Origin: Armatimonas rosea
GTDB lineage: Bacteria; Armatimonadota; Armatimonadia; Armatimonadales; Armatimonadaceae
NCBI RefSeq assembly: GCF_014202505.1
Contig: NZ_JACHGW010000001.1
Coordinates: 434,001-498,000, forward strand
Direction of reading: 5' to 3'
DNA: 64,000 bases
A program made the position numbers and the translations under genes. The notes beneath the pieces were generated by a model. It searched no databases and was not told the origin of the DNA. It worked only from the letters and a program-made list of their open reading frames with translations. Below are positions 1 to 64,000 of this stretch, in pieces (positions within the stretch are counted from its first letter, which is position 1; every line of letters begins with the position of its first letter).

Positions 1-1
1 C

Positions 2-262
2 CTCCCCGGAATCCCCACCACTGCCGCTGCGGATTTGCGTAGCGCCATCGCCACCTGGAAGTCGGCTAATGCGTCGCAGTCTGCCACCACCGAAGAGCGC
101 TCTACCGCCCGAAGTCGCCGTGATACGATGGTGCAAGAGATCAATGCCCTGCGCCGAAAAGTCCAGTTCGCCGCCGATGGTGCCTATCCTCACTGGGAAC
201 CCGAAAATGCCGCAATCCGAACAGCCTTTGGTCTTCCTAAAAACAAGCCTTTTGCAGGTTAG
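2..262 (+). CDS. C-terminal fragment of an unidentified protein
   Basis: The reading frame is open from the first bases of the window to a TAG at 260-262, giving the last 86 residues of a protein whose start lies outside. The visible part is Ala/Arg/Glu-rich and probably helical, then ends in a short tail with residues YPHW and FGLPKNKPF. I do not recognise a family. Codon use is like the rest of the GC-rich window and unlike the AT-rich gene that follows 15 bases later. A shorter ORF from an internal start is possible, but uninterrupted reading to the edge favours a truncated gene. Confidence 0.5.
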   Translation, partial: LPGIPTTAAADLRSAIATWKSANASQSATTEERSTARSRRDTMVQEINALRRKVQFAADGAYPHWEPENAAIRTAFGLPKNKPFAG

Positions 263-277
263 ATTAATTGTCATGCT

Positions 278-1630
278 ATGTACATAAAAAAGCTTGAGAT
301 CGAAAATATCCGTTCTATAAAAAAACTAGCCTGGGAAGTTGAAGAAAAAAACTGCCCAGGTTGGCATGTTTTTCTTGGGGAAAATGGAACTGGTAAAACT
401 ACAGTTGTTAGATGCTTCAGTATTATGGTGATGGATCGTGATACTATTTCAGCAATGCGTCAAGATTGGAATAGATGGCAATCTAATGCTTTTCTGGATT
501 CAAAATCATCAGCTGCTATATTGATAGATGATGAGTATGATGATATACGTATTGATAAATCGGTTAATTTAGGTAAATATAGGAGTAATGCTAAATTTTA
601 TAATAAATCAAATTTAAAATCAGAATTTAAATTGGTCTATGATGAAGATAGGAATATAAGCGAAATACAAATACGCATTGTGGGAGATGTTGATGTTGAA
701 ATTGAAAATGAAAACTCAAGGATGGAATATTATAGACATGGTTTTGTCTCGTACAAAGGAATGTTTTGTTGCGCTTATGGGCCATTTCGGAGGTTTGAAG
801 GAGGAGAAGTTAGTATAGAAAAGCAAAGTTCTTTATTCCGCAAAAATGAACAGTATCTCACAGCATTTGGCGAGAAGTATTCACTTTATGAAAGCTTATC
901 ATGGTTGAGAGAATTAAAATTTAAAGAATTAGAAAGCGGTGTGGATAGTGAAGAGTCAAAAATTTTGTTGAAGATTATTAACTTTATTAACCAGAATGAT
1001 TTTCTTCCTAGTGATATAAAAATAGAATCTGTGAGTTCTGAGGGTATTAAGCTTATTGATAAAAACACAAACAACCTCAACATTGAAGATTTGTCCGATG
1101 GATATAGGTCGATTTTAAGCTTAGCTATAGATATTGTTAGGCATATTAATAAGAATTTTAGAGATCAAGAAATCTTTTATGAAGATAATGGCATGAAAAT
1201 TATTAGTAAAGGAGTAATTCTAATTGATGAAGTTGATGCTCATCTTCATCCTACTTGGCAAAAGAAAATTGGTTTCTGGTTCCGTCGGGCATTTCCTAAT
1301 ATGCAGTTTATTGTGACAACACATAGTCCTCTTGTTTGTCAGGCGGCGGCGATGGGAGGGAGTGTGTATAAACTTCCTGCTCCTGGCTCCGATGAAGAAG
1401 GGCGTATGCTAGAAAGAGTGGAGCTAAATAAGATTCTCTATGGGGATATTCTCGATGCCTACGATACTCCTGCTTTCGGACTGCCAGACACACGCTCAGA
1501 GTTAGGCGAAGACATGATCGAGGAACTTGCACAACTCAATCGTAAGGAGCGCAAGACACCATTGACGCCGGAAGAAAAAGAAAGACAGGCAGAGCTTCGG
1601 GCAACCTTTCCTGCGCTCGCGAATGAGTAG
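278..1630 (+). CDS. AAA/ABC-type ATPase, Septu PtuA-like
   Basis: A 450-residue SMC/RecF-like ATPase. Visible motifs are Walker A GENGTGKTT (34-42), an ABC signature-like LSDGY (272-276), Walker B VILIDE (313-318) and a switch histidine in TTHSP (His349). This is the layout of the AAA_15/AAA_21 ATPases used by defence systems such as Septu (PtuA) and OLD-like nucleases; no TOPRIM domain is evident. An HNH protein starts 6 bases downstream, which favours a PtuA/PtuB-type pair. By family knowledge such pairs restrict phage. Base composition is strikingly foreign: 541-660 is only 20-23% G+C, while the last 300 bases are near 50%. The assignment to Septu is inferred from architecture and gene order. 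Confidence 0.75.
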   Translation: MYIKKLEIENIRSIKKLAWEVEEKNCPGWHVFLGENGTGKTTVVRCFSIMVMDRDTISAMRQDWNRWQSNAFLDSKSSAAILIDDEYDDIRIDKSVNLGKYRSNAKFYNKSNLKSEFKLVYDEDRNISEIQIRIVGDVDVEIENENSRMEYYRHGFVSYKGMFCCAYGPFRRFEGGEVSIEKQSSLFRKNEQYLTAFGEKYSLYESLSWLRELKFKELESGVDSEESKILLKIINFINQNDFLPSDIKIESVSSEGIKLIDKNTNNLNIEDLSDGYRSILSLAIDIVRHINKNFRDQEIFYEDNGMKIISKGVILIDEVDAHLHPTWQKKIGFWFRRAFPNMQFIVTTHSPLVCQAAAMGGSVYKLPAPGSDEEGRMLERVELNKILYGDILDAYDTPAFGLPDTRSELGEDMIEELAQLNRKERKTPLTPEEKERQAELRATFPALANE

Positions 1631-1636
1631 TGTCTT

Positions 1637-2461
1637 ATGGTACAGCTTCCCTCTCGTAGTTTGCCTGCTGAGACACTGAACCAACTGGCGCAGTGGCAAC
1701 AGGGTATCGACGACCTACCGACGTTTGCGGAACGCAAGACGAAAGCTGTCTCCGAGTGGTCGGCACGTAATCGCATGACCGAGCCTGCGTTTGTTGTGGT
1801 TCGGGAGATTCTTGGGGCCATCGCGCCTGGAGCACGCGGCTGTGCCTACTGCGAAAGCTCGGTCGGGGATACGATTGATCACTTTCTCTCCAAAACACTC
1901 TACACGGATTTCACCTTTCGCTGGGCTAACTTTGTTCCCGCTTGCGGTAGCTGTCAGCGCGTCAAAAATAACACGGTGCTCATCTACCGTGCCGATACGG
2001 GCCAGCTCTATCGTGTTCTCGAAAATCAGGAGCCTCTTGCAGGAGACCCCGTTCTGATTCACCCACGGCAGGAAAACCCCTTGCAGTATCTCCGTCTACG
2101 TTTCCCCTCGTGCCGGTTTGAGCCACGCGCCGATGAAGGCACACAGGAATACGAACGTGCGAAACACACCATTGATTTTCTAAAACTTAATACGAGAGAT
2201 TCACTAAGAACTGCTCGCGAGAATGCCTTCGGGAGCTTTAAGGCACGTCTCATAGAATACAAAACTAAAAAACAAGCCGAAGTACCGGAGGAGGAGCTAC
2301 GCCAGCTTCAGCGCTCGCTACTCGGATGTAACTGGCAGGTTGTTTGGGAGGAGATGAAGTCCAACGTCCTCCATGAACCCGATCCCCTCCCGGAACTTGT
2401 CACCTTATTCCAAGATGCGGAAGAGGCGCTCACGTGGCACTGGCATGAAGTAGTGGTTTAG
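1637..2461 (+). CDS. HNH endonuclease, Septu PtuB-like
   Basis: A 274-residue protein with an HNH/zinc centre: Cys69-x2-Cys72, Asp81-His82, Asn98, Cys103-x2-Cys106 and Asn111. This matches the TIGR02646/PtuB-like nucleases, where the DH pair supplies the catalytic histidine and the cysteines bind zinc. It lies 6 bases after the ATPase gene, so the two are very probably co-transcribed and act together, the ATPase as sensor and this protein as DNA nuclease. Its base composition is intermediate, about 50% G+C, more like the ATPase's 3' end than its AT-rich body. The family call is firm for HNH and moderate for PtuB. Confidence 0.72.
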   Translation: MVQLPSRSLPAETLNQLAQWQQGIDDLPTFAERKTKAVSEWSARNRMTEPAFVVVREILGAIAPGARGCAYCESSVGDTIDHFLSKTLYTDFTFRWANFVPACGSCQRVKNNTVLIYRADTGQLYRVLENQEPLAGDPVLIHPRQENPLQYLRLRFPSCRFEPRADEGTQEYERAKHTIDFLKLNTRDSLRTARENAFGSFKARLIEYKTKKQAEVPEEELRQLQRSLLGCNWQVVWEEMKSNVLHEPDPLPELVTLFQDAEEALTWHWHEVVV

Positions 2462-2493
2462 AAAAGTGGGGCAGTGATTCGATAGAGAAGCTA

Positions 2494-3084
2494 ATGAAAC
2501 GGAAAACCCCTCAACCCGATCCCGCAGAGCTAGGGCAAAACTTCTTCTATGGTATCGGGGGGCGGAAGAGCTACCGCAAGGCGTTTCCTCTTCTTCTGCA
2601 AGCGGCGGAGCTGGGGCATGTCCACTGCCAGAATGTGGTCGGATTTTGCTACGATAGTGGCTTCGGTGTGGAAAAAGATCGAGTCAAAGCCCTCTTCTGG
2701 TACGAGAAAGCCGCCGCAGGCGATCATCAGGTGGCTCTCTTCAATCTAGCACGGTGCTATGAGGAGGGAAAAGTGGTTGCACGAGACCTAGAAAAAGCAC
2801 TGGCGCTCTACAAAAAAGCGGGCGCACTTGGCGATGTGCCTGCTGTCTGTAACATGGGGGTGATGCACTGGCTTGGGCAAGGCACGGAAGTAGACCTTGA
2901 GAAAGCGGCTCGCTGTATGCGCTATGCGGCGCAGAGAGGAGATGCAAAGGCGCAGTACAACTTGGGAGTCCTCTACGACGAAGGACTCGGGGTGGCGAAA
3001 AATCGACGCTGGGCGGCGCACTGGATGCGAAAGGCGGCAGCGCAAGGGCATCGAAGGGCGCAAGAGTATGTAGACACTTTATAG
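2494..3084 (+). CDS. Sel1-like repeat protein
   Basis: A 196-residue protein made of Sel1-type helical repeats at about 44-79, 80-115, 116-151 and 152-187. Each carries the typical A-x2-NLG-x2-Y-x-G pattern followed by a KA-x2-W/Y-x2-KAA helix. Sel1 proteins are protein-interaction scaffolds. No signal peptide is visible, so it is probably cytoplasmic. It starts 32 bases after the HNH gene and ends 16 bases before the VIT-vWA gene, in the same direction, so it may belong to either neighbour's transcription unit. There is no catalytic motif. Confidence 0.8.
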   Translation: MKRKTPQPDPAELGQNFFYGIGGRKSYRKAFPLLLQAAELGHVHCQNVVGFCYDSGFGVEKDRVKALFWYEKAAAGDHQVALFNLARCYEEGKVVARDLEKALALYKKAGALGDVPAVCNMGVMHWLGQGTEVDLEKAARCMRYAAQRGDAKAQYNLGVLYDEGLGVAKNRRWAAHWMRKAAAQGHRRAQEYVDTL

Positions 3085-3100
3085 CATCAAGGAGGTAGGT

Positions 3101-5512
3101 ATGCTGAACACAACACGGTTTGCAAACACGCGGCTGGATGGGTTTTCGGTGCTGGAGATTCAGAGCGAGGGGGTGACAGGGTTTGTCCCCCTCCGCCAAA
3201 CGACTGTCACCGGGATCGTGGCCGGGCCCCTGGCGGAGCTGACTCAGGTGCAGACCTTCGCGTTTTCCAAAGCGGCGTTTGACGGAGCCATCGAGGCGCT
3301 CTACCGCTTTCCCCTTCCCGGCGACGCCGCCGTTTTGGGGGTGACCATTCGCTTTGGCGAGGTCGAGCTGGTGGCCGTGCTCCAGGAGCGTGCCGCCGCG
3401 GAGGCAGAGTACCAGAGCGCCAAGAGCCAGGGGCGGCAGGCAGCGCTCGTGACACGCGAGTCGCCGGATGTCTTCACGCTCCACGTCGCTGGAATCCTCC
3501 CCGACCAAGAGGTGCAAGTCACGACCCACTTTGTCCAGCTCGCGCAGGCGGAGGAGGGAGGCAAGTGGTCGCTGCGCCTGCCGCTGACGACCGCGCCCCG
3601 CTATATCCGAAACGCGGAGCGGCGCTCGCCACACGCCCGGGGCAACCCACTCTTTACCCTGCGCGATCCGGGACACCGTTTTTCTCTCGAGCTGACACTC
3701 AAAGGGGCGACAAGTGCCACGTGTAGTAGCCACCATCCGACACTCACCGTGAATGACGAGGGGCTGAGCCTACGTCTGGAGAGCGTCCTCCCCAACCAGG
3801 ACTGTGTGATTCTCTGGCGCGCCGCCGCGTCGGAGAGCCAGATCGGGCTGCGTGTCTTTACCCACGAGAATGTCTTTCTCGCTCAGGTCGCGCCACCGCT
3901 GACGGCATCTTCTGCGGGGCTCCCACGTGAGGTGATTGTCCTGGTGGATCACTCAGGCTCGATGCAGGGAACAAAGTGGCGCGCCGCCGATCAGGCCCTG
4001 ACCCGCTTTCTCTCGTCCCTGACACCCCAAGACCGCTTTGCACTGGGGCTCTTCCATAGCACCTGCCGCTGGTTCTCCCCCGAGCTCTCTCTCGCCACAC
4101 CAAAGGCTATCGGTGAGGCAATTGGATTTTTAAAACGGCACCAGGATACCGGAGGAACCGAGCTGGGGGAGGCGCTGGAGCAAGCGCTCCGTATCCCCCG
4201 GACTGCTGGCACGGAGCTGGCCCGTCATGTCCTGATCATCACCGATGCGGAGGTGACGGACACGGGACGGCTTCTGAGCTTAGTGGAGCGCGAGGCACGG
4301 CGCGACCAGCGGCGGCGTGTGAGCGTGATCTGTATCGATGCCGCTCCCCACAGCCACCTTGTCCACCAGCTCACGGAGAAAGGGGGCGGGAGTGCCCACT
4401 TCTTGACCAGCGACCCCGAGCAGGACGACATCACCACCGCACTCGATAAGATCCTGCGGGAGTGGGACGCTCCCTTGCACACCGGGCTGACCCTGAGAGT
4501 GGGCACGTCTACCCAGGAGCTGGGCGATCTTCCCCAGAAGCGAGCCCGCTGGGTTGTCGGAGAGCTTCCCGAGGCCACGGAGGCACCCTTTACGCTGGAG
4601 AGCCAGGGAGAGGTCCTCGCCACGGCACTTCCTCAGCCTGGCCCTGCAGCCGTGAAGGCGCTGGTGGGAGTACGACGCCTCAACGCCTTGGACTATCTTC
4701 TCACAGGCCACGTACAGTCCGACGAGATTCGGCGCACGCTGAAGGCGCTCGGGCTACCCGAAATCTATGCGAGCGACGCTTCTGCCTCTCTCCGTAAGCT
4801 CTTGATCGAGGAGTCTCTTCGCACCGGGGTGATCTGCTCCCTGACCGCCTTTTCTGCCAGTCGAAAAGAGCAGGGGCAGGTGGTGACGGCATCGGTTCCC
4901 ATTGCCAACGCCCACCCAAAGGGCTGGGCAGGTGCCTCGTCTATGGGAGGTAGCTTGGGAGCGATGGCCCTGAAATCGCTTGTGGATATGCCTGTGGGGA
5001 CCGCGGATATCTGTCGCTCTGTGACACCGGCCCCAAAACAGGGATTCTTTGAGCGGCTACGCGGAGAGGCAAGGTCGAGGCATCCCCACAAGGCAGGCGA
5101 GCTCTTCGGGGAGCCCGACGACTCCGGTACCTACGATCTGGATGAAGGAGGCGCACTGGAGTGTGTCGCGTTCTCGGGCGTACCAAACTTTATCCAGGGC
5201 GAGGCACTCCTCTACGACAGCAAGGCGGGGCGGTCCAAGGCAGTGAGCGTGGGTAACTTTCTCACCGCGCTCCAGGTGCGCTACCCACAAGGTCCGCCCT
5301 ACCAGCTCGATAGCGGGCTGGTCCTCCTCCTCTTCGTGGATAATCCCACCGTGCCGACGGTTCGTCTCCCGCTCAACGAGCTGCTACAGCAAGGCGGTAA
5401 GCGCTCGCTGGGCTTTCTCCAGATCCGTGGGGCACACGTGCGCTTGGTACTCGTGGACAAGAACGGCCACTGGGCCAGCGGTGCGCCATCGCTGGAGGTG
5501 CGGCTCGGGTAG
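3101..5512 (+). CDS. VIT and von Willebrand A domain protein
   Basis: An 803-residue protein with an N-terminal VIT (vault/inter-alpha-trypsin) domain at about 5-135 and a vWA domain at about 275-450. The vWA domain has a complete metal-site start, Asp283-His-Ser285-Gly-Ser287. The C-terminal third has no recognisable domain. There is no obvious signal peptide or membrane segment, unlike the second VIT-vWA protein at 39353-41734, which has a Tat leader. Translation is supported by a near-perfect Shine-Dalgarno AAGGAGGT at 3089-3096, four bases before ATG. Function is unknown; such proteins bind partners through the metal site. Gene order suggests co-transcription with the Sel1 gene. Confidence 0.8.
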   Translation: MLNTTRFANTRLDGFSVLEIQSEGVTGFVPLRQTTVTGIVAGPLAELTQVQTFAFSKAAFDGAIEALYRFPLPGDAAVLGVTIRFGEVELVAVLQERAAAEAEYQSAKSQGRQAALVTRESPDVFTLHVAGILPDQEVQVTTHFVQLAQAEEGGKWSLRLPLTTAPRYIRNAERRSPHARGNPLFTLRDPGHRFSLELTLKGATSATCSSHHPTLTVNDEGLSLRLESVLPNQDCVILWRAAASESQIGLRVFTHENVFLAQVAPPLTASSAGLPREVIVLVDHSGSMQGTKWRAADQALTRFLSSLTPQDRFALGLFHSTCRWFSPELSLATPKAIGEAIGFLKRHQDTGGTELGEALEQALRIPRTAGTELARHVLIITDAEVTDTGRLLSLVEREARRDQRRRVSVICIDAAPHSHLVHQLTEKGGGSAHFLTSDPEQDDITTALDKILREWDAPLHTGLTLRVGTSTQELGDLPQKRARWVVGELPEATEAPFTLESQGEVLATALPQPGPAAVKALVGVRRLNALDYLLTGHVQSDEIRRTLKALGLPEIYASDASASLRKLLIEESLRTGVICSLTAFSASRKEQGQVVTASVPIANAHPKGWAGASSMGGSLGAMALKSLVDMPVGTADICRSVTPAPKQGFFERLRGEARSRHPHKAGELFGEPDDSGTYDLDEGGALECVAFSGVPNFIQGEALLYDSKAGRSKAVSVGNFLTALQVRYPQGPPYQLDSGLVLLLFVDNPTVPTVRLPLNELLQQGGKRSLGFLQIRGAHVRLVLVDKNGHWASGAPSLEVRLG

Positions 5513-5520
5513 TCCAGATC

Positions 5521-5547
5521 ATCCCCCCCGCTCCCACCGGGGGGGAT
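5521..5547. terminator. GC stem-loop after the VIT-vWA gene
   Basis: Perfect 9-bp inverted repeat ATCCCCCCC / GGGGGGGAT starting 8 bases after the stop codon, with a 9-base loop. No T tract follows, so termination is uncertain. Confidence 0.4.
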
Positions 5548-5576
5548 GCGTGGGTGTGATAGGATAGTCCTAATAA

Positions 5577-5640
5577 TTTTGACCTCCCCCCGCCGCTGAG
5601 ACGGCGACCCCCTCCGGCAAGCGAAGGGCGGTGGAGATGG
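5577..5640 (-). repeat. Palindromic repeat element, family A
   Basis: On the minus strand this reads CCCTTCGC, TTGCCGGAGGGGGT, GC-rich spacer, GGGGGGAGG. The same order of blocks occurs at 56900-56971 inside a gene and partly at 6965-7030 and 8092-8135. It fills the leader region of the downstream GuaB3-like gene. Confidence 0.6.
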
Positions 5641-5659
5641 GGAGTGGAAGGAAAATTCT

Positions 5660-6814
5660 TTGGAGATTGTTCTTGGCGGTCGTCGGAAGGCGCGACGCGC
5701 ATACGGGTTCGACGAGGTGGCACTGGCACCAGGGCCGCTGGTGATTGATGCACGCGACGTGGATGTTTCCTGGGAGCTGGCAGGCCGCCGGATCGAGGTG
5801 CCTATCCTGGCATCGGCGCTGGATGGCGCGGTCAACCCGGCGCTGGCGATTGAGTTCAGCAAGCAGGGCGGGATCGCCGTGCTCAACCTCGATGGCATCC
5901 AGACCCGCTACGAGAACGCCGAGGAGATCCTCCAGAGTATCGCCGACCACGAGCCCGACGGTGTGATCGCCTACATCCAGAGCCTCTACAACGCCGCTCC
6001 GGTGCGCGCCGATCTTATCGCAAAGCGTGTCCAGGAGATCAAGGCCGCCGGAGGGATCGCCGCCGTGGCCGCCGCGCCGCACTCCGCACAGAAAGCCGCC
6101 GAGGCCGCCATCCCCGCCGGTGCGGACTTCTTCTTCATCCAGAGCACGGTCGGAAGTGTCCACTTTGAGTCGTCGGTGGTGCCCGAGTTCCCTGTCGCCG
6201 AGTTCTGCAAGAACTGCCCGATCCCGGTGATTGTCGGCAACACGGTGGGCTACCAGGCGACCATGGACCTGATGGAGGCCGGTGCCGCCGCGATCCTGGT
6301 GGGAGTTGGCCCCGGTCATATCTGCACCAGCCGCAAGGTGCTCGGGATCGGGGTGCCCCAGATCACCGCCACGGCCGACTGCGCCGCCGCCCGCGACGAC
6401 TACTTCGAGAAGACGGGCCGCTATGTCCCGATCATCACCGACGGTGGCATTCGCAACGGGGGGGATATCTCCAAGGCAATCGCCGCGGGGGCTGATGCTG
6501 TGATGCTGGGCTCGACCATCGCCGCCGCGCAAGAGGCTCCGGCTCCCGGCTACTCCTGGGGTATGGCCACCATGAGCGCCGACCTGCCGCGTGGCACGCG
6601 CATCAAGGTCGGGGTCTCCGGGCCGCTCAAAGAGATCCTGCACGGACCGGCACACAAAGACGATGGCACGATGAACCTGGTGGGAGCGCTCCGGCTCTCG
6701 ATGGGCTCGCTCGGAGCGCACAATATCAAGGAGATGCAGCAGGTCGAGATGTTTGTCGCGCCCAGCCTCCCCAGCGAGGGCAAGTCCCTCCAGCGCGCCC
6801 AAGGCGTCGGGTAG
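5660..6814 (+). CDS. GuaB3 family IMP dehydrogenase-related protein
   Basis: A 384-residue TIM-barrel protein of the IMPDH/GMPR superfamily. It has the phosphate-binding loop region ITDGGIRNGGDI and a catalytic-loop GPGHICTSR with the cysteine that attacks IMP C2 in the family. It is shorter than classical GuaB (about 490 residues) because the CBS pair is missing, which matches the GuaB3 type of actinobacteria and cyanobacteria. The start is TTG at 5660 behind the purine-rich ribosome site GGAAGGAAAA; no ATG lies near. The GuaB3 activity is known only for some members, so use in guanine nucleotide synthesis or salvage is inferred. Confidence 0.82.
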   Translation: MEIVLGGRRKARRAYGFDEVALAPGPLVIDARDVDVSWELAGRRIEVPILASALDGAVNPALAIEFSKQGGIAVLNLDGIQTRYENAEEILQSIADHEPDGVIAYIQSLYNAAPVRADLIAKRVQEIKAAGGIAAVAAAPHSAQKAAEAAIPAGADFFFIQSTVGSVHFESSVVPEFPVAEFCKNCPIPVIVGNTVGYQATMDLMEAGAAAILVGVGPGHICTSRKVLGIGVPQITATADCAAARDDYFEKTGRYVPIITDGGIRNGGDISKAIAAGADAVMLGSTIAAAQEAPAPGYSWGMATMSADLPRGTRIKVGVSGPLKEILHGPAHKDDGTMNLVGALRLSMGSLGAHNIKEMQQVEMFVAPSLPSEGKSLQRAQGVG

Positions 6815-6825
6815 TAGGCGGTAAA

Positions 6826-7050
6826 CGCCATCTCCCCGCGCCCGCTTCGCGGCCATCTCCCCGCGCCTTAGAGCGCTTCCCCTCTTCCCCTTTTTGTTCG
6901 CAAGCTCACGGGAAGAGGGGCTTTTCTTTTTTATCCCGTGCCTCTTCCTGTCACCTAGGCTCTTGCCCCTCTTCCTGCGAGGAACGAGCAAACCAGGGAA
7001 GAGGGGGGGCACGAGGAACGAGGGCGGGGGAGATGGCCCCGCGGAGATGG
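6826..7050. repeat. Nested palindromic intergenic region
   Basis: The 287-base gap between the GuaB3 and aldo/keto reductase genes holds no gene but several inverted repeats: a terminator-like hairpin at 6879-6920, a second one with arms CCCCTCTTCC (6966-6975) and GGAAGAGGGG (6997-7006), and outer copies of CCATCTCCCCGCG facing GGGGGAGATGGCC. The word CGAGGAACGAG occurs twice (around 6979 and 7013). This is the family A sequence seen also at 8092-8135 and 56900-56971. Confidence 0.6.
6879..6932 (+). terminator. Rho-independent terminator of the GuaB3-like gene
   Basis: Perfect 11-bp stem CCCCTCTTCCC (6879-6889) / GGGAAGAGGGG (6910-6920), followed by CTTTTCTTTTTT. A convincing terminator for the rightward gene ending at 6814. 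Confidence 0.7.
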
Positions 7051-7101
7051 CCTCAAACGAACGCAGGAAAATTCCTTGTGTTGCGCGAATCCTGAGGCGT
7101 T

Positions 7102-8073
7102 ATGAGCAATCAGATGAAATACGGCTCGATCGCGGGGATTGCAAAACCCGTCTCGCGCTTGGTGCAGGGCATCATTCAGGTCAACCGCAACGACGAAGCC
7201 ATTGGCTTTGCGCAGCTCGACTCCGCGTTTGCGGCGGGCATCAACTGTGTCGATACCGCCTACATCTACGGCACCGATGCCTTCCTGGGCAAGTGGGTGC
7301 GCGAGCGGGGCATCCGCGACGATGTGGTGATCCTTGCCAAGGGCGCCCACGATAGCATCCGCAAGAAAGTCACCCCCTTCGATATCCAGCACGATCTCCA
7401 CGAGACCCTGGCGAAGATGCAGCTCGACTATGTCGATCTCTACGTGCTCCACCGCGACGATGAGAACGTGGAAGTTGGGCCGATTGTCGATGTGCTGAAC
7501 CTTCTGGTCAAGCAGGGCAAGATCGGGGCGTTTGGCGGGAGCAACTGGAGCACCGCGCGCCTACAAGCCGCCAACGACTACGCCGAGCAGACCGGCCAGA
7601 TTCCGTTCACGTCGTCGTCGCCCAACTTCTCGCTTGCGGACCCGATCCGCGTCCCGTGGGGCGGCTGTCTGACGATCTCCGGGGACCAGTACGAGGCGGA
7701 GCGTGCGTGGTACAAGGCCAACCAGATGCCGATCTTCTCCTGGTCGAGCATGGCGGGCGGCTTCTGGTCCGGGCGCTTCAACCGCGAGGGTGTCGAGACC
7801 TACACCGAGGGCCAGGCCAAGCTGGTACGGGACTGCTACTGCTCCGATGCCAACTTCACGCGCCTCGACCGTGTCAAAGAGCTCGCCGATGCCAAGGGCC
7901 TCACCATCCCGCAGATCGCGCTGGCCTACATCTTCAACTACCCGATGAATGTCTTCGCGCTGGTCGGGGCTCAGAACCAGGAAGAGGTGGACACCAATGT
8001 CGCCGCGCTCAACACCGACCTCACGGAGCAGGAGCTTCTCTACCTTGATCTGAAGGCGGATAGTCCGGCTTAG
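7102..8073 (+). CDS. Aldo/keto reductase
   Basis: A 323-residue (alpha/beta)8 NADPH-dependent oxidoreductase. The family's catalytic tetrad is complete: Asp51 and Tyr56 in DTAYIYG, Lys80 and His117. The C-terminal PQIALAY segment and the NADP-binding GAQNQEEV region are typical of the COG0667-type group. The substrate cannot be deduced. A ribosome site is weak, but the ATG at 7102 fits the family N-terminus. It is bounded by repeat regions on both sides, so it is probably transcribed alone. Confidence 0.88.
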   Translation: MSNQMKYGSIAGIAKPVSRLVQGIIQVNRNDEAIGFAQLDSAFAAGINCVDTAYIYGTDAFLGKWVRERGIRDDVVILAKGAHDSIRKKVTPFDIQHDLHETLAKMQLDYVDLYVLHRDDENVEVGPIVDVLNLLVKQGKIGAFGGSNWSTARLQAANDYAEQTGQIPFTSSSPNFSLADPIRVPWGGCLTISGDQYEAERAWYKANQMPIFSWSSMAGGFWSGRFNREGVETYTEGQAKLVRDCYCSDANFTRLDRVKELADAKGLTIPQIALAYIFNYPMNVFALVGAQNQEEVDTNVAALNTDLTEQELLYLDLKADSPA

Positions 8074-8091
8074 GGGACGGCACTCCCGGAC

Positions 8092-8180
8092 ACTCCCCCC
8101 GGCTTCGTTCGTTCCTCACTACGCCGACCCCCTCTCGCTCTGTTTCCGACTTCGTCGGGACGAGAGGGGGTTATGTTTTT
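8092..8180. terminator. Repeat-derived terminator between convergent genes
   Basis: Stem CCCCCTCTCG (8128-8137) / CGAGAGGGGG (8161-8170), followed by TTATGTTTTT on the plus strand. The left flank (8092-8120), read on the minus strand, contains GAGGAACGAACGAAGCCGG, a variant of repeat family A. It separates the aldo/keto reductase from the leftward gene ending at 8171. Confidence 0.55.
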
Positions 8181-9193
8181 GCTCCGTCTTCCCAGCTGAG
8201 TCGCTTTCCTCGCCAGCCCAGCCAGTGCAGGTGACAGCCAAGGAACGTGAAGGCGTGTTCACGCTGACGTAAGTCAGGGATAGTGCGAATCGCTGTGCGA
8301 ACTTCTTCAAGCAAGCTCTCCAGAGCTGCCTGATCTTTATGGAAGCGGGCAGTCCAGAGCCGTGCTTGTAGCTGCGCTGCACGACGGGTAGGATCGGTCT
8401 GCTCCCGAGCAGCCTTGAGGAGCGCATCATCGAAGAGATATCCCAGCTCTGGCTCTTTTGTCCAGAAGCATAGCCACTCCAAGCTACGGCGCCATCTACG
8501 AACCCAGCGGTGGGCATGGTGCATCGCCCTGCGAAAAAGCTCGCGGTCAATGTTGCCTGGAGGGCGACTGTGTGTGTAGCCCGTCGTATTGAGCAAAGCG
8601 TACACCGCCTTTTCCGTATCTTCTTGGCCACGGGCGGCAATAATTGCCTTGAGGAGCGCGGAATCAATGTCGAGCGGCTGTGGGGGGAGTTTGCTACGCT
8701 TTAGCTGACGGCGCTTCTTCTCCAGCGGCAGGTCAAGGAGCTCGACCAGGGTTTCAATAAGAGAGCGCTCGTGCGGCTCGGCGACCTCGCGCCAGGTTTC
8801 ACAGAGCTGGAGCGCTTCCGCATACCGCCGTTCGTAGCGATAGAGCTGGATGAGATAGCCCAGGTGCGCCTTTCGGGCATAGGGATCGGCGACAAGAAGG
8901 GCACAGCCTGCTTCGTTGAGCAAGTGATGCTTTGCGTAGGTGCGGCAGAGTCGGCCCCAGGCGTGCGACTGTGCTTGGGGCTGTGAGATCAATGCCACTT
9001 GCTCCTGAGCCCGAGCGAGTAGCGCTTGGACCCGCTCCGGCTCCCGCACCTCACGGCAGACATAGATCAGGCAGCGCAGACGGTAGGCGGGAGTAGGAAA
9101 TGAGAGAGCGTGCAGTGCCGCACCATCAATATCCCCCGTGGCGAGGAGGGACTTGAGCTGTGTTCGCCACTGCTGGAGCTCGCGTGATGTCAT
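8171..9193 (-). CDS. Helical-repeat protein of unknown function
   Basis: A 340-residue, Leu/Ala/Arg-rich protein with many short helix-pair patterns (for example AEALQLCETWREV around 125-135) resembling degenerate TPR repeats. There is no signal peptide, catalytic motif or membrane segment, so it is probably a cytoplasmic scaffold. I do not recognise a named family. It is the last gene of the leftward run that begins near 17 kb and lies 31 bases after the Uma2-family gene. Confidence 0.65.
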   Translation of the reverse strand: MTSRELQQWRTQLKSLLATGDIDGAALHALSFPTPAYRLRCLIYVCREVREPERVQALLARAQEQVALISQPQAQSHAWGRLCRTYAKHHLLNEAGCALLVADPYARKAHLGYLIQLYRYERRYAEALQLCETWREVAEPHERSLIETLVELLDLPLEKKRRQLKRSKLPPQPLDIDSALLKAIIAARGQEDTEKAVYALLNTTGYTHSRPPGNIDRELFRRAMHHAHRWVRRWRRSLEWLCFWTKEPELGYLFDDALLKAAREQTDPTRRAAQLQARLWTARFHKDQAALESLLEEVRTAIRTIPDLRQREHAFTFLGCHLHWLGWRGKRLSWEDGAKT

Positions 9194-9224
9194 AACGCTC
9201 TATCGGCGCGACGTGAGCGCTTGC

Positions 9225-9782
9225 TTAAAGCTCGTTGGCGAAGAGAGGTTGGGTGTCGAGAATAAAGCCGGGGAGCTCGGGAGAGCAGTCTACGGTGGTG
9301 GGGTTTTCGAGAACTTGCGGCTCGGTGTTGGGGCGGTAGACGTGAACTCTGTGGGTGGTGGGGTCGATCAGAAGGGCGAGGCGGACACCGCAGGCGATGT
9401 ACTCGGCCATTTTGTCTTGCAGTAGGCTTAGGCTATCCGTCTCAGAGCGTAGCTCGGCGGCAAAGTCCGGGGCGAGGGGGAGAAATTTCTTCTTCTGCTC
9501 TGTAGTGAGCGCCGCGAGACGGGACTTACTTATCCATGCTACGTCAGGCGAGCGCATGGCACCATTGGGGAGGTCAAAGCCTGTATGAGAAACGCTTCGT
9601 CCCGTCGCGTTGCACTGAGTCCAAGGATGTAGCTGAGCAATAAGCTCCAAACAGTGACAGCTGGATAGGCATCCTTTTGGCGGTTGGATGATGACTCTGC
9701 CTTGGGGGGTACGCTCAATATGCCAGCCTTTATTGGCTTGGCAGAAGAGGAAAAAATCGTCTTGGGCTCCAAGGTCACACAT
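9225..9782 (-). CDS. Uma2 family (DUF820) putative endonuclease
   Basis: A 185-residue protein of the Uma2/DUF820 PD-(D/E)XK-like fold, abundant in cyanobacteria and other multicellular bacteria. Diagnostic features are SPDVAWI (Asp80), the strand AAELRSETDS with Glu110 in place of the usual VEVxSpsD, and KMAEYIACGV with Lys124, so the nuclease-like D-E-K set is present. It ends in a domain with IDPTTHRVHVYRP typical of the family. The biological role of Uma2 proteins is not established. It lies 15 bases after the ABC-2 permease gene. Confidence 0.85.
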   Translation of the reverse strand: MCDLGAQDDFFLFCQANKGWHIERTPQGRVIIQPPKGCLSSCHCLELIAQLHPWTQCNATGRSVSHTGFDLPNGAMRSPDVAWISKSRLAALTTEQKKKFLPLAPDFAAELRSETDSLSLLQDKMAEYIACGVRLALLIDPTTHRVHVYRPNTEPQVLENPTTVDCSPELPGFILDTQPLFANEL

Positions 9783-9797
9783 GAGGAAATTGTATCT

Positions 9798-10583
9798 CTA
9801 GCTTCCGGTGGAGCGGTACTGGCGCTCGCCGAGCTTCCAGAGCTGGAGGGCGAGGGTGAGGAAGCCAACCCCGACCACGGGGCTGAGGAGGGCGAGCCAA
9901 GGGGAGACGCCGGGGTGGGCAAAGATCACCGATGCGGGGAGGTAGTTCATGCAGGCGATGGGCACCACAAAGGTGAAGAGCAGGCGAATCCAGCGGGGGT
10001 AGATCGTGAGCGGAAGCTCCGCGGCCATGATCCCGCCGTAGGTGAGCGCATTGACAATCTCCAGCGACTCCACCGTGAAGAAGCAGAGGGTCGCCTGCAT
10101 CACCAGGACCCCGTAGAAGATCAGCGCACCGCCCAGGATGGCACCAAGGAGCGTCGCGACTTTTAGCGCGTCCCAGTGCACGCCCGCGTGGGACGCCCCC
10201 CAGAGCAGGCCCGTCAGCCCCGCCGCCAGCCGCCCGACACGGGAGAGCTCGAAGGTCTGGCCGGCCAAGAGCAAGGCAGTGGGGTGGGGACGGAGCAGAA
10301 AGCGGTCGAACTCCCCGGCGCGCACCACGCTGGCGAACTGGTCGAAGCCGCGCCCGGCGGCCTCGGCGAGGGCGAAGGCCATGTGCACTATGCCGTAGAG
10401 AACCGCCACCTGCGCCAGGCTCCAGCCGGGGAGGTTGCCAAAGCGCGCAAAGAGCCCCCAGAGCCCTAGCACCTCGACCGCCACTGCGGAGAAGTTCCCC
10501 AGAGAGAAGAGGACAAAGCTCGTGCGGTACTGCATCTGCGAGCGGATCGAGGCCCGCATGAGCGCAAGTAGGACCCTCAGCAC
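9798..10583 (-). CDS. ABC-2 family exporter permease (COG3694-type)
   Basis: A 261-residue integral membrane protein with about six hydrophobic segments. It shows the EFDRFLLRP motif in the cytoplasmic loop that typifies PF06182-type ABC-2 permeases. These work as a heteromeric pair with a second permease (here 14614-15411) and an ATPase (16078-17052). In most genomes the three genes are adjacent; here other genes separate them, although all are transcribed leftward. The start overlaps the end of the upstream phosphatase-like gene by 7 bases. Substrate unknown. Confidence 0.85.
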   Translation of the reverse strand: MLRVLLALMRASIRSQMQYRTSFVLFSLGNFSAVAVEVLGLWGLFARFGNLPGWSLAQVAVLYGIVHMAFALAEAAGRGFDQFASVVRAGEFDRFLLRPHPTALLLAGQTFELSRVGRLAAGLTGLLWGASHAGVHWDALKVATLLGAILGGALIFYGVLVMQATLCFFTVESLEIVNALTYGGIMAAELPLTIYPRWIRLLFTFVVPIACMNYLPASVIFAHPGVSPWLALLSPVVGVGFLTLALQLWKLGERQYRSTGS

Positions 10584-10906
10584 GCCAGCTCTCCCACGGC
10601 CTCTTTGATCTTGGCGGCGAGGCGCTCATCGAGGAGCGTGTACTTCCCGCCGGGGTTGGAGAGATGGAGCACGAGCACCTCTTTGCCCGCGAGTGCCTCG
10701 CCGAAGCGCTCCTTGAGCTCCCGGAGGTGGCTCTTCTCAAAGGCGTAGATGCGGTCTGCCCAGCCGATATCCCCGGCGGTCACCTTTACCCGCGCCGAGC
10801 GCTCCGTCCCTGCAGAGCGCACCTGGATACCGGGTGTCTTCTGGTAGAGCCTCTCGGCTGTGAGACTGCGCACGGTGTTTTTCCCACAAACAAATAAAAT
10901 CTTCAC
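10577..10906 (-). CDS. Low-molecular-weight protein tyrosine phosphatase-like (COG4551)
   Basis: A 109-residue single-domain protein with the phosphatase P-loop at its N-terminus, C-x5-R in VCGKNTVRS (Cys7 to Arg13). This matches the short COG4551 predicted tyrosine phosphatases, which are smaller than classical LMW-PTPs (about 150 residues) and lack the usual DPY acid loop. Activity is therefore uncertain. It ends inside the start of the ABC-2 permease gene and begins 6 bases after the large secreted-protein gene. Confidence 0.78.
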   Translation of the reverse strand: MKILFVCGKNTVRSLTAERLYQKTPGIQVRSAGTERSARVKVTAGDIGWADRIYAFEKSHLRELKERFGEALAGKEVLVLHLSNPGGKYTLLDERLAAKIKEAVGELAC

Positions 10907-10912
10907 GCAGCT

Positions 10913-13489
10913 TTATCGCACAGGAGTGGCCTTGTTGCTAGAGAGTGCCGCAAGAAAGCCGCTTGCCTCGGTGAGGGGCTGTAGGGAGAGATCGACCACA
11001 ATGCCATCGGCGCCTTGCTTTGCTTTGGTGTCGCTGGTCGCGGCTCGCTGGAGCCAGGCCACAAAGTCCTCACGCTTTGCTGTCGGCCAGAGAGTAAACT
11101 GGCGCAGCGCGACCCTGGACTGGCGACGGGCTTGGGCAAGTAGGAAGGCCTCAGGGTCTCCGTTGCCATCGAAGCCGGGGAGACCTTTACTCGTTGGCAG
11201 TGTCCAGAGACCAAGAAAACCTTGATAGCCCAGGTTGGAGTAGCACGGACAGGTGAGGGTACGAACAGCGGGATCAAGGGCGAAAAGAAAGCTTTTGTAC
11301 TGCTTCTGACGGAACTCCTGCCAGTCCTTGCTCATGTCATGGTAGGCCGGGTCGGGGCCGTAGCTACCACTGGGGAGCAGTATGAACTGCTGGTCGAGGT
11401 TGCTAAAGTGGCCCAGCCTAACGGGATAGGCACTGTACCGGCGTGTGGGCACATCGAAGATATCGCTGTCGGTCTGGGCTAGGAATGCTGTACGGTTCTC
11501 GGGGAGATAGCCGAGGTTCTCATGGGTGGCCTGGTAGTTGTCTCTCGCATAGCTGGGGAAGCTCCCCAGGATGCTGATGGCCTCAAGCCCAGGGAGCGCC
11601 GTGAGGCTCCGCACCAGCGTGGTGAGTGTGGCAAGTGTTGCCGGGGTTGGGGCGAGTGGGAAGAGGTTGCCAAGAGAGGCGTAGGGCTCTCCCAGAGGAT
11701 TTTTATCCAGAGGCACCGGCTCGCTGGCCATCGCCCACAGAGCAAGCTGGGCGCGGACCGTGACTCCGGCCGTTTTCCCGGCGGCAAGAGCGGCCTCCAG
11801 AAGCGGCTTTGCCCGCGCGGTCTCCAGAGGGACACAAACCCACAGGGTGTTAAAACCCGCTTGCTTGGCCAGTGTCACGGCCTCGCGCGCCTGCTCGGGG
11901 CTGTTGGGAGTGAGCACGAGCCCGCGATCTTTCCAGCAAGGCGCAAAGAGTGGGGCGTCCGGGGCGAGCTTGGGGGAAGGCAGGGTGAGCTCATTCTTGT
12001 GCAGGGCCATGTCTAGGCTCCAGCCGAGGCTGAGCTCCTGATTGGGAAAGCTGCCCACACCGGGGAGCACCCAGAGCAGCTTGGACTCCGAGCGGAGCGA
12101 GACCCGGTCGGTGCGGATACGTCCTGGAGTGCTCCCCCCATTCTCGTCCCCGAGGGTGAACTCCATCTTGCCTGCCTCTGCGAGCTGCTTCTGGTAGCTG
12201 GCAGGGAGCTCTGCTGCCGCGATACCGGGCTCCTCGCCGGGGCTTAGGGGGCGGAAGATCTCCCCTACTTTTTTGAGTGTCTCCGGGGAGAGGCCGTCCG
12301 GGTTATCGGTGGGGATTGTGGCACCATTGGCCTGCATCTTCTTGGTGCGCTCTTCTTGTTGCTTCTGGCGTAGCTCGTAGACCTTCTGTATCCAGAGATC
12401 GTAGGCCGCCTGGCGTGTGGTGAGGCCCTCGCGGTCCTCGGTCAGGAGAAACGTCGTGCCTTGGGGGGTCTCGATCCGGCGAAACGCACCACAGACCCCT
12501 AGGCAGAGCGCTTGGAGCAGGTCGCCGGCGCGGGCGCTCTCTCCACGGACAGAGACCGACAGGCGACGGACCCGGTAGTCGGCTTTGAAGGTCAGGCGGG
12601 TGGCGGCCCCGATCCGCTGTAGTAGCTCGTCGAGTGTCTTGAGCTCTCCCAGCGCGATCCGCGCATCCAGGCGGGCATTGGCAAAGTCCATGTCGCTGGG
12701 CTTGAGCTTGTTGGGCACCTTGGGATAGAGCCGTGCGCTCAGGGGATCGACCGACTCCTCGCCGTCGTCGGTGTTGTACGATGCCGTGAGCTGGTAGCGC
12801 TGGTCTTTGGAGCCACCGTCACCAAAGCTGACATATTGGTTTGCCTTGCCCTCGATCAGGTAGTTCAGACTGAGCTGGCGCGCCAGCCGCACGCGGACGC
12901 TCTGAAGCTGTGTGCCCGTGAGGTCGCGCGGCTGGGCAGGGGGCGTGTTGGTCGCCTCGCCGTTGTAGGTTGGGGAGAGGTGCATCTGGACGGGCAGGAG
13001 AGCGAGGAAGTAGCCTTTTTGTTTCTCGCCTAGGTCGCTCAGGCCAAGCCCGTTGGTACCGCCAAGCTGCTTCCACTGTGCGCTGCTGAGGGACGCCAGC
13101 AACTCCATCCAGGCCTCTTCTCGACTGAGAGGGACGGCGAGCTCGGGGGCTAGGCTGGGGCGGGTGAAGAGCCGCATGGTCTTGGGCGCGATCACGGTGA
13201 GGCCGCCTACACGGAAGGGCTGCTGGTTGAAGTAGTCGCAGACATCCAGGGCATTGTAGCCATTGGTGGTGGGGCGCGGTGGGGTGGGAAACTGCCCCTT
13301 GGTCCGGCGTGGGCTGACCCGCTCGGGGGCGACTGCGAGAAGTGGCCCTCGCTGCTCGGCGTTCCAGTAGGTTGTTTTCAGCGCCTCTGCAAGGGTCGTG
13401 GGTGGCTGGAGCGGTGGAGCGGGGGCAGCGGCCTGGGCAAGTGCGGGTGTTGCGAGAAGAAAGTAGCCGATGGGCAGAGATCGAAGCAT
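10913..13489 (-). CDS. Large secreted protein, STN-like region plus possible barrel domain
   Basis: An 858-residue protein with a cleavable signal peptide (about 1-20, ending ALAQA). Around 278-355 a segment has the pattern of STN/secretin N-terminal domains (helix TLDELLQRIGAATRLTF, then short strands). The C-terminal 350 residues contain alternating strand-helix stretches such as VLTPNSPEQAREAV and AGFNTLWVCVP, reminiscent of the putative glycoside-hydrolase-like (GHL) barrels, but no catalytic residues can be assigned. It is exported, function unknown. It sits between the deacetylase-like gene and the phosphatase-like gene, 6 bases from the latter. Confidence 0.6.
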   Translation of the reverse strand: MLRSLPIGYFLLATPALAQAAAPAPPLQPPTTLAEALKTTYWNAEQRGPLLAVAPERVSPRRTKGQFPTPPRPTTNGYNALDVCDYFNQQPFRVGGLTVIAPKTMRLFTRPSLAPELAVPLSREEAWMELLASLSSAQWKQLGGTNGLGLSDLGEKQKGYFLALLPVQMHLSPTYNGEATNTPPAQPRDLTGTQLQSVRVRLARQLSLNYLIEGKANQYVSFGDGGSKDQRYQLTASYNTDDGEESVDPLSARLYPKVPNKLKPSDMDFANARLDARIALGELKTLDELLQRIGAATRLTFKADYRVRRLSVSVRGESARAGDLLQALCLGVCGAFRRIETPQGTTFLLTEDREGLTTRQAAYDLWIQKVYELRQKQQEERTKKMQANGATIPTDNPDGLSPETLKKVGEIFRPLSPGEEPGIAAAELPASYQKQLAEAGKMEFTLGDENGGSTPGRIRTDRVSLRSESKLLWVLPGVGSFPNQELSLGWSLDMALHKNELTLPSPKLAPDAPLFAPCWKDRGLVLTPNSPEQAREAVTLAKQAGFNTLWVCVPLETARAKPLLEAALAAGKTAGVTVRAQLALWAMASEPVPLDKNPLGEPYASLGNLFPLAPTPATLATLTTLVRSLTALPGLEAISILGSFPSYARDNYQATHENLGYLPENRTAFLAQTDSDIFDVPTRRYSAYPVRLGHFSNLDQQFILLPSGSYGPDPAYHDMSKDWQEFRQKQYKSFLFALDPAVRTLTCPCYSNLGYQGFLGLWTLPTSKGLPGFDGNGDPEAFLLAQARRQSRVALRQFTLWPTAKREDFVAWLQRAATSDTKAKQGADGIVVDLSLQPLTEASGFLAALSSNKATPVR

Positions 13490-13520
13490 GACAAACTCTC
13501 CTTCAGGGTCTTAGTTCCCG

Positions 13521-14459
13521 CTAGAGCGTGGCTTCTCCTGCTACGGCGAGAAGAGTGCGGGCGATCAGGCGGTGGCTGGCATCGCTGTAGCCGCCACTGG
13601 GCAGAACGATGGTGGGCAGGTTGAGGTCGTGGAGGGTGCGCAGGACAAAGAGATCGCGCTCCAGCATCTCTGGCTCTGTGAGGCGCAGACCACCGAGTGC
13701 GTCGTTCTCAAACGGGTCGGTGCCGGCGTTGTAGATTGCCAGCGCGATCTCTCCCATGCTGGCGACCGTCTCTAAGAACTCGGGGAGATTGGTCTGGAGC
13801 AGGTTGAGATAGAGTGGCCCCGCCGTGCCGTCTTGGAGGGGAATGGGCCAGTCGAGGCGCATCCGGGCAACCGCATCGCTGTAGGGGTAGCGGTAGGCGT
13901 TGAACATGTCAAAGAGCCAGACACTGCGGTCGTCGAGAAAGCAGTGCGCGACCCCATTGCCCATGTGGGCGTCCAGGTCGATAGAGGCGATCTCTCCCGT
14001 CAGCCCCTCGGCGCGAAGAACCGCGATAGCGACCGCGATATCGTTGAAGACACAGAAGCCCTCGCCTTGGTCGGGCTTGGCGTGGTGGTAGCCGCCGGAG
14101 AGACTGAAGACCCGCTCCCGCTCCGCCACGGCAGTTCGCGCCGCGAGAATCGTCGCGGCCACCCCGAAGCGCATCGGGTTGAGCACCGCCAGCTCGGTGA
14201 GCTTCACGGGCAAGCCCCCGATAATCGGCAGCTCCAGTGCCCGCGCAAGGTTGTGTGCATGGCGCAAGCTCGCCAGATACGCCTCGCTGTGTACGCGTAG
14301 CAAGTCGGCATTGCTTACGGGCTCGGTCACGGTCAGCGCATCTTTATGGAGCTCGGGCACCAGTGCCCACGCCCGGCTGTATTTCTTCGCATCGAAGGGG
14401 TGCAGCTTCTCTAGCCCGAAGAAGTTGATATCAAAGCGCGGCGAGTAGACAGCTCTCAT
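13521..14459 (-). CDS. Histone deacetylase superfamily hydrolase
   Basis: A 312-residue arginase/deacetylase-fold enzyme. The active site is visible: GGYHHA (His125-His126), the metal-binding IDLDAHMGNG (Asp163, His165) and NAGTDPFEND with a second metal-binding Asp. It resembles the class IV (HDAC11-like) bacterial deacetylases, which act on acyl-lysines or acetyl-polyamines; the substrate is unknown. The start ATG at 14459 follows a TAAAAT box by only 5 bases, so the mRNA is probably leaderless. Confidence 0.88.
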   Translation of the reverse strand: MRAVYSPRFDINFFGLEKLHPFDAKKYSRAWALVPELHKDALTVTEPVSNADLLRVHSEAYLASLRHAHNLARALELPIIGGLPVKLTELAVLNPMRFGVAATILAARTAVAERERVFSLSGGYHHAKPDQGEGFCVFNDIAVAIAVLRAEGLTGEIASIDLDAHMGNGVAHCFLDDRSVWLFDMFNAYRYPYSDAVARMRLDWPIPLQDGTAGPLYLNLLQTNLPEFLETVASMGEIALAIYNAGTDPFENDALGGLRLTEPEMLERDLFVLRTLHDLNLPTIVLPSGGYSDASHRLIARTLLAVAGEATL

Positions 14460-14464
14460 GCTGC

Positions 14465-14470
14465 ATTTTA
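14465..14470 (-). promoter_or_regulatory. -10 box, leaderless start of the deacetylase-like gene
   Basis: TAAAAT ends 5 bases before ATG (14459). The spacing puts the transcription start at or beside the initiation codon. Confidence 0.5.
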
Positions 14471-14504
14471 TCCCTTATCCCTCACGGTGAACGTGGGGCA
14501 ATGG

Positions 14505-14606
14505 GGCCTTCGGCCTCCTCCTCGTGCCTCGTCGGTACAAGCTTATTCCGAGCGCAGCGAGGCGGCGCGAAGCGCCCTAGAGCCCGACGATCTCCGTCGA
14601 GGCACC
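14505..14606. repeat. Palindromic intergenic element, family B
   Basis: Several inverted repeats are nested here: GGCCTTCGGCC, the outer pair GTGCCTCG (from 14524) / CGAGGCAC (ending near 14604), and an inner GGCGCGAAGCGCC. The words GCATTTTATCCC occur at both ends of the gap. It fills the space between the ABC-2 permease and deacetylase genes; no ORF is credible here. Confidence 0.5.
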
Positions 14607-14613
14607 CAGCATT

Positions 14614-15411
14614 TTATCCCCCTTGCACCACCAGCCGCTTGAGCCCTCTCGCCAACAAAAACCGCCCGGCGATTACAAAGACCGTGGTCCAGGCGAGCTG
14701 GTGGAGGAGGATGGGGACGACCTGGCTGGGCGCGCGCTGGCCGATCCAGAGGGAGAAGGGGGACTCGACCATGCCGGTGAAGGGGAGGAACTGAAGGAGG
14801 GGTTTCAGGCGGTCGGGGAGGAGCGAGAGAGGGAGGATCTGGCCGGAGAGGACGGCGACCAGCCCCGGAGCCATACGCGCGATCCCGTCGCCGGAGATGG
14901 TCCAGAGCAGCGAGATGGTGATGAGCGTGCACCACGCGGCGATCAGGGCGATAGCGCCGAGGAGCGCGAGCAGAAAGGCACCCAGCGCGGCGAGCGACGG
15001 TGGGGGCTGCATCCCGAGAAACGCCATGCCGATCACGAAGATCGGGAAGCAGCGCAGGAGAGTCGGGGCGAGGCGGTTGGCGGCGTTGCGGGTGAACCAG
15101 AGGGTGTAGAGGTCGAGCGGGCGGGCGAGCTCGTAGGCGACCGTGCCATCGCGCATCATGGTGCGCACCTCGGGGTCGGGGTTGGAGGTGAAGGGCGAGA
15201 GGGCAAAGAACGCCTGCACGAGCCAGGAGTAGGTGACCATCTGCGCCTCGGGGAGCGGGGGAATGGCGTTGCTGCTGTGGTAGAACGCGAGGCGCATCGC
15301 CACGAGGGCGGCCCCGAAGAAGAGCTGGGTCCCGACTCCCGCCCAGGCTGCCGCGCGGTACTGCAGGAGCATCTTGAGGCGGGCGGTGAAGATCGCGGCG
15401 TAGGCTCTCAT
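14614..15411 (-). CDS. ABC-2 family exporter permease (COG4587-type)
   Basis: A 265-residue membrane protein with about six hydrophobic segments. It has the loop motif MMRDGTVAYELARPLDLY, which corresponds to the EFDRFLLRP loop of its partner at 9798-10583. It belongs to the PF06182-type permeases that pair with a DrrA-like ATPase. The start follows the carbonic anhydrase gene by 6 bases, so the two are in one transcript with the ATPase upstream. Confidence 0.85.
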   Translation of the reverse strand: MRAYAAIFTARLKMLLQYRAAAWAGVGTQLFFGAALVAMRLAFYHSSNAIPPLPEAQMVTYSWLVQAFFALSPFTSNPDPEVRTMMRDGTVAYELARPLDLYTLWFTRNAANRLAPTLLRCFPIFVIGMAFLGMQPPPSLAALGAFLLALLGAIALIAAWCTLITISLLWTISGDGIARMAPGLVAVLSGQILPLSLLPDRLKPLLQFLPFTGMVESPFSLWIGQRAPSQVVPILLHQLAWTTVFVIAGRFLLARGLKRLVVQGG

Positions 15412-15417
15412 GAGAAC

Positions 15418-16059
15418 TTAACCCAGGGCGGCCAGGGCACGCTCGTAGGCGGGAAATACCTCACCGGCGTGGGTTGCGGTGGCGTCTAAGTCGCGCAGGA
15501 GGCCGTCTTGAAGGCCGTAGACCCAGCCATGCACCGAGAGCTCCTGGCCGCGCTCCCAGGCATCGCGGGCGATCGTGGTCTGGCAGACATTGACCACCTG
15601 CTCGATCACATTGAGCTCACAGAGACGGTCATGGGTCTCGTCGGGGGGGAGGGTAGACAGTGTGGTGGCGTGCTTCTGCCGGACATCCTCGACATGCCGC
15701 AGCCAGTTGTCGCTGAGGCCGAGCCGGTCGCCGCGCAGGGCCGCCCCGACACCACTACAGCCGTAGTGTCCGCAGACAATGATATGGCGCACCTTGAGCA
15801 GGTCCACGGCAAACTGCATCACCGAGAGGCAGTTCAGGTCGGTGTGGACCACGAGGTTGGCGATATTGCGGTGGACAAAGAGCTCGCCGGGAAGTAGCCC
15901 GACAATCTGGTTGGCGGGGACACGGCTATCGGAGCAGCCGATCCAGAGGTAGGCGGGAAACTGTTGCTGGGAGAGGGTCTGAAAAAAGTCCGGGTCCTGC
16001 TGATGAAGCCGCTCCGACCAGGCGCGGTTGCTCTCAAAAAGGTGGTGGAGATTGGACAT
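15418..16059 (-). CDS. can: Beta-carbonic anhydrase
   Basis: A 213-residue enzyme interconverting CO2 and bicarbonate. All zinc-site residues fall at the same numbers as in E. coli Can: Cys42, Asp44, His98 and Cys101, with Arg46 for the Asp-Arg dyad (SDSR and HYGCSG). Length and the C-terminal region fit the class. It is cytoplasmic, with no signal peptide. It lies between an ABC ATPase and its permease, which looks like chance insertion rather than shared function. Confidence 0.95.
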   Translation of the reverse strand: MSNLHHLFESNRAWSERLHQQDPDFFQTLSQQQFPAYLWIGCSDSRVPANQIVGLLPGELFVHRNIANLVVHTDLNCLSVMQFAVDLLKVRHIIVCGHYGCSGVGAALRGDRLGLSDNWLRHVEDVRQKHATTLSTLPPDETHDRLCELNVIEQVVNVCQTTIARDAWERGQELSVHGWVYGLQDGLLRDLDATATHAGEVFPAYERALAALG

Positions 16060-16077
16060 GGGACGTCGCAGAGTATA

Positions 16078-17052
16078 TCACGGAGCCGCTGTGGGGAGCG
16101 GGGCTTGGTAGAAGCGCGCGATCACTTCCTCGATGGGAGGGTTCTGCACAAAGAGATCGCGGATGGTCATGCTCTGGCTGAGGCGGGCGATCAGCTCCGC
16201 GACCGCGAGGCGCTCTGGGTCGAAGCCGAGCGTGATGCGCTCGCCCTCGGTACGCAGGACGGCAACCCCCTCGGGGAGCGGGGGGAGTGTCTGTGCGGTC
16301 TCGATCACCAGCCAGCGCTCGCGGCTGACTTGCTGGCGCAGTGCCTCCAGGGGACCGTCGGAGAGGACATGGCCATTCGCGATCACCAGCACCCGTGAGC
16401 AAAGCGCCTCGATATCGTCCATGTCGTGTGTCGTGAGGAGCACCGTGACCCCCTGCTCCCGGGCGAGGCGCGCGACAAACTCACGGACCGCCAGCTTGCT
16501 GATGGCATCCAGCCCGATGGTTGGCTCGTCGAGGAAGAGAATCTCCGGGCGGTGCAGGAGCGAGGCGGCTAGCTCGCAGCGCATGCGCTGGCCCAGGCTC
16601 AGCTGGCGCACGGGGGTCGTGAGAAAGCTCCCGATGTCCAGCGTCTCCACCAGCGCGGCCTGGGTCTGGGCGTGCTGGGCTTCGGGGACTGCGTAGATCT
16701 CGCGCAGGAGCGCAAACGACTCCGCCACGGGAAGGTCCCACCAGAGCTGGCTGCGCTGGCCAAAGACCACCCCGATCTTGGCGACATGGCTCTGCCGCTC
16801 GCGCCAGGGGATGCGCCCACTCACCAGGACCGTGCCGCTATCGGGGACCAGGATCCCGGAGAGAATCTTGACGGTGGTGGACTTGCCCGCGCCATTGGGG
16901 CCGATATAGCCCACCACCTCGCCGGGGGCGATCGTGAAGGAGACTCCCTCCAGTGCCTTTACCGTGCGGCTCTGGCGGCGCAGGAAGCCCCCGGAGCTCA
17001 CGGTAAAGTGCTTGACCAGGTTCTCAACGACGATCTGGGGTGGCTGTGGCAT
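16078..17052 (-). CDS. ABC-2 exporter ATP-binding protein (COG4586-type)
   Basis: A 324-residue ATPase with Walker A GPNGAGKST (51-59), Q-loop VFGQRSQLWWD, signature LSLGQRMR, Walker B EILFLDEPT and H-loop THDMDD. The FGQRSQLWWDLP stretch is characteristic of the COG4586 group, which partners the two PF06182-type permeases found here at 14614-15411 and 9798-10583. The C-terminal 80 residues form the usual accessory domain. A TAAAAT box lies 9 bases before ATG. Exported substrate unknown. Confidence 0.92.
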   Translation of the reverse strand: MPQPPQIVVENLVKHFTVSSGGFLRRQSRTVKALEGVSFTIAPGEVVGYIGPNGAGKSTTVKILSGILVPDSGTVLVSGRIPWRERQSHVAKIGVVFGQRSQLWWDLPVAESFALLREIYAVPEAQHAQTQAALVETLDIGSFLTTPVRQLSLGQRMRCELAASLLHRPEILFLDEPTIGLDAISKLAVREFVARLAREQGVTVLLTTHDMDDIEALCSRVLVIANGHVLSDGPLEALRQQVSRERWLVIETAQTLPPLPEGVAVLRTEGERITLGFDPERLAVAELIARLSQSMTIRDLFVQNPPIEEVIARFYQAPLPTAAP

Positions 17053-17061
17053 GGGACGGGT

Positions 17062-17067
17062 ATTTTA
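17062..17067 (-). promoter_or_regulatory. -10 box of the ABC ATPase gene
   Basis: TAAAAT, 9 bases upstream of ATG 17052, so any 5' leader would be only a few bases long. Confidence 0.4.
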
Positions 17068-17080
17068 CCACGCCCTTCGC

Positions 17081-17779
17081 CTAGTTCGAGTACTTCCGCT
17101 CGCTCTCAGAGAGCAGAAGGATGGCCTCTGCCTCCCACGAGTGCCAGACATACTGGCGCGGCTTACGGGCATCTTGGCGAGCGAGGACCTTGCAGTTACC
17201 CGGCTGTTCTGTCTGGACAAAGGGAAGTGGAGGAGCGCCTTGATGAGGCGTGATGATCAGGACACTCTCGCGCACCTTGCCGCGCCAGTTTCCCCCCGTA
17301 AAGTCGTAGGCGGCCAGGGTGTCGCCGATCCCGCCGCCGTACTTGGTGCGGAAGTGGACACGGACATGGCGCTCCCCGTTCTTGCCAAAAGGGACACTCT
17401 TGACCCAGTAGGCGCTATATTCCTCTTCACTGTGACGGGTTCGGATGCGCTGGGCCGTGACTCTCTTGCCATCGACCGAGGTCCAGAAGTTCTGGATTAT
17501 GCCCTGTTTTCCCTCGCCCTCTCCCCGCTCGGGGAAGCCCATACGAACCGTACGTGCGCTGCCGTGGTTCTTAAAGACAAAGTCCGCCGTTGTCTCGTAG
17601 TAGCCCTTGTAGAGATCGAGCCGGACGGTCTCGCGGACCATCTGCACCGAGGGGTGCTCGGTGCGGAGCGCCACCACAGAGCCCCCGACCCCCGAGATAC
17701 TGGCATCGTTTGCCCGTGCTTTCCCCGCGCAGAGAAGGGCAAGCAAACAGAAGGATAGAAGGCAGGCTCGGGAGCTCAT
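17081..17779 (-). CDS. Secreted DUF4424-like protein
   Basis: A 232-residue protein with a clear signal peptide (MSSRACLLSF... ending GKARA). It has an N-terminal NDASISGVGG start and a VRLDLYKGYYETTADFVFKN strand region resembling DUF4424 proteins, which are exported and of unknown function. I chose ATG 17779 rather than the longer frame from 17884: the signal peptide begins exactly there, and the extension would overlap the upstream gene. It ends 29 bases before the ABC ATPase gene. Confidence 0.7.
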   Translation of the reverse strand: MSSRACLLSFCLLALLCAGKARANDASISGVGGSVVALRTEHPSVQMVRETVRLDLYKGYYETTADFVFKNHGSARTVRMGFPERGEGEGKQGIIQNFWTSVDGKRVTAQRIRTRHSEEEYSAYWVKSVPFGKNGERHVRVHFRTKYGGGIGDTLAAYDFTGGNWRGKVRESVLIITPHQGAPPLPFVQTEQPGNCKVLARQDARKPRQYVWHSWEAEAILLLSESERKYSN

Positions 17780-17864
17780 GGTGTGTATTTTCTCTCTAAA
17801 AAAATGTGTGATCTCACTTGCTCCATCGAAAGGAACCAGGAGCAGTCTGTAAAACGGTCTCTTA

Positions 17865-18734
17865 CTAAGGGGTTCGGAGCGCAAAGCTGCCCACTCCAGC
17901 GGCGGTTCCGCGGGAAGTGAAGAGCTGGAAGGTACCGAGCATCTGGGCGGGAATCACGGCCAGCGTGCTCTTTACGGCGGGGACAAAGCGCCCACTCATG
18001 AGCATCACGAGGCCGCGACCTGAGTCGCCCACGAGGTCGAAGGCGTAGCTGCCATCACTGCTCGCGGTCGGGGCAAAGGTCATGGTGGTGGCGAAGCTGA
18101 CACCATTGAGGACTATCAGGCCGCGGATCTGGCTGAAGGCGGGCAAGGGGCCGGCAGCAGGGATATCGTGGTGGAAGCGCATCGGGCCGCTCACGATCGG
18201 GGAGCCACTGACGGTCATTCGCCCGAGCCAGTCCGGTGGGAAGATCTCGACAGAGACAACGCCGCCGTCGATGGGAAGAGACGAAACAACAAGCCCTTGT
18301 GACTGGTTGCGCAGTAGGGTGACCGTCCCCTGCGAGCCACTGTTGCTGTAGCTTCCAAACGGCTGGAACTCAGGACTGCCCGTGTTTTGCGCGGCACCCA
18401 CGTTCCCTGAGATCAGGGCCCCGTTCTCCAAGGCAAGCGTGGCAACACTGTTGGCAAAATTTATTGAGAGAACCTTTAAGGAAGCAATCGTGGCAACGTT
18501 TGAAGTATCTTTAACGGTCAACGAGCCCGTGACGCCATCATCGTTGACGGTCAGCTCTATGGGATTGCCGAAGTACCCCAAGGCCGGAACCGTGAGCTGG
18601 CCTGTCCAAGGGACATTGGGAGTGAAGGGGCTGGGGACGAAAGCGCGGGCGCGGGCACCGATGCCCAGAGCGACTCCCATGCCAAGCGCTGTCTTCAGCA
18701 GGGCACGTCGGGTCGTGGTTTTTTGTAGGTTCAT
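17865..18734 (-). CDS. Tat-exported protein of unknown function
   Basis: A 289-residue protein beginning MNLQKTTTRRALLK, a twin-arginine-like leader with a hydrophobic stretch ending ARARA. The rest is Gly/Ser/Thr-rich and probably beta-stranded, with no family I recognise. The start at 18734 is supported by an AAGGAA ribosome site and by the leader; the frame extends 15 codons further upstream. It is divergent from the SARP regulator gene, and the shared 138-base gap contains GTGGAC direct repeats, so the regulator could control both. Confidence 0.65.
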   Translation of the reverse strand: MNLQKTTTRRALLKTALGMGVALGIGARARAFVPSPFTPNVPWTGQLTVPALGYFGNPIELTVNDDGVTGSLTVKDTSNVATIASLKVLSINFANSVATLALENGALISGNVGAAQNTGSPEFQPFGSYSNSGSQGTVTLLRNQSQGLVVSSLPIDGGVVSVEIFPPDWLGRMTVSGSPIVSGPMRFHHDIPAAGPLPAFSQIRGLIVLNGVSFATTMTFAPTASSDGSYAFDLVGDSGRGLVMLMSGRFVPAVKSTLAVIPAQMLGTFQLFTSRGTAAGVGSFALRTP

Positions 18735-18807
18735 TCTTGTTTGGTTCCTTAGTTCACTGAGTGGGGCACACTTCCCCACTTCATAGTATGCATTCTACGC
18801 GCCAAAC

Positions 18808-18825
18808 GTGGACAGAATCGTGGAC
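18808..18825 (+). promoter_or_regulatory. GTGGAC direct repeat, candidate SARP operator
   Basis: Two copies of CGTGGACA on the plus strand, GTGGAC at 18808 and 18820, exactly 12 bases apart, in the gap between the divergent Tat-protein and SARP genes. SARP regulators are known to bind short direct repeats on one helix face with a period near 11. The same core reappears at 21949-21989. Confidence 0.45.
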
Positions 18826-18872
18826 AACGATAGAGGATTTGCGTGGTCGTGGGGTGAAATGATGGGGAGAAA

Positions 18873-21800
18873 ATGCTGTACCTGCGGCTGTTCGGCCCCA
18901 TCACGGTTGAGGTTAACGGAGAGCCACTGCCTTCGCTGCGCTCCCGGCGTGGGCTGTATCTGCTTGCCTTGCTGACCCTACGGGCCAACCGCGAGCTCTC
19001 GCGTGTCTGGCTGGCGGGGGTGCTCTGGCCCGAGAGCGACGATAGCCAGGGGCTGGAGAACCTCAAGCGCTCCCTGACCGACCTGCGAAAGGCACTGGGG
19101 CCCGCCGCGGAGCAGCTGCTCTCCCCAACCAAGCACACACTCGTCCTGCGACTCGCCTCCGAGCAGGCCGATGTCCTGACCTTTGACCAGGCCCTTCGCA
19201 AGGACACGACTGAGTCGCTGGAGCAGGCGATCTCCCTCTACCGCGCCCCCTTGCTGGAGGGCTACTACGAGGTCTGGGCGACCGAGGAGCGGGAGCCCCG
19301 CCACGAGGCGTATTTTCGTGCCGTGGAGCAGCTCGCCCTGCGTAAGCGTGAGCAAGGGAAGCTCGCCGAGGCGCTCCCCTTTCTACGCCAGGCCGTTGTC
19401 CGGGACTACCTGCGCGAGGGGCTCCAGCGCCTGCTGATGGAGGCACTGGCCGCCAGTGGCAACCCCCTCGCCGCCACCGAGGTCTACCGGGAGCTACGGA
19501 GCACCCTGCGCCGGGAGAGCAACAGCAACCCCTCGACCGAGACCACCGCTCTCTACAACCGGATCCGTGCCCTCGCCAGCGCCCCCGCTCCGCCCGCACC
19601 CCCCACGCCCCCTCCTGCGCCGGCTCCTCCCGTCCTGCGCCGTGTGCCACTTCGCTACAACCTGCCGCGTCCTCTGACCGCACTGATTGGGCGGGAGAGG
19701 GAGCAGGCCGCGATCACGGAGTGCCTCAGCAATGCCTGCCTGGTGACCCTGACCGGCACCGGAGGGATTGGCAAGACACGCCTCGCGCTGGAGACCGCCT
19801 GGGAGCAACAAAAGGCACAGCCCGATGGAGCGTGCTTTGTCGACCTGGCACCTCTGCGCGACCCCAACCACCTGCCCCATCTCTGCGCGGCGGCCCTGGG
19901 CCTGAAGGAGATCGACAAGCAGCCCATTATCGAGGCCCTCGTGGAGCACCTGCGCCCGCGTGCCCTGCTGCTGGTGCTCGATAACTGTGAGCACATGATC
20001 GACGCCAGCGCGGAGCTGGCGGGGCTCCTGCTCCAGAGCTGCCCCAACCTGCAGATCCTGACCACGAGCCGCCAGCCCTTGGGAATCACGGGCGAGGTGG
20101 TCTGGCGGGTGCCGGTGCTGGAGACTCCCACCCACTCCGCCCGCCCCGAGGAGCTGACCGAGCTGATCGAGCGCTACGCGGCCCTCAAGCTCTTCTTCGA
20201 GCGCGCGCAGGCCGTCCAGCCCGACCTGGTCCTGACCCCGGAGACCGTCGAGGCGGCCATTGAGATCTGCCAGCGCCTGGATGGAATTCCCCTCGCGCTG
20301 GAGCTGGCGGCGGCACGCGCACGGACCCTGAGTATCGAGCAGATCGCGCGACGCCTCGATGACCGCTTCAAGCTCCTGACCGGCGGCAGTCGGATCGCCC
20401 TGCCGCGCCAGCAGACCCTGCGCGCCCTCAACGACTGGAGCTACGACCTGCTCACGCCGCCCGAGCGCTGCCTGCTGACCCGGCTCTCTATCTTCCATGC
20501 CAGCTACTCTCTGGAGGCGGTCGAGGCGATCTGTGCCGATGGTGCAGGGCTGGAGCAAGGCGATGTGCTGGACCTGCTAGAGCTGCTGGTCAACCACTCG
20601 CTCGTGCTCACCGAGGAGAGCGAGGAGGGGCAGCGGCGCTACCGGATGCTGGAGACGATCCGGGAGTACAGCCGCCTGATGCTCCCCGAGACCGACTGGC
20701 CCCCCCTCTCCGAGCGCTACCAGGCCTGGTACCAGCAGCTCGCCCACGCTGCCGAGACCAACCTGCTGGGGAGCGAGCAAGCACACTGGCTCGCCTGCCT
20801 GGATGCGGAGTACCACAACCTGCGCCATGCGATCGTGCTGAGCGTGGGGGAGCAGCACCTGGAGCTCTGCACGAACATGTGCCGCTACTGGTACCTACGG
20901 GGGCACTGGACCGAGGGACGCGCACAGCTCCTTGAGGCCCTCGCCCGCCCCGACTCGCCCCAGGGCACTCCCGCTCGTGCGCAGGCGCTGATGTGGGCGG
21001 GGAACCTCGCCCGAAACCAAGGGGACTACGCCGCCGCGACACACTGCTTTGAGGAGTCTCTGGCGCTACGACGTGCCCTCCACGACGGGCGGGGGAGCGC
21101 CAGTATCCTCAACCACCTGGCGAGTGTCTTGCTGGAGCAGGGCTACTACGAGCGGGCCCAAGCCCTCTACGAGGAGAGCCTGGCACTCTGCCGGGAGCTG
21201 GGCGAGACCAAGGGGATCGCGCGGGCGCTGCACAACCTGGGGCTGCTCGCCAATGAGCAGGGCGACAACGAGCGGGCCATGACCCTCTACACCGAGTCGC
21301 TCGCCTTGAGTCGCTCCCTGGGAGACCGCTACCTGGAGGCCAACGACCTGCAGAACCTCGGGGATGTGGCGGTGGACCAGGGCGACTACCAGAGAGCACG
21401 CTCGCTGATGGAGCAGGCACTGGCGATCCACCGCGAGCTCGGGATGGAGGCGGGAATCGTCTCTCTCTTGATGGATATCGGTAAGATCGAGCTGGTGCTG
21501 GGGGGCTACGAGGCCGCACAGACCTTGCTGGAGGAGAGCCTGGAGCTTAACCAGAGCCTCGGGGACCAGCGCGGGATCGCCCAGTCGCTCAATAGCCTGG
21601 GGCTGGTCGCGCTGGCACGCGGCGAGCTGGCGACCGCACACACGCTCTTGCTCCAGAGCCTCCCTCTTGGGCAGCGCCGCCCACTCCTGACCTGCCTGAT
21701 CGCCCTGGCACACCTGGCACGCCGCGAGGACAAGCTCGCCCGCGCCGCCCAGCTCCTCGGGGCCGCGGACCGCCTCCGGGAGAACATGAAGGGGGCCTAC

Positions 21801-21938
21801 ACCCTGCTGGAGAAGCAGCTCTACGACGATGACCGGGAGCAGCTCTGCGAGAGCTTGGGCATGGCAAGCTTCTCCGCCGAGTACGGCGCGGGCTACGCCC
21901 TCACCGAAGAGGCCGCCCAGCTCCTCGCGGGCCAATAA
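18873..21938 (+). CDS. SARP/AfsR-type regulator (wHTH-BTAD-NB-ARC-TPR)
   Basis: A 1021-residue transcription activator. Domains in order: OmpR-type winged helix (about 1-95), bacterial transcriptional activation domain BTAD (about 96-235), a Pro/Ala-rich linker (about 236-260), and an NB-ARC/STAND ATPase with P-loop GTGGIGKT (295-302) and LLLVLDNCEH. A long TPR array follows (about 700-990, with repeats such as AQALYEESLALCRELG). The layout is that of AfsR and LuxR-like STAND regulators; the trigger and targets are unknown. GTGGAC repeats lie upstream of its own start and upstream of the next gene (22052), so autoregulation and control of that secreted protein are plausible. Confidence 0.9.
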   Translation: MLYLRLFGPITVEVNGEPLPSLRSRRGLYLLALLTLRANRELSRVWLAGVLWPESDDSQGLENLKRSLTDLRKALGPAAEQLLSPTKHTLVLRLASEQADVLTFDQALRKDTTESLEQAISLYRAPLLEGYYEVWATEEREPRHEAYFRAVEQLALRKREQGKLAEALPFLRQAVVRDYLREGLQRLLMEALAASGNPLAATEVYRELRSTLRRESNSNPSTETTALYNRIRALASAPAPPAPPTPPPAPAPPVLRRVPLRYNLPRPLTALIGREREQAAITECLSNACLVTLTGTGGIGKTRLALETAWEQQKAQPDGACFVDLAPLRDPNHLPHLCAAALGLKEIDKQPIIEALVEHLRPRALLLVLDNCEHMIDASAELAGLLLQSCPNLQILTTSRQPLGITGEVVWRVPVLETPTHSARPEELTELIERYAALKLFFERAQAVQPDLVLTPETVEAAIEICQRLDGIPLALELAAARARTLSIEQIARRLDDRFKLLTGGSRIALPRQQTLRALNDWSYDLLTPPERCLLTRLSIFHASYSLEAVEAICADGAGLEQGDVLDLLELLVNHSLVLTEESEEGQRRYRMLETIREYSRLMLPETDWPPLSERYQAWYQQLAHAAETNLLGSEQAHWLACLDAEYHNLRHAIVLSVGEQHLELCTNMCRYWYLRGHWTEGRAQLLEALARPDSPQGTPARAQALMWAGNLARNQGDYAAATHCFEESLALRRALHDGRGSASILNHLASVLLEQGYYERAQALYEESLALCRELGETKGIARALHNLGLLANEQGDNERAMTLYTESLALSRSLGDRYLEANDLQNLGDVAVDQGDYQRARSLMEQALAIHRELGMEAGIVSLLMDIGKIELVLGGYEAAQTLLEESLELNQSLGDQRGIAQSLNSLGLVALARGELATAHTLLLQSLPLGQRRPLLTCLIALAHLARREDKLARAAQLLGAADRLRENMKGAYTLLEKQLYDDDREQLCESLGMASFSAEYGAGYALTEEAAQLLAGQ

Positions 21939-21948
21939 AGAACACACC

Positions 21949-21989
21949 GTCCACGCACCGGCACACGATCCGTCCACCGCACCGTCCAC
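21949..21989 (-). promoter_or_regulatory. Triple GTGGAC repeat upstream of the C39-like gene
   Basis: GTCCAC (GTGGAC on the minus strand) at 21949, 21972 and 21984, with spacings of 23 and 12, i.e. two and one helical turns. It lies 63 bases before the next start. Same core and period as at 18808-18825. Confidence 0.45.
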
Positions 21990-22051
21990 CCCCGTGCTCT
22001 ATTCTAGGCTCAGTTCTACGGAACGAACCAACACCGAATGGAATACGCACA

Positions 22052-23797
22052 ATGAAACAACGATGGACAACACTTCTGGGAATCTCCGTACTGGCCGGAG
22101 CCAGCCTGCTCGCGGCAAAGGCCGCCCGCGCCGATGTGGGCGACTATGCCTACTATAAAATCATCAATGGGGAGCTCGACTACGGCTACAACCTGAGCAA
22201 TATGACCGACCTAGACCAGCGGCGAGACTCGCTCGGGAGTGTCGTCGGGCTTCCCAATAAAGGCTCCATGTACTGTGTGCCGACTGCCTGTATGAACTTG
22301 CTGGCCTATGTCTCCAACCACGGCTATAGCACAGTCTGGCCCGGTGCGCAGAACTGGCAGGCCAATGACCCGACGCTCTACAACCAGATGAGCATTGACT
22401 TGACTATCTTTGGAGTGCTGATGGGCACCGATCCGGCCAAGGGCACGGGCGGCAACGCGGCCCTGAACGCAACCAAGATGTTCTTGAATCCGGCGCAGTT
22501 TGGGGTGGACCTGGTCTATGCCAACAACTTCTGGTCCCCACGCTTTATCGACCTGGCGCTGATGGCGATCTCGGGGCGCCTGGTCAATGTCGGGGTGGGC
22601 TGGTACAGCGATGCGGACACGGCGCTCCCACACTTCCGCCGGGGCGGGCACTTTGTCTCCCTGAGCTATATCGCCTCCCCCGGGCTCTTTACCCCCGGCA
22701 AGATCGGGATTCGTGACCCCGCCAACGACAAGATGCTCTTCGCCCAGTCCGCCTTCGCCACCGATACCTACGACTCCGAGGATGTCCCCGGCTTTTTTGG
22801 CTACACCGATGCCAACTCCGTCGATCATCTCCAGGGCTTCCGGGTGCAGAGCCGGATGAAGGGCTACGGGAGCGGCTATATCGACGGTGCCTTGGTGATC
22901 AAGCCGAAGCAGGGGCTGGTCTCGCAGGGATCGAGCCTCTTGCTTCTCTCGCCTGTGAAGCTGGCCAATGCGGAGCAGCTGCAGACCATCCGCACGTTTC
23001 GCTCTCTGACGGGAGGCAGTGTCAGCGATATCGCCTACGACCCAATCTCGACCAAGACTCCCTACCTGATCGAGGGAAGCGATGCGCTCTACGAGCTGGA
23101 CCTGCTGACCGGCGAGTCTCGGGTGTTGCCCGCAGTCCAGCGCACGGAGACGGGCTTGCCGACCCTGAGCAAGCCACAGCGGCTGGTGATCGGTGGGCCG
23201 GAGCGCAAGCTCTTTGTTCTCCAGCCGGGGCAACTCACCGCCTTTAGCCGCGATGGTGCCACGGCCAAGGTCTTCACGCTCCCCGCTGGGCTCTCGATCG
23301 CCGCGATCGCCTTCTCCGAGAAGCGTGGGGTGCTCTATGCCTTCGACCGTGCCAGCCGGGTGCTGATCCAGTTCGACGCAGACCTCAAGCCGCTGCGCAC
23401 CGACCGGCTCGATATCCCGCTGGCGACTCCCTACAGGCTGGAGCTGGTCAGCAACCCGGTCACCGATGAGCTCTCGCTGCTCTGTGATGGCTCGGTGGAT
23501 ATCTACAGCTGGTTCGGGGGCGAGAAGGGGATCACCAACCTACGGAAAGTAGCGCTCCAAGGGGCAAGGTTCCCGGTCGGGATCGATATCGACGAGGCCG
23601 GAAACTTTATCGCCAACGACATGGGCAAGCTGGTCTCCTTCGATCCCAGCGGCCGGCCGTCGGCAAGCTCCCCGTTTGTGGGGCTCCCTGGTGGAACCAA
23701 CCAGCGCCTCGTTCGCTCCTTCAGCAACTTCAACCCGGCGATCCATACCACCCCGAGCTTCAACAATGTCCTCCCGCCCAGCCCCGAGCTGCGCTAG
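22052..23797 (+). CDS. Secreted C39-like cysteine protease with propeller-like tail
   Basis: A 581-residue protein with a signal peptide (about 1-27, ending KAARA). Residues 70-225 have the layout of papain-like C39 peptidases: Cys75 in SMYCVPTAC, His200 in RRGGHFVSL and Asp222 in GIRDPAND. Whether it cleaves peptides is unproven; many C39-like proteins are inactive binders. The rest (about 310-560) contains repeating strand motifs such as LYELDLLTGESR and VLYAFDRASRVLIQFD, like a beta-propeller. It follows the SARP gene in the same direction and carries the triple GTGGAC repeat in front, so it is a likely regulatory target. Confidence 0.65.
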   Translation: MKQRWTTLLGISVLAGASLLAAKAARADVGDYAYYKIINGELDYGYNLSNMTDLDQRRDSLGSVVGLPNKGSMYCVPTACMNLLAYVSNHGYSTVWPGAQNWQANDPTLYNQMSIDLTIFGVLMGTDPAKGTGGNAALNATKMFLNPAQFGVDLVYANNFWSPRFIDLALMAISGRLVNVGVGWYSDADTALPHFRRGGHFVSLSYIASPGLFTPGKIGIRDPANDKMLFAQSAFATDTYDSEDVPGFFGYTDANSVDHLQGFRVQSRMKGYGSGYIDGALVIKPKQGLVSQGSSLLLLSPVKLANAEQLQTIRTFRSLTGGSVSDIAYDPISTKTPYLIEGSDALYELDLLTGESRVLPAVQRTETGLPTLSKPQRLVIGGPERKLFVLQPGQLTAFSRDGATAKVFTLPAGLSIAAIAFSEKRGVLYAFDRASRVLIQFDADLKPLRTDRLDIPLATPYRLELVSNPVTDELSLLCDGSVDIYSWFGGEKGITNLRKVALQGARFPVGIDIDEAGNFIANDMGKLVSFDPSGRPSASSPFVGLPGGTNQRLVRSFSNFNPAIHTTPSFNNVLPPSPELR

Positions 23798-23811
23798 ATT
23801 TCTTGTTCCGT

Positions 23812-23902
23812 GGGGCCTGAAAGTCCCCGTCTGATGCCGCTTTCTCCGCGGGCCCGGCCCGCTTCGCCGAAGGCGGCCAGAGACGGGGACTTTCAGGCCC
23901 TG
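23812..23902. repeat. Large intergenic inverted repeat with 20-bp arms
   Basis: The arm at 23812-23832 (GGGGCCTGAAAGTCCCCGTC...) is complemented by 23881-23900 over 20 bases. The loop of about 48 bases is itself GC-palindromic (CGGGCCCG; GCCTTCGGC-type). It lies after the C39-like gene and directly before the promoter of the next gene. It may act as a terminator without a T tract or be a mobile palindromic element. Confidence 0.6.
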
Positions 23903-23914
23903 GCTGATGTCGGC

Positions 23915-23920
23915 TATAAT
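23915..23920 (+). promoter_or_regulatory. -10 box, leaderless start of the PqaA-like gene
   Basis: Consensus TATAAT, 6 bases before ATG 23927. Confidence 0.55.
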
Positions 23921-23926
23921 CTCTGC

Positions 23927-25165
23927 ATGAACACAACGCTGATGTCTGTCTTTAATGGCCTTGATGCCTACCTTGCCCGCCCCGAGCCCGCGTTTCGCTG
24001 GGAGAAAAAGAGCGAGAAGCGTGTCGGGGATGTCCTGATCGAGGAGCTGACCCTAATCTCGCAGACCTGGCAGGGCAATGTCTGGCAGCACCGGGTGCAG
24101 GTCTGCCGCCCGGATAAGCTGCGCTTCCCGGACTTCTGCGCGGTACGCAACACCGGCGGCAACGGTGGGGAGCGCGACGAGGCCATGAACCTCCAGCTCG
24201 CCCGCGACTCGGGGTGCACGGTGGCGACCATGTTCAACAACCCGATGCAGCCACTCTACGGCGGCCTCACCGAGGATGCTCTGATCGCCTACACCTGGCA
24301 GAAGTACCTCGAAACCAACGACGAGAGCTGGCCGCTGCACTTCCCGATGGCCAAGGCGGTGCTCAAGACGTTAGATGCGCTTCAGCAGCACACCAAGGGC
24401 AGGCTCCAGCGCTTCATGGTCTTTGGCGCGAGCAAGCGCGGCTGGACCACGTGGCTGGTTGGGGCGAGCCAGGACAAGCGCGTGGTCGGGATCGCGCCGC
24501 AGGTGATCGATGTGCTGAAAGTGGCGGAGCAGATTCCCCACCAGCTCGAGATGCTCGGCGGCAAGCCTAGCGAGGAGATCGAGGACTATGTCCGCACGGG
24601 CTTCGATAAGCTCTTGCTCACCCCGCCCGGCAAGCGCCTGATGGACCTGGAGGACCCGTTCTCGTATCGAGACCGGCTCACCCTCCCCAAGCTGCTCCAG
24701 CTCGGCACCAACGACCGGTACTGGGCACAGGACGCGCTGAACCTCTACTGGGACGGCCTCAAGGGGCCTAAGTGGGTGCTCTACGCCCCCAACTCGGGCC
24801 ATGGCCTCGAAGACCGAGGGCGCGTGATGGCGACCCTGGCTGCCTTCACCCGCTCGCTGGCGTCGCGCCGTCCCTGGCCCACCCTGAGCTGGGACTGGAC
24901 CACCGAGGACAACGGTGCCCGCCTGCGCTTTGCGAGCACGTCGCCGATCCGTGCCGCCCGGCTCTTCCGCTGCCTAGGCCCCACCACGGACTTCCGCGAC
25001 CAAAAATGGTCCTTCACCGAGCTCACCCCTAGCGCAAACGGCTTCGACACCTGGATGCCCACCCCCCGGCGCGGCTTTGGGGCGGCCTACGGCGAGGCGA
25101 CCTTCGACCTCGACGGCCAGCCCTTCACCCTCTCGACTCAGATCCGTATCTTTGGGAAGAAGTGA
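23927..25165 (+). CDS. PhoPQ-activated pathogenicity-related protein family (PqaA-like) hydrolase
   Basis: A 412-residue alpha/beta-hydrolase-fold protein of the COG4287/PF10142 family. Diagnostic features are the nucleophile elbow GASKRGWTT (Ser169), the SW-x-LHFPMAKA segment before it, LQLGTNDRYW carrying the acid, and NSGHGLED carrying the base. Homologues are often secreted, but here no signal peptide is seen at the chosen start. ATG 23927 is preferred over the longer frame from 23810, because that extension would translate the large inverted repeat. The substrate is unknown. The stop overlaps the next gene's GTG start. Confidence 0.85.
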   Translation: MNTTLMSVFNGLDAYLARPEPAFRWEKKSEKRVGDVLIEELTLISQTWQGNVWQHRVQVCRPDKLRFPDFCAVRNTGGNGGERDEAMNLQLARDSGCTVATMFNNPMQPLYGGLTEDALIAYTWQKYLETNDESWPLHFPMAKAVLKTLDALQQHTKGRLQRFMVFGASKRGWTTWLVGASQDKRVVGIAPQVIDVLKVAEQIPHQLEMLGGKPSEEIEDYVRTGFDKLLLTPPGKRLMDLEDPFSYRDRLTLPKLLQLGTNDRYWAQDALNLYWDGLKGPKWVLYAPNSGHGLEDRGRVMATLAAFTRSLASRRPWPTLSWDWTTEDNGARLRFASTSPIRAARLFRCLGPTTDFRDQKWSFTELTPSANGFDTWMPTPRRGFGAAYGEATFDLDGQPFTLSTQIRIFGKK

Positions 25166-25866
25166 AGAAGACCGCAGTTCTCATCCATGGCGCGGGCGGC
25201 GGCGGCTGGGAGTACACGCTCTGGGAGCCGGTCTTTCGCAAGGCAGGCTGGCGGACGCTGGCCCCGGACCTCGTGCCCGCTGCCAGTGGCCTGGAGCAGA
25301 CCCAGCTCTCCGACTATGTCGGGCAGGTGCTTGCCGCTGTCCCCAAAGATGCCGCTCCGCTGGTCTTTATTGGGGCGAGCATGGGTGGCCTGCTGGCGCT
25401 TGCCGCCGCCGCCCAGCGCAAGCCCGCCGCGCTGGTGCTGGTCAATAGTGTCCCACCCAAAGGAGTGCCCTGGCCCCGCACGGAGAGTAAGCCGTCGCCG
25501 CCCGTGGTGCGCTGGGCAAACGGCCCCCTGCAAGAGACCCGCGACTCGATGCCCGATAGCGACGAGAAAACCATCCAGTTTGCTTGGAAGCGCTGGCGCG
25601 ATGAGTCCGGGGCGGTGCTCAACACGCTCCATGCGGGAGTCGAGCTCCCCAACCCAAGCTGCCCCACGCTCGTGGTTATCGGGGAGCGCGACACCGACAT
25701 CCCCCCCGAGACCAGTGTCGCCCTGGCCACCCGCCTCCACGCCGATCTCCACCGCTACGCCGGCATGAGCCATGTCGGGCCACTCCTCAGCACCCGCGCC
25801 CCAGAAGTCGCTGCCGCCACCGAGCGCTGGCTGACGGTCGCGACGACCCGAGAAAATAGACGATGA
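25162..25866 (+). CDS. Alpha/beta hydrolase
   Basis: A 234-residue hydrolase with the oxyanion loop HGAGGGGWEY (9-18), nucleophile elbow GASMGG (Ser73), an acid in IGERDTDIP and a catalytic His in GMSHVG. It resembles the AB_hydrolase_6 esterase group. The start is GTG 25162, giving a GTGA overlap with the stop of the preceding hydrolase gene, so the two are translationally coupled. Its own stop overlaps the next start (ATGA). Confidence 0.88.
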   Translation: MKKTAVLIHGAGGGGWEYTLWEPVFRKAGWRTLAPDLVPAASGLEQTQLSDYVGQVLAAVPKDAAPLVFIGASMGGLLALAAAAQRKPAALVLVNSVPPKGVPWPRTESKPSPPVVRWANGPLQETRDSMPDSDEKTIQFAWKRWRDESGAVLNTLHAGVELPNPSCPTLVVIGERDTDIPPETSVALATRLHADLHRYAGMSHVGPLLSTRAPEVAAATERWLTVATTRENRR

Positions 25867-26219
25867 CACTACGAAGTTGCTTCGCTCCTGAAGAGTGCGA
25901 AATCATCTCAACGTGTTTGGATATCTTTGTACAGGCGAGCCATATTCATGAGCTTGATGCCTATCTCGTTAGCGGCTTTCAGCGAGAGGATTACCGCAAA
26001 ACGATCTCCAAAATTCAGCAGGGAGAAGAGCTAGATCAAGAGGATGCACGAAAAATAAGAAATGCCGTGTTCCACGTGAGTTCTTTCCCTCTCAGCAATC
26101 CTGAAGAGGCAGAGAGCAGAGTAGGGATTGACTTCCGGTATGTCTATTGGTTCGCTGCATACATTGAAGACGTTTTCGAATCCAATCTGCCTACGGACAA
26201 TGCCGTGCAAGAACCTTAG
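25863..26219 (+). CDS. Small protein of unknown function
   Basis: A 118-residue, acidic, cytoplasmic-looking protein with no motif I can identify. Base composition (about 46% G+C) is lower than that of the hydrolase gene it overlaps by 4 bases, hinting at recent acquisition. It overlaps the convergent nucleotidyltransferase gene by 4 bases at its end. Confidence 0.5.
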   Translation: MTLRSCFAPEECEIISTCLDIFVQASHIHELDAYLVSGFQREDYRKTISKIQQGEELDQEDARKIRNAVFHVSSFPLSNPEEAESRVGIDFRYVYWFAAYIEDVFESNLPTDNAVQEP

Positions 26220-27049
26220 AGCCTTTCGCCCTCTGCTTGATCAAACGTGGGGCGGAGTGCTTGTGCGAGGCGCTTCAGCCACTGTCCAACGGCTCCGTGC
26301 ACATAGACATCTGCCGTAAGATTCGGGTAGGCATCGACAAAACCTACCCAATCAACCTGCCAGGCGAGGATGGTCTCTCTATGGAAAGGCAAGCGGTTCG
26401 AGTCCGTTTGCAGGGTTGCCGCCAGCAGGGCGCGGTCCAGCGGAAACGCTTCCGCTAAGAGCACCGCATCATAGAGGTCCTTTCCTTGAGCAATTGTGTC
26501 CGTGTGGAGCCAGAGAAGCTTCCAGGCAAGAGCTTGCTCCGGACTCGCCGACAGGAAGTCAAGGACGGTTCCATCTCCCATCGTATAGCGCAGCGGAATG
26601 GGGGCGGAGGGCATCGGGTCGTTGAGCGCAATATCCATCTGGACAGTGCCAAACCAGCCGTCTGTGGTCCGCCATGGAAAGATAAGACGCTGCCCTGGCA
26701 GGTCCGTGTACTCCCACAGGGTTGCGCAGATCGCTTTTTCTCTGATAATCGTGACCTGCCCCAGGGAAGATTGCTTCTCCAAACGGCGGCTTAAGGTCTC
26801 AAAAATAGCCCAGCCGACATCTTCCTGAGCCGAGGGAACGAGGCTGTCGATATCACCCGGTTCGCGCCCTCTCTCTCCGAGCCAGAGCTTCAGGGGGAGG
26901 CTGCCCCGCAAGACGAGCTCGCTTTGCCAAGGGGAGTGGGCGAGCTGCCAGAGCAAGAACTCAATCACCTGCTGGCGTGCCGCGTACCAGTATGTCCTTT
27001 CCTCGGGTGTCGTGAAATGGGGCTCCCAGACTTCCTCCTCCATCTTCAT
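26216..27049 (-). CDS. AbiEii/AbiGii-type nucleotidyltransferase, copy B
   Basis: A 277-residue member of the nucleotidyltransferase AbiEii/AbiGii toxin family. It has LVLRGSLPLK (Gly49-Ser50) followed by GDIDSL (Asp66, Asp68), a third acidic strand TVQMDIAL, and the C-terminal helix motif GKDLYDAVLLAE of the family. In AbiE systems such enzymes transfer nucleotides to tRNA or other acceptors and act as toxins, paired with an AbiEi antitoxin; no AbiEi is visible here. It is a tandem paralogue of the gene at 27046-28002 (shared WYAARQQV, KLLWLHTD and ALRPTFDQA). Start and stop overlap with that gene is ATGA. Confidence 0.75.
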   Translation of the reverse strand: MKMEEEVWEPHFTTPEERTYWYAARQQVIEFLLWQLAHSPWQSELVLRGSLPLKLWLGERGREPGDIDSLVPSAQEDVGWAIFETLSRRLEKQSSLGQVTIIREKAICATLWEYTDLPGQRLIFPWRTTDGWFGTVQMDIALNDPMPSAPIPLRYTMGDGTVLDFLSASPEQALAWKLLWLHTDTIAQGKDLYDAVLLAEAFPLDRALLAATLQTDSNRLPFHRETILAWQVDWVGFVDAYPNLTADVYVHGAVGQWLKRLAQALRPTFDQAEGERL

Positions 27050-28002
27050 TGTCCCGCTTGATCAAACGTCGGGCGGAGTGCTTGTGCGAGGCGCTCCTGC
27101 CAGGCTTTTTCGGCCTTCCATGTCTTGGCATCTTCTCCCAGGTTGGGGTACTCGCTCAGGAAGCTGAGCCAGTCGATATCCCACGCTTCAATACTCGCCA
27201 GGGTAAAGGGTTCCTGGTGGGGCGTGGTATTCAGAGTAGCTTCGAGCAGCTCTGCATCTAGAGGAAACGCCTCGGCCAGGAGCACGGCATCGTAGAGGTC
27301 CTTGCCCTGGGGGTACATGTCTGTGTGGAGCCAGAGGAGCTTCCAGGCGAGCGACTGCGCTGGGCTGGCCGCGAGCAGCTCCAGCGCCTGGCCCTCTTGA
27401 GTCTGGTAGGTAAACGGCACCGGCTCTGAGGGGATTTTTTCCCCAAAGACAAAGTCTAGCTGCACGGTTCCCGCGAGCCCGTCCGCTGTCTGCCAAGGAA
27501 AGACCAAGCGGCGACCCGGCGCTTTCTCATAGGTCCAGATATCGTCGAGGCGCGCCCCCGTGGCATCCATCGTAATATCTCCCCACTCCGGCTGCTTGGC
27601 GACACGCTTGAGGATCATGTCGTAGAGATCGACTCGGGGATCGTCCATCTTGAGCGTCGAGGGCAGCACGACCCAGTCTAGGTCACCCGGCTCACGGGCG
27701 CTCTCGCCCAGCCAGGTCTTGAGGAGCACGCTGCCGCGTAGCACCAGGCTTTTCTGCCACGACGACGTGCTGACAATCCCGAGCAAGTGCTCCATGACCT
27801 GCTGCCGCGCGGCGTACCAGCGCGTGCGCTCCGCGAGGTCGCGCAGGCGCGGCTCGCCCAGCCGGAAGGCACGCCCGTACTGTTTCAGGGCGGGGTCAAA
27901 GAACTCGGCCTGCGAAGCGCTTTGCTTGGTTCGCAGGAGGGTATGGGGGTAGCCAGTGGGGTTTGACTTACCCAGTAGGCGCCTCCAGTCAAGGTTTGGC
28001 AT
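27046..28002 (-). CDS. AbiEii/AbiGii-type nucleotidyltransferase, copy A
   Basis: A 318-residue paralogue of copy B. The nucleotidyltransferase core is LVLRGSVLLK (Gly90-Ser91), EPGDLDW (Asp107, Asp109) and VQLDFVFG with the third acidic residue, then QGKDLYDAVLLAE. I take ATG 28002 as the start: the frame continues to 28362, but that part is antisense-like Ser/Arg/Thr-rich sequence overlapping the upstream gene. The start lies 14 bases inside the upstream gene, so the three genes form one coupled operon (28639 to 26216). Confidence 0.75.
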   Translation of the reverse strand: MPNLDWRRLLGKSNPTGYPHTLLRTKQSASQAEFFDPALKQYGRAFRLGEPRLRDLAERTRWYAARQQVMEHLLGIVSTSSWQKSLVLRGSVLLKTWLGESAREPGDLDWVVLPSTLKMDDPRVDLYDMILKRVAKQPEWGDITMDATGARLDDIWTYEKAPGRRLVFPWQTADGLAGTVQLDFVFGEKIPSEPVPFTYQTQEGQALELLAASPAQSLAWKLLWLHTDMYPQGKDLYDAVLLAEAFPLDAELLEATLNTTPHQEPFTLASIEAWDIDWLSFLSEYPNLGEDAKTWKAEKAWQERLAQALRPTFDQAGQ

Positions 28003-28639
28003 GGGGGAGCTCCTGTGGCTGAATCCAGCCGTGGTCGAGGGTGAGGTTGCTGTCGTAGAGGACAAACTCTTCCTCGGAGTCGAGGATCGTGTAGGCGGCG
28101 AGCGCCTCGGTGAGCGCGGCAAGGTGCGCCTGCGCCACGCTCTGCCCGACTCCGTAGCAGCGCTGGGTGACAAAGCGCTCGTGCTGGTGGTCGGGGCGGG
28201 TGCGGCGGGCGTTGCGCGAGAGGTGCGCTCCGTGTGGTTGGACCGCCAAGCGCAGGCTCTCCAGCGCACTCTCCGACGGAAGCAGGAGCTTGAGGTGGTG
28301 CTCAAAGTGGCAGTAGGCGGGGAACGCCCGCGCCTCGCTCTCGCTCTGGGGAATCCCCCCATTCCAGGGAGCCGCCTCTAGCTTCAGGCGCACGACCGAG
28401 AACCCTGCGGCGTGGAGCTGGCGACGCAGGGCCTGGGCTGCGGCGAAGGCCGCGCCAAAGCTCCCGCGCCAGCGCTGCGTCAGCATCGGCTGGGACGGCG
28501 TTGCTCCCCGGTCCAAGACAATGTGTGTCAGCTTGAGCCCCGCCCGCTCCGCCGCCCAGGTGCCGAGGCGTGCCAGCACCGCCGGCTCTGTGCTACCGAT
28601 TGTCAGGTGTGTCTCAAAATCTCCGCTTGCGGTGTCCAT
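27989..28639 (-). CDS. Internally duplicated FExHL protein, unknown
   Basis: A 216-residue protein I cannot assign to a named family. It consists of two similar halves: FETHLTI (8-14) matches FEHHLKL (112-118), and LTQRWRG followed by an Ala-rich helix (53-75) matches VTQRCYG with a similar helix (about 154-176). H-x-T/K motifs at equivalent places in two halves recall the 2H phosphoesterase fold (LigT-like), which uses two HxTx motifs, but the second motif here is HLK, so this is only a suggestion. It heads the operon with the two AbiEii-type nucleotidyltransferases. Confidence 0.6.
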   Translation of the reverse strand: MDTASGDFETHLTIGSTEPAVLARLGTWAAERAGLKLTHIVLDRGATPSQPMLTQRWRGSFGAAFAAAQALRRQLHAAGFSVVRLKLEAAPWNGGIPQSESEARAFPAYCHFEHHLKLLLPSESALESLRLAVQPHGAHLSRNARRTRPDHQHERFVTQRCYGVGQSVAQAHLAALTEALAAYTILDSEEEFVLYDSNLTLDHGWIQPQELPHAKP

Positions 28640-28684
28640 GTAAGGCTATGTCGCCCAACAAGGGGTTTCCAGTAAAGGAGATTC

Positions 28685-29410
28685 TTAGCGGAGGCGACGG
28701 CGGAACACAAGCGCTCCCACTCCAGCAAACGCGAGTAGCGAGAGCGTGCTGGGCTCGGGGGCGCTGGTCAGGACGGGAGGGAGCGTCAAGAAGCCAAGCC
28801 CCGTCTCGCCGTAGGTGGGGCCGCCCGCGACACTGTAGCCAAAGCTCTGGGAGCGAAAGAGGCGCAGCCCTGCTACGGTCTCGCCCGGCGGGAGCCCATA
28901 GCCGGTCACCCCCAGTGCATTCTGTAGAAAGATCGACCAGTGGAACGCAGCCTCGATCACATCCGGGTCCGCGGCCGTCCCCGTGACAACCCCTTGGCGA
29001 ATCAGGTCCGACGCGTTATCCGGGAAAGAGACAACCCCCTTGGACGCGCGGTCGTTGGTGACCTCAAAGCCGATCGTGGACTCACTGGTGCCAAACGGCC
29101 CCGCGCCGTAGCGGAGTGCAAAGCCCAGGTTGCTAAAGACAAGCCCCTGCGAATCGGTCGGCCCGGTCGTGCGTAGCGCCACGTAGACAAAGCTGCTGTC
29201 GCGCCGGGTGAAGATCTCATAGCCCGTGTTGTGGTTGGTGGGGCCGGGCGCTCCGAAGTTGCCCAGCGGCGCCCCCGGATCGTAGGTCACCTGGACAGGG
29301 GTGATCCCGTTCCACTCGCTTCCAATGATCCCGTCCCAGCCTGCATCAGCGGCGGCGGGGAGTGTCGGCACGAGGGAGAGCAAGAGAAGTCCGAAAATTC
29401 GTTTTTTCAC
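28685..29410 (-). CDS. PEP-CTERM sorted surface protein
   Basis: A 241-residue exported protein. It starts at GTG 29410 with the signal peptide VKKRIFGLLLLSLVP... ending PAAADA. It finishes with a PEP-CTERM tag: APEPSTLSLLAFAGVGAL followed by FRRRLR, the signal recognised by exosortase. The longer frame to 29491 has no leader features. No enzymatic domain is visible. The second PEP-CTERM protein is at 38679-39272; no exosortase lies in this window. Confidence 0.85.
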   Translation of the reverse strand: MKKRIFGLLLLSLVPTLPAAADAGWDGIIGSEWNGITPVQVTYDPGAPLGNFGAPGPTNHNTGYEIFTRRDSSFVYVALRTTGPTDSQGLVFSNLGFALRYGAGPFGTSESTIGFEVTNDRASKGVVSFPDNASDLIRQGVVTGTAADPDVIEAAFHWSIFLQNALGVTGYGLPPGETVAGLRLFRSQSFGYSVAGGPTYGETGLGFLTLPPVLTSAPEPSTLSLLAFAGVGALVFRRRLR

Positions 29411-29465
29411 AAGCCCAGTGTGACTGAACTCCCACCCCCTGTCAAGGCGACGAGGTTTGTGCCTA

Positions 29466-29501
29466 AAAAGCCCCCAAGGGACGTTTCCCAAGGGGGCTTT
29501 T
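29466..29501 (-). terminator. Bidirectional Rho-independent terminator
   Basis: AAAAGCCCCCAAGGG / CCCAAGGGGGCTTTT with a 6-base loop; T-rich on both strands. It would end leftward transcripts from the TnpB element. Confidence 0.75.
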
Positions 29502-29555
29502 CTGGAGTAGGTACCTTACTCACACCTCTCGCTCAAAAGAGCAGTAGCCATGTGA

Positions 29556-29700
29556 TCACTCCCCACAGCTAAAGCTGGGGGCTTCTTGAGAAATCCATGA
29601 GGTAACCCTCTTGATTAACTCCCAAAGGCTCAATCCAAGCCTTGTTGCGGATGTTGATCGCGGCATTATGGTCACGATCAAGGATAAGACCACAATGCAG
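29556..29700 (-). ncRNA. Predicted TnpB guide RNA (reRNA/omega RNA) scaffold
   Basis: In IS200/IS605 elements the guide RNA overlaps the tnpB 3' end and runs out through the right-end hairpin, with the guide copied from flanking DNA. The hairpin at 29561-29580 and the tnpB tail fit this. The guide would start just below 29558 on the minus strand (GATCACATGGCTACTGCTC). Position is inferred, not measured. Confidence 0.35.
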
Positions 29701-30756
29701 GCATTTATAAACACGAACTTTAAGAGTCAGCTTCTCAACGGGCAAACACCCGCAATTACTGCACGCCTGGGTTGTGTTCTGGGGATCAACTCCTACGACT
29801 TCCACACCGGCACTCTCAGCCTTGTGCTTGAGGATCGAAAGGAATTTCCCCCAACCGGCATCGTGGGCCGACTTAGCAAGGTTCAATGAGCGAACAATAC
29901 CTTTAACATTCAAGTTTTCATGCGCGATCTTGCCAAACCTTTTCACCAAGTCAAGCGCACTCTTGTGGTGAAAATCCTTACGTTGGTTGGCGACGTGCTG
30001 AGAGAACTTAGCAAGCCGGTTGACAGACTTTTTCCGGTTGGCTCCGCCACGTTTCTTACGTGCAACACTACGTTGGAGTCGCCTCAACTTAGCCTGAGCC
30101 TTGCGATAATGCTTCGGTGGCTTGACTTCGTTTCCTTCAGAATCCACAAGGAAAGACTTCAATCCAAGATCAATGCCAACGGACGGAAGCTTGGTAGCTT
30201 CAATCTCTACGTCGGGCAACTCGTGACCAGCGCTGCGCATGGGCGGCAACTCGCAGGAGAAAACGACGTGCCAGCCGTCGCCTTCTTTCTTGAATCGCAT
30301 GGTCTTGATCTTACCTTCAATCGGTCGGTGCATCTTGATCTTGATGTTGCCAACCTTCTGGAAATACGCCTTATTGTCCAAAGTAAACTTGCACCCGTCG
30401 CCAATGGTGTACTCAACCGAATCAAACTGTCCCCGCCCTTTGAATCGAGGATAGCCCGGAGCTTCGCCGGATTTAACTCGACGAAAGAACGCTTGAAAAG
30501 ATCGGTCAAGACGCTTCAGGGTTCGTTGGCAAGATGCCGCATTGGCAAAAGCAAGAAACGGATTAATCTTCCTTTCTTGTGTCAATATCTTGCATTGTTG
30601 CGCGAAATTCAGGGGAGTCTTCTCCGCTTCGTGCCATTCCTTACGTTGGGCCAGCGCATTGTTGTACAGATGCCTATGTGTCTCCAAGAGTTGAAGCATA
30701 ATGCTTAATTGGTTTTTGGTTGGATAGATTCTGTATTTGTATGCCTTACTTGCCAC
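29569..30756 (-). CDS. tnpB: RNA-guided endonuclease TnpB (IS200/IS605, OrfB)
   Basis: A 395-residue TnpB with a helix-turn-helix/wedge N-terminus (YKYRIYPTKNQ), and a RuvC domain with Asp196 (GIDLG), Glu280 (HENL) and Asp362 (LDRDHNAA), all intact. A zinc ribbon CSNCG...CLHCG sits between the last two. I set the start at GTG 30756 (VASKAYKYRIYP), where family similarity begins. It should be an active RNA-guided nuclease with the element's right-end RNA. Codon and base usage (about 47% G+C) is unlike the host, consistent with recent arrival. Confidence 0.9.
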   Translation of the reverse strand: MASKAYKYRIYPTKNQLSIMLQLLETHRHLYNNALAQRKEWHEAEKTPLNFAQQCKILTQERKINPFLAFANAASCQRTLKRLDRSFQAFFRRVKSGEAPGYPRFKGRGQFDSVEYTIGDGCKFTLDNKAYFQKVGNIKIKMHRPIEGKIKTMRFKKEGDGWHVVFSCELPPMRSAGHELPDVEIEATKLPSVGIDLGLKSFLVDSEGNEVKPPKHYRKAQAKLRRLQRSVARKKRGGANRKKSVNRLAKFSQHVANQRKDFHHKSALDLVKRFGKIAHENLNVKGIVRSLNLAKSAHDAGWGKFLSILKHKAESAGVEVVGVDPQNTTQACSNCGCLPVEKLTLKVRVYKCLHCGLILDRDHNAAINIRNKAWIEPLGVNQEGYLMDFSRSPQL

Positions 30757-30966
30757 TGTTGCGATACTGTGTTTATGTCCGCAAAAGCGGAAACTGTGAA
30801 AGGGAAAATAATCAAGAATTTTCCAACGCCTCCCCGAAGCCTTCGGCAGAGAGGAAGCGATTCCCCCCGCGTCTAAAGCCGTGGGCACTCTCGCATTTGA
30901 TGGTAGGACTATTACGTCGCCCTGCCCAAGAAAAGTTCCCGCTCCTAAACTTTGCGCCGCCTGCGA

Positions 30967-30972
30967 TAAAAT
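30967..30972 (+). promoter_or_regulatory. -10 box, leaderless start of xisH
   Basis: TAAAAT with 6 bases (AGGGGT) to ATG 30979. Confidence 0.5.
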
Positions 30973-30978
30973 AGGGGT

Positions 30979-31395
30979 ATGCCTGCGTTGGATCGCGACC
31001 ATATTGCTGTACGAAATGCTCTTGTCAAAAATGGCTGGACGATAACCCACGACCCTCTTCGGCTGAACTACAAAAAGAAGCGTTTGTATGTTGATCTGGG
31101 AGCGGAGCGCCTACTGGCCGCGGAGCGTGGAACTGAGAAGATCGCGGTGGAGATCAAGACATTTGGTGGCGCGTCGGACGTGGCCGACTTGGAGCAAGCA
31201 ACCGGGCAGTTCATGGTCTACCGCTCTCTTCTGCGCCGCCTTGATCCAGAGCGCAGTCTGGTTTTGGCGGTTCCCCAGGAAGCACTGGAAACGGTTTTTG
31301 AAGATGCACTGGGCGAGATCTTGCTGGAAGACAGCATCCTAAGAGTGTTTAGTTTCGATTCAGAGCGAGAGGAAATTGTCGAATGGCTACCCTAG
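30979..31395 (+). CDS. xisH: XisH-family protein
   Basis: A 138-residue protein matching XisH, the fdxN-element excision controlling factor family known mainly from cyanobacteria, with a restriction-endonuclease-like fold. Diagnostic features are the N-terminal DHIAVRNALVKNGWTITHDP, the strand VDLGAERLLAAER, IAVEIKTF (Glu and Lys of a PD-ExK-like site) and DLEQATGQFMVYRSLL. The xisI gene overlaps its end by 13 bases. In Anabaena XisH and XisI are needed for excision of the fdxN element; here no such element is evident, so the role is unknown. Confidence 0.92.
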   Translation: MPALDRDHIAVRNALVKNGWTITHDPLRLNYKKKRLYVDLGAERLLAAERGTEKIAVEIKTFGGASDVADLEQATGQFMVYRSLLRRLDPERSLVLAVPQEALETVFEDALGEILLEDSILRVFSFDSEREEIVEWLP

Positions 31396-31718
31396 AAGAG
31401 CTACGTCAAGCGATTGAGAAGGTTTTCGCGGTGTGGCACGAGCTACCCGGCCCCGAAGCTGCATTTGCGATTATTCCCGTGTCGGATCGCCAGCAGGATC
31501 GGTATCTCCTCTTGGAAGAAGGCTGGGAGGGGAACAAGCGTATTCACGGTCTGCTCGCCGATCTGGAGATTCGCGATGGCAAGATCTGGGTGCAGGCCGA
31601 CAACACCGACCGCCCCCTCGCCGAGCAGCTCCTACGCCACGGCATCCCTCGAGATCAAATCGTCCTCGGCTTCCGCTCCCCCGAACGCCGCGCCGCCTCC
31701 GAGTTTGCCGTCGCGTAA
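31383..31718 (+). CDS. xisI: XisI-family protein
   Basis: A 111-residue partner of XisH. It has the family's D-x-x-R/Q-DRYLLLEEGWEG strand pair, followed by IHGLLADLEIRDGKIWVQ and a C-terminal RHGIPRDQIVLGFRSP. Overlap of 13 bases with xisH indicates coupled translation. It faces the convergent small membrane protein gene one base away. Confidence 0.92.
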   Translation: MATLEELRQAIEKVFAVWHELPGPEAAFAIIPVSDRQQDRYLLLEEGWEGNKRIHGLLADLEIRDGKIWVQADNTDRPLAEQLLRHGIPRDQIVLGFRSPERRAASEFAVA

Positions 31719-31719
31719 T

Positions 31720-32055
31720 CTATCCAGCCTGCCAAATGCGAAGAAGCACCAATCGTATTAGCACCAAGATGCAGGTAACGGCACAGGCAAGAGATAAGAT
31801 CTTGACTGTTTTCTGTTCTTGATAAGCTTGCTTGGTAAAGACTGCCGTGAGGCAGCCTGCAATAACATACGCAGGTTTCCCCAGGAAGAAGGCAAGATAC
31901 CATGCCTCGCGGCCTACTCGTAGCTTGCCATCATCTATTTTCCAGTGCTTTTCCAGGTCAGAAAACATGCTTGGCTCGTAGAAATTTGTGTACTCAACTA
32001 TGAACCAAATTCCCAGCAGCAAACCCAGAAATAGATAACGAATTCGGAACTTCAT
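31720..32055 (-). CDS. Small membrane protein
   Basis: A 111-residue protein with an N-terminal hydrophobic segment (about 5-22, LFLGLLLGIWFIVEY) and two more near the C-terminus (about 58-72 and 85-105). No family recognised. ATG 32055 is chosen over 32085 because the membrane segment then follows a short KFRIR start. About 46% G+C. Confidence 0.6.
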   Translation of the reverse strand: MKFRIRYLFLGLLLGIWFIVEYTNFYEPSMFSDLEKHWKIDDGKLRVGREAWYLAFFLGKPAYVIAGCLTAVFTKQAYQEQKTVKILSLACAVTCILVLIRLVLLRIWQAG

Positions 32056-32076
32056 TGTATCCTGGCTCCGATGAGG

Positions 32077-32111
32077 TAGCCCCACGGAGAAAACTCCGCA
32101 GGGCTATTTTT
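32077..32111 (+). terminator. Hairpin with T tract downstream of thrS
   Basis: TAGCCC, then GGAG / CTCC, then GGGCTA, followed by TTTTT on the plus strand. The T tract is on the strand opposite to the flanking leftward genes, so its role is unclear. Confidence 0.35.
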
Positions 32112-32121
32112 GTGCTACTCG

Positions 32122-33984
32122 CTACGCCGGGCTGAGACGGCGTTCGGCGATCTCGGCGAGCAGGTCGGTGACAAACTGTTCGACCGAGCGGGGGCCTAGG
32201 TCGCCCTTGTCACGGTGGCGGACGGCGACATTCCCTGCCTCGATATCGCGGTCGCCCACGATAATCATGTAGGGCACCTTCTCCACCTGCGCCTCGGCGA
32301 CCTTCTTGCCGGTCTTCTCGGAGCGGGCATCGACGGTCGCGCGGACACCGGCCTCGACCAGGCGGGTCTTGATCGCCTCGCAGTACTCGATATGCCGGTC
32401 GGCGATGGGCAGGAAGCGCACTTGCTCGGGCGAGAGCCAGGTCGGGAACGCGCCGGCGAAGTGCTCGATCAGGACGCCACAGAAGCGCTCCATCGAGCCG
32501 AACGGGGCGCGGTGGATCATCACCGGGCGGTGCGGCTGGCTGTCCGAGCCGATGTACTCCAGCCCGAAGCGGATCGGGAGGTTGTAGTCGACTTGCACCG
32601 TGCCGAGCTGCCACTCGCGGCCAATCACGTCTTTCACCACGAAGTCGATCTTCGGGCCATAGAACGCGGCCTCGCCGGGCTCCTCGGAGAAGGGGACCCC
32701 CAGCGATGCGGCGGCGTCGCGGCAGGCCTTCTCCGCCTTGTCCCAGTTCGCCGGATCGCCGACATACTTGGCAGAATCAGGATCGCGCAGGCCCACACGG
32801 ACACGGAAGTCTTTCATCCCGAGCGTGTCGAAGATCGTGCGTACCAAACTTAAACAGCCCTGAACTTCGGCGGGAACCTGCTCCTCGGTCACGAAAAGAT
32901 GGGCATCGTCCTGCGTGAACGAGCGCACACGGGTCATGCCATTGAGCTCGCCGGACTGCTCCCAGCGGTAGACCGTCCCAAACTCCGCCAGGCGCAGTGG
33001 CAGATCACGATACGAGCGGCGCTCGCTGGCGTAGATCTTGATGTGGTGCGGGCAGTTCATCGGCTTGAGGAGATAGCCCTCGATATCGCCTGACTCCAGC
33101 TTGTTGGCCAGCTCGCCGCAGGTGCAGCCTTCGTCGCTGAGCTTCTTGAGAAACTCGCGGTCGATCACCGGCGGGTACTGAGACTCGGCGTAGTAGGGGA
33201 AGTGCCCCGATGTTTTATAGAGCTCCAGCTTGCCGATATGGGGCGTGAAGACCTGGTGGTAGCCCTGCTTGCGCAGCTCGTGGCCGATAAAGGTCTGGAG
33301 CTCCTGGCGCACGGCGGCACCGGCGGGAGTCCAGAGCACCATCCCCTGGCCCACTTGATCGTCGATATGGAACAGCTTGAGGGTCTTGCCGATCACGCGG
33401 TGGTCGCGCTTTTTCGCCTCTTCGAGCTTGTTCAGGTACTCATCCAGATGGCTCTGTTTCTGGAAGGCGACCCCGTAGACACGGGTGAGCTGCTCGTTCT
33501 CGGCCTTGCCGCGCCAGTAGGCCCCGGCGATACTCATCAGCTTAAACGCGCCGATACGTCCGGTGGACTCGATATGGGGGCCCTTGCACAGGTCGATAAA
33601 GTCGCCCTGCTGGTAGAAGCTAATCTCGGCTTCGTCGGGGAGATCGTCGATCAGGCGCACTTTGTAGAGCTGGCCCATCTCCTCGCAGCGCTTGCGGGCG
33701 ACCTCGCGCGGCTCCACAAACTTCTGCATCGGCAGGTTCTCTTTGACAATCGCCTTCATCCGCGCCTCCAGCGTAGACAGATCGCTCTCGGTGAGGGGGC
33801 GGGGAAGGTCGAAGTCGTAGAAGAACCCGTTCTCGATCACGGGACCGATGCCCATCTTCGCTTCGGGGATCAGCTCGCGGACAGCCTGCGCGAGCACGTG
33901 CGCCGTCGTGTGGCGCATACGGGAGAGAAAATCAGCCGGAGCGGAGAGCTCATCGGCGGGGGAGACGGAAGACATGTTTTTCAC
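32122..33984 (-). CDS. thrS: Threonyl-tRNA synthetase
   Basis: A 620-residue class II synthetase charging tRNA-Thr. It contains the editing domain (HTTAH near 27 and CKGPH), the catalytic core with the zinc residues in NCPHH, DDAHLF and IHRA, and the C-terminal anticodon-binding domain (about 520-620). It lacks the N-terminal TGS domain of E. coli ThrRS, as in cyanobacterial enzymes, and has a Cys-containing insertion (about 275-300, GCTCGE) before motif 2. The start is GTG 33984, three bases after AGGAG, or ATG 33975. No T-box is visible in the short leader. Confidence 0.95.
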   Translation of the reverse strand: MKNMSSVSPADELSAPADFLSRMRHTTAHVLAQAVRELIPEAKMGIGPVIENGFFYDFDLPRPLTESDLSTLEARMKAIVKENLPMQKFVEPREVARKRCEEMGQLYKVRLIDDLPDEAEISFYQQGDFIDLCKGPHIESTGRIGAFKLMSIAGAYWRGKAENEQLTRVYGVAFQKQSHLDEYLNKLEEAKKRDHRVIGKTLKLFHIDDQVGQGMVLWTPAGAAVRQELQTFIGHELRKQGYHQVFTPHIGKLELYKTSGHFPYYAESQYPPVIDREFLKKLSDEGCTCGELANKLESGDIEGYLLKPMNCPHHIKIYASERRSYRDLPLRLAEFGTVYRWEQSGELNGMTRVRSFTQDDAHLFVTEEQVPAEVQGCLSLVRTIFDTLGMKDFRVRVGLRDPDSAKYVGDPANWDKAEKACRDAAASLGVPFSEEPGEAAFYGPKIDFVVKDVIGREWQLGTVQVDYNLPIRFGLEYIGSDSQPHRPVMIHRAPFGSMERFCGVLIEHFAGAFPTWLSPEQVRFLPIADRHIEYCEAIKTRLVEAGVRATVDARSEKTGKKVAEAQVEKVPYMIIVGDRDIEAGNVAVRHRDKGDLGPRSVEQFVTDLLAEIAERRLSPA

Positions 33985-34044
33985 ATACTCCTATACAAAA
34001 GGATGTTCTATGGTACCACGCTGTCGCCCGAGGCTTGGTGTCTG

Positions 34045-34479
34045 CTAAAGAAAGTGTGCAGGAGGATGGAGCCCGAACTCGCGCAGGAGGCGACGGAACT
34101 CTACCATTTGATCTCGGTTCATCCGCAGGCGCTCGGTAGTGGCGCGGCCGGTGGGCGTGATGCCAATGATGCGAAGTGTGTCGGCGCTCCAGATAAAGTG
34201 TGTAGGCCAGCTCTGGCGGCGCGGATCAAAGAGGGGAGCATCTTGGTTCGTGACAGGATCAGGCGCGAACCGAGCGGCTCCTTTATAGAGATTGCAGGCG
34301 GAGCAGGCAAGGGCAAGGTTTTCCAGGGAGGTCGCGCCGCCATCGGCTTCGGGAATGGTGTGCTCGATGCAGAAGAGATCGGAGCCGATTCGCATCGGGG
34401 CACCACAGTACTCACAGACGCTCTCAGCTCGCGTGATCACCTGCAGGCGGAGCGCCTCACTGACATAGCTCCGCGACAC
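34045..34479 (-). CDS. HNH endonuclease family protein
   Basis: A 144-residue protein with a classical HNH zinc centre: Cys22-x2-Cys25, His40 in EHTIPE, Asn54 in LENLALAC, then Cys59-x2-Cys62 and Lys66. The N-terminal YVSEALRLQVITRA is the common lead-in of stand-alone HNH proteins in cyanobacteria and similar bacteria. The C-terminal 70 residues (RRQSWPTHF, GRATTERLRMN) match the same group. It follows the small protein at 34483-34875 by 3 bases, so the two form a pair. Not related to the Septu-like HNH at 1637. Confidence 0.88.
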   Translation of the reverse strand: MSRSYVSEALRLQVITRAESVCEYCGAPMRIGSDLFCIEHTIPEADGGATSLENLALACSACNLYKGAARFAPDPVTNQDAPLFDPRRQSWPTHFIWSADTLRIIGITPTGRATTERLRMNRDQMVEFRRLLREFGLHPPAHFL

Positions 34480-34482
34480 TGT

Positions 34483-34875
34483 CTAGCGCACCTCGGAGGA
34501 GGGGATTCCAAGGGCATCCGCCATCTCTAGAAGTGTCTTTCCACGACGCTTTGCAAGCTCGCCAATGGCTTTCCAGCGGGTTAGTTGAAGTGTATCGAGC
34601 TGCTCTTGGAGCGCAAAGAGCTCGCTGGTTTCTGCCTCATTGAGCGCACCCGAATCACGGAGTTCAAGGAGCTCCTGTCGGCGTTCTCGTACAGGGGCAG
34701 GGAAGGGAGTCGAGATGCGCTCTAGCAGGTCGGCCTCCGAGGGAGCATCAAGAGAGCTGACGAGGCGTTGCCGCGCGGAATCAAGTAGAAAGGTGGGGAC
34801 ATCTGTGCCTGCGGCTCGCGCGGCTTTACGCAGAACTTCGGCTAGGTCAGAGCTAACTTCTACGGTGAGTGTCAT
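34483..34875 (-). CDS. Ribbon-helix-helix-like partner of the HNH protein
   Basis: A 130-residue protein. Residues 1-40 (MTLTVEVSSDLAEVLRKAAR) look like an RHH or antitoxin-type DNA-binding start, followed by a Glu/Leu-rich helical region (70-110). Function is inferred only from this N-terminus and the tight pairing with the HNH gene. A TACCAT box 6 bases before ATG suggests a leaderless message. Confidence 0.55.
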   Translation of the reverse strand: MTLTVEVSSDLAEVLRKAARAAGTDVPTFLLDSARQRLVSSLDAPSEADLLERISTPFPAPVRERRQELLELRDSGALNEAETSELFALQEQLDTLQLTRWKAIGELAKRRGKTLLEMADALGIPSSEVR

Positions 34876-34881
34876 CGCACT

Positions 34882-34887
34882 ATGGTA
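34882..34887 (-). promoter_or_regulatory. Possible -10 box, leaderless start
   Basis: TACCAT, 6 bases from ATG 34875; a weak match kept because the spacing equals that of the stronger examples. Confidence 0.3.
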
Positions 34888-35475
34888 TCACGCTGTCTGG
34901 TTTGGCAGGGGCGTGGTTCTTGCTCTATCGTCCATGAGAGCGATCTTGCTTAATAGAGGGCTAGGTGGCGATGGTTTTTTAAACTTATCCCAGAGCGAGA
35001 GACAAAAGGCGATAAGGCCACAGATCACAACGCAGACAAAGACGAGCGCTATAAAAATCTTCAGCCCCTTGGGATAGTATGCCAGCGGATCGGCGTCTTT
35101 TTCCTGCATGGCTCTCTGGTACTCCGGTGTGCTCCGGTAGGGATCGGCGAGAGCATTTATCAGGAGCCCAAAAAGGCATGTCGGGACAGCAAGGATCAGT
35201 AGCCGCGTATCGCCTTCACGGAGGGCGCAGACAAGGGCGAGGAGCAGCCCCGGTAAAATCCCCGCCACCGTGCGACTTCGCACCCAAGGGACCGTCACCG
35301 TGCAGAGCGCTCCGAGGACAAGACAAGGCACAAGAAGGATAAGGAAAGCCTCAAGAGCGATCAGAGGTTCTTTGAGGAGAAGTATCGCAATCAGGCCACC
35401 TAACGCTCCCCCTATCTTCAGGGCAACTAAGAGACCACGTTTCAGCCACAGGAGGCTTTGCTGCGTCTTGCTCAT
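34888..35475 (-). CDS. Integral membrane protein of unknown function
   Basis: A 195-residue protein with about five hydrophobic segments (roughly 12-35, 38-60, 68-85, 92-110 and 138-160) and a polar C-terminal tail of about 30 residues. No family recognised. It is divergent from the DUF1501 gene with a shared promoter region; TATAAT lies 6 bases before its ATG. Confidence 0.6.
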   Translation of the reverse strand: MSKTQQSLLWLKRGLLVALKIGGALGGLIAILLLKEPLIALEAFLILLVPCLVLGALCTVTVPWVRSRTVAGILPGLLLALVCALREGDTRLLILAVPTCLFGLLINALADPYRSTPEYQRAMQEKDADPLAYYPKGLKIFIALVFVCVVICGLIAFCLSLWDKFKKPSPPSPLLSKIALMDDRARTTPLPNQTA

Positions 35476-35481
35476 TTACCA

Positions 35482-35487
35482 ATTATA
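35482..35487 (-). promoter_or_regulatory. -10 box, leaderless start of the membrane protein
   Basis: Consensus TATAAT with 6 bases (TGGTAA) before ATG 35475. A second TATAAT on the plus strand at 35514-35519 probably drives the divergent DUF1501 gene. Confidence 0.55.
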
Positions 35488-35564
35488 CTATGGCACTCTT
35501 GTATCAGATTGCCTATAATGAGAGATTAGTTTCACCACGGACGGTTCGAAGAAGAGGCAAGGGC

Positions 35565-36896
35565 ATGCTGACGATACGGGGTAACAAGAGCGGCGGGGCG
35601 TTTTGCGATGGCATCTCGCGGCGCGATTTTCTCAAGATCGGTGGGCTGGCGATGGGCGGGCTGAGCCTGCCACAGATTCTCGCGGCAGAGGCGCACGCGG
35701 GGATTCGCAGGAACCAGAAGGCTGTGATCATGGTCTTCCTGCCAGGTGGGCCGCCCCACCACGACATGTTCGACATGAAGCCCGATGCGCCGTCGGACAT
35801 TCGGGGTGAGTTCAAGCCCATCAAGACCAATGTCTCTGGGATCGAGATCTGCGAGCACATGCCCAAGATCGCGGCCATGATGGACAAGTTCGCCATCATC
35901 CGCTCGCTGACCGGGATGCGCGACGAGCACGACTCGCATATCTGCATGAGCGGGTACTCCGTTGCCGAGACCAACCAGAACAAGGCGCCGTGTCTGGGGT
36001 CGGTGCTCTCGCGGCTAGAGGGCCCGACCGAGAAGACCATCCCGCCGTTTGTGGGGCTCCAGGGCAAGGCCGGGCACATGGAGTGGGCCGACCCGGGCGA
36101 CCATGGCTTTCTCGGCATGGCCCACGCGGCGATGCGGCCGTCGGGGGACCTCATGAAGGACATGACCCTGACCGATGTCTCGCTGGACCGGCTTAGTCAT
36201 CGTAAGCAGCTACTGGCAAGCCTTGATCGCTACCGACGGCGCGTGGACACGCTCCCGGAGATCGATGCGCTCAACTCCCGTGCGTTCGATATCCTGACAT
36301 CGAGCAAGCTGGTGCAGGCGCTGGATGTTACCAAAGAGGACAAGAAGACCCGTGAGCGCTACGGGATCGGGCGGCTGGAACCGGTCGATGATGGCCTGCC
36401 GATGCTCAACGACCAGTTCCTCGCCGCGCGGCGCCTGGTCGAGGCGGGCGTGCGCTGCGTCTCCATTGGCTACGGCCGCTGGGACTACCACGGGGCGAAC
36501 TTCACCCAGCTCAAGAGCTACCTGCCGATGCTGGATGCTGCCGTGAGCTCGCTGGTGCAGGATATCCACGACCGCGGGATGCAAGACGATGTCTCGGTGA
36601 TTGTCTGGGGTGAGTTTGGGCGAACTCCGAAGATCAACAAAGACGCTGGCCGGGACCACTGGCCCCGCGCCAACTTCGCCCTGCTGGCGGGCGGCGGGAT
36701 GAAGATGGGCCAGGTAATCGGAAGCACGAATAAGTTTGGCGAGGAGCCCGACGAGCGCCCGATCGATATCAAGGATGTCTTTGTGACGCTCTACAACCGG
36801 CTGGGGATTGACATTGTCAACACACCCGTCCCTGATGTTACCGGCCGCCCCAACTTCCTCTTTGCCGGCCGAGAGCCGATTGCGGAGCTGATTTAA
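35565..36896 (+). CDS. DUF1501 protein, Tat-exported, first copy
   Basis: A 443-residue member of the DUF1501 family (sulfatase/alkaline-phosphatase-like superfamily, common in Planctomycetota and Armatimonadota). The Tat leader SRRDFLKIGGLAMGG is followed by the family block MVFLPGGPPHHDMFDMKPDAP, later VIVWGEFGRTPKIN and GRDHWPRANFALLAGGG. Start at ATG 35565 behind AAGAGGCAAGGG; the frame opens at 35490 without leader features. In Planctomycetes such genes often accompany DUF1549/DUF1553 cytochrome genes, which are absent here. It is one base from its tandem paralogue. Confidence 0.85.
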   Translation: MLTIRGNKSGGAFCDGISRRDFLKIGGLAMGGLSLPQILAAEAHAGIRRNQKAVIMVFLPGGPPHHDMFDMKPDAPSDIRGEFKPIKTNVSGIEICEHMPKIAAMMDKFAIIRSLTGMRDEHDSHICMSGYSVAETNQNKAPCLGSVLSRLEGPTEKTIPPFVGLQGKAGHMEWADPGDHGFLGMAHAAMRPSGDLMKDMTLTDVSLDRLSHRKQLLASLDRYRRRVDTLPEIDALNSRAFDILTSSKLVQALDVTKEDKKTRERYGIGRLEPVDDGLPMLNDQFLAARRLVEAGVRCVSIGYGRWDYHGANFTQLKSYLPMLDAAVSSLVQDIHDRGMQDDVSVIVWGEFGRTPKINKDAGRDHWPRANFALLAGGGMKMGQVIGSTNKFGEEPDERPIDIKDVFVTLYNRLGIDIVNTPVPDVTGRPNFLFAGREPIAELI

Positions 36897-36897
36897 G

Positions 36898-38214
36898 ATG
36901 CTAACGATCCGAGGTGCGGGGGGGAAGTTCTGCGACGGCCTCTCCCGGCGGCAGTTTCTGACGGTCGGGGCGCTCGGGGGGCTGGCACTGCCGCAGCTCC
37001 TCGCCGCCGAGGCGCACGCAGGCATACGAAGCTCCCACAAGGCCGTAATTTTGATTTATTTGCCGGGGGGACCGTCGCATCAGGACACGTTTGATCTCAA
37101 GATGGACGCGCCCTCGGACATCCGCGGCGAGTTCAAGCCCATCAAGACCAATGTCCCCGGAATCGAGATCTGTGAGCACCTGCCGCGCCTCGCCAAGATG
37201 ATGGACAAAGTGGCAGTGATCCGCTCGCTGGTGGGCGCGCGCGACGAGCACTCGTCGAATCTCTGCCTCTCGGGCTACACCGAGGCGGAGTTTCGCCAGA
37301 ACAAGGCCCCGACCATGGGCTCGGTGCTGGCGCGGCTGGAGGCACCGGTGGATAAGACCGTCCCTAGCTACGTCAACCTCGCCGCCCGTACCCAGCACCC
37401 CCCCTACAACGACCCCGGCCCCGGCTTCCTCGGCCCCGGCTACGGCGCGCTCAACCCCAATGGCCCGATGCTCGCGGACATGACCCTGACCGATGTCTCG
37501 CTGGACCGGCTTAGTCATCGTAAGCAGCTGCTGGCAAGCCTTGATCGTTATCGGCGGCGCGTGGACACGCTCCCGGAGCTAGACACGATGAGCGCCCGCG
37601 CCTTTGATATCCTCACATCGAGCAAGCTGGTGCAGGCACTGGATGTCAGCCGGGAAGATGTGAAAACCCGCGAGCGCTACGGCAAGGGAATCGACAAGCC
37701 CCAAGGGGATGCGTCCCCGATGCTCAATGAGCAGTTCCTTGCGGCGCGGCGCTTGGTCGAGGCCGGCGCGCGCTTGGTGAGTGTCTCCTACGGATTCTGG
37801 GACTGGCACGGGGGCAACTTCACCAACATGAAGGCGCACCTCCCGGTCATTGACCAGGGAATCTCCGCGCTGATCGAGGACCTGCACCAGCGTGGCCTGG
37901 ATAAAGATGTCTCGGTCGTGGTGTGGGGGGACTTTGGCCGCTCACCCAAGATCAACAAAGACGGTGGCCGGGACCACTGGCCGCGTGTCTCCTGTGCGCT
38001 TCTTGCGGGCGGCGGGATGAAGACCGGCCAGGTGATCGGGAGCACCAATAAGTTCGGCGAGGAACCCGACGAGTGCCCGGTGGACTACAAAGAGGTGATG
38101 GTGACGCTCTACCACAACCTCGGCATTGATATTGCCAACACTCCCGTCCCGGACATGACCGGCCGCCCCAACTACCTCTTCGCCGGCCGCGAGCCCCTGC
38201 CTGAGCTTATCTAG
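36898..38214 (+). CDS. DUF1501 protein, Tat-exported, second copy
   Basis: A 438-residue paralogue of the preceding gene, starting one base after its stop. The leader LSRRQFLTVGALGG is Tat-like; LIYLPGGPSHQDTFDLKMDAP, VVVWGDFGRSPKIN and GRDHWPRVSCALLAGGG match copy one. A 102-base stretch (37477-37578) is 98/102 identical to 36159-36260, far above the divergence around it, suggesting gene conversion. Exported; substrate unknown. Confidence 0.85.
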   Translation: MLTIRGAGGKFCDGLSRRQFLTVGALGGLALPQLLAAEAHAGIRSSHKAVILIYLPGGPSHQDTFDLKMDAPSDIRGEFKPIKTNVPGIEICEHLPRLAKMMDKVAVIRSLVGARDEHSSNLCLSGYTEAEFRQNKAPTMGSVLARLEAPVDKTVPSYVNLAARTQHPPYNDPGPGFLGPGYGALNPNGPMLADMTLTDVSLDRLSHRKQLLASLDRYRRRVDTLPELDTMSARAFDILTSSKLVQALDVSREDVKTRERYGKGIDKPQGDASPMLNEQFLAARRLVEAGARLVSVSYGFWDWHGGNFTNMKAHLPVIDQGISALIEDLHQRGLDKDVSVVVWGDFGRSPKINKDGGRDHWPRVSCALLAGGGMKTGQVIGSTNKFGEEPDECPVDYKEVMVTLYHNLGIDIANTPVPDMTGRPNYLFAGREPLPELI

Positions 38215-38217
38215 TCG

Positions 38218-38670
38218 CTACAGCGGGCGGAGGCGGAAGCGCTGGCGGAGCTCCCGGAGGGGGATGTCTTGGTAGGGCTGCCAGCCGAAGTGCGGCCAGC
38301 GCTGGGGCATGCGCACATAGACCCACGCGGCGCGTAGGATGCGGGGGAGGGTGCGCAGAAAGCGGCGGATCAGGCGACGGAGCCCAAAAATGCGAAAGAG
38401 CTCGCTCACAAAGGCTTTCTTGCGCATCGCGACAATCTCTTGAACCGGGAAGCTACAGCCTAGGGCGGTGAAGGTCTCAACAATGAGCTCTTCCTCCGAG
38501 GTGGCTCCCAGGCCCAGCAGGACATGGCAGATGTCGTGGGCGGTGACGGTCGCGCGGGGCTGCCCGAGAAAATCCGAGTCCCCGGCGAACTCGGGGTAGG
38601 CGGCGTAGTACTCTGCCAGACCCTCCGCCAGGGTCTGGTCTGTCTCCCAGCTCTGGTACTGGTGTGGCAT
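38218..38670 (-). CDS. Coq4-like protein
   Basis: A 150-residue protein with the exact Coq4 zinc motif H-D-x2-H-x11-E: His45-Asp46, His49 and Glu61 in AHDICHVLLGLGATSEEE. Coq4 takes part in ubiquinone biosynthesis in eukaryotes and proteobacteria, where it has been linked to ring decarboxylation/hydroxylation. This version is shorter (usually about 220-260 residues), with a basic, Arg-rich C-terminus. No quinone gene is nearby, so the role is inferred from the motif only. TAGAAT lies 5 bases before ATG. Confidence 0.65.
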   Translation of the reverse strand: MPHQYQSWETDQTLAEGLAEYYAAYPEFAGDSDFLGQPRATVTAHDICHVLLGLGATSEEELIVETFTALGCSFPVQEIVAMRKKAFVSELFRIFGLRRLIRRFLRTLPRILRAAWVYVRMPQRWPHFGWQPYQDIPLRELRQRFRLRPL

Positions 38671-38675
38671 ACGCT

Positions 38676-38681
38676 ATTCTA
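38676..38681 (-). promoter_or_regulatory. -10 box, leaderless start of the Coq4-like gene
   Basis: TAGAAT with 5 bases to ATG 38670. It lies across the last codon of the upstream PEP-CTERM gene. Confidence 0.45.
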
Positions 38682-39272
38682 GCGTGGGCGCCGACGGCGT
38701 GCGAGGCAGAGCCCTCCTAGCCCAAGCAAGACGAGCGTGCCCGGCTCGGGGGCGGCCGTGACCGAGATATTGTCTAGGATGGTCCAGCCGTGGCCCGTGG
38801 GCGACGTAAAGCGCAGGGTGTAGGTTCCGGCGGGCAGGGCGGTGGTCGCCTTGCTGATGGAGAGCTCCGGGGTGTAGATACCGCTCTGGGTGGCGTTGAA
38901 GGCATCGGCGGTGCTACTCCAGACCGTGGTTGCGCCCGAGTCTTCCAGCGAGATCCCCATGATCCAGGGCCCCGACGACACCCCAAAGCCATTGAGTGTG
39001 TCGCGGTAGACCCCGAGGTTGAAGCTGATGCCCAGTGCGCTGGGAGCCGCGAGCGTGAAGGACTGGAAGAGGCTGGTGTTGAAGTCACCGACCCCCACCT
39101 CGACAACCTCACCGAAGGCCCCCCCTATCGTGTGGGTGGAGACATTGCCCGCCGAGTTGCTCCAGCCGGTCAGGCCCGCGTTGAAGTCGCCGTTGGTGAT
39201 TAAGTTCTGTGCATGGGCCGCGCTACTGGCAAGTACCAGGACAGCCGCTAAGGGTAGTGTGTATCGTCTCAT
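38679..39272 (-). CDS. PEP-CTERM sorted surface protein
   Basis: A 197-residue protein with a signal peptide (MRRYTLPLAAVLVLASSAAHA, cleaved before QNLITNGDF). The NLITNGDFNAGLTGW start is typical of choice-of-anchor or carbohydrate-binding-like PEP-CTERM proteins. It ends APEPGTLVLLGLGGLCLA plus RRRRPR. Start ATG 39272 is supported by GAGGAG upstream; the frame continues to 39332 without function. Confidence 0.88.
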   Translation of the reverse strand: MRRYTLPLAAVLVLASSAAHAQNLITNGDFNAGLTGWSNSAGNVSTHTIGGAFGEVVEVGVGDFNTSLFQSFTLAAPSALGISFNLGVYRDTLNGFGVSSGPWIMGISLEDSGATTVWSSTADAFNATQSGIYTPELSISKATTALPAGTYTLRFTSPTGHGWTILDNISVTAAPEPGTLVLLGLGGLCLARRRRPR

Positions 39273-39352
39273 CTGTGTGCTCCTCACTCTCCGAAAGTGT
39301 TTCTCTACTGAGGAGAGTCGGTTGGAGCACACAGAATCTAGAGAGAGAAGTA

Positions 39353-41734
39353 CTATTTTCCCAGGAGCTCGGTGAGCTCTTTTTCGGTGAGCCTCTCTTT
39401 TCCCTGCTCACCAAACTGGATTGCCTGCTTATTATTGGCAACAACAAGCACGCTCTCCCCGACCGCGGCCCACTTGGCCCACTCGCCGCCGCGCTTCAGA
39501 ACCGCGAAGTAGGCATCGGAGAAGAGCTTGATCTTCACCACCTCGGTCTGTTTTTTCGGGTCGTAGGTGGCGTCTTCCCAGCTCGCGCCGCGCTGGTAGA
39601 ACGCACGATTACCGGCGTACTGGATGCGGCGTGCCTGCTCCTCCGCGACCTGCTTGCTCAGCCCCTTTTGGGTGGCGATCACGGCCTGGTTGCCGGTCTG
39701 GTTCTGCCCACGTCCGCTCCGTGCGCCCTGGCTCTGGTTGATCGCGTCCTGACCCGTGCGCAGGTCGGCCTTGGCGGCAAAGCCGCCGCCGCCCATTGCG
39801 CCTCCGAAGCCGCCGATACTGGCTCTGCTCTGCCCGCCACCGGGGCCATTGGGAAGGAGGCCGGGGCGGCCCAGCACGCGGGTGGCGGGCTCGACGTCGG
39901 CGGTTCCGGGCTCGGGGACAAAGAGCGCGGTGTAGGGAGTGAGCACCCCAAACTCCTTGGAGAGGGCGATGATCTGGTCCTCGAGCTCTTTGTGGCGCGC
40001 GGGGTCTTTTTCATCGCGGATCTCATCGAGAAGGTAGCCGATCTTGCGGCTGGCCCAGAGGCGCGGCAGGAAGCTGGCCTCGGTGGAGACTGCGGCGAGC
40101 TTGGTCTCCAGGGTGAAGGTCTGGGGCTTGCCCAACACATCGCCGGTGAGCTGGACCCGCGCCGTGCCCTCGCCGGTGTAGCGCCCCACCAGCACGAGCT
40201 GTCCGCCCTCAAAGAGATCGGGGAGCTCATCGGGGCGCGGGTAGAGCTCGCCGGACTTGATCCCCGCGAGCTGTAGCTTGAGGTTCTCCAGGACGGCGGT
40301 GCTGGTCTTGGCGACAAACTGGCTGGTCTTGAGCTCGATATCCTCGTCGGGGTGGACATAGTCGGCATCGCCCTTGAGCTTGCTCCCAACTTGGTCCAGG
40401 AAAGGCACGTCCACATCGTAGCCGACCCCAAAGACAAAGCAGCGCGCGCGGCTCTGGGCGGCGGTCACCGCGTTGCGGAGGATGGTCGCGTGGTCGCGCA
40501 CCCCGACCGTGGGTAGGCCGTCGGTGAAGAAGAGCAGCCGGTTGCCCGTGCCCCGCTCGGGGAACTGCTTGAGCCCCTCGGTGAGGGCATCGTTGATATT
40601 GGTCCCCCCGTCTGCCACCATGTCGTCGATAAAGGCCGCGGCGCGCTTGAGGTTGTCGGGAGTCGCCAAGACCGGCTCGGGCGCGAAGCGGGTGACCGCA
40701 TCGGAGAAGGTGAGGAGGTTGAAGCTGTCTTGCGGCCGCAGCTTGCCGACGGCGAACTTGAGGGCGCTGCGGGCCTGCTCCAGCTTCTTGCCCTGCATCG
40801 AGCCCGAGCGGTCCATCATCAGCACCACCCGCCGCGGGGGAAGGTCCTTGAGGGCGGTCTTGGGCAGGTTCGGGCTGGCGACCATGAGGAAGTAGCCACT
40901 CTGGTGGAGCCCGCCGCCGATACTGGCGACCTGCGGGAGCGCGGCGTTGTAGGCCAGGAGCGAGAGGGCGACCGCGCTGGTGTCCTTGGGGGAGATGTAG
41001 AGCGCCAGCTCCGGGTGCTCCACGAGCGCGGCGGCATCCTTCGACGACGTCCACTCCGCAGAGAGCCGGGTTTCGTCGAGGCGCTTGAGGGTCACATTAT
41101 GGCTGGGGGAGTAGAGGCTTCCCGCGCCGTGGGCGACCACGCGGACACTGACATACTCGGGGCGCATCCCGCCGGGCAGGTGCGGCCCCGCCAGCGCCCA
41201 GACAAACTTCTTCGCCGCTCCCTCGCGTGGCAGGATCGAGACCAGCTTGAGGGTGACCCGGCGCTCGCCGTTGCGGGGGATCGGGAAGACCCGCGCCCGC
41301 AGGAGCCCCTGCCCAACATAGCTCAGCAGGGCCGGATCACGCCGCCGCCGGACAATCTCTTCGTAGACCTGCGTGGCTTCGTCTTTGTTGAGCAGGTGGG
41401 CATCGAACTTTTTCTCTCCGTCGTAGAGGGCGAACTCGCGCACGCTCGTCCCTGGAGGAAGGGGGAAGACAAAGTCCGCCTCGCCCTCGACCGGGCTCGC
41501 GTTTTTGAAGATATACGAGACCTCCACAGTCGCGACCCCCTCACGAACCTCCGCATTGAGGGTCACCGACGAGACCGTAATCAGGGGGGTAGGTGGCTGC
41601 GGGAAGGGCCTTGGCGGCAGAGGCCGGATCGGTGGCTGGCTCGCAGGCGGCTGTGCCCAGGCGGCGGTGAGGTTGGTGACAAGGCCCGCACCCAGAACTT
41701 GTAGGGCGCGGCGACGGCTGAACGCATTTTCCAT
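39353..41734 (-). CDS. VIT and vWA domain protein, Tat-exported
   Basis: A 793-residue protein with a Tat-like leader (SRRRALQVLGAGLVTNLTAAWA), a Pro-rich stretch, a VIT domain (about 45-180) and a vWA domain (about 300-480) with MIDAS Asp308-Arg-Ser-Gly-Ser. The C-terminal quarter is Gly/Gln/Asn-rich and contains a heat-repeat-free tail. It resembles marine-type exported VIT-vWA proteins; function unknown. ATG 41734 is chosen because the leader begins there; the upstream frame to 42076 runs through palindromic DNA. Distinct in export signal from the paralogue at 3101-5512. Confidence 0.82.
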   Translation of the reverse strand: MENAFSRRRALQVLGAGLVTNLTAAWAQPPASQPPIRPLPPRPFPQPPTPLITVSSVTLNAEVREGVATVEVSYIFKNASPVEGEADFVFPLPPGTSVREFALYDGEKKFDAHLLNKDEATQVYEEIVRRRRDPALLSYVGQGLLRARVFPIPRNGERRVTLKLVSILPREGAAKKFVWALAGPHLPGGMRPEYVSVRVVAHGAGSLYSPSHNVTLKRLDETRLSAEWTSSKDAAALVEHPELALYISPKDTSAVALSLLAYNAALPQVASIGGGLHQSGYFLMVASPNLPKTALKDLPPRRVVLMMDRSGSMQGKKLEQARSALKFAVGKLRPQDSFNLLTFSDAVTRFAPEPVLATPDNLKRAAAFIDDMVADGGTNINDALTEGLKQFPERGTGNRLLFFTDGLPTVGVRDHATILRNAVTAAQSRARCFVFGVGYDVDVPFLDQVGSKLKGDADYVHPDEDIELKTSQFVAKTSTAVLENLKLQLAGIKSGELYPRPDELPDLFEGGQLVLVGRYTGEGTARVQLTGDVLGKPQTFTLETKLAAVSTEASFLPRLWASRKIGYLLDEIRDEKDPARHKELEDQIIALSKEFGVLTPYTALFVPEPGTADVEPATRVLGRPGLLPNGPGGGQSRASIGGFGGAMGGGGFAAKADLRTGQDAINQSQGARSGRGQNQTGNQAVIATQKGLSKQVAEEQARRIQYAGNRAFYQRGASWEDATYDPKKQTEVVKIKLFSDAYFAVLKRGGEWAKWAAVGESVLVVANNKQAIQFGEQGKERLTEKELTELLGK

Positions 41735-41782
41735 AGTGCCCTTTTTGTACCACTGGCTCCCCAAAAGGTTCACGCTCTTATT

Positions 41783-41899
41783 CCCGGACAACGAGGTTTG
41801 CCCGGACAACGAGTGTCCGGGCTTGAGAGGGTGACGACTGCCTTCGCAGCCAAACGTATCCATTGGGCACGAAGGTGCCCGTAGCCCTTGTAAGCCCGG
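41783..41899. repeat. Palindromic intergenic element, family C
   Basis: Direct repeat CCCGGACAACGAG at 41783 and 41801, hairpin CCCGGACA / TGTCCGGG (41801-41821), hairpin GGGCAC / GTGCCC (41865-41880), and outer arms CCGGGCTT (41817-41824) / AAGCCCGG (41892-41899). It occupies the 208-base gap between divergent VIT-vWA and Nudix genes. Confidence 0.55.
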
Positions 41900-41930
41900 A
41901 GACTTGTTCTCTGGGAACTTTAGCAAGGGA

Positions 41931-41936
41931 TATAAT
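41931..41936 (+). promoter_or_regulatory. -10 box, leaderless start of the Nudix gene
   Basis: Consensus TATAAT with 6 bases (ACCACT) to ATG 41943. Confidence 0.55.
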
Positions 41937-41942
41937 ACCACT

Positions 41943-42413
41943 ATGACTATTGATGAGAGCTGGTACACCCGCCCCGCAAGCGGCGTCCGGGATCGCTTGG
42001 CGGCAGGGGGCATCATTGTCCGCAAGGACGATACCGGGAAACTCTGGATCGCGCTGACCACGGGCGAGGACCTCAAGGGCGATGCCTACATTCTCCCCAA
42101 GGGCGGTGTCGATAAAGGCGAGGAGATTGAGACAGCAGCACGGCGGGAGATCGAGGAAGAGGCGGGGTTTTCACGGCTCGTGCTGGTGGAGCAGCTCGGG
42201 GTTCGTGAGCGGCTGAGCTTTGACAAGACCCGCTGGACCACGACCCACTACTTTCTCTACACCACCGACGAGACCGACCCAAAGCCCACGGAGGTGAGCC
42301 GCGGCTATGTCACGCACTGGTTTGACTTCTCCCAGCCGCTCCCGTCTCTCTTCTGGCCCGAGCAAGCGGCGCTGATCGAGACCTTCCGCGCCAAGATCGA
42401 GGCCCTCCCCTGA
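41943..42413 (+). CDS. Nudix hydrolase
   Basis: A 156-residue Nudix-fold hydrolase of nucleoside diphosphate-linked substrates. The Nudix box G-x5-E-x7-REUxEExGU is complete: G-GVDKGE-E-IETAARREIEEEAGF. ATG 41943 is chosen over 41904 because a TATAAT box sits just 6 bases before it and the family N-terminus fits. It opens a four-gene operon with two DinB-like proteins and a flavoprotein; the stop TGA overlaps the next gene's presumed CTG start. Substrate unknown. Confidence 0.9.
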   Translation: MTIDESWYTRPASGVRDRLAAGGIIVRKDDTGKLWIALTTGEDLKGDAYILPKGGVDKGEEIETAARREIEEEAGFSRLVLVEQLGVRERLSFDKTRWTTTHYFLYTTDETDPKPTEVSRGYVTHWFDFSQPLPSLFWPEQAALIETFRAKIEALP

Positions 42414-42895
42414 ACGAGAATGTCCCCCGCTACCTCCTCTCGGGCCTGAGCGCCGCACCGACCTTGCTCGCCACCCTCACGGCGGGGCTCTCCGAGGAGC
42501 AGCTGAACTTCACCGCGGGGCCGGAGCGCTTCACGGTCCGCGAGGTCGTGGCCCACATGGCGGATCTGGAGGAGGTCTTTCTGGAGCGCCTGCAGCGCAC
42601 GGTCGCCGAGGACGAGCCCTTTCTGCCGGACTGGGACGAAGACCAGGCGGCGCTGGACAACCACTACGCCCAGTCCGCTCTCGCCGAGACTCTGGCACGG
42701 TTTACGGCCCACCGTGCGAGCGTCTTGGCGTTTCTGGCGGCCTTGCCCCCTGCGGCTTGGCACCGCACCTCGCTCCGGCAGGACAAGCGCTGCGATCTTC
42801 TGGGGATGGCCGCGATCTTGCTGGGCCACGACGGCTACCACCTCAAGCAGCTCGTCGAGTACCGGGAACAGATTCTCGCGGGCGCTGTATCGTAG
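42410..42895 (+). CDS. DinB-like protein, first copy (probable CTG start)
   Basis: A DinB/YfiT-fold four-helix protein of 161 residues. Metal-site histidines are seen in VVAHMADLEE and LLGHDGYHLKQ. Alignment with the paralogue at 43359 (NPYIQRYILSGL versus NENVPRYLLSGL) shows that the true start is at 42410, where the codon is CTG and overlaps the Nudix stop as CTGA. The nearest usual starter in frame is TTG 42464, which would remove the first conserved helix. DinB-like proteins include thiol-dependent transferases; substrate unknown. Confidence 0.75.
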   Translation: MNENVPRYLLSGLSAAPTLLATLTAGLSEEQLNFTAGPERFTVREVVAHMADLEEVFLERLQRTVAEDEPFLPDWDEDQAALDNHYAQSALAETLARFTAHRASVLAFLAALPPAAWHRTSLRQDKRCDLLGMAAILLGHDGYHLKQLVEYREQILAGAVS

Positions 42896-42897
42896 GC

Positions 42898-43362
42898 ATG
42901 CGCCATGTTACCCTGATCGCCACGAGCCTGGACACGAGCTCCAAGTCCCAGCTGCTGGCACGTCACGCCGCGACACTCCTGGCGGAGCGCGGGATCGCCC
43001 ACACACTCTTGGACCTGCGTGACTCCCCGGAGCTTGCCGAGCCGCTGAAGCAAGCCACCCACGTGATCTTTGCGGTTCCGATCTACAACTACGATGTCAA
43101 TGCCGCCGCCAAGCAGGTGATCGAGGACCACGGGGACGCACTAGAGGGCAAGACCGTGGGGTTTCTCTGCCAGGCGGGCGGGCAGCGCAGCTACATGAGC
43201 ATTCTCAGCTTCGCTAATGCCCTGATGCTGGACTTTCGCTGCTGGATCGTCCCGCGCTTTGTCTATGCCACGGGCAACGACTTCGACGGCGACACGCCCG
43301 GTGAGAATATCCGCCACCGGGTCGCGGAGCTGGTAGACTCTCTCTTGAAAGGAACCCCATGA
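42898..43362 (+). CDS. NADPH-dependent FMN reductase-like flavoprotein
   Basis: A 154-residue flavodoxin-fold protein. The N-terminal ATSLDTSSKSQLLARHAATLL phosphate loop, AVPIYNYDVNAAAKQVID-like segment and FLCQAGGQRSYMSIL loop mark the NADPH-dependent FMN reductase family (PF03358). ATG 42898 follows the DinB stop by 2 bases; the frame extends upstream to 42757 inside the DinB gene. Stop overlaps the next start (ATGA). Confidence 0.85.
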   Translation: MRHVTLIATSLDTSSKSQLLARHAATLLAERGIAHTLLDLRDSPELAEPLKQATHVIFAVPIYNYDVNAAAKQVIEDHGDALEGKTVGFLCQAGGQRSYMSILSFANALMLDFRCWIVPRFVYATGNDFDGDTPGENIRHRVAELVDSLLKGTP

Positions 43363-43826
43363 ACCCCTACATCCAGCGCTATATCTTGAGCGGCCTGCGC
43401 GCGACACCGCAGGTCTATGCCAAGCTCCTTGAGGGCACCACCGACGAAGAGGCGGACCGCCGCCCGGACCCGGACCGCTTTAGTATCCGCGAGGCGATCG
43501 CGCACATGGCGGACTGGGACGAGATCTTCCGAACGCGCGGCGAGCGAATCCGCGATGAGGAAATCCCCCTGCTGCCCGGCTACGACGAAGGCCAGCTCGC
43601 GATCGAGCGCAACTACGCCGCCATGCCGGTCGCGGAGTCGCTGGAGCGCTTTATCCAGAGCCGCGCCGCGCTGGTGGCGTTCTTCGAGAGCCTGACGCCC
43701 GAGCAGTGGGAGCGCCAAGGCAACCGCGATGAGATTGGGAGGATCAACCTGAGCGATCTCTCCGTGATGATCCTGGGCCACGATGGCTACCACGCCGAGC
43801 AGTTTATCCGCTACCGCGCGGCCTAG
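43359..43826 (+). CDS. DinB-like protein, second copy
   Basis: A 155-residue DinB-fold protein similar to the copy at 42410 over its whole length (RYILSGL, IREAIAHMADWDEIF, ILGHDGYHAEQ). The three metal-binding histidines of the fold are in AHMADW and GHDGYH. It ends the operon Nudix-DinB-flavoprotein-DinB with an ATGA overlap to the flavoprotein. Two DinB proteins around a flavin reductase suggest a low-molecular-weight thiol or detoxification role, by inference only. Confidence 0.85.
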   Translation: MNPYIQRYILSGLRATPQVYAKLLEGTTDEEADRRPDPDRFSIREAIAHMADWDEIFRTRGERIRDEEIPLLPGYDEGQLAIERNYAAMPVAESLERFIQSRAALVAFFESLTPEQWERQGNRDEIGRINLSDLSVMILGHDGYHAEQFIRYRAA

Positions 43827-43829
43827 TTT

Positions 43830-45095
43830 TTATCGCGAGGCTTGAACCTTCTGAACCAAGAGGCAGCCGGTGAGAAACGCGGCCGACGAGAGCAAGAACG
43901 CGCCTGTGTAGCCTTGCCCCGGACTGAGCCGGTTGCCTGCATCGACCAGTAAGCCCACAATCCCGGTGAGCACCTGCGGCGTGGAGACACTCGCCTGCCA
44001 GATTCCCATGTCCTTTGCGGCATCATCGGGGTTGGGGAGCACATCGGCGGCAAGGGCGTAGGAGGCGGAGAGGTAGACCCCGTAGGCCAGCCCGAAGACA
44101 AGCGCCACGCAGAAGATCAGGGTGAAGTTGGGGATCAGGGCAAAGGGAACCAGCGCCGCCGCCATCACCCAGCCACAGATTCCGATGGTTTTTTTCCGCC
44201 CGACCGTATCGACCAGCTTAGCCGCAATCCCCGAGCCAATCGCTCCCGAGAGGGAGATCGCCAGCGCCGCCGCCAGCGCACCGTTCTTGGGCTCTTTCAG
44301 GTCCAGCCCAAAGAGGGTCAGGCTGTGAACACGGTCCCTGAGGTAGTTGCTGACATACAGAAGGACCAAGTAGAAGCCAAATGCGACCAGAAAGCGCGCC
44401 AGCCAGACCCAGCGAAAGTCCGGTGAGCGAAAGGGCTCGGTCCAAGACTTCAGCGAGAGCTTGGGAAGCGCGGGAAGCCCCTCTTCCTGACGTAGCTCCG
44501 GGACAGCAGGCTCGTGCCAGATCGCAAGCGTGAGCGCGGCGCAGAGAATGTTGATCACCGCCACCGCGAGATAGATCAGCGCGATCTTGCCTAGCCCCAG
44601 CCCGATTCCCACCGCCACAATCTGCGCGACCAGCTGGAGCATGCTCAGAATCCCACTTGCCTTACCCCGGTGGTCCTCTGGCACCTGGTCGTAGATCAGC
44701 GCGGCGTAGGGCCCGGTCGCGACATCGTCGGAGACCTGGAGAAACAGATAGGCAATCGCCATAAAGGCCAGCGAGTTCGCCTGCCCGAGCAACAGGAGTG
44801 CGACACTGGTGAGCGCGGCCCCGATCGCCAGAAAAGGACGGCGGCGACCAAAGCGGGTTCTTGTACGGTCGGAGAGCCAGCCCATCAGCGCCGGGCCGAT
44901 CATTGCTTCAAAGGCCCCAATGGCGACAATCATCCCCCAGGAGCCGTTTTTCTCCCCACCCGGCACGAGCTCCGCCACCTGAAGCGGCTGGAGCAAGAAG
45001 AGCACGAACCACTTCAGGCTCGTGACAAACCAGTAGGCACCCGTTCCAAGATACCAAAAAGGCTTGTCTTGAAAGGTTGGCTTACTCATCGCCAC
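43830..45095 (-). CDS. MFS / GPH-type sugar symporter
   Basis: A 421-residue membrane transporter with about 12 hydrophobic segments. The loop LSDRTRTRFGRRRPFL after helix 2 is the hallmark of the SLC45/GPH-like sugar:cation symporter group within the MFS; the repeat in the second half is DTVGRKKTIG. Substrate is probably a sugar or glycoside. The start overlaps the end of the acyl-CoA ligase gene by 14 bases, so the two are co-transcribed. Confidence 0.85.
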   Translation of the reverse strand: MAMSKPTFQDKPFWYLGTGAYWFVTSLKWFVLFLLQPLQVAELVPGGEKNGSWGMIVAIGAFEAMIGPALMGWLSDRTRTRFGRRRPFLAIGAALTSVALLLLGQANSLAFMAIAYLFLQVSDDVATGPYAALIYDQVPEDHRGKASGILSMLQLVAQIVAVGIGLGLGKIALIYLAVAVINILCAALTLAIWHEPAVPELRQEEGLPALPKLSLKSWTEPFRSPDFRWVWLARFLVAFGFYLVLLYVSNYLRDRVHSLTLFGLDLKEPKNGALAAALAISLSGAIGSGIAAKLVDTVGRKKTIGICGWVMAAALVPFALIPNFTLIFCVALVFGLAYGVYLSASYALAADVLPNPDDAAKDMGIWQASVSTPQVLTGIVGLLVDAGNRLSPGQGYTGAFLLSSAAFLTGCLLVQKVQASR

Positions 45096-46869
45096 GCAGC
45101 TCGGCGACTTCCTTGGCCCATTTTTGCAAGATTACCTTACGCTTCACCTTGAGCGTGGGGGTCAGCTCGCCGGTGTCGATCGAGAAGACCGCGTTGATGA
45201 GCGTGAACTTCTTGATCTTCTCAAAGTCGGCGAGGGCGGTAGAGTGGGCGTCGATCTCGGACTTAATCTTCTTCTTCACCTCAGGGAGCGCCAGCAGGGC
45301 GTTGTCATCGGCCTCGGTGAAGCCCGCCTCGCGGAGCTTCTCTTTATTGGGCACAACCAGCGCGGTGATCGTGTTTTGCTTATCCCCGATCAGCACGACC
45401 TCGGTGATAAACGGAGAGTTTTTGATCTTGGTCTCGATGGGCACCGGCGAGACATTCTTGCCGTTGGCCAGGACAATGATATCTTTCTTGCGGTCCGTGA
45501 TCTTGAGGTAGCCATCGGCGCTGAGGGTCCCGATATCGCCCGTGTGCAGCCAGCCTTCGTCGTCGATCATGTCCCGAGTCGCTTGCTCGTTCTTCCAGTA
45601 GCCCTTCATCACATTGGGGCCGCGGTAGCAGATCTCGCCGTCGGGGGCGATCTTGACCTCGCCCTCGTTGATGACCTGCCCGACCGTCCCGATCCGCGCC
45701 GCGTGGCCGGGGTTGATCGAGATCACCGGCGATGTCTCGGTGAGGCCGTAGCCCTCCACTAAGTTCATGCCCAGCGCCCGCCAGAAGAGCGCGGTCTCCG
45801 GGTTGAGCGCCGCGCCGCCCGAGACCAGGAGCCGGAACTTGCCGCCGAACTCCTCGCGGATCTTGGGGAAGACTAGCTTCTCGCCCGTGGCCCGCTGGAT
45901 ATTGAGCGCCATGCTGGGGTGCCGCCCCGCCTGCTCCTCGCGGATGCACTCTTTCGCGGCCTCCAGAGACTTGGTGAAGATCGCAAAGCGCATCTCGCCC
46001 GCCTTCTCCGCCGCCGCTAGGACCCGCTCCTGCATCATCTCCCAGAGCCGCGGAACACAGAGCATGACGGTCGGCTGGACTGTCTTCATCTCATCGGCGA
46101 GGGTCTTGACCCCCTCGGAGTAGGCCGTGGTGGCACCCGAGCCAATCGCCAGGTAGCACCCAATGCGCTCAAACGAGTGCGAGAGCGGCAAGAACGACAG
46201 AAAGGTATCGTCGGCGGTGATCGTCACGCCGCCCTTGGAGAAGAGCGCCAGCCCATTGATGGCGTTGCTGGTGAAGTTCTTGTGGGTGAGCATCGCGCCC
46301 TTGGGATCGCCCGTGGTCCCCGACGTGTAGATCAGCGATGCGATATCGTCGGGCTGCACACCCTTCCAGCTCGCCTCGTACTCGCCGGGGCCGAAGGGGT
46401 GGGTCTTGCCGCGCTCCTCAAGCTGGGTAAACGAGAGCGCATCGCCATCGGCGACACTCCCCATGACCACGAGCTGGCTGAGGCTGGGGCACTCCGCTTG
46501 GGCAATTCTGGCGTTGGCGAGCAGCTTGGCGTTGCCCGCGATCAGGACCTTGGCCGTGCTGTCGTTGACTATAAAGGCCACTTGTGGGGGAGGGAGCGTG
46601 GGGTAGATCGACGCATTGATCGCGCCGAGGGCGTGGCAGGCCAGGTCGGTGATGACCCAGTTGGGCTGGTTCTCGGCATAGATCGCCACCCGGTCTCCGT
46701 GCCCCACGCCCAGGCTCTTGAGGCCCGCAGCGATTGCCTCGACGCGCGCGGCGAGCTCGGCGTAGGTAATGTCGTGCCACTCGCGGTTCTCCCGGTAGCG
46801 CATCGCCACCGCGCTCCCGTGCGCCGCGACTGTACTCTGAAAAAATCGTGTCAGTGTCTGCTCTGTCAT
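45082..46869 (-). CDS. Long-chain fatty-acid-CoA ligase (AMP-binding)
   Basis: A 595-residue ANL-superfamily ligase, similar to FadD15/FACL15. It activates an acyl acid to acyl-AMP and then acyl-CoA. Visible motifs are the P-loop [20 protein letters not shown], and the hinge region [12 protein letters not shown] with the catalytic lysine near KNVSP. Start ATG 46869 is preceded by GAGGAC; an upstream in-frame ATG at 46902 is also possible. It is followed by the overlapping sugar transporter gene. Confidence 0.92.
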
Positions 46870-46894
46870 TGCATCGTCCTCTTGTCTACCAAAG

Positions 46895-47002
46895 TTAGCC
46901 ATCGTGGCGGCAAAACCCTGCCGCCCCCAGCCAGGCGAGCGTAAGAAGAGCGGCTCCGCTCAGCGCCCACTTTATCAGTACGTTGAAAAGGAGTGTTTCC
47001 AT
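46895..47002 (-). CDS. Possible 35-residue single-pass membrane peptide
   Basis: A short frame from ATG 47002 to TAA 46895, METLLFNVLIKWALSGAALL..., with one hydrophobic helix (about 4-30) and a short polar end. It stands just upstream of the acyl-CoA ligase gene and overlaps its alternative start. There is no strong ribosome site, so it may be chance. Confidence 0.3.
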   Translation of the reverse strand: METLLFNVLIKWALSGAALLTLAWLGAAGFCRHDG

Positions 47003-47087
47003 GCCCTAGAGTTTAGGCCGAGCCGGTGCTGCGGCGCGCAAGGCATTTGTCCCGTTTTTTCCACTCCCCAGTCCTAGAAAACGTAGG

Positions 47088-47093
47088 TAAAAT
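47088..47093 (+). promoter_or_regulatory. -10 box, leaderless start of the CRTAC1 gene
   Basis: TAAAAT with 6 bases (GCCCCC) to ATG 47100. Confidence 0.5.
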
Positions 47094-47099
47094 GCCCCC

Positions 47100-48746
47100 A
47101 TGAAACCAGGACTTCCCGTTCGGGCTACTCTGGCGCTCTTGGCACTGGGCGCGGGCTGTACCCAGCCCCACGGACCGCCAAGCCCGACCGGCGCTCCCTA
47201 CTTTCGCGAGGTCGCCGAGGCGGTGGGCGTGCGCTACCGCTGGAGTCCGCCGCAGCGCTCGCCGCTGAACCTGCGCGAGACCATCGGCAATGGCGCGGCA
47301 TTCCTTGATTTCAACGCCGACGGCAACCTAGATATCCTTCTGGTCGGGGCACCCTGTGGGCTGTTCCAAGGCGATGGCAAGGGGCACTTTACCGCCGTGG
47401 CGCTCCCGGAGCTCAAGGGGGAGTTTCTGGGCTGCGCCGTGGGGGACTACGACAGCGATGGCTACCCCGATCTCTATCTCAGTGCCTTTCAGGGCGGTGC
47501 CTTGCTCCACAACGACAGCGGCAAGGGCTTTCGGGAGGTCACCGTGAGCGCGGGGCTGAAGCCCCAGCCCTGGGGAACCGCGGCGGCGTGGGTGGAGACC
47601 GTGCCCGGCTCGGGGCGGCTGGACCTGATGGTCGCCAACTACGTGGACTTCGACCCCGCCCACGGTGCCCGGCCCCTCTGCGACTTTCGGGATGCCCAGG
47701 GAAAGACCCTGCTGGCCGCCTGTGGCCCGCGGGAGTACGAGCCCCTGACCGCCGCGTTTTTCCGCAACCGGGGGGCGGGGCGCTTCGAAGACGCCTCTCT
47801 CACTAGCCTGGCACAGACGCTCACGCGGGGGCGGGGCCTCGGGGTGGCGGCGGCGGACTTTCAGGCGAACGGTCAGCCAGGGATCGCCTTTGCCAACGAC
47901 GAAGCCCCCGGCGACTTGCTCGTGCCCGCTGGAGGACGCTTTACAAATGTCGCCGATGCGGTCGGGGTGGCCTACGACAACGATGGCAAGCTCCACGCCG
48001 GCATGGGCCTCGACTGGGGCGACTACGACAACGATGGCTGGCTCGATCTCGCGGTGGCGACCTTCCGCTACGAGCCCAACTCGCTCTACCACAACGAGCA
48101 GGGGAAGCACTTTGTGGACCAGGGCTACAACACCGGAATCGGGGCCGCCACGCAGCCCTTTGTCGCCTTTGGCTGCCACTTCCTGGACTACGACAACGAC
48201 GGCTGGCTGGACCTGGCCTTTACCAACGGCCATGTGCAAGACAATGTGGAGGCGCTCGATGCCAAGACCCACTACCGCCAGCCCAGCCAGCTCTTTCACA
48301 ACCAGCAAGGGCGCTTTGTGGAGGTCGGTGCGCAGGGAGGTCCTGGTTTTCAGACCCCGCTCGTGGGCCGCGGCCTGGCCGTGGGGGACTACGACAACGA
48401 CGGTGCCCTGGACCTGCTCCTCGTGGACTCCGCGGGCAAGCCGCTCCTGCTCCACAACGAGGTCCCCTCGCGGGGGCACTGGCTCGGGCTGGCGCTCCAG
48501 GGGCGCAAGAGCAACCGCAGCGGCTATGGCGCGGTGGTGACTCTGGAGCTCGAGGGCGGGACAAAGCGGGTGCGGCACTGCCACGCCGATGGCTCCTACC
48601 TCTCTAGCTCGGACCCACGGGTGCACTTTGGGCTGGGAAGCGCCTCGAAGATCACGGGCCTGACCGTACGGTGGCCGTCGGGCAAGAAGCAGAGCATCGA
48701 AGTGCCCGCCCTCGACCGCTATCTGGCTGTCACCGAGGAGCCGTAA
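47100..48746 (+). CDS. CRTAC1-family lipoprotein (FG-GAP/VCBS and ASPIC/UnbV)
   Basis: A 548-residue exported protein with a lipoprotein signal ending LALGAGC (lipid-anchored Cys20). Several calcium-binding D-x-D/N-x-D-G-x2-D repeats are visible, for example DFNADGNLD, DYDSDGYPD and DYDNDGWLD, typical of FG-GAP/VCBS propeller blades. The C-terminal 90 residues (GYGAVVTLELEGG, VRWPSGK) form the ASPIC/UnbV domain. This architecture is the CRTAC1 family, often encoded beside TPR proteins, as here with the convergent gene at 48730-49848, whose end overlaps this one by 17 bases. Confidence 0.9.
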   Translation: MKPGLPVRATLALLALGAGCTQPHGPPSPTGAPYFREVAEAVGVRYRWSPPQRSPLNLRETIGNGAAFLDFNADGNLDILLVGAPCGLFQGDGKGHFTAVALPELKGEFLGCAVGDYDSDGYPDLYLSAFQGGALLHNDSGKGFREVTVSAGLKPQPWGTAAAWVETVPGSGRLDLMVANYVDFDPAHGARPLCDFRDAQGKTLLAACGPREYEPLTAAFFRNRGAGRFEDASLTSLAQTLTRGRGLGVAAADFQANGQPGIAFANDEAPGDLLVPAGGRFTNVADAVGVAYDNDGKLHAGMGLDWGDYDNDGWLDLAVATFRYEPNSLYHNEQGKHFVDQGYNTGIGAATQPFVAFGCHFLDYDNDGWLDLAFTNGHVQDNVEALDAKTHYRQPSQLFHNQQGRFVEVGAQGGPGFQTPLVGRGLAVGDYDNDGALDLLLVDSAGKPLLLHNEVPSRGHWLGLALQGRKSNRSGYGAVVTLELEGGTKRVRHCHADGSYLSSSDPRVHFGLGSASKITGLTVRWPSGKKQSIEVPALDRYLAVTEEP

Positions 48747-49848
48747 GCTCGACCTGCTCCAGCCGGGCGCGTGCGGGCTCGCCGTGGCTCAGGCACCAGG
48801 CGATCAGGGCCTTGCGCCGCGCTTGGTCCTTGGGCTGCATCGCCACCCGGCTGACCAGTCGCTCCAGCGCATCCTTGTGCTCCTGGGCCTGGCGGCTCTG
48901 CGCTAGCAGCTCCAGTCCCCGCTTCTGCTCCCCCAGACGCACCAGCACCTGCCCGAGCTGGGTCTTGAGACCATCGAGCTGGGGTGCAGCAACCAGTGCG
49001 GCCTCCAGCGAGGCTCGCGCCCCGGTATCGTCGCCGCGGTCCTGCTGGAGGGTTCCCCGCACAAAGAGCGCCGACGGGTAGCCGGGCGCGAGACTCAGGC
49101 ACTTCTCCAGGTAGCCGTCGGCCTCTTTCCATTTTTCTGCGCGGTCGCCCCTGCCGCTCCGTGCCTCGTCGCGGGCGATCAGCGCTCGTTGTACCAGCCC
49201 GGGCGGAGCATCGGGGGCGAAGCGGTCCGCCTCGGCGAGCGCTTTCCGGGCATCGTCGTATTTTTGTTGCCGCAGGAGGTTCTCCGCAAGATAGCCCCAG
49301 AGCCCCGGGTCCTGCGGGTCGATGGCCGTTGCTTCCCGGTACTCGCGCTCCGCCTCGACCGTATGGAGCTCGCGCTCCTTAAAGCGTGCGAGGGCGAGGT
49401 GCACCTCCGGCGCATCGGGGGCCAGGGTCGCGGCGGTGCGCAGATGCTCCTCGGCGGGAATCGAGTAGCCGAGCTGCTGCTCAAGCTGGCCGAGGTGAAG
49501 CTGGAGCCGGGCGGACTGCGGGGCGAGCCGCACCGCCTGCCGTGCCAGCGGGAGCGCCTTGTCCACCGCCCCGATCCAATTGCACGCGCTCGCGAGAAGG
49601 TCCGAGAGATCGGCAGAGCGACCCGCCAGCGGCTCCAGTGCGGCAACCAGAGCCGCCGCCTGTGTGCGGTTCTCCGCCGCGGAGAGCGCCGTCGCCTTCT
49701 CCTGCGCCGCCGCGGGCAGGTCCCCCACGGGGTAGAGCTCGGTCTTCTGGCGCACCGGCGCGGGCGAGGGACTCGGGGCCGGCTGTGGCGCACGACAGCC
49801 TAGCCCCAAGGCCGCGGCTCCCAGGAGCACTGTAGGGATCGTTCGCAT
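48730..49848 (-). CDS. TPR lipoprotein
   Basis: A 372-residue protein with a lipoprotein leader (MRTIPTVLLGAAALGLGC, lipidated Cys18), a Pro-rich linker, then TPR helices over most of the rest (for example APEVHLALARFKERELHTVEA and GLWGYLAENLLRQQKYDDA). It is probably a scaffold at the outer side of a membrane. Convergent overlap of 17 bases with the CRTAC1 gene; the pairing of CRTAC1 and TPR proteins is common. Confidence 0.85.
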   Translation of the reverse strand: MRTIPTVLLGAAALGLGCRAPQPAPSPSPAPVRQKTELYPVGDLPAAAQEKATALSAAENRTQAAALVAALEPLAGRSADLSDLLASACNWIGAVDKALPLARQAVRLAPQSARLQLHLGQLEQQLGYSIPAEEHLRTAATLAPDAPEVHLALARFKERELHTVEAEREYREATAIDPQDPGLWGYLAENLLRQQKYDDARKALAEADRFAPDAPPGLVQRALIARDEARSGRGDRAEKWKEADGYLEKCLSLAPGYPSALFVRGTLQQDRGDDTGARASLEAALVAAPQLDGLKTQLGQVLVRLGEQKRGLELLAQSRQAQEHKDALERLVSRVAMQPKDQARRKALIAWCLSHGEPARARLEQVELTAPR

Positions 49849-49903
49849 CGTGCCCGCATCCTACACGGGAGGATTCTCCTGTGTCAAGCACGAATTAGCT
49901 GAC

Positions 49904-50998
49904 ATGAAACGACGAACACTACTCTCTTTGGTGCCGCTGGCGGCACTGGCACTGATGACGGGCTGTAAGCCTGAGGAGCCCAAGGCGGGCGGGGATGCGA
50001 CAGGGGCGACAAAGCCTGCGGATGCAACCAAGCCGGCGGGTGGCGATGGCAAGAAGATCAAGGTGGTCTTTATCCCCAAGAATGTCGGCAATCCGTACTT
50101 TGATGCGATTGCCAAGGGAATGAAAGAGGTCTGTGAGAAAGAGGGCGCGGAGTTCTCGATGACCGGCCCCGCACAGGCCGAGGCGACCAACCAGATCAGC
50201 TACATCAAGGACGAGGTCCAGCGCGGGGCGAACGTGATCTGTATCGCGGCCAACTCGATCGATGCGCTCAATGGCACCCTCGATGAGATTCGGGCAAAGG
50301 GCGTCAAGGTCGTGACCGTGGACGCGGACCTGACGGGCAACGAGACCCACCGCGATGTGGGCATCTTTGCCACGGACTTCTCCAAGTTCGGCGCGACCAT
50401 CCTGGAGACCATGGGCAAGGGAATCAACTATGAGGGCGAGGTAGCGATCCTCTCCGCGACCAGCGATGCCCCCAACCAGAAGCTCTGGGTGGAGCAGATG
50501 AACGCGGCGTGGAAAGACCCGAAGTACGCTAAGATGCCGCTGGTGGCGACGGTCTTTGGCGACGACAAACCCGAGAAGAGCGCGACCGAGATGGAGGGGC
50601 TGCTGACCAAGTTCCCCAACCTCAAGGGCGTGATCGCCCCCACGACCGTCGGGGTCTCGGCGGCGGCGAAGGTGGCGCAGCAGCGCGGGGTCTATCCCGG
50701 TGGACCGAACGCCAAGAACGGCGGCGTGCGGGTCTTTGGCCTAGGGCTGCCCAACCAGATGCGGAGCTTCATCAAGGACGGAGTCACCCCCGAGATCATG
50801 CTCTGGAGCCCCGTGGACATGGGGACGGTCTCAGCCTATGTCTGCCTCGCGCTTGCCAAGGGGGAGGCGAAGGCGGAGAAGGGCCAGAAGATCAAGGTCG
50901 GTGCGATGGGCGAGCGTGAGATCGGGGAGCTCAATAAGATCATGGTCGCCGATCCGACGATCTTTACCAAGGACAACGTCGACAAGTTCGACTTTTAA
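49904..50998 (+). CDS. Sugar ABC transporter substrate-binding lipoprotein
   Basis: A 364-residue periplasmic-binding protein of type I (PF13407, RhaS/RbsB-like). The lipobox is LMTGC with Cys21 as anchor, then a Gly/Ala/Thr/Lys linker. The mature fold begins KVVFIPKNVGNPYFDAIAKG, and the hinge loops match rhamnose/autoinducer-2 binders, though the ligand is not certain. ATG 49904 is chosen from the leader; the frame opens at 49850. No permease or ATPase gene lies next to it, so it either serves a distant transporter or acts as a sensor. Confidence 0.9.
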   Translation: MKRRTLLSLVPLAALALMTGCKPEEPKAGGDATGATKPADATKPAGGDGKKIKVVFIPKNVGNPYFDAIAKGMKEVCEKEGAEFSMTGPAQAEATNQISYIKDEVQRGANVICIAANSIDALNGTLDEIRAKGVKVVTVDADLTGNETHRDVGIFATDFSKFGATILETMGKGINYEGEVAILSATSDAPNQKLWVEQMNAAWKDPKYAKMPLVATVFGDDKPEKSATEMEGLLTKFPNLKGVIAPTTVGVSAAAKVAQQRGVYPGGPNAKNGGVRVFGLGLPNQMRSFIKDGVTPEIMLWSPVDMGTVSAYVCLALAKGEAKAEKGQKIKVGAMGEREIGELNKIMVADPTIFTKDNVDKFDF

Positions 50999-51001
50999 TA
51001 A

Positions 51002-51080
51002 CGGCCCCCTGGCCCCCATGAATGGGGGAAATAAGAGGTTTTTCCTTCTATTTCCCCCACTTGTGGGGGTCAGGGGGCCG
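51002..51080. repeat. Near-perfect 32-bp inverted repeat between convergent genes
   Basis: Left arm 51002-51033 and right arm 51049-51080 are complementary except at about four positions; loop 15 bases. The core GGGGGAAATA occurs within each arm. The right arm encodes the last residues and stop codon of the leftward epimerase gene (51070). It could stop transcription from both sides, but lacks a T tract on most of its length. Confidence 0.65.
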
Positions 51081-52071
51081 ATTTTTCGTGCCACGCCGCG
51101 AGGACCGCGGCTTCTTTCTCGGGCGTGAGTGTGTTTTTCCAGGCGTTTTCCGTCGCGCGTCCCTGGTCCCAGAGAAGGGTATCGCGGACGGTCTCTAGCG
51201 CGGTGCGGTAGGTGAGCCCGGCGAGGTTGGCGCGCTGGGTCCGGGTAGCGCTGCTCTCTTTCTTGCCAAAGACCCCCGGAATCCAGAGCGGGAGCTCCAA
51301 CCAGGGCTTGACTCCCTGCTCCTGCAAGAAGGTCTCGTCGGCGTAGGTCACACTGCCCTGAGCGCCACTTGCCAGAAAACACGTCGCCAGAAGCTGCCCG
51401 AGGCTCACCACGGGGCCGTCGGCGTTGTAGACTCCCGTGCGGCCCAGCTCCAGCATACGAATGGTCCACTCCGCGAGGTCGCGCACATCGATCCACTGCG
51501 TGGGGAGCTCTGCCGCCGCTGGGGCAAGAATCTCGCCGCCCTGCGCGACCCGGTGGGGCCAGTAGGTGAAGCGATCCGACGGATCGTGCGGCCCGACGAT
51601 CAGGCCCGGCCGGACGATCAGTGCGGCGTCGGGGAAGGCGGCTTGCGCCTCTTGCTCACAGAGCGCCTTGAGCGGGCCGTAGGTCTCGCCCGTCACCTGC
51701 TCCACCGTGGGATCGTCGAGCGTGCCCACGGGAGAGTCCTCATCCGTGGACGTATCCGGCCAGTTGGGGTAGACCGAGACCGACGAGATAAAACAATAGC
51801 GCTCCGCCTTGCCCACGAGCCGCTGGGCGCTCTGTCGGACGATGCGGGGGACGTAGCCACAGGTATCGATCACGGCATCGAAGTGCCGCCCGTCTAGCTG
51901 CGCGAGGTCATCGTCTTGCGTGCGGTCCCCTAAGATCTCCGTGACTTGCGGAAAGAGCCCAGGGTTGGTCTTGCCACGGTGAAAGAGGGTGAGGGTATGG
52001 CCACGGCTGAGTGCCGCATCTGCCAAGTGGCGGCCCAGAAAGAGCGTCCCGCCAAGAATCAGTAAGTTCAT
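51070..52071 (-). CDS. NAD-dependent epimerase/dehydratase family protein
   Basis: A 333-residue extended-SDR protein. It has an N-terminal Rossmann motif LILGGTLFLGRHL and the region TGETYGPLKALCEQEA with Tyr and Lys as catalytic pair in the Y-x3-K spacing. The WIDVRDLAEW stretch is typical of the NmrA-like/RmlD-type subgroup related to chloroplast CSP41-like proteins. Substrate unknown. ATG 52071 has AGGAAACC before it. The final codons lie in the palindrome at 51002-51080. Confidence 0.85.
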   Translation of the reverse strand: MNLLILGGTLFLGRHLADAALSRGHTLTLFHRGKTNPGLFPQVTEILGDRTQDDDLAQLDGRHFDAVIDTCGYVPRIVRQSAQRLVGKAERYCFISSVSVYPNWPDTSTDEDSPVGTLDDPTVEQVTGETYGPLKALCEQEAQAAFPDAALIVRPGLIVGPHDPSDRFTYWPHRVAQGGEILAPAAAELPTQWIDVRDLAEWTIRMLELGRTGVYNADGPVVSLGQLLATCFLASGAQGSVTYADETFLQEQGVKPWLELPLWIPGVFGKKESSATRTQRANLAGLTYRTALETVRDTLLWDQGRATENAWKNTLTPEKEAAVLAAWHEKSAP

Positions 52072-52125
52072 GGTTTCCTAGTACGAGGGAGAGTGGTTGG
52101 ATAACCTTATCATTGGCTTAGAAAC

Positions 52126-52166
52126 AAAAAAGCCCTAGTACTGCATTGCAATACTAGGGCTTTTTT
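52126..52166. terminator. Bidirectional Rho-independent terminator
   Basis: AAAAAAGCCCTAGTA (52126-52140), 11-base loop, TACTAGGGCTTTTTT (52152-52166). It ends the leftward stalk-domain gene (stop 52175). Confidence 0.8.
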
Positions 52167-52174
52167 GTGAAGAA

Positions 52175-53740
52175 TTATTTCTTGCTGGTAATGGTCAGCT
52201 TACCGGTGGCGGGATCGAAGTCCACGTCCACATCGAGCGCCTTACCCACGAAGCTCAGCGGGACAATGGTGCGGCCACGGTCGATAAACGACGTGCGCTC
52301 CATGTTGACGCTCTGCCCGTTGACGGTCGCGGTGGGGTTCCCGACCTTGATGACGACCTCGCGGTCGGCGTTGAGGGCGCGGACTGTCTTGGCATCGGGG
52401 GCCCACATGACCTGGCCACCGGTGTGCTCGAAGATCTGGCGGAACGGGGCCAGCGGGATGCCCGCCTCAATCCGGGGCTCGACATCGAAGTTGATCGCGC
52501 TGCCATCGAAGGCAACCATCAGCTTCTTGCCAAACTCATTGGGCAGGGCGCTGGAGAGAACCGGCTTAGCGGCGCTGGCGCGGGGCGTGGCCTTGACACT
52601 GCGGTGGGGCACCATCAGGCTGCTGGTCTTCACGGCCTGAGCGGCGATTCCGGCGAAGGCACCGGGGGCAGTGGGGTTCGGGCGACCTGCGACTGTCGTG
52701 GCGGCAACCTGGGGCGCATGCAGACCCAGCGCGACCGGCTGAGCGGCTCCTGCCTCACGCACCACGGAGGAGTGGTTGCGGCTGGCCGGGGCGACGGCTA
52801 CCTTGGTGGTGACCTTGGGCTCGACCGAGCGGGTGCCGGTGATACCGGGCAGGCTGGGCGTGATCGGCTTGAGGCCGGAGGCGACGCGCACGGCGGCGGC
52901 AAGAGCACCCGGAACCGTGGCGAGCTGGGGCTCCGCAGTCTTGGTGGCGGCGGGCTTGCTATTGAGGTCCTTGATCTCGGTGGCGCGCTCGGTGTTTCCT
53001 CCGAGGTTGTCGACCATCACCTCCATGCGCTGGGTGGTGGCGGCATTGGACGACTCCAGGTAGCCCGTGGCCTCAATGATATGCTTGCCATTGCTCACCG
53101 TGGTCGTGTCGAAGAGGAACGAGTAGGGGGGGTAGTTCTTCAGGACCTTGAACTGCTTGTCCACGTAGAACGAGACATAGGGGTTCTGGCCCGGAGCGGT
53201 CTTGACATCCAGCCCGACCTCGACCGTTCCCATCACGCGCTTGGAGGGAAGGGCACGGAAGGTCATCTGGGGAGCACCGGTTGCGGTCGCGGGAGTGGCG
53301 GCCGTCTCGGTGCTTGCGGGGGCGCTGGTCTTGCTCTGGGCAATCACCTGGACATCGGTTGTGGTGGTCATCCCCGCCTTGTTGGTCACCTTGACCTGGA
53401 ACGTGTGTGCGCCCTCGGTGAGAGTGGAGCCGTCCACGTCGAAGGTCAGGACATTGCCTAGGCTAGGGGTATCCAGGTTGCGACCCGCCCACTGCACGCC
53501 ATCGACATAGAGCTCGACACGGGTGATCGGGGAGGCGGAGCGGCTCTTGAAGGAGAAGTCCAGCTTGAAAGAGCCCGCACCAATGATCTCGCCATTGAGA
53601 GGGGTAAGAACGCGCAGGTCCGCAGCGGAGCCACGGGTTGCAGAAGACTGTGCCAGAACCGGAGTCTGTGCAGCCATCAGAAGCGATAGGGCTGTGGGAA
53701 CGCCGAGCGCCGCCACGCCGCCGAGCCGTCGGATTGCCAT
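52175..53740 (-). CDS. Exported Ig-like protein with copper-amine-oxidase stalk domain
   Basis: A 521-residue protein with a signal peptide ending PVLAQ. It has two Ig-like beta regions (about 40-130 and 150-245: TRVELYVDGVQWAGRN, VSFYVDKQFKVLKNYPPYSF), an Ala/Thr/Pro-rich middle (about 255-390), and a C-terminal copper amine oxidase N-terminal-like (stalk, PF07833) domain (about 410-520) with PLAPFRQIFEHTGG and GRTIVPLSFVGKAL. Probably a cell-envelope binding protein. A GAGGA ribosome site precedes ATG. Confidence 0.82.
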   Translation of the reverse strand: MAIRRLGGVAALGVPTALSLLMAAQTPVLAQSSATRGSAADLRVLTPLNGEIIGAGSFKLDFSFKSRSASPITRVELYVDGVQWAGRNLDTPSLGNVLTFDVDGSTLTEGAHTFQVKVTNKAGMTTTTDVQVIAQSKTSAPASTETAATPATATGAPQMTFRALPSKRVMGTVEVGLDVKTAPGQNPYVSFYVDKQFKVLKNYPPYSFLFDTTTVSNGKHIIEATGYLESSNAATTQRMEVMVDNLGGNTERATEIKDLNSKPAATKTAEPQLATVPGALAAAVRVASGLKPITPSLPGITGTRSVEPKVTTKVAVAPASRNHSSVVREAGAAQPVALGLHAPQVAATTVAGRPNPTAPGAFAGIAAQAVKTSSLMVPHRSVKATPRASAAKPVLSSALPNEFGKKLMVAFDGSAINFDVEPRIEAGIPLAPFRQIFEHTGGQVMWAPDAKTVRALNADREVVIKVGNPTATVNGQSVNMERTSFIDRGRTIVPLSFVGKALDVDVDFDPATGKLTITSKK

Positions 53741-53845
53741 AGGTTTGTCCTCGTATCTTGTCTCTATCTAAGAGAGACAGAAAAACTGTTGGCAGGATAA
53801 CACAAGGGCTATCCTGCTGTCAAGAGAGTATCGGTAACTTCGGTA

Positions 53846-54787
53846 CTAGACTTTCCCCTTGAAGTACTCGATCGTCGCGCGGAGGCCGTCTTCCAGGCTC
53901 ACTTTGGGCTCCCAGCCGAGAATCTCACGGGCCTTGGTGTTGTCAGGCCGGCGCTGCTTGGGATCGTCGGCGGTCTTGAGCTCCTCGTAGACAATCGCGC
54001 TCTCGGACTCGGTGAGGCGCTTGATCTCCTGCGCAAACTCCAGCATGGTGCGCTCCGTGGGGTTGCCCAGGTTGATCGGCCCGGAGACCTCCTTGGGAGC
54101 CTGCGAGAGCCGGTAGATGCCATCGACAAGGTCCGCGACATAGCAGAAGCTGCGGGTCTGGGTACCAGTGCCGTAGACCGTGATATTGTCGCCGCGCAGG
54201 GCCTGCCCGATAAAGTTGGGCACCACCCGGCCATCGTCGAGGCGCATCCGCGGCCCGTAGGTGTTGAAGATGCGGAAGATCTTGGTATCGACTCCCTTAA
54301 AGCGCCGGTAGGCCATGATCAGCGCCTCCGAGAAGCGCTTGGACTCATCGTAGACCCCGCGGATACCGATGGGGTTGACATTGCCCCAGTACTCCTCGGG
54401 CTGCGGGTGCACCAGCGGGTCGCCGTAGACCTCGCTGGTCGAGGCCATGAGAAAGACCGCACTCTTCGCCAGCGCGAGCTTGAGCGACTGGTGGGTCCCC
54501 TCGCTATTGACCATCATGATCTCGATCGCCTTGGTCGTGAAGTCCACCGGCGACGCGGGCGAGGCCATGTGAAAGACAAAATCGACATCCCCGTCGAGCT
54601 CGTAGGGCTGGCAGACATCCTGCTCGATAAACGTAAACTTGGGGTTGTCTTTCAGGTGCGCGATATTGTCGGAAGAGCCGGTGAGAAAGTTATCGAGCGC
54701 AACCACCTCGTGGCCTTCGGCCAGCAGACGGTCACACAGATGGGAGGGCAGGAAGCCTGCACCTCCAGTAACGACAGAACGGGGCAT
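53846..54787 (-). CDS. UDP-glucuronate decarboxylase-like NAD-dependent epimerase (UXS)
   Basis: A 313-residue extended SDR. It shows the NAD loop [12 protein letters not shown], the catalytic [14 protein letters not shown] and Y-x3-K in YDESKR, and the family's [11 protein letters not shown] and [12 protein letters not shown]. Best match is UDP-xylose synthase (UXS), converting UDP-glucuronate to UDP-xylose; dTDP-glucose 4,6-dehydratase or UDP-glucose epimerase are alternatives. It supplies nucleotide sugars for surface glycans, fitting the glycan cluster at 58-64 kb. AGAGGA precedes ATG. Divergent from the radical SAM gene. Confidence 0.85.
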
Positions 54788-54827
54788 AAAAATCCTCTTG
54801 GAAAAAACTTACCCTATTCTACCGCGA

Positions 54828-54833
54828 TAAAAT
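54828..54833 (+). promoter_or_regulatory. -10 box, leaderless start of the radical SAM gene
   Basis: TAAAAT with 6 bases (GCGCCC) to ATG 54840. Confidence 0.5.
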
Positions 54834-54839
54834 GCGCCC

Positions 54840-55817
54840 ATGACCCCGCTCCCTCTCACGCCCTACCCGGAGCTCCCCGCCGAGCGAACGCGCTGGATCC
54901 TGGAGCGCCGCGGCCCCAAAAAGACCCACGACCCCACGCGGCCCTACGGCTGCTTTGTCGAGGAGGAGCCCGGCCCCGATGGGACGCTCTGGGAGTGCCA
55001 CACGCTGCTGCTGACCAACCGGGAGTGCGCCTTCCGCTGCTTGATGTGTGACCTCTGGCAGGACACGCTCGACACGCCCACCGCACCTGGTGCTATCGCC
55101 GCCCAGCTCGCGAGCCTCCAGCCCCCTAGCCCCCGCCGGGTACCCTCTGGGTGTGGGGAATCTAGGCGGTATGCGCTGAAGCTCTACAACGCGGGGAGCT
55201 TCTTCGACCCAGGACAAGTGCCGGTCGAGGACTACGCGGCTATCGCGGCTGCGGCCAAGCCGTTCGACCGGGTGATTGTGGAGAGCCACACGGCGTTTCT
55301 GCGGGGCGCCCACGCCGCGCGGGTGCTGGCCTTTCAAGCCGCGATCGCACCCGCAACGCTTGAGGTGGCGATTGGGCTAGAGACGGTCCACCCGCAGGCT
55401 CTCGAAAAACTCAATAAGCGCATGACGGTCGAGGAGTTCCAGGCCGCGGCGGCGTTTCTGGCGGAGAATGCAATCGCGCTTCGGGTGTTTCTGCTGGTGC
55501 GCCCGCCGTTTCTGAGCGAGGAAGAGGGCGTCGCGTGGGGCTGCCGCTCCCTAGACACTGCGGCGGCGTGCGGCGCGACCTTTGCGGCGCTGCTCCCCGT
55601 GCGGGCGGGCAATGGCGCCCTGGAGGCGCTGGCCGCACAGGGCCACTACGCTCCCCCAAACCTGGTCAGTGTTGAGACCTGCCTGCGCTACGGCCAGAGC
55701 CTGAGCACGACGATGCGGGTCACCGCCGATCTCTGGGATATCGAGCCCTTTGTCCGCACCGCTGCCGACCGGGCCTGTGTGGAGCGCATCCGAGCCCTCA
55801 ACCGCAACGGAACCTAG
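54840..55817 (+). CDS. Radical SAM protein (COG1244-like)
   Basis: A 325-residue enzyme with the iron-sulphur motif Cys63-x3-Cys67-x2-Cys70 (CAFRCLMC), followed by KLYNAGSFFDP and VESHTAF, features of the COG1244/ELP3-related group of predicted Fe-S oxidoreductases. The reaction is unknown. At about 95-111 a Pro/Arg/Ser/Gly stretch (PSPRRVPSGCGESRR) is encoded by a GC-palindromic segment (55125-55166) and looks like an insertion before the conserved KLYNAGS block. Its stop overlaps the convergent GNAT gene by 4 bases. Confidence 0.85.
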   Translation: MTPLPLTPYPELPAERTRWILERRGPKKTHDPTRPYGCFVEEEPGPDGTLWECHTLLLTNRECAFRCLMCDLWQDTLDTPTAPGAIAAQLASLQPPSPRRVPSGCGESRRYALKLYNAGSFFDPGQVPVEDYAAIAAAAKPFDRVIVESHTAFLRGAHAARVLAFQAAIAPATLEVAIGLETVHPQALEKLNKRMTVEEFQAAAAFLAENAIALRVFLLVRPPFLSEEEGVAWGCRSLDTAAACGATFAALLPVRAGNGALEALAAQGHYAPPNLVSVETCLRYGQSLSTTMRVTADLWDIEPFVRTAADRACVERIRALNRNGT

Positions 55818-56314
55818 AGGGCGCGGCGCATGGTGATATCGTTGGGGCCAACACGGACAATCTCAAAGCCAAGGCGCTCGTAGAGGCGGACAGCGGGGTT
55901 GCCGGGGGTAACACTCAGGCTCACCGCGGGAAACTGGGGGCGTGCCTGCTCCAGGGTCGCCAAGATTAGCTGGGTCCCGACCCCAAAGCCGCGCCAGGCA
56001 GGCTGCACGGAGACCACCAGCTCCGGGGTGAGGTCATCGACATAGCCGTAGCCGGGTGCATCGTGCGAGAAGAGGCGCAGCCAGGCCGCCCCGATACTGG
56101 TCTGGGGGGTCCTCCAAGCCAGCATCCCCTGGTCCCCAAAGCGCTGCCCCCAGCCCTCGGTGTAGCGTGCCAGCTCTGGCAGGAGCAAGAGCTCACGGGG
56201 CAGGGGAGGCTCGCCAGGTGAGGTGTAGAGAGAGTGGTAGAGTGCCTCAGAGAGCAGGGCGGAGTCTGCGGGGGTGAGGGGACGCACAAGAAGACCCGAG
56301 AGTGGCGAGACCAT
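55814..56314 (-). CDS. GNAT family N-acetyltransferase
   Basis: A 166-residue acetyltransferase. The acetyl-CoA-binding motif V-x-PAWRGFGVGTQLI (Q/R-x2-G-x-G/A pattern) is followed by NPAVRLYERLGFEIV, the usual C-terminal signature. Substrate unknown. Confidence 0.88.
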   Translation of the reverse strand: MVSPLSGLLVRPLTPADSALLSEALYHSLYTSPGEPPLPRELLLLPELARYTEGWGQRFGDQGMLAWRTPQTSIGAAWLRLFSHDAPGYGYVDDLTPELVVSVQPAWRGFGVGTQLILATLEQARPQFPAVSLSVTPGNPAVRLYERLGFEIVRVGPNDITMRRAL

Positions 56315-56384
56315 ATAGCAAGTCCCCTAGAGCAAGCCTCGTGCCAGAGCGTAACCGGAACCTCGTAAATTTCGTTGGTGTGGT

Positions 56385-57338
56385 ATGGATGAAAACAAGT
56401 TTATGGGCTGTTTATTAGGAGCCGCGGTCGGGGATGCGATCGGGCTACCCGTCGAGGGCCTCGCCCCCGAGCGGGCGCAGCGGCTCTTTGGCCCGCTCAC
56501 GCAGCACCGGCTTTTCTTGGGGCGTGGCTTTGTCAGCGACGATACCGCGCACGCTCTCATGACCGCCCAGGCGCTGGTTGCCTCGGGAGGCGAGCCCGAG
56601 CGCTTTGGCCGGGAGCTGGCGTGCCGTCTACGGCTCTGGTTTCTGAGCCTGCCGCCCGGCGTGGGCCTCGCCACGGCGCGTGCCTGCCTGAAGCTGCTGG
56701 TGGGCTTCTCCTACAAAAACGCCGGCGTCTTCTCCGCAGGCAACGGCCCGGCGATGCGCGCCCCGATTATCGGGCTGTTCTGCGCCGCCGATCCCGACGA
56801 CACCCGCCTGCGTGCCCTCGTGCGTGTCTCCACCCGCCTCACCCACACCGACCCCCAGGCCGAAGAAGGCGCCCTCGCCATTGCCAGAGCAACCACTTCC
56901 TCCCCCTTCGCAGCGAGGAACGAGCGATTGCCGGAGGGGGTAGCGAGCTGTGCGAGCTGGGGGAGGCCGGTCTCTGGCTACATCGTCCACACCGTTGCAG
57001 CCGCGCTCGCGCTCACCGCACGCCACCCCGACAATCTTCGCGACGCTGTGATCGAGACAGTGGCCTTGGGCGGCGACACCGACACCGTGGCCGCGATTGT
57101 GGGCGGGCTGGTCGGGGCATGGGTGGGCCGCGACGGCATCCCCACCGACTGGCTCGCCGGCTTGATCGAGCCGTGGTGGAGCGAGCAGCGCATCGCGAAG
57201 CTCGCCCGCCAGTGCGCCGAGGTCGCCGCCAGCCGCACCCCCCAGCGCCCCGACCGGAATTTCTGGCTGGCGACCCACACCCTCCTCTGGCCCATCGTCC
57301 TCTTCCACGGCTTCCGGCGGCTCTTTCCTCCCTACTAG
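56385..57338 (+). CDS. ADP-ribosylglycohydrolase family protein carrying an in-frame repeat
   Basis: A 317-residue all-helical hydrolase of the ARH/DraG family. Metal-binding signatures are FVSDDTAHA near the N-terminus and GGDTDTVAAIVGG near the C-terminus, and the N-terminus MGCLLGAAVGDAIG is typical. Between EEGALAIARAT and SGYIVHTVAAALAL the family normally has a longer helical segment; here it is replaced by about 24 residues (SSPFAARNERL...) that are the translation of a family A palindromic repeat (56900-56971). Activity is therefore uncertain. Confidence 0.82.
   Translation: MDENKFMGCLLGAAVGDAIGLPVEGLAPERAQRLFGPLTQHRLFLGRGFVSDDTAHALMTAQALVASGGEPERFGRELACRLRLWFLSLPPGVGLATARACLKLLVGFSYKNAGVFSAGNGPAMRAPIIGLFCAADPDDTRLRALVRVSTRLTHTDPQAEEGALAIARATTSSPFAARNERLPEGVASCASWGRPVSGYIVHTVAAALALTARHPDNLRDAVIETVALGGDTDTVAAIVGGLVGAWVGRDGIPTDWLAGLIEPWWSEQRIAKLARQCAEVAASRTPQRPDRNFWLATHTLLWPIVLFHGFRRLFPPY
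56900..56971 (+). repeat. Palindromic repeat element, family A, inside a coding sequence
   Basis: Blocks CCTCCCCCTTCGC, GCGAGGAACGAGCGA, TTGCCGGAGGGGGT and CTGGGGGAGG are the same and in the same order as the intergenic copies (5577-5640 on the minus strand; partial at 6965-7030 and 8092-8135). Here it is read through in frame, without a stop codon. Confidence 0.65.
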
Positions 57339-57344
57339 CTCGGG

Positions 57345-57350
57345 TATCAT
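57345..57350 (+). promoter_or_regulatory. -10 box, leaderless start of the HAD gene
   Basis: TATCAT with 6 bases (TCCCCC) to ATG 57357. Confidence 0.45.
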
Positions 57351-57356
57351 TCCCCC

Positions 57357-58019
57357 ATGCTCTCTAAGCCCGCCGCGATCTTGCTGGATATCGACAACAC
57401 GGTCTATGCCTACGCGCCCTGCCACGAAGCAGGCCTGAAGGCAGCGTTTCTCGTGAGTGAGCTCTCCGACGAAGCAGAGTTTCGGGCGGCCTACGCCGAG
57501 GCGCGGGAGCAGGCAAAGCACGCCATCGCCGATACGGGCGCGGCGCACTGCCGCTTGCTCTACTTCAAGCGCTTGCTGGAGAACCGGCTGGGGCGCACGG
57601 CACCTACGGCGAGCCTGGCGCTCTACAAGGCCTACTGGGACGGCTACCACGCGGCGATGCAGCTCGATCCGGGCGTGCGTGAGCTGCTCTCCCTCTGGCG
57701 CGATGCCGGCGTCCCGACCGCGTGGGTCACGGACTTCACCACCGAGCAGCAGCTCCGCAAGCTCCAGACCCTGAGTATCGCGGATTCTGTGACCTATCTT
57801 GTCACGGCGGAGGAAGTGGGGGCCGTCAAGCCCGACCCACGCGGCGTCGATGAGGCTCTCGCGCGGTTTGGGATCGCCCCCGGCCCCGGTGTCTGGTTTA
57901 TCGGCGATGACCCCAAGCGCGACCGAGGTGTCGCCGAGGCACGCGGCCTGACCTTTCTCTGGCGGGACCGCACCGATAAGGGCTTTTGGGACAGGCTACA
58001 TGCCGCCACAAAATGGTAG
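57357..58019 (+). CDS. HAD-family hydrolase
   Basis: A 220-residue HAD-superfamily phosphatase. It has motif I Asp11-Ile-Asp13-Asn-Thr (LLDIDNTVY), motif II T in WVTDF, motif III Lys in VGAVKPDP and motif IV GDDPKRD. A helical cap sits between motif I and II, as in the pyrimidine 5'-nucleotidase/YjjG-like subgroup. Substrate unknown. Convergent to the gene at 58023, 3 bases away. Confidence 0.88.
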   Translation: MLSKPAAILLDIDNTVYAYAPCHEAGLKAAFLVSELSDEAEFRAAYAEAREQAKHAIADTGAAHCRLLYFKRLLENRLGRTAPTASLALYKAYWDGYHAAMQLDPGVRELLSLWRDAGVPTAWVTDFTTEQQLRKLQTLSIADSVTYLVTAEEVGAVKPDPRGVDEALARFGIAPGPGVWFIGDDPKRDRGVAEARGLTFLWRDRTDKGFWDRLHAATKW

Positions 58020-58022
58020 GGG

Positions 58023-58742
58023 CTAAACAGTATCTGTCTCTATCACACCCAGATCCCGGAGATGCGTTTCTAGATCAGCAAAGGCTCCAAACAGTGCGGG
58101 GGTATCCGCAAAGGCTTTGCGGGCCTCGGCGAGAAACTCCTCAATTTCCTCGTAGTGCTGCTCTGGCTCGTCAACAGGCTGCCAGGTCTGTTTTCGGCGA
58201 CCCAAAAACTGCTGGATGGCGGCTAGTTCGTGAACGTGCGTGTCCATGGAATCAGGCAAGTTCTGATAGAGCAAACGCGCAGGAGAAGATTCGGGAAAGA
58301 GTGATGTATAGATTGCCTTGGTTGTCAGTTCCGGCGCGAGTGTCTCAGAGCCCACGATCGCATCCCAGACGGTTCGGCTGATGAGGCAGTACGGTATGGG
58401 TTGCCCTTTCCAAAGTACAACATGACCTATAGTCACATTGCGTTCGATACAGCAAAGCAAGTCCTCCAGGGTCTGAATGGGGTAATACCGCTCTCCCTGA
58501 AAAAACTCCTTGTCTAGCTGAAACTCACCCGTCCCAAGATGGGCCAGAAAGAAGTCTACAACAAGCTTTGTGTGACTGTCTTCCTCAATCCTATCAATTG
58601 CTCCCAGACGATTGTAGGTGCCTTTGATTCCCAGAGTGAATGGGCTGAAGTGCCCCTCGAACGGGAACAACAACACCATAACTGCCTTTTCGTAGCGCAG
58701 GCTAATCCCCGTAATGGAGCAGCGATGATCGTAGAATCCCAT
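58023..58742 (-). CDS. Protein of unknown function
   Basis: A 239-residue, acidic, apparently cytoplasmic protein. The N-terminus MGFYDHRCSITG and the segment FTLGIKGTYNRLGAID-RIEED look conserved, but I cannot name the family. About 51% G+C, lower than its neighbours. It follows the GDPD-like gene by 25 bases, in the same direction, but its base composition suggests a separate origin. AGAGGAACC precedes ATG. Confidence 0.6.
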   Translation of the reverse strand: MGFYDHRCSITGISLRYEKAVMVLLFPFEGHFSPFTLGIKGTYNRLGAIDRIEEDSHTKLVVDFFLAHLGTGEFQLDKEFFQGERYYPIQTLEDLLCCIERNVTIGHVVLWKGQPIPYCLISRTVWDAIVGSETLAPELTTKAIYTSLFPESSPARLLYQNLPDSMDTHVHELAAIQQFLGRRKQTWQPVDEPEQHYEEIEEFLAEARKAFADTPALFGAFADLETHLRDLGVIETDTV

Positions 58743-58767
58743 TGTTTTGGTTCCTCTCTAGACCGAA

Positions 58768-59358
58768 TTATGCCTGCCAGAGGGGGGCGCATGCTAGGCT
58801 GGTCATGACCGCATCTAGACGAAAGTCGAGCATGGCCAGCTGGAACTTGTAGGCGGGGATGTCCTGCGGGCGGCCCCAGCGCTCGGGGCAGACGAGGCAG
58901 GTCTTGAGACCGCTGAGCTGCGTTTTCACTGTTTCGTCGAGCGGCAGGCGGGTGTTGCTGTCGATCCAGACCCAGTCCACGCGCTCTTTGTAGGCTAGCG
59001 CCGTCTCGATGCTCTCGTCCTCGGAGTACCGCACCGCAATTGCACGCTCCCCCTGGCGGCTGGCGCGGTAGAGATAGGGAAACTCCACATCCAGCAGAAA
59101 ATAGCGCTCGATCCCGCGCTCCCGCACGAGCCGCAGCACCTCGGTCTCGATTCCCGCCTCCTTGATATTGAGCACGAGCAGGCCGTGGCGGTAGGTTTCG
59201 AGATAGTCCACGAAGGCATCGGCCTCTCTCTCACGAAACGCATCGTGGTGCAGGTAGAGCTCGCTCCCACGGGCCCGAAGATCGATCTCCGCGCCGAAGT
59301 GTGTCGGGACGCTCTTGAGGCCCTCAATGGTGTTGATGCGATGTACGACGATTTCCAT
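58768..59358 (-). CDS. Glycerophosphodiester phosphodiesterase-like protein
   Basis: A 196-residue small TIM-barrel-like protein with the GDPD-type start VVHRINTIEGLKSVP, GAEIDLRARG and LYLHHDAF (the H-N/R, E-x-D and HD positions). It is shorter than typical GDPDs (about 240-300). Similar proteins occur in capsule and O-antigen loci, where they may cleave or remodel phosphodiester-linked glycans. The start overlaps the GT2 gene end by 35 bases. Confidence 0.7.
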   Translation of the reverse strand: MEIVVHRINTIEGLKSVPTHFGAEIDLRARGSELYLHHDAFREREADAFVDYLETYRHGLLVLNIKEAGIETEVLRLVRERGIERYFLLDVEFPYLYRASRQGERAIAVRYSEDESIETALAYKERVDWVWIDSNTRLPLDETVKTQLSGLKTCLVCPERWGRPQDIPAYKFQLAMLDFRLDAVMTSLACAPLWQA

Positions 59359-60082
59359 GGCTGGTTTTGAGTGTTCTGCGGAGCGCGAAGATATAGGCGA
59401 GGGTGCGCTTGATGAGCTTGACCTTGCCCTTCATCGTCCCGCCGCCCTTGGCCTCGCCGTGCTCCCGCTTTCCAAAGACAACCTCTTGCTCAAGGACCGT
59501 GTAGCCGCGTGTCTTGGCTTCGTAGAGGAAGAACAGGTCGAGCGAGAAGTCCGTGGGGGCGTGGTCGAGGAGGGGGACAAAACTGCGTGGGAAGAGCTTG
59601 GGCTGGGCGTTGATGTCGTGGAGCCACTGCCCCAGCGCCGCGCTGGAGAGCCAGGCCATCCCCGCGGTGAAGAACTCGTCGACGAGCGGCCGGTTCTTGC
59701 GGCGGCCCTTGACCACGGTCTTCTCGGGGTGTGCGCTCTGGAGTAGCTTCTCGTAGGCGGCGAGGATATCGCGTGGGTCGGTCTGCAGGTCGGCGTGGGA
59801 CCAGGCGATAAACTCCCCCCGCGCGGCGCGGACTCCCGTGAGAATCCCGTGGCCGTAGCCCTGGTTCTGGGCGATCTCGACCACCCGAATGGGGAGCGTG
59901 TGGGTCGCCTGGAGCTCCGCAAAGACCGCGGCGGAGCGGTCCGTGGAGCCGTTATTGACCAGCAAGACCTCAACACCGGGCTGGTGCGTGAGAATCTCGC
60001 TCAGCACGGCGTAGATCTTGGGCAGGTTCCCCGCCTCGTTGTAGCAGGGAAGCACGATACTTAGTGGGAGGGAGTCATCCAT
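59324..60082 (-). CDS. Glycosyltransferase family 2
   Basis: A 252-residue GT-A enzyme. Motifs: SIVLPCYNEAGNLPKI at the N-terminus, VNNGSTD (nucleotide binding), NQGYGHGILTG and the DxD-like SHADLQTD metal site. It lacks membrane helices, apart from a weak hydrophobic area near LAYIFALR. It transfers a sugar from a nucleotide or lipid-linked donor; acceptor unknown. Overlaps the membrane GT-kinase gene by 22 bases. Confidence 0.88.
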   Translation of the reverse strand: MDDSLPLSIVLPCYNEAGNLPKIYAVLSEILTHQPGVEVLLVNNGSTDRSAAVFAELQATHTLPIRVVEIAQNQGYGHGILTGVRAARGEFIAWSHADLQTDPRDILAAYEKLLQSAHPEKTVVKGRRKNRPLVDEFFTAGMAWLSSAALGQWLHDINAQPKLFPRSFVPLLDHAPTDFSLDLFFLYEAKTRGYTVLEQEVVFGKREHGEAKGGGTMKGKVKLIKRTLAYIFALRRTLKTSHGNRRTSHQHH

Positions 60083-62154
60083 TGGGAAACCTTCAAGCGC
60101 GATGACAGGCAGAGCAGGAAGATCAGCTGGGTGCAGCCCTCTAGCCCGTCCTCAAAGTGGAAGCTTGCGCTGAGCTCATCGGGGTTGGGGATCAGCTGGG
60201 CGGCCAGCTCGGTGAGCGCCTCGGCGGAGATGGTCCCCTCCAGCTCCAGCTCCTGCCAGCGGCCGTCGATAAAGGGCTCGTAGTGGCGGATGCCGATCCC
60301 GGTCGCGCCGAGCAGCTCCACCAGCCCCGAGAAGTTGAAGCTATTGAGCGCCTGGACATGCAGGCAGAGCGGCGGGTTGGTGTTGTAGTCGCCGGGGCGG
60401 AGCGGCTCCAGGGTGCGCCAGGAGACAATCAGGTCCGCGAGCTCCCGCTGCGCCAGAATATACTTCTCTCGGTCCGCCGCGCGCTTGTCGAGCTGGGCCA
60501 GCACCTGCTCGGTGGAGTAGCCGCGCTCGGCCTTGTCGCGCTGGACCTTCCAGAGGCGGCGGACGTCCTCTTGCGGGTCCAAGAAGATACGCAGGTCGTA
60601 GAGCGCGCGGAGCTGCAGGAGCGAGAGGGAGTGCAGGCCCTGGAACAAGATAAAGGGCTTGGGGGCCACGGCCTGCTCCTCGGTGAAGCGGCCGGTCGCG
60701 TGGTCGTAGTGCGGCTTGTAGATCGTGTTCTCAGACGCCAGCGCGAGGGCGTGCTCCACCTGCTGGTGCAGGTTGTTGGCGCGGACATCAAGGTGGGAGT
60801 AGGTCTTCCAGGACTCGTGCCCACGCGGCCACTTGTGGTAGTCGTCGCCGGCGATCACCTCCAGTTGCTCCGCCCCGATCAGCCGCTCTATCCCATGGGT
60901 GAGCGTGTCCTTGCCCGAGCCGCTGTCGCCCGCCAGCCCGATCAGTACGGGGCGGTTGCGGTCCCGGTAGACCTGGTTGCTGCGGACCCCGAAGAGGTAG
61001 CTGGAGAGCATCACCCCGGCGAGCCCCGCCTCGAAGATCGTGAACGAGAGGCTCGGCCAGAGCGTGTTGCCGCAGAGCGCATGGGTCAGGCTGGTCTGCT
61101 GCGCTGCCCACGCGGGAGCGACCAGCGCGAGCGACTCCAGCGCATCGGACTGGGGGCCGAGCAGGAAGTTGAGGAAGTAGCCCACGATCAGCAGGGCGTA
61201 GGGCAGGCCGTACTTGCGCGGCTGGCGGCAGAGCACGGCGATCAGAAACGGGGTGCTCCAGAGGATGTAGGCCGGGCGCGGCGGCACCAACAACACCAGA
61301 GTCGCAAAGACCAGGTTCAGGTAGACCAGCAGCAGGTCCCAGTTGCGCTTCGGGTAGCAGAAGAAGCGCACGCAGAGCAAGAGAATCACCAGCGGCGCGA
61401 GCAGGATGCCCTGTCCCAAGTCTCCTCCGACCGGCAGGCGAAAGGCGAGCAGGCGGCGGCTCTCCTCGGTGCCAAAGACCATCTGCCGGAACGCGGGATG
61501 GCCCACAAAGGGGAAGAGGCAGACCACCAGCACCGCCAGCGCGATCACGACGTAGCGTGCCGTGCTCTGCCAGCCTTTTTTCTGCGCGACATAGATAAAG
61601 AAGAACGGCGCGGCGGCCAGCAGGTGCGCCTTGGTCGCCAGCGCAAACCCCAGCCAGAGCGCCGCGCTCTGGTAGCGCTCCTGGCGCAGGCCGCGTAGGG
61701 CGCAGAGAAAGAGCGCGGTGGGGATGATATCGAGCTGTCCGTGCCAGTAGCAGATGTAGAGCACGAGGGGGTTGCACCAGTAGAGCCAGAGCACACGGGA
61801 CTTCTCCCGCGGAAACCACGAGAGCAGCACGCTCAGGATCGCCAGGTCGCAGGCCAGCAGCGGAAGCCGAAAGACCAGGAGGTGGCCAAAGCTGACGGTC
61901 TCAACCCCGCCGGGGAGCAGCGCCGCAAAGAGCTGGCGTGGCACGGCGAGCGCGTAGAGCATCAGGGGGTTGTAGGGAAAAAGATCGGTGCGCCCCTGCG
62001 CCATAAAGTGCTGGTAGGGGTCCTGGTAGCCCGAGAGGACGTAGTAGTTGACAAACGGGATAAACAGCTCCCGCAGGTAGTGCGACGCGAACAGCGTCCC
62101 CAGCAGGAGCTTGACAACCAGGACACCCCAGAACAGGTGGCTACGCACGGGCAT
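60061..62154 (-). CDS. Membrane glycosyltransferase fused to phosphoribulokinase-like kinase
   Basis: A 697-residue fusion. Residues 1-390 form a polytopic GT-C-like membrane domain (at least 9 hydrophobic segments), with an early loop YQDPYQHFMAQGRTDLFPYNPL like GT87/mannosyltransferase-type enzymes. Residues about 403-690 form a P-loop kinase similar to class II phosphoribulokinase/uridine kinase: GLAGDSGSGKDT (Lys415), GDDYHKWPRG, HLDVRANN, PHYDHATGRF, FQGLHSLSL and IFLDPQEDVRRLWKVQRD. I know of no common protein with this pairing. ATG 62154 lies 4 bases after the nucleotidyltransferase stop. The kinase's substrate, a sugar, polyol or nucleoside, is unknown. Confidence 0.75.
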   Translation of the reverse strand: MPVRSHLFWGVLVVKLLLGTLFASHYLRELFIPFVNYYVLSGYQDPYQHFMAQGRTDLFPYNPLMLYALAVPRQLFAALLPGGVETVSFGHLLVFRLPLLACDLAILSVLLSWFPREKSRVLWLYWCNPLVLYICYWHGQLDIIPTALFLCALRGLRQERYQSAALWLGFALATKAHLLAAAPFFFIYVAQKKGWQSTARYVVIALAVLVVCLFPFVGHPAFRQMVFGTEESRRLLAFRLPVGGDLGQGILLAPLVILLLCVRFFCYPKRNWDLLLVYLNLVFATLVLLVPPRPAYILWSTPFLIAVLCRQPRKYGLPYALLIVGYFLNFLLGPQSDALESLALVAPAWAAQQTSLTHALCGNTLWPSLSFTIFEAGLAGVMLSSYLFGVRSNQVYRDRNRPVLIGLAGDSGSGKDTLTHGIERLIGAEQLEVIAGDDYHKWPRGHESWKTYSHLDVRANNLHQQVEHALALASENTIYKPHYDHATGRFTEEQAVAPKPFILFQGLHSLSLLQLRALYDLRIFLDPQEDVRRLWKVQRDKAERGYSTEQVLAQLDKRAADREKYILAQRELADLIVSWRTLEPLRPGDYNTNPPLCLHVQALNSFNFSGLVELLGATGIGIRHYEPFIDGRWQELELEGTISAEALTELAAQLIPNPDELSASFHFEDGLEGCTQLIFLLCLSSRLKVSQWMTPSH

Positions 62155-62158
62155 CGGT

Positions 62159-63736
62159 CTAGGCTCGGGCTCGCTGGGCGAAGTAGCCCGCCCAGTAGTC
62201 GTAGGTGCGCACATCGTCGGGGACCCCGAAGCAGAGGTAGTGCTCCACGGGGAAGACCTGCGCGGTGTGGCCTTGCTCTAACAATAGATTGATGCTGGAG
62301 TCCACATAGAACTCGCCGTTGACCCGCAGGTTCTGGGCGATCAGCGCATCGGCGGCGGCGAAGAAGTACTTGGCTTTCCTAAACCAGAACGCCCCGATCA
62401 CCCCGTGCGCCTGCCGAATGTCGCCGTCGGGGGCCTGCTTGCAGAGGACCGTCTTGGCGTTGCCGGTGGTCTCATCGAGCGCCACCCAGCCGTACTGTTT
62501 GGGGTTGCGGTTGGCGTGCGGGTGGTTCTGGAAGGTCCAGATCAGGCAGTCCGGGCCGCTGGCGCTGCGGGTCAGCATGTCGTAGTGCAGGGCATCGTAG
62601 ACAAAGGCGGCATCGCAGGGGGCGATCAGCAGCGGTGCCTCCGGGTCGATCTGCTCGCGCGCTAGCAGGCAGGTGCAGGCCTGCCCCTCGGTGAGTGTCT
62701 CGACCGGCAGGAGTGTCAGGTTGCGGCCGTCCTGGCCCATGTACTCCGCCAGGCAAGAGCTGGTCAGGTGCTCGGTGCGGCAGGCGGCGATCCAGTGCTT
62801 GGCGGCGGGCAGCGAGCGCAGGGCACGGGCAATCATGGGAGTCCCATCGACCGGCACGAGCGGCTTGGCGACCTTGTAGCCCTCCTGGGCAAAGCGCATC
62901 CCCGCGCCGGCCATGGGGATAAGATTGGTGCCAGGCATCTCCGCGAGCTCGGGCGCCCAGCCGTCTTTCTCGGCGTAGTGGCTAAAGTAGCGCGACCACG
63001 CCAGGTACTCTTCCAGGTCCTCGGGGGTGCCCCACTGGAGAAAGTGCTCTAGCTCGTAGACCCGCACGGGCTCGTCTTTCTCGACCAGGAGATTAAAGGG
63101 CATGCTGGCGTAGAACTCGCCGTTGGTGCTCAGGTCGCGCTCGACCGCCTCATGGAACGTCGCCTTGAGCAGCGCCCCGGAGCGGAAGTAGTAGGTCCCC
63201 GACGATGCAAACTCCTGCAGGCGGTTTTCGGTGAAGCAGTGCTTCTCCTGAATCTCCCGCATCTGGAGCGTGGCTTCGTCGTGGCGCAGATAGGCGTAGA
63301 GATTCGGCCCGAGGGAGTGGGGGTGGAAGCCGCGGTAGGCGGTGACACAGCCGGCGGGGTTCTCGCGCTCCATCGTGGCTTTAAAGTCCGCGTAGTCCCA
63401 GCCCACCGAGAAGTCCGTGTAGTTCAGCACCACGGGCTGGTCGTCCTTGATCCATGCCGCCGCTTGCAGGGCCGCCCAGACCGGGCCGCGCTTATGCGGC
63501 GCGATCCCGACAATCTTGCCCTGGGGGGCGAGGCGCTCCAGGGTCGGGCGGAGCGCAGGGATGGTCTCCAGGGCATCTTGGCCACAGATAAACAGAAAGT
63601 CGCTCTCGCCGGGGAACATCCGCACGACATGCTCGATCATGGGCATGCCCTCGACCTCGATCAGCGGCTTGAGCGCCGTGTAGCCCGCGCGCTGAAAACG
63701 GCTACCCTGGCCGGAGAGGGGAATTACGATTTGCAT
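62159..63736 (-). CDS. Tandem sugar nucleotidyltransferase (two NTP_transferase domains)
   Basis: A 525-residue protein made of two GT-A-like nucleotidyltransferase domains. The first (1-265) begins IVIPLSGQGSRFQRAGY-TALKPL; the second (about 270-525) begins LIPMAGAGMRFAQEGYKVAKPL. Both hold the G-x-G/A-x-R-F nucleotide loop and the P-x-K/KPL lysine, followed by a PMI segment. The C-terminal parts (NGEFYASMPFNLL versus NGEFYVDSSINLL) are likewise duplicated. It probably makes a nucleotide-activated sugar for the cluster, possibly two different ones. First gene of the leftward operon 63736-58768. TAAAAA lies 4 bases before ATG. Confidence 0.82.
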   Translation of the reverse strand: MQIVIPLSGQGSRFQRAGYTALKPLIEVEGMPMIEHVVRMFPGESDFLFICGQDALETIPALRPTLERLAPQGKIVGIAPHKRGPVWAALQAAAWIKDDQPVVLNYTDFSVGWDYADFKATMERENPAGCVTAYRGFHPHSLGPNLYAYLRHDEATLQMREIQEKHCFTENRLQEFASSGTYYFRSGALLKATFHEAVERDLSTNGEFYASMPFNLLVEKDEPVRVYELEHFLQWGTPEDLEEYLAWSRYFSHYAEKDGWAPELAEMPGTNLIPMAGAGMRFAQEGYKVAKPLVPVDGTPMIARALRSLPAAKHWIAACRTEHLTSSCLAEYMGQDGRNLTLLPVETLTEGQACTCLLAREQIDPEAPLLIAPCDAAFVYDALHYDMLTRSASGPDCLIWTFQNHPHANRNPKQYGWVALDETTGNAKTVLCKQAPDGDIRQAHGVIGAFWFRKAKYFFAAADALIAQNLRVNGEFYVDSSINLLLEQGHTAQVFPVEHYLCFGVPDDVRTYDYWAGYFAQRARA

Positions 63737-63810
63737 CTGTTTTTTATCGGTTGCTCGCTCGTATTATCTTCAGGCTCTAGCCGAAGAACTTTCCTGCCAA
63801 AAATACGGAG

Positions 63811-64000
63811 GTGAAACCCCACTCCCTACGGCAGAAACTCCTCCTGCTGGTCAGCTTTGTCCTGGTCTTCCTGGCGATTCGTGTCCAGATCATTACGGAC
63901 GATGGGGAGGGGACACTCTCGGTGGATCTGAACATTACGGGGCTCTCACCACAAGAGGACCCCCAGGTTCAGGTGTTTGCGCTCTCGGCTCTGGGAGAGG
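63811..64000 (+). CDS. N-terminal part of a membrane-anchored protein
   Basis: An open frame from GTG 63811 (after GGAG) to the window end, at least 63 residues. It starts MKPHSLRQKLLLLVSFVLVFLAIRV, a single hydrophobic anchor or signal segment, then continues with mixed polar residues. A stop at 63778 in frame rules out an earlier start. Function unknown; it is divergent from the glycan cluster. Confidence 0.55.
   Translation, partial: MKPHSLRQKLLLLVSFVLVFLAIRVQIITDDGEGTLSVDLNITGLSPQEDPQVQVFALSALGE

Follow-up and report, generated by a model that had tools for sequence, protein, structure and literature searches.

A hairpin-forming repeat family carried in frame by conserved genes of Armatimonas rosea

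Palindromic repeats lying in frame within genes are known from Rickettsia, from Wolbachia, and from other bacteria, where they occur as intragenic REPs with uvrA as one of the targets, and in the published cases orthologues tend to bear the insert at the same place (PMC2229807, PMC3767692, PMC10969869, PMC3733652). RPEs measure about 100–150 bp and form a long stem-loop (PMC2229807, PMC3767692). Intragenic REPs carrying a GTAG/CGTC tag, for example in uvrA of Opitutus terrae, consist of short hairpins, often in opposite pairs, and encode 20–30 aa in frame (PMC3733652). Read-through frames have also been noted for the bacterial MITEs ERIC, YPAL, and Correia (PMC2229807). In-frame palindromic repeats in genes are thus already described, and what is new in the present work is the family; our literature search found no description of such repeats in Armatimonadota.

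The repeat considered here lies in a gene for an ADP-ribosylglycohydrolase of A. rosea, within a stretch of 64,000 nucleotides that was analyzed as a whole and is referred to as the window (Table 1). It resembles the Rickettsia and Wolbachia palindromic elements in that palindromic repeats occur in frame in many unrelated genes and are tolerated in exposed regions, but it is set apart from the RPE by description, being 68 bp in length (~67 bp in the family), forming two short hairpins, and residing in a bacterium that has a high GC content and belongs to a different phylum. Like the intragenic REPs, it too sits in frame in uvrA and RNA helicase genes; unlike the tagged REPs, it was not found flanking the RAYT genes that are present, and neither GTAG nor CGTC tags its ends (GTAG 5 and 5, CGTC 5 and 1, of 142 copies). 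An origin of the repeat from the RAYT flanks is not supported, as a few hundred bases around the 7 RAYT genes, inspected by eye, hold other palindromes. Several of these seven RAYT-like genes (PF01797; L091–L097) have a common upstream stretch like ATCAGATTTGG ... CCGTTATAGGGGC. With the ERIC, YPAL, and Correia MITEs the repeat shares the character of a small, non-autonomous repeat able to fuse in frame to genes. A target-site duplication was not detected: with repeat ends that are inexactly defined, sequences next to the copies shared 23 4-mers versus 23.6 expected, and no excess of shared 4- to 6-mers was seen. Among the marks of the general kind, protein-coding palindromic repeats, are many hairpin-forming copies and in-frame copies in conserved genes, both found here, and translation of the segment, which is presumed below. 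Judged from these sequence features, the present repeat appears to be a member of the general in-frame genic palindrome kind that would work like an RPE; we claim no membership of the RPE or REP families.

Table 1. Positions of the host gene, the repeat copies, and the hairpins in the window. R1, covariance model of the repeat.
Feature	Position	Strand	Evidence
ADP-ribosylglycohydrolase gene, 317 aa, repeat host	56385..57338	+	PF03747, E 3.8e-54
68-bp repeat, sense orientation, encoding residues ~172-194 (SSPFAARNERLPEGVASCASWGR)	56899..56966	+	42 BLAST matches in own genome
Hairpin 1, arms 56904-56910 / 56932-56938 (CCCTTCG / CGGAGGG)	56904..56938	+	98.9% of cells paired, 25 copies
Hairpin 2, arms 56941-56944 / 56956-56959	56941..56959	+	92.9% of cells paired
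Intergenic short-form copy	5583..5632	-	R1 45.4 bits, E 8.7e-8; training copy, score not independent
Intergenic copy, CTTCC-type variant	6965..7033	+	R1 40.3 bits, E 1e-6
Weak intergenic copy adjoining 6965-7033, opposite orientation	6856..6921	-	R1 24.6 bits, E 0.002
Doubtful copy named by the sequence-only reading	8092..8172	-	R1 16.8 bits, E 0.08

The covariance model R1, built from 25 copies, detected 142 copies (E 0.01 or better) at 115 loci of the 6.3-Mb genome; this is a lower bound, as scoring covered only 150 of the 7281 first-look candidates. Both the 56899–56966 copy (88.2 bits) and the one at 5583–5632 belong to the training set, so that their scores are not independent and the BLAST search of the genome serves as independent support: the matches to 56899–56966 include the query itself, and the nearest other one shares 96% identity across 73 bp (E 9e-28). 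In addition, when up to 3 mismatches were allowed, the pattern CTTCGCAGCGAGGAACGAGCG gave 41 genome matches versus 1 for the reversed control pattern. The sequence-only reading had taken the segment in the gene for a repeat on the strength of a few shared blocks, and the count bears this out, the repeat being anything but absent elsewhere in the genome. The blocks it had placed at 5577–5640 (minus strand) and 6965–7030 correspond to the copies at 5583–5632 (E 9e-8) and 6965–7033, whereas the recurrence it had placed at 8092–8135 yielded only a weak and doubtful match. Two stretches of the genome (L019 and L021) are almost identical, with the repeat nested within a larger palindromic repeat. 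Elsewhere in the window, 54840–55817 encodes a bacterial protein whose match to RaSEA, the archaeosine radical SAM protein, stays below the cut-off (TIGR01210, 90.7 bits versus 212).

The family, ~67 bp in length, has two covarying short hairpins. Across the 25 copies, two pairs of hairpin 1 show changes on both sides, one pair of hairpin 2 is seen as C-G, G-C, A-U, and G-U, and compensatory changes in the two hairpins amount to 19 double-change cells versus 4.9 in shuffles. A single long palindrome was rejected as the conserved structure, with 82.7% of cells paired versus 96.7% for the two hairpins; the segment was rightly called palindromic insofar as it is a hairpin repeat, but not in the sense of one long palindrome. 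The difference between the long and short forms of the repeat is the loop of hairpin 1. Folding of the single strand was not exceptional relative to shuffles (z -0.9 and -0.6).

To classify the 115 loci, codon usage was trained on the 64-kb window and on stretches around repeat matches. At 39 loci the repeat is in frame, has no stop, and is bordered on either side by coding signal; the others comprise 5 on the same strand but in another frame, 1 with stops, 5 with opposite strands, and 65 with one flank lacking clear coding signal. The 39 in-frame loci contrast with 6 same-strand breaks, whereas random insertion expects one third in frame (p 2e-13); the expectation is that of a simple model, and ordinary gene boundaries may account for the 6 breaks. 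For repeats scoring 45 bits or more, 24 are in frame versus 4 breaks (p 2e-8). Genes are underrepresented among the repeat loci, but only mildly: 34% of the loci lie in genes, compared with 49.6% of random window positions under the same classing. Genic copies occupy unrelated hosts in both orientations, with several reading frames in use, and the residues P, G, S, R, and E abound in the peptides they encode. Pfam assigns the hosts to PrmC, Sua5/TsaC, UvrA, DeaD helicase, DsbD, ABC-F, serine dehydratase, and MFS and FtsX permeases, and further to 2-oxoacid dehydrogenase E2, PKS, NRPS, FAD oxidoreductase, and several DUF1553 proteins; in serine dehydratase, DeaD, and FAD oxidoreductase, the copy either is among the lower-scoring ones or has a variant form. 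PrmC and Sua5/TsaC are each the sole such gene in the genome and each carries the repeat, so the repeat-bearing products must presumably work. In PrmC the repeat falls between profile positions 84 and 90 of a match that scores 262.7 bits overall. The PrmC stretch (L217, 1501–1637) holds two repeat copies in opposite orientation, with tandem CCTCCCCCGGCCGCTCTA units before them. The likeness in kind to the Rickettsia palindromic elements, initially proposed for one gene, hence extends beyond it to 39 of 115 loci.

At the ADP-ribosylglycohydrolase site the repeat is stop-free and keeps the frame of the 317-aa ORF, as had been read from the letters. Purifying selection acts on both flanks of the repeat, dN/dS versus the genus-mate G001 being 0.18 before and 0.155 after it. 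The AF2 model of the protein has a pLDDT of 88.3 overall and falls below 50 at residues 183–192 only, within the repeat. Between the flanking helices there are 28 residues here and 22 in G001, compared with 56–64 in 15 outgroup orthologues, and in the outgroup structure model this segment is well ordered, with helices 169–199 and 204–210. The shorter length indicates that a segment was lost and that the repeat now occupies its position: according to these models, a disordered loop would have replaced an ancestral helical segment of 56–64 aa rather than added residues. The sequence-only reading was therefore correct in assigning a helical segment to the homologues, but not in viewing the repeat as inserted and adding about 24 residues; none of the outgroup orthologues in the alignment has the same residues. 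The G001 orthologue carries a short, degenerate form of the repeat at the same site (21.6 bits, E 0.005). An origin of the repeat at this site common to both species is likely, to judge from this match, yet not proven because the G001 copy is short and degenerate. A second ADP-ribosylglycohydrolase match in G001 (C182, 20016–20454) is fragmentary, with an internal stop.

Further orthologous sites in G001 were retrieved with one query of joined flanks from 14 genes, then aligned and judged by eye. Five sites (serine dehydratase, FAD oxidoreductase, DeaD, ABC-F, and MFS) are without a repeat there, and others hold different repeat forms. In the DsbD linker the repeat is in sense orientation in A. 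rosea (L029) and reversed in G001 (L134; 41 bits), with nearly equal flanks. At the FtsX-permease and DUF1553 sites (L139, L137), G001 has a repeat of its own, CCCTCCTCCC...GGGAGGAGGG, where the present repeat sits in A. rosea; this pattern has 103 matches per strand in G001 versus 5 in the A. rosea genome, nested matches counted. The swapped forms may reflect insertions that arose independently at permissive places, or an in-place exchange of the repeat. We are doubtful that the intraprotein sites are common to both species with the repeat itself swapped in place; if true, protein linkers would be rewritten genome-wide, in each species separately, by a process that homogenises palindromes through template switching or gene conversion. 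As to wider distribution, a 20-mer of the long form, scanned over ~85,000 genomes that may leave out A. rosea's own, matched only the Armatimonadetes MAG LacPavin_0818_WC50_MAG_59_12, taken as G001, and one Blastococcus contig. The full consensus had no match in ten genomes from other genera of the same family, and G017, of another family in the same order, has many matches to its 3' half. Judged from the 20-mer, the long form appears nearly confined to the genus.

We consider it highly probable that the family is a non-autonomous REP/RPE-like repeat that is translated where it landed and tolerated in loops and linkers. A hairpin-forming repeat of ~67 bp would have multiplied within this genus of Armatimonadota without encoding the means to do so. 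Most of its reading frames contain no stops, and a copy landing in a compatible frame and a permissive place, such as a surface loop or domain linker, would be transcribed and translated into a disordered peptide rich in Pro, Gly, Ser, Arg, and Glu, with the host protein still working. Selection would purge the copies that break frame or fold, so that those in frame and in loops remain. The copy that took the lost helix's place in the ADP-ribosylglycohydrolase would, in some form, probably predate the split between the genus's two known species. Translation of the genic repeats is presumed here, with frame preservation as indirect support, and the repeat may likewise be mobile and neutral.

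Alternatively, the hairpins may be kept for a host function (mRNA stability, attenuation, or DNA folding), the genic copies then being selected, not tolerated. The covariation of the copies, the many intergenic ones, and the species-specific families at the same sites would be in line with this notion. Yet unrelated genes host the repeat in both orientations and several frames, several genus-mate orthologues lack it, and replication or recombination that copies palindromes would likewise yield covariation, which makes a host function improbable in our view. Coding sequence can also be excluded from the protein, as exemplified by T4 gene 60 and the mitochondrial byps, and the two covarying hairpins retained even in coding copies might be removed from the mRNA by splicing or bypassed during translation, such that the repeat is absent from the protein. 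A skipped element, however, would be under no need to stay in frame and free of stops, yet 39 loci are both, versus 6 on the same strand that are not, and several different reading frames are in use; we give exclusion very little credence. A chance likeness of GC-rich loop codons to intergenic hairpins, despite the GC-richness of the region and a whole strand that folds no better than shuffles, is next to impossible, being already refuted by the BLAST match to a second, 96% identical copy over 73 bp and opposed by the 41 pattern matches versus 1 for the control.

A translated and tolerated REP/RPE-like repeat in A. rosea would extend in-frame genic palindromes from Rickettsia, Wolbachia, and some REP-rich bacteria to a free-living bacterium of the Armatimonadota, and on a large scale in a 6.3-Mb genome. 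Conserved enzymes, among them the single-copy PrmC and Sua5, would offer dozens of insertion experiments made by nature, and the species pair allows repeat turnover to be studied at fixed protein sites.
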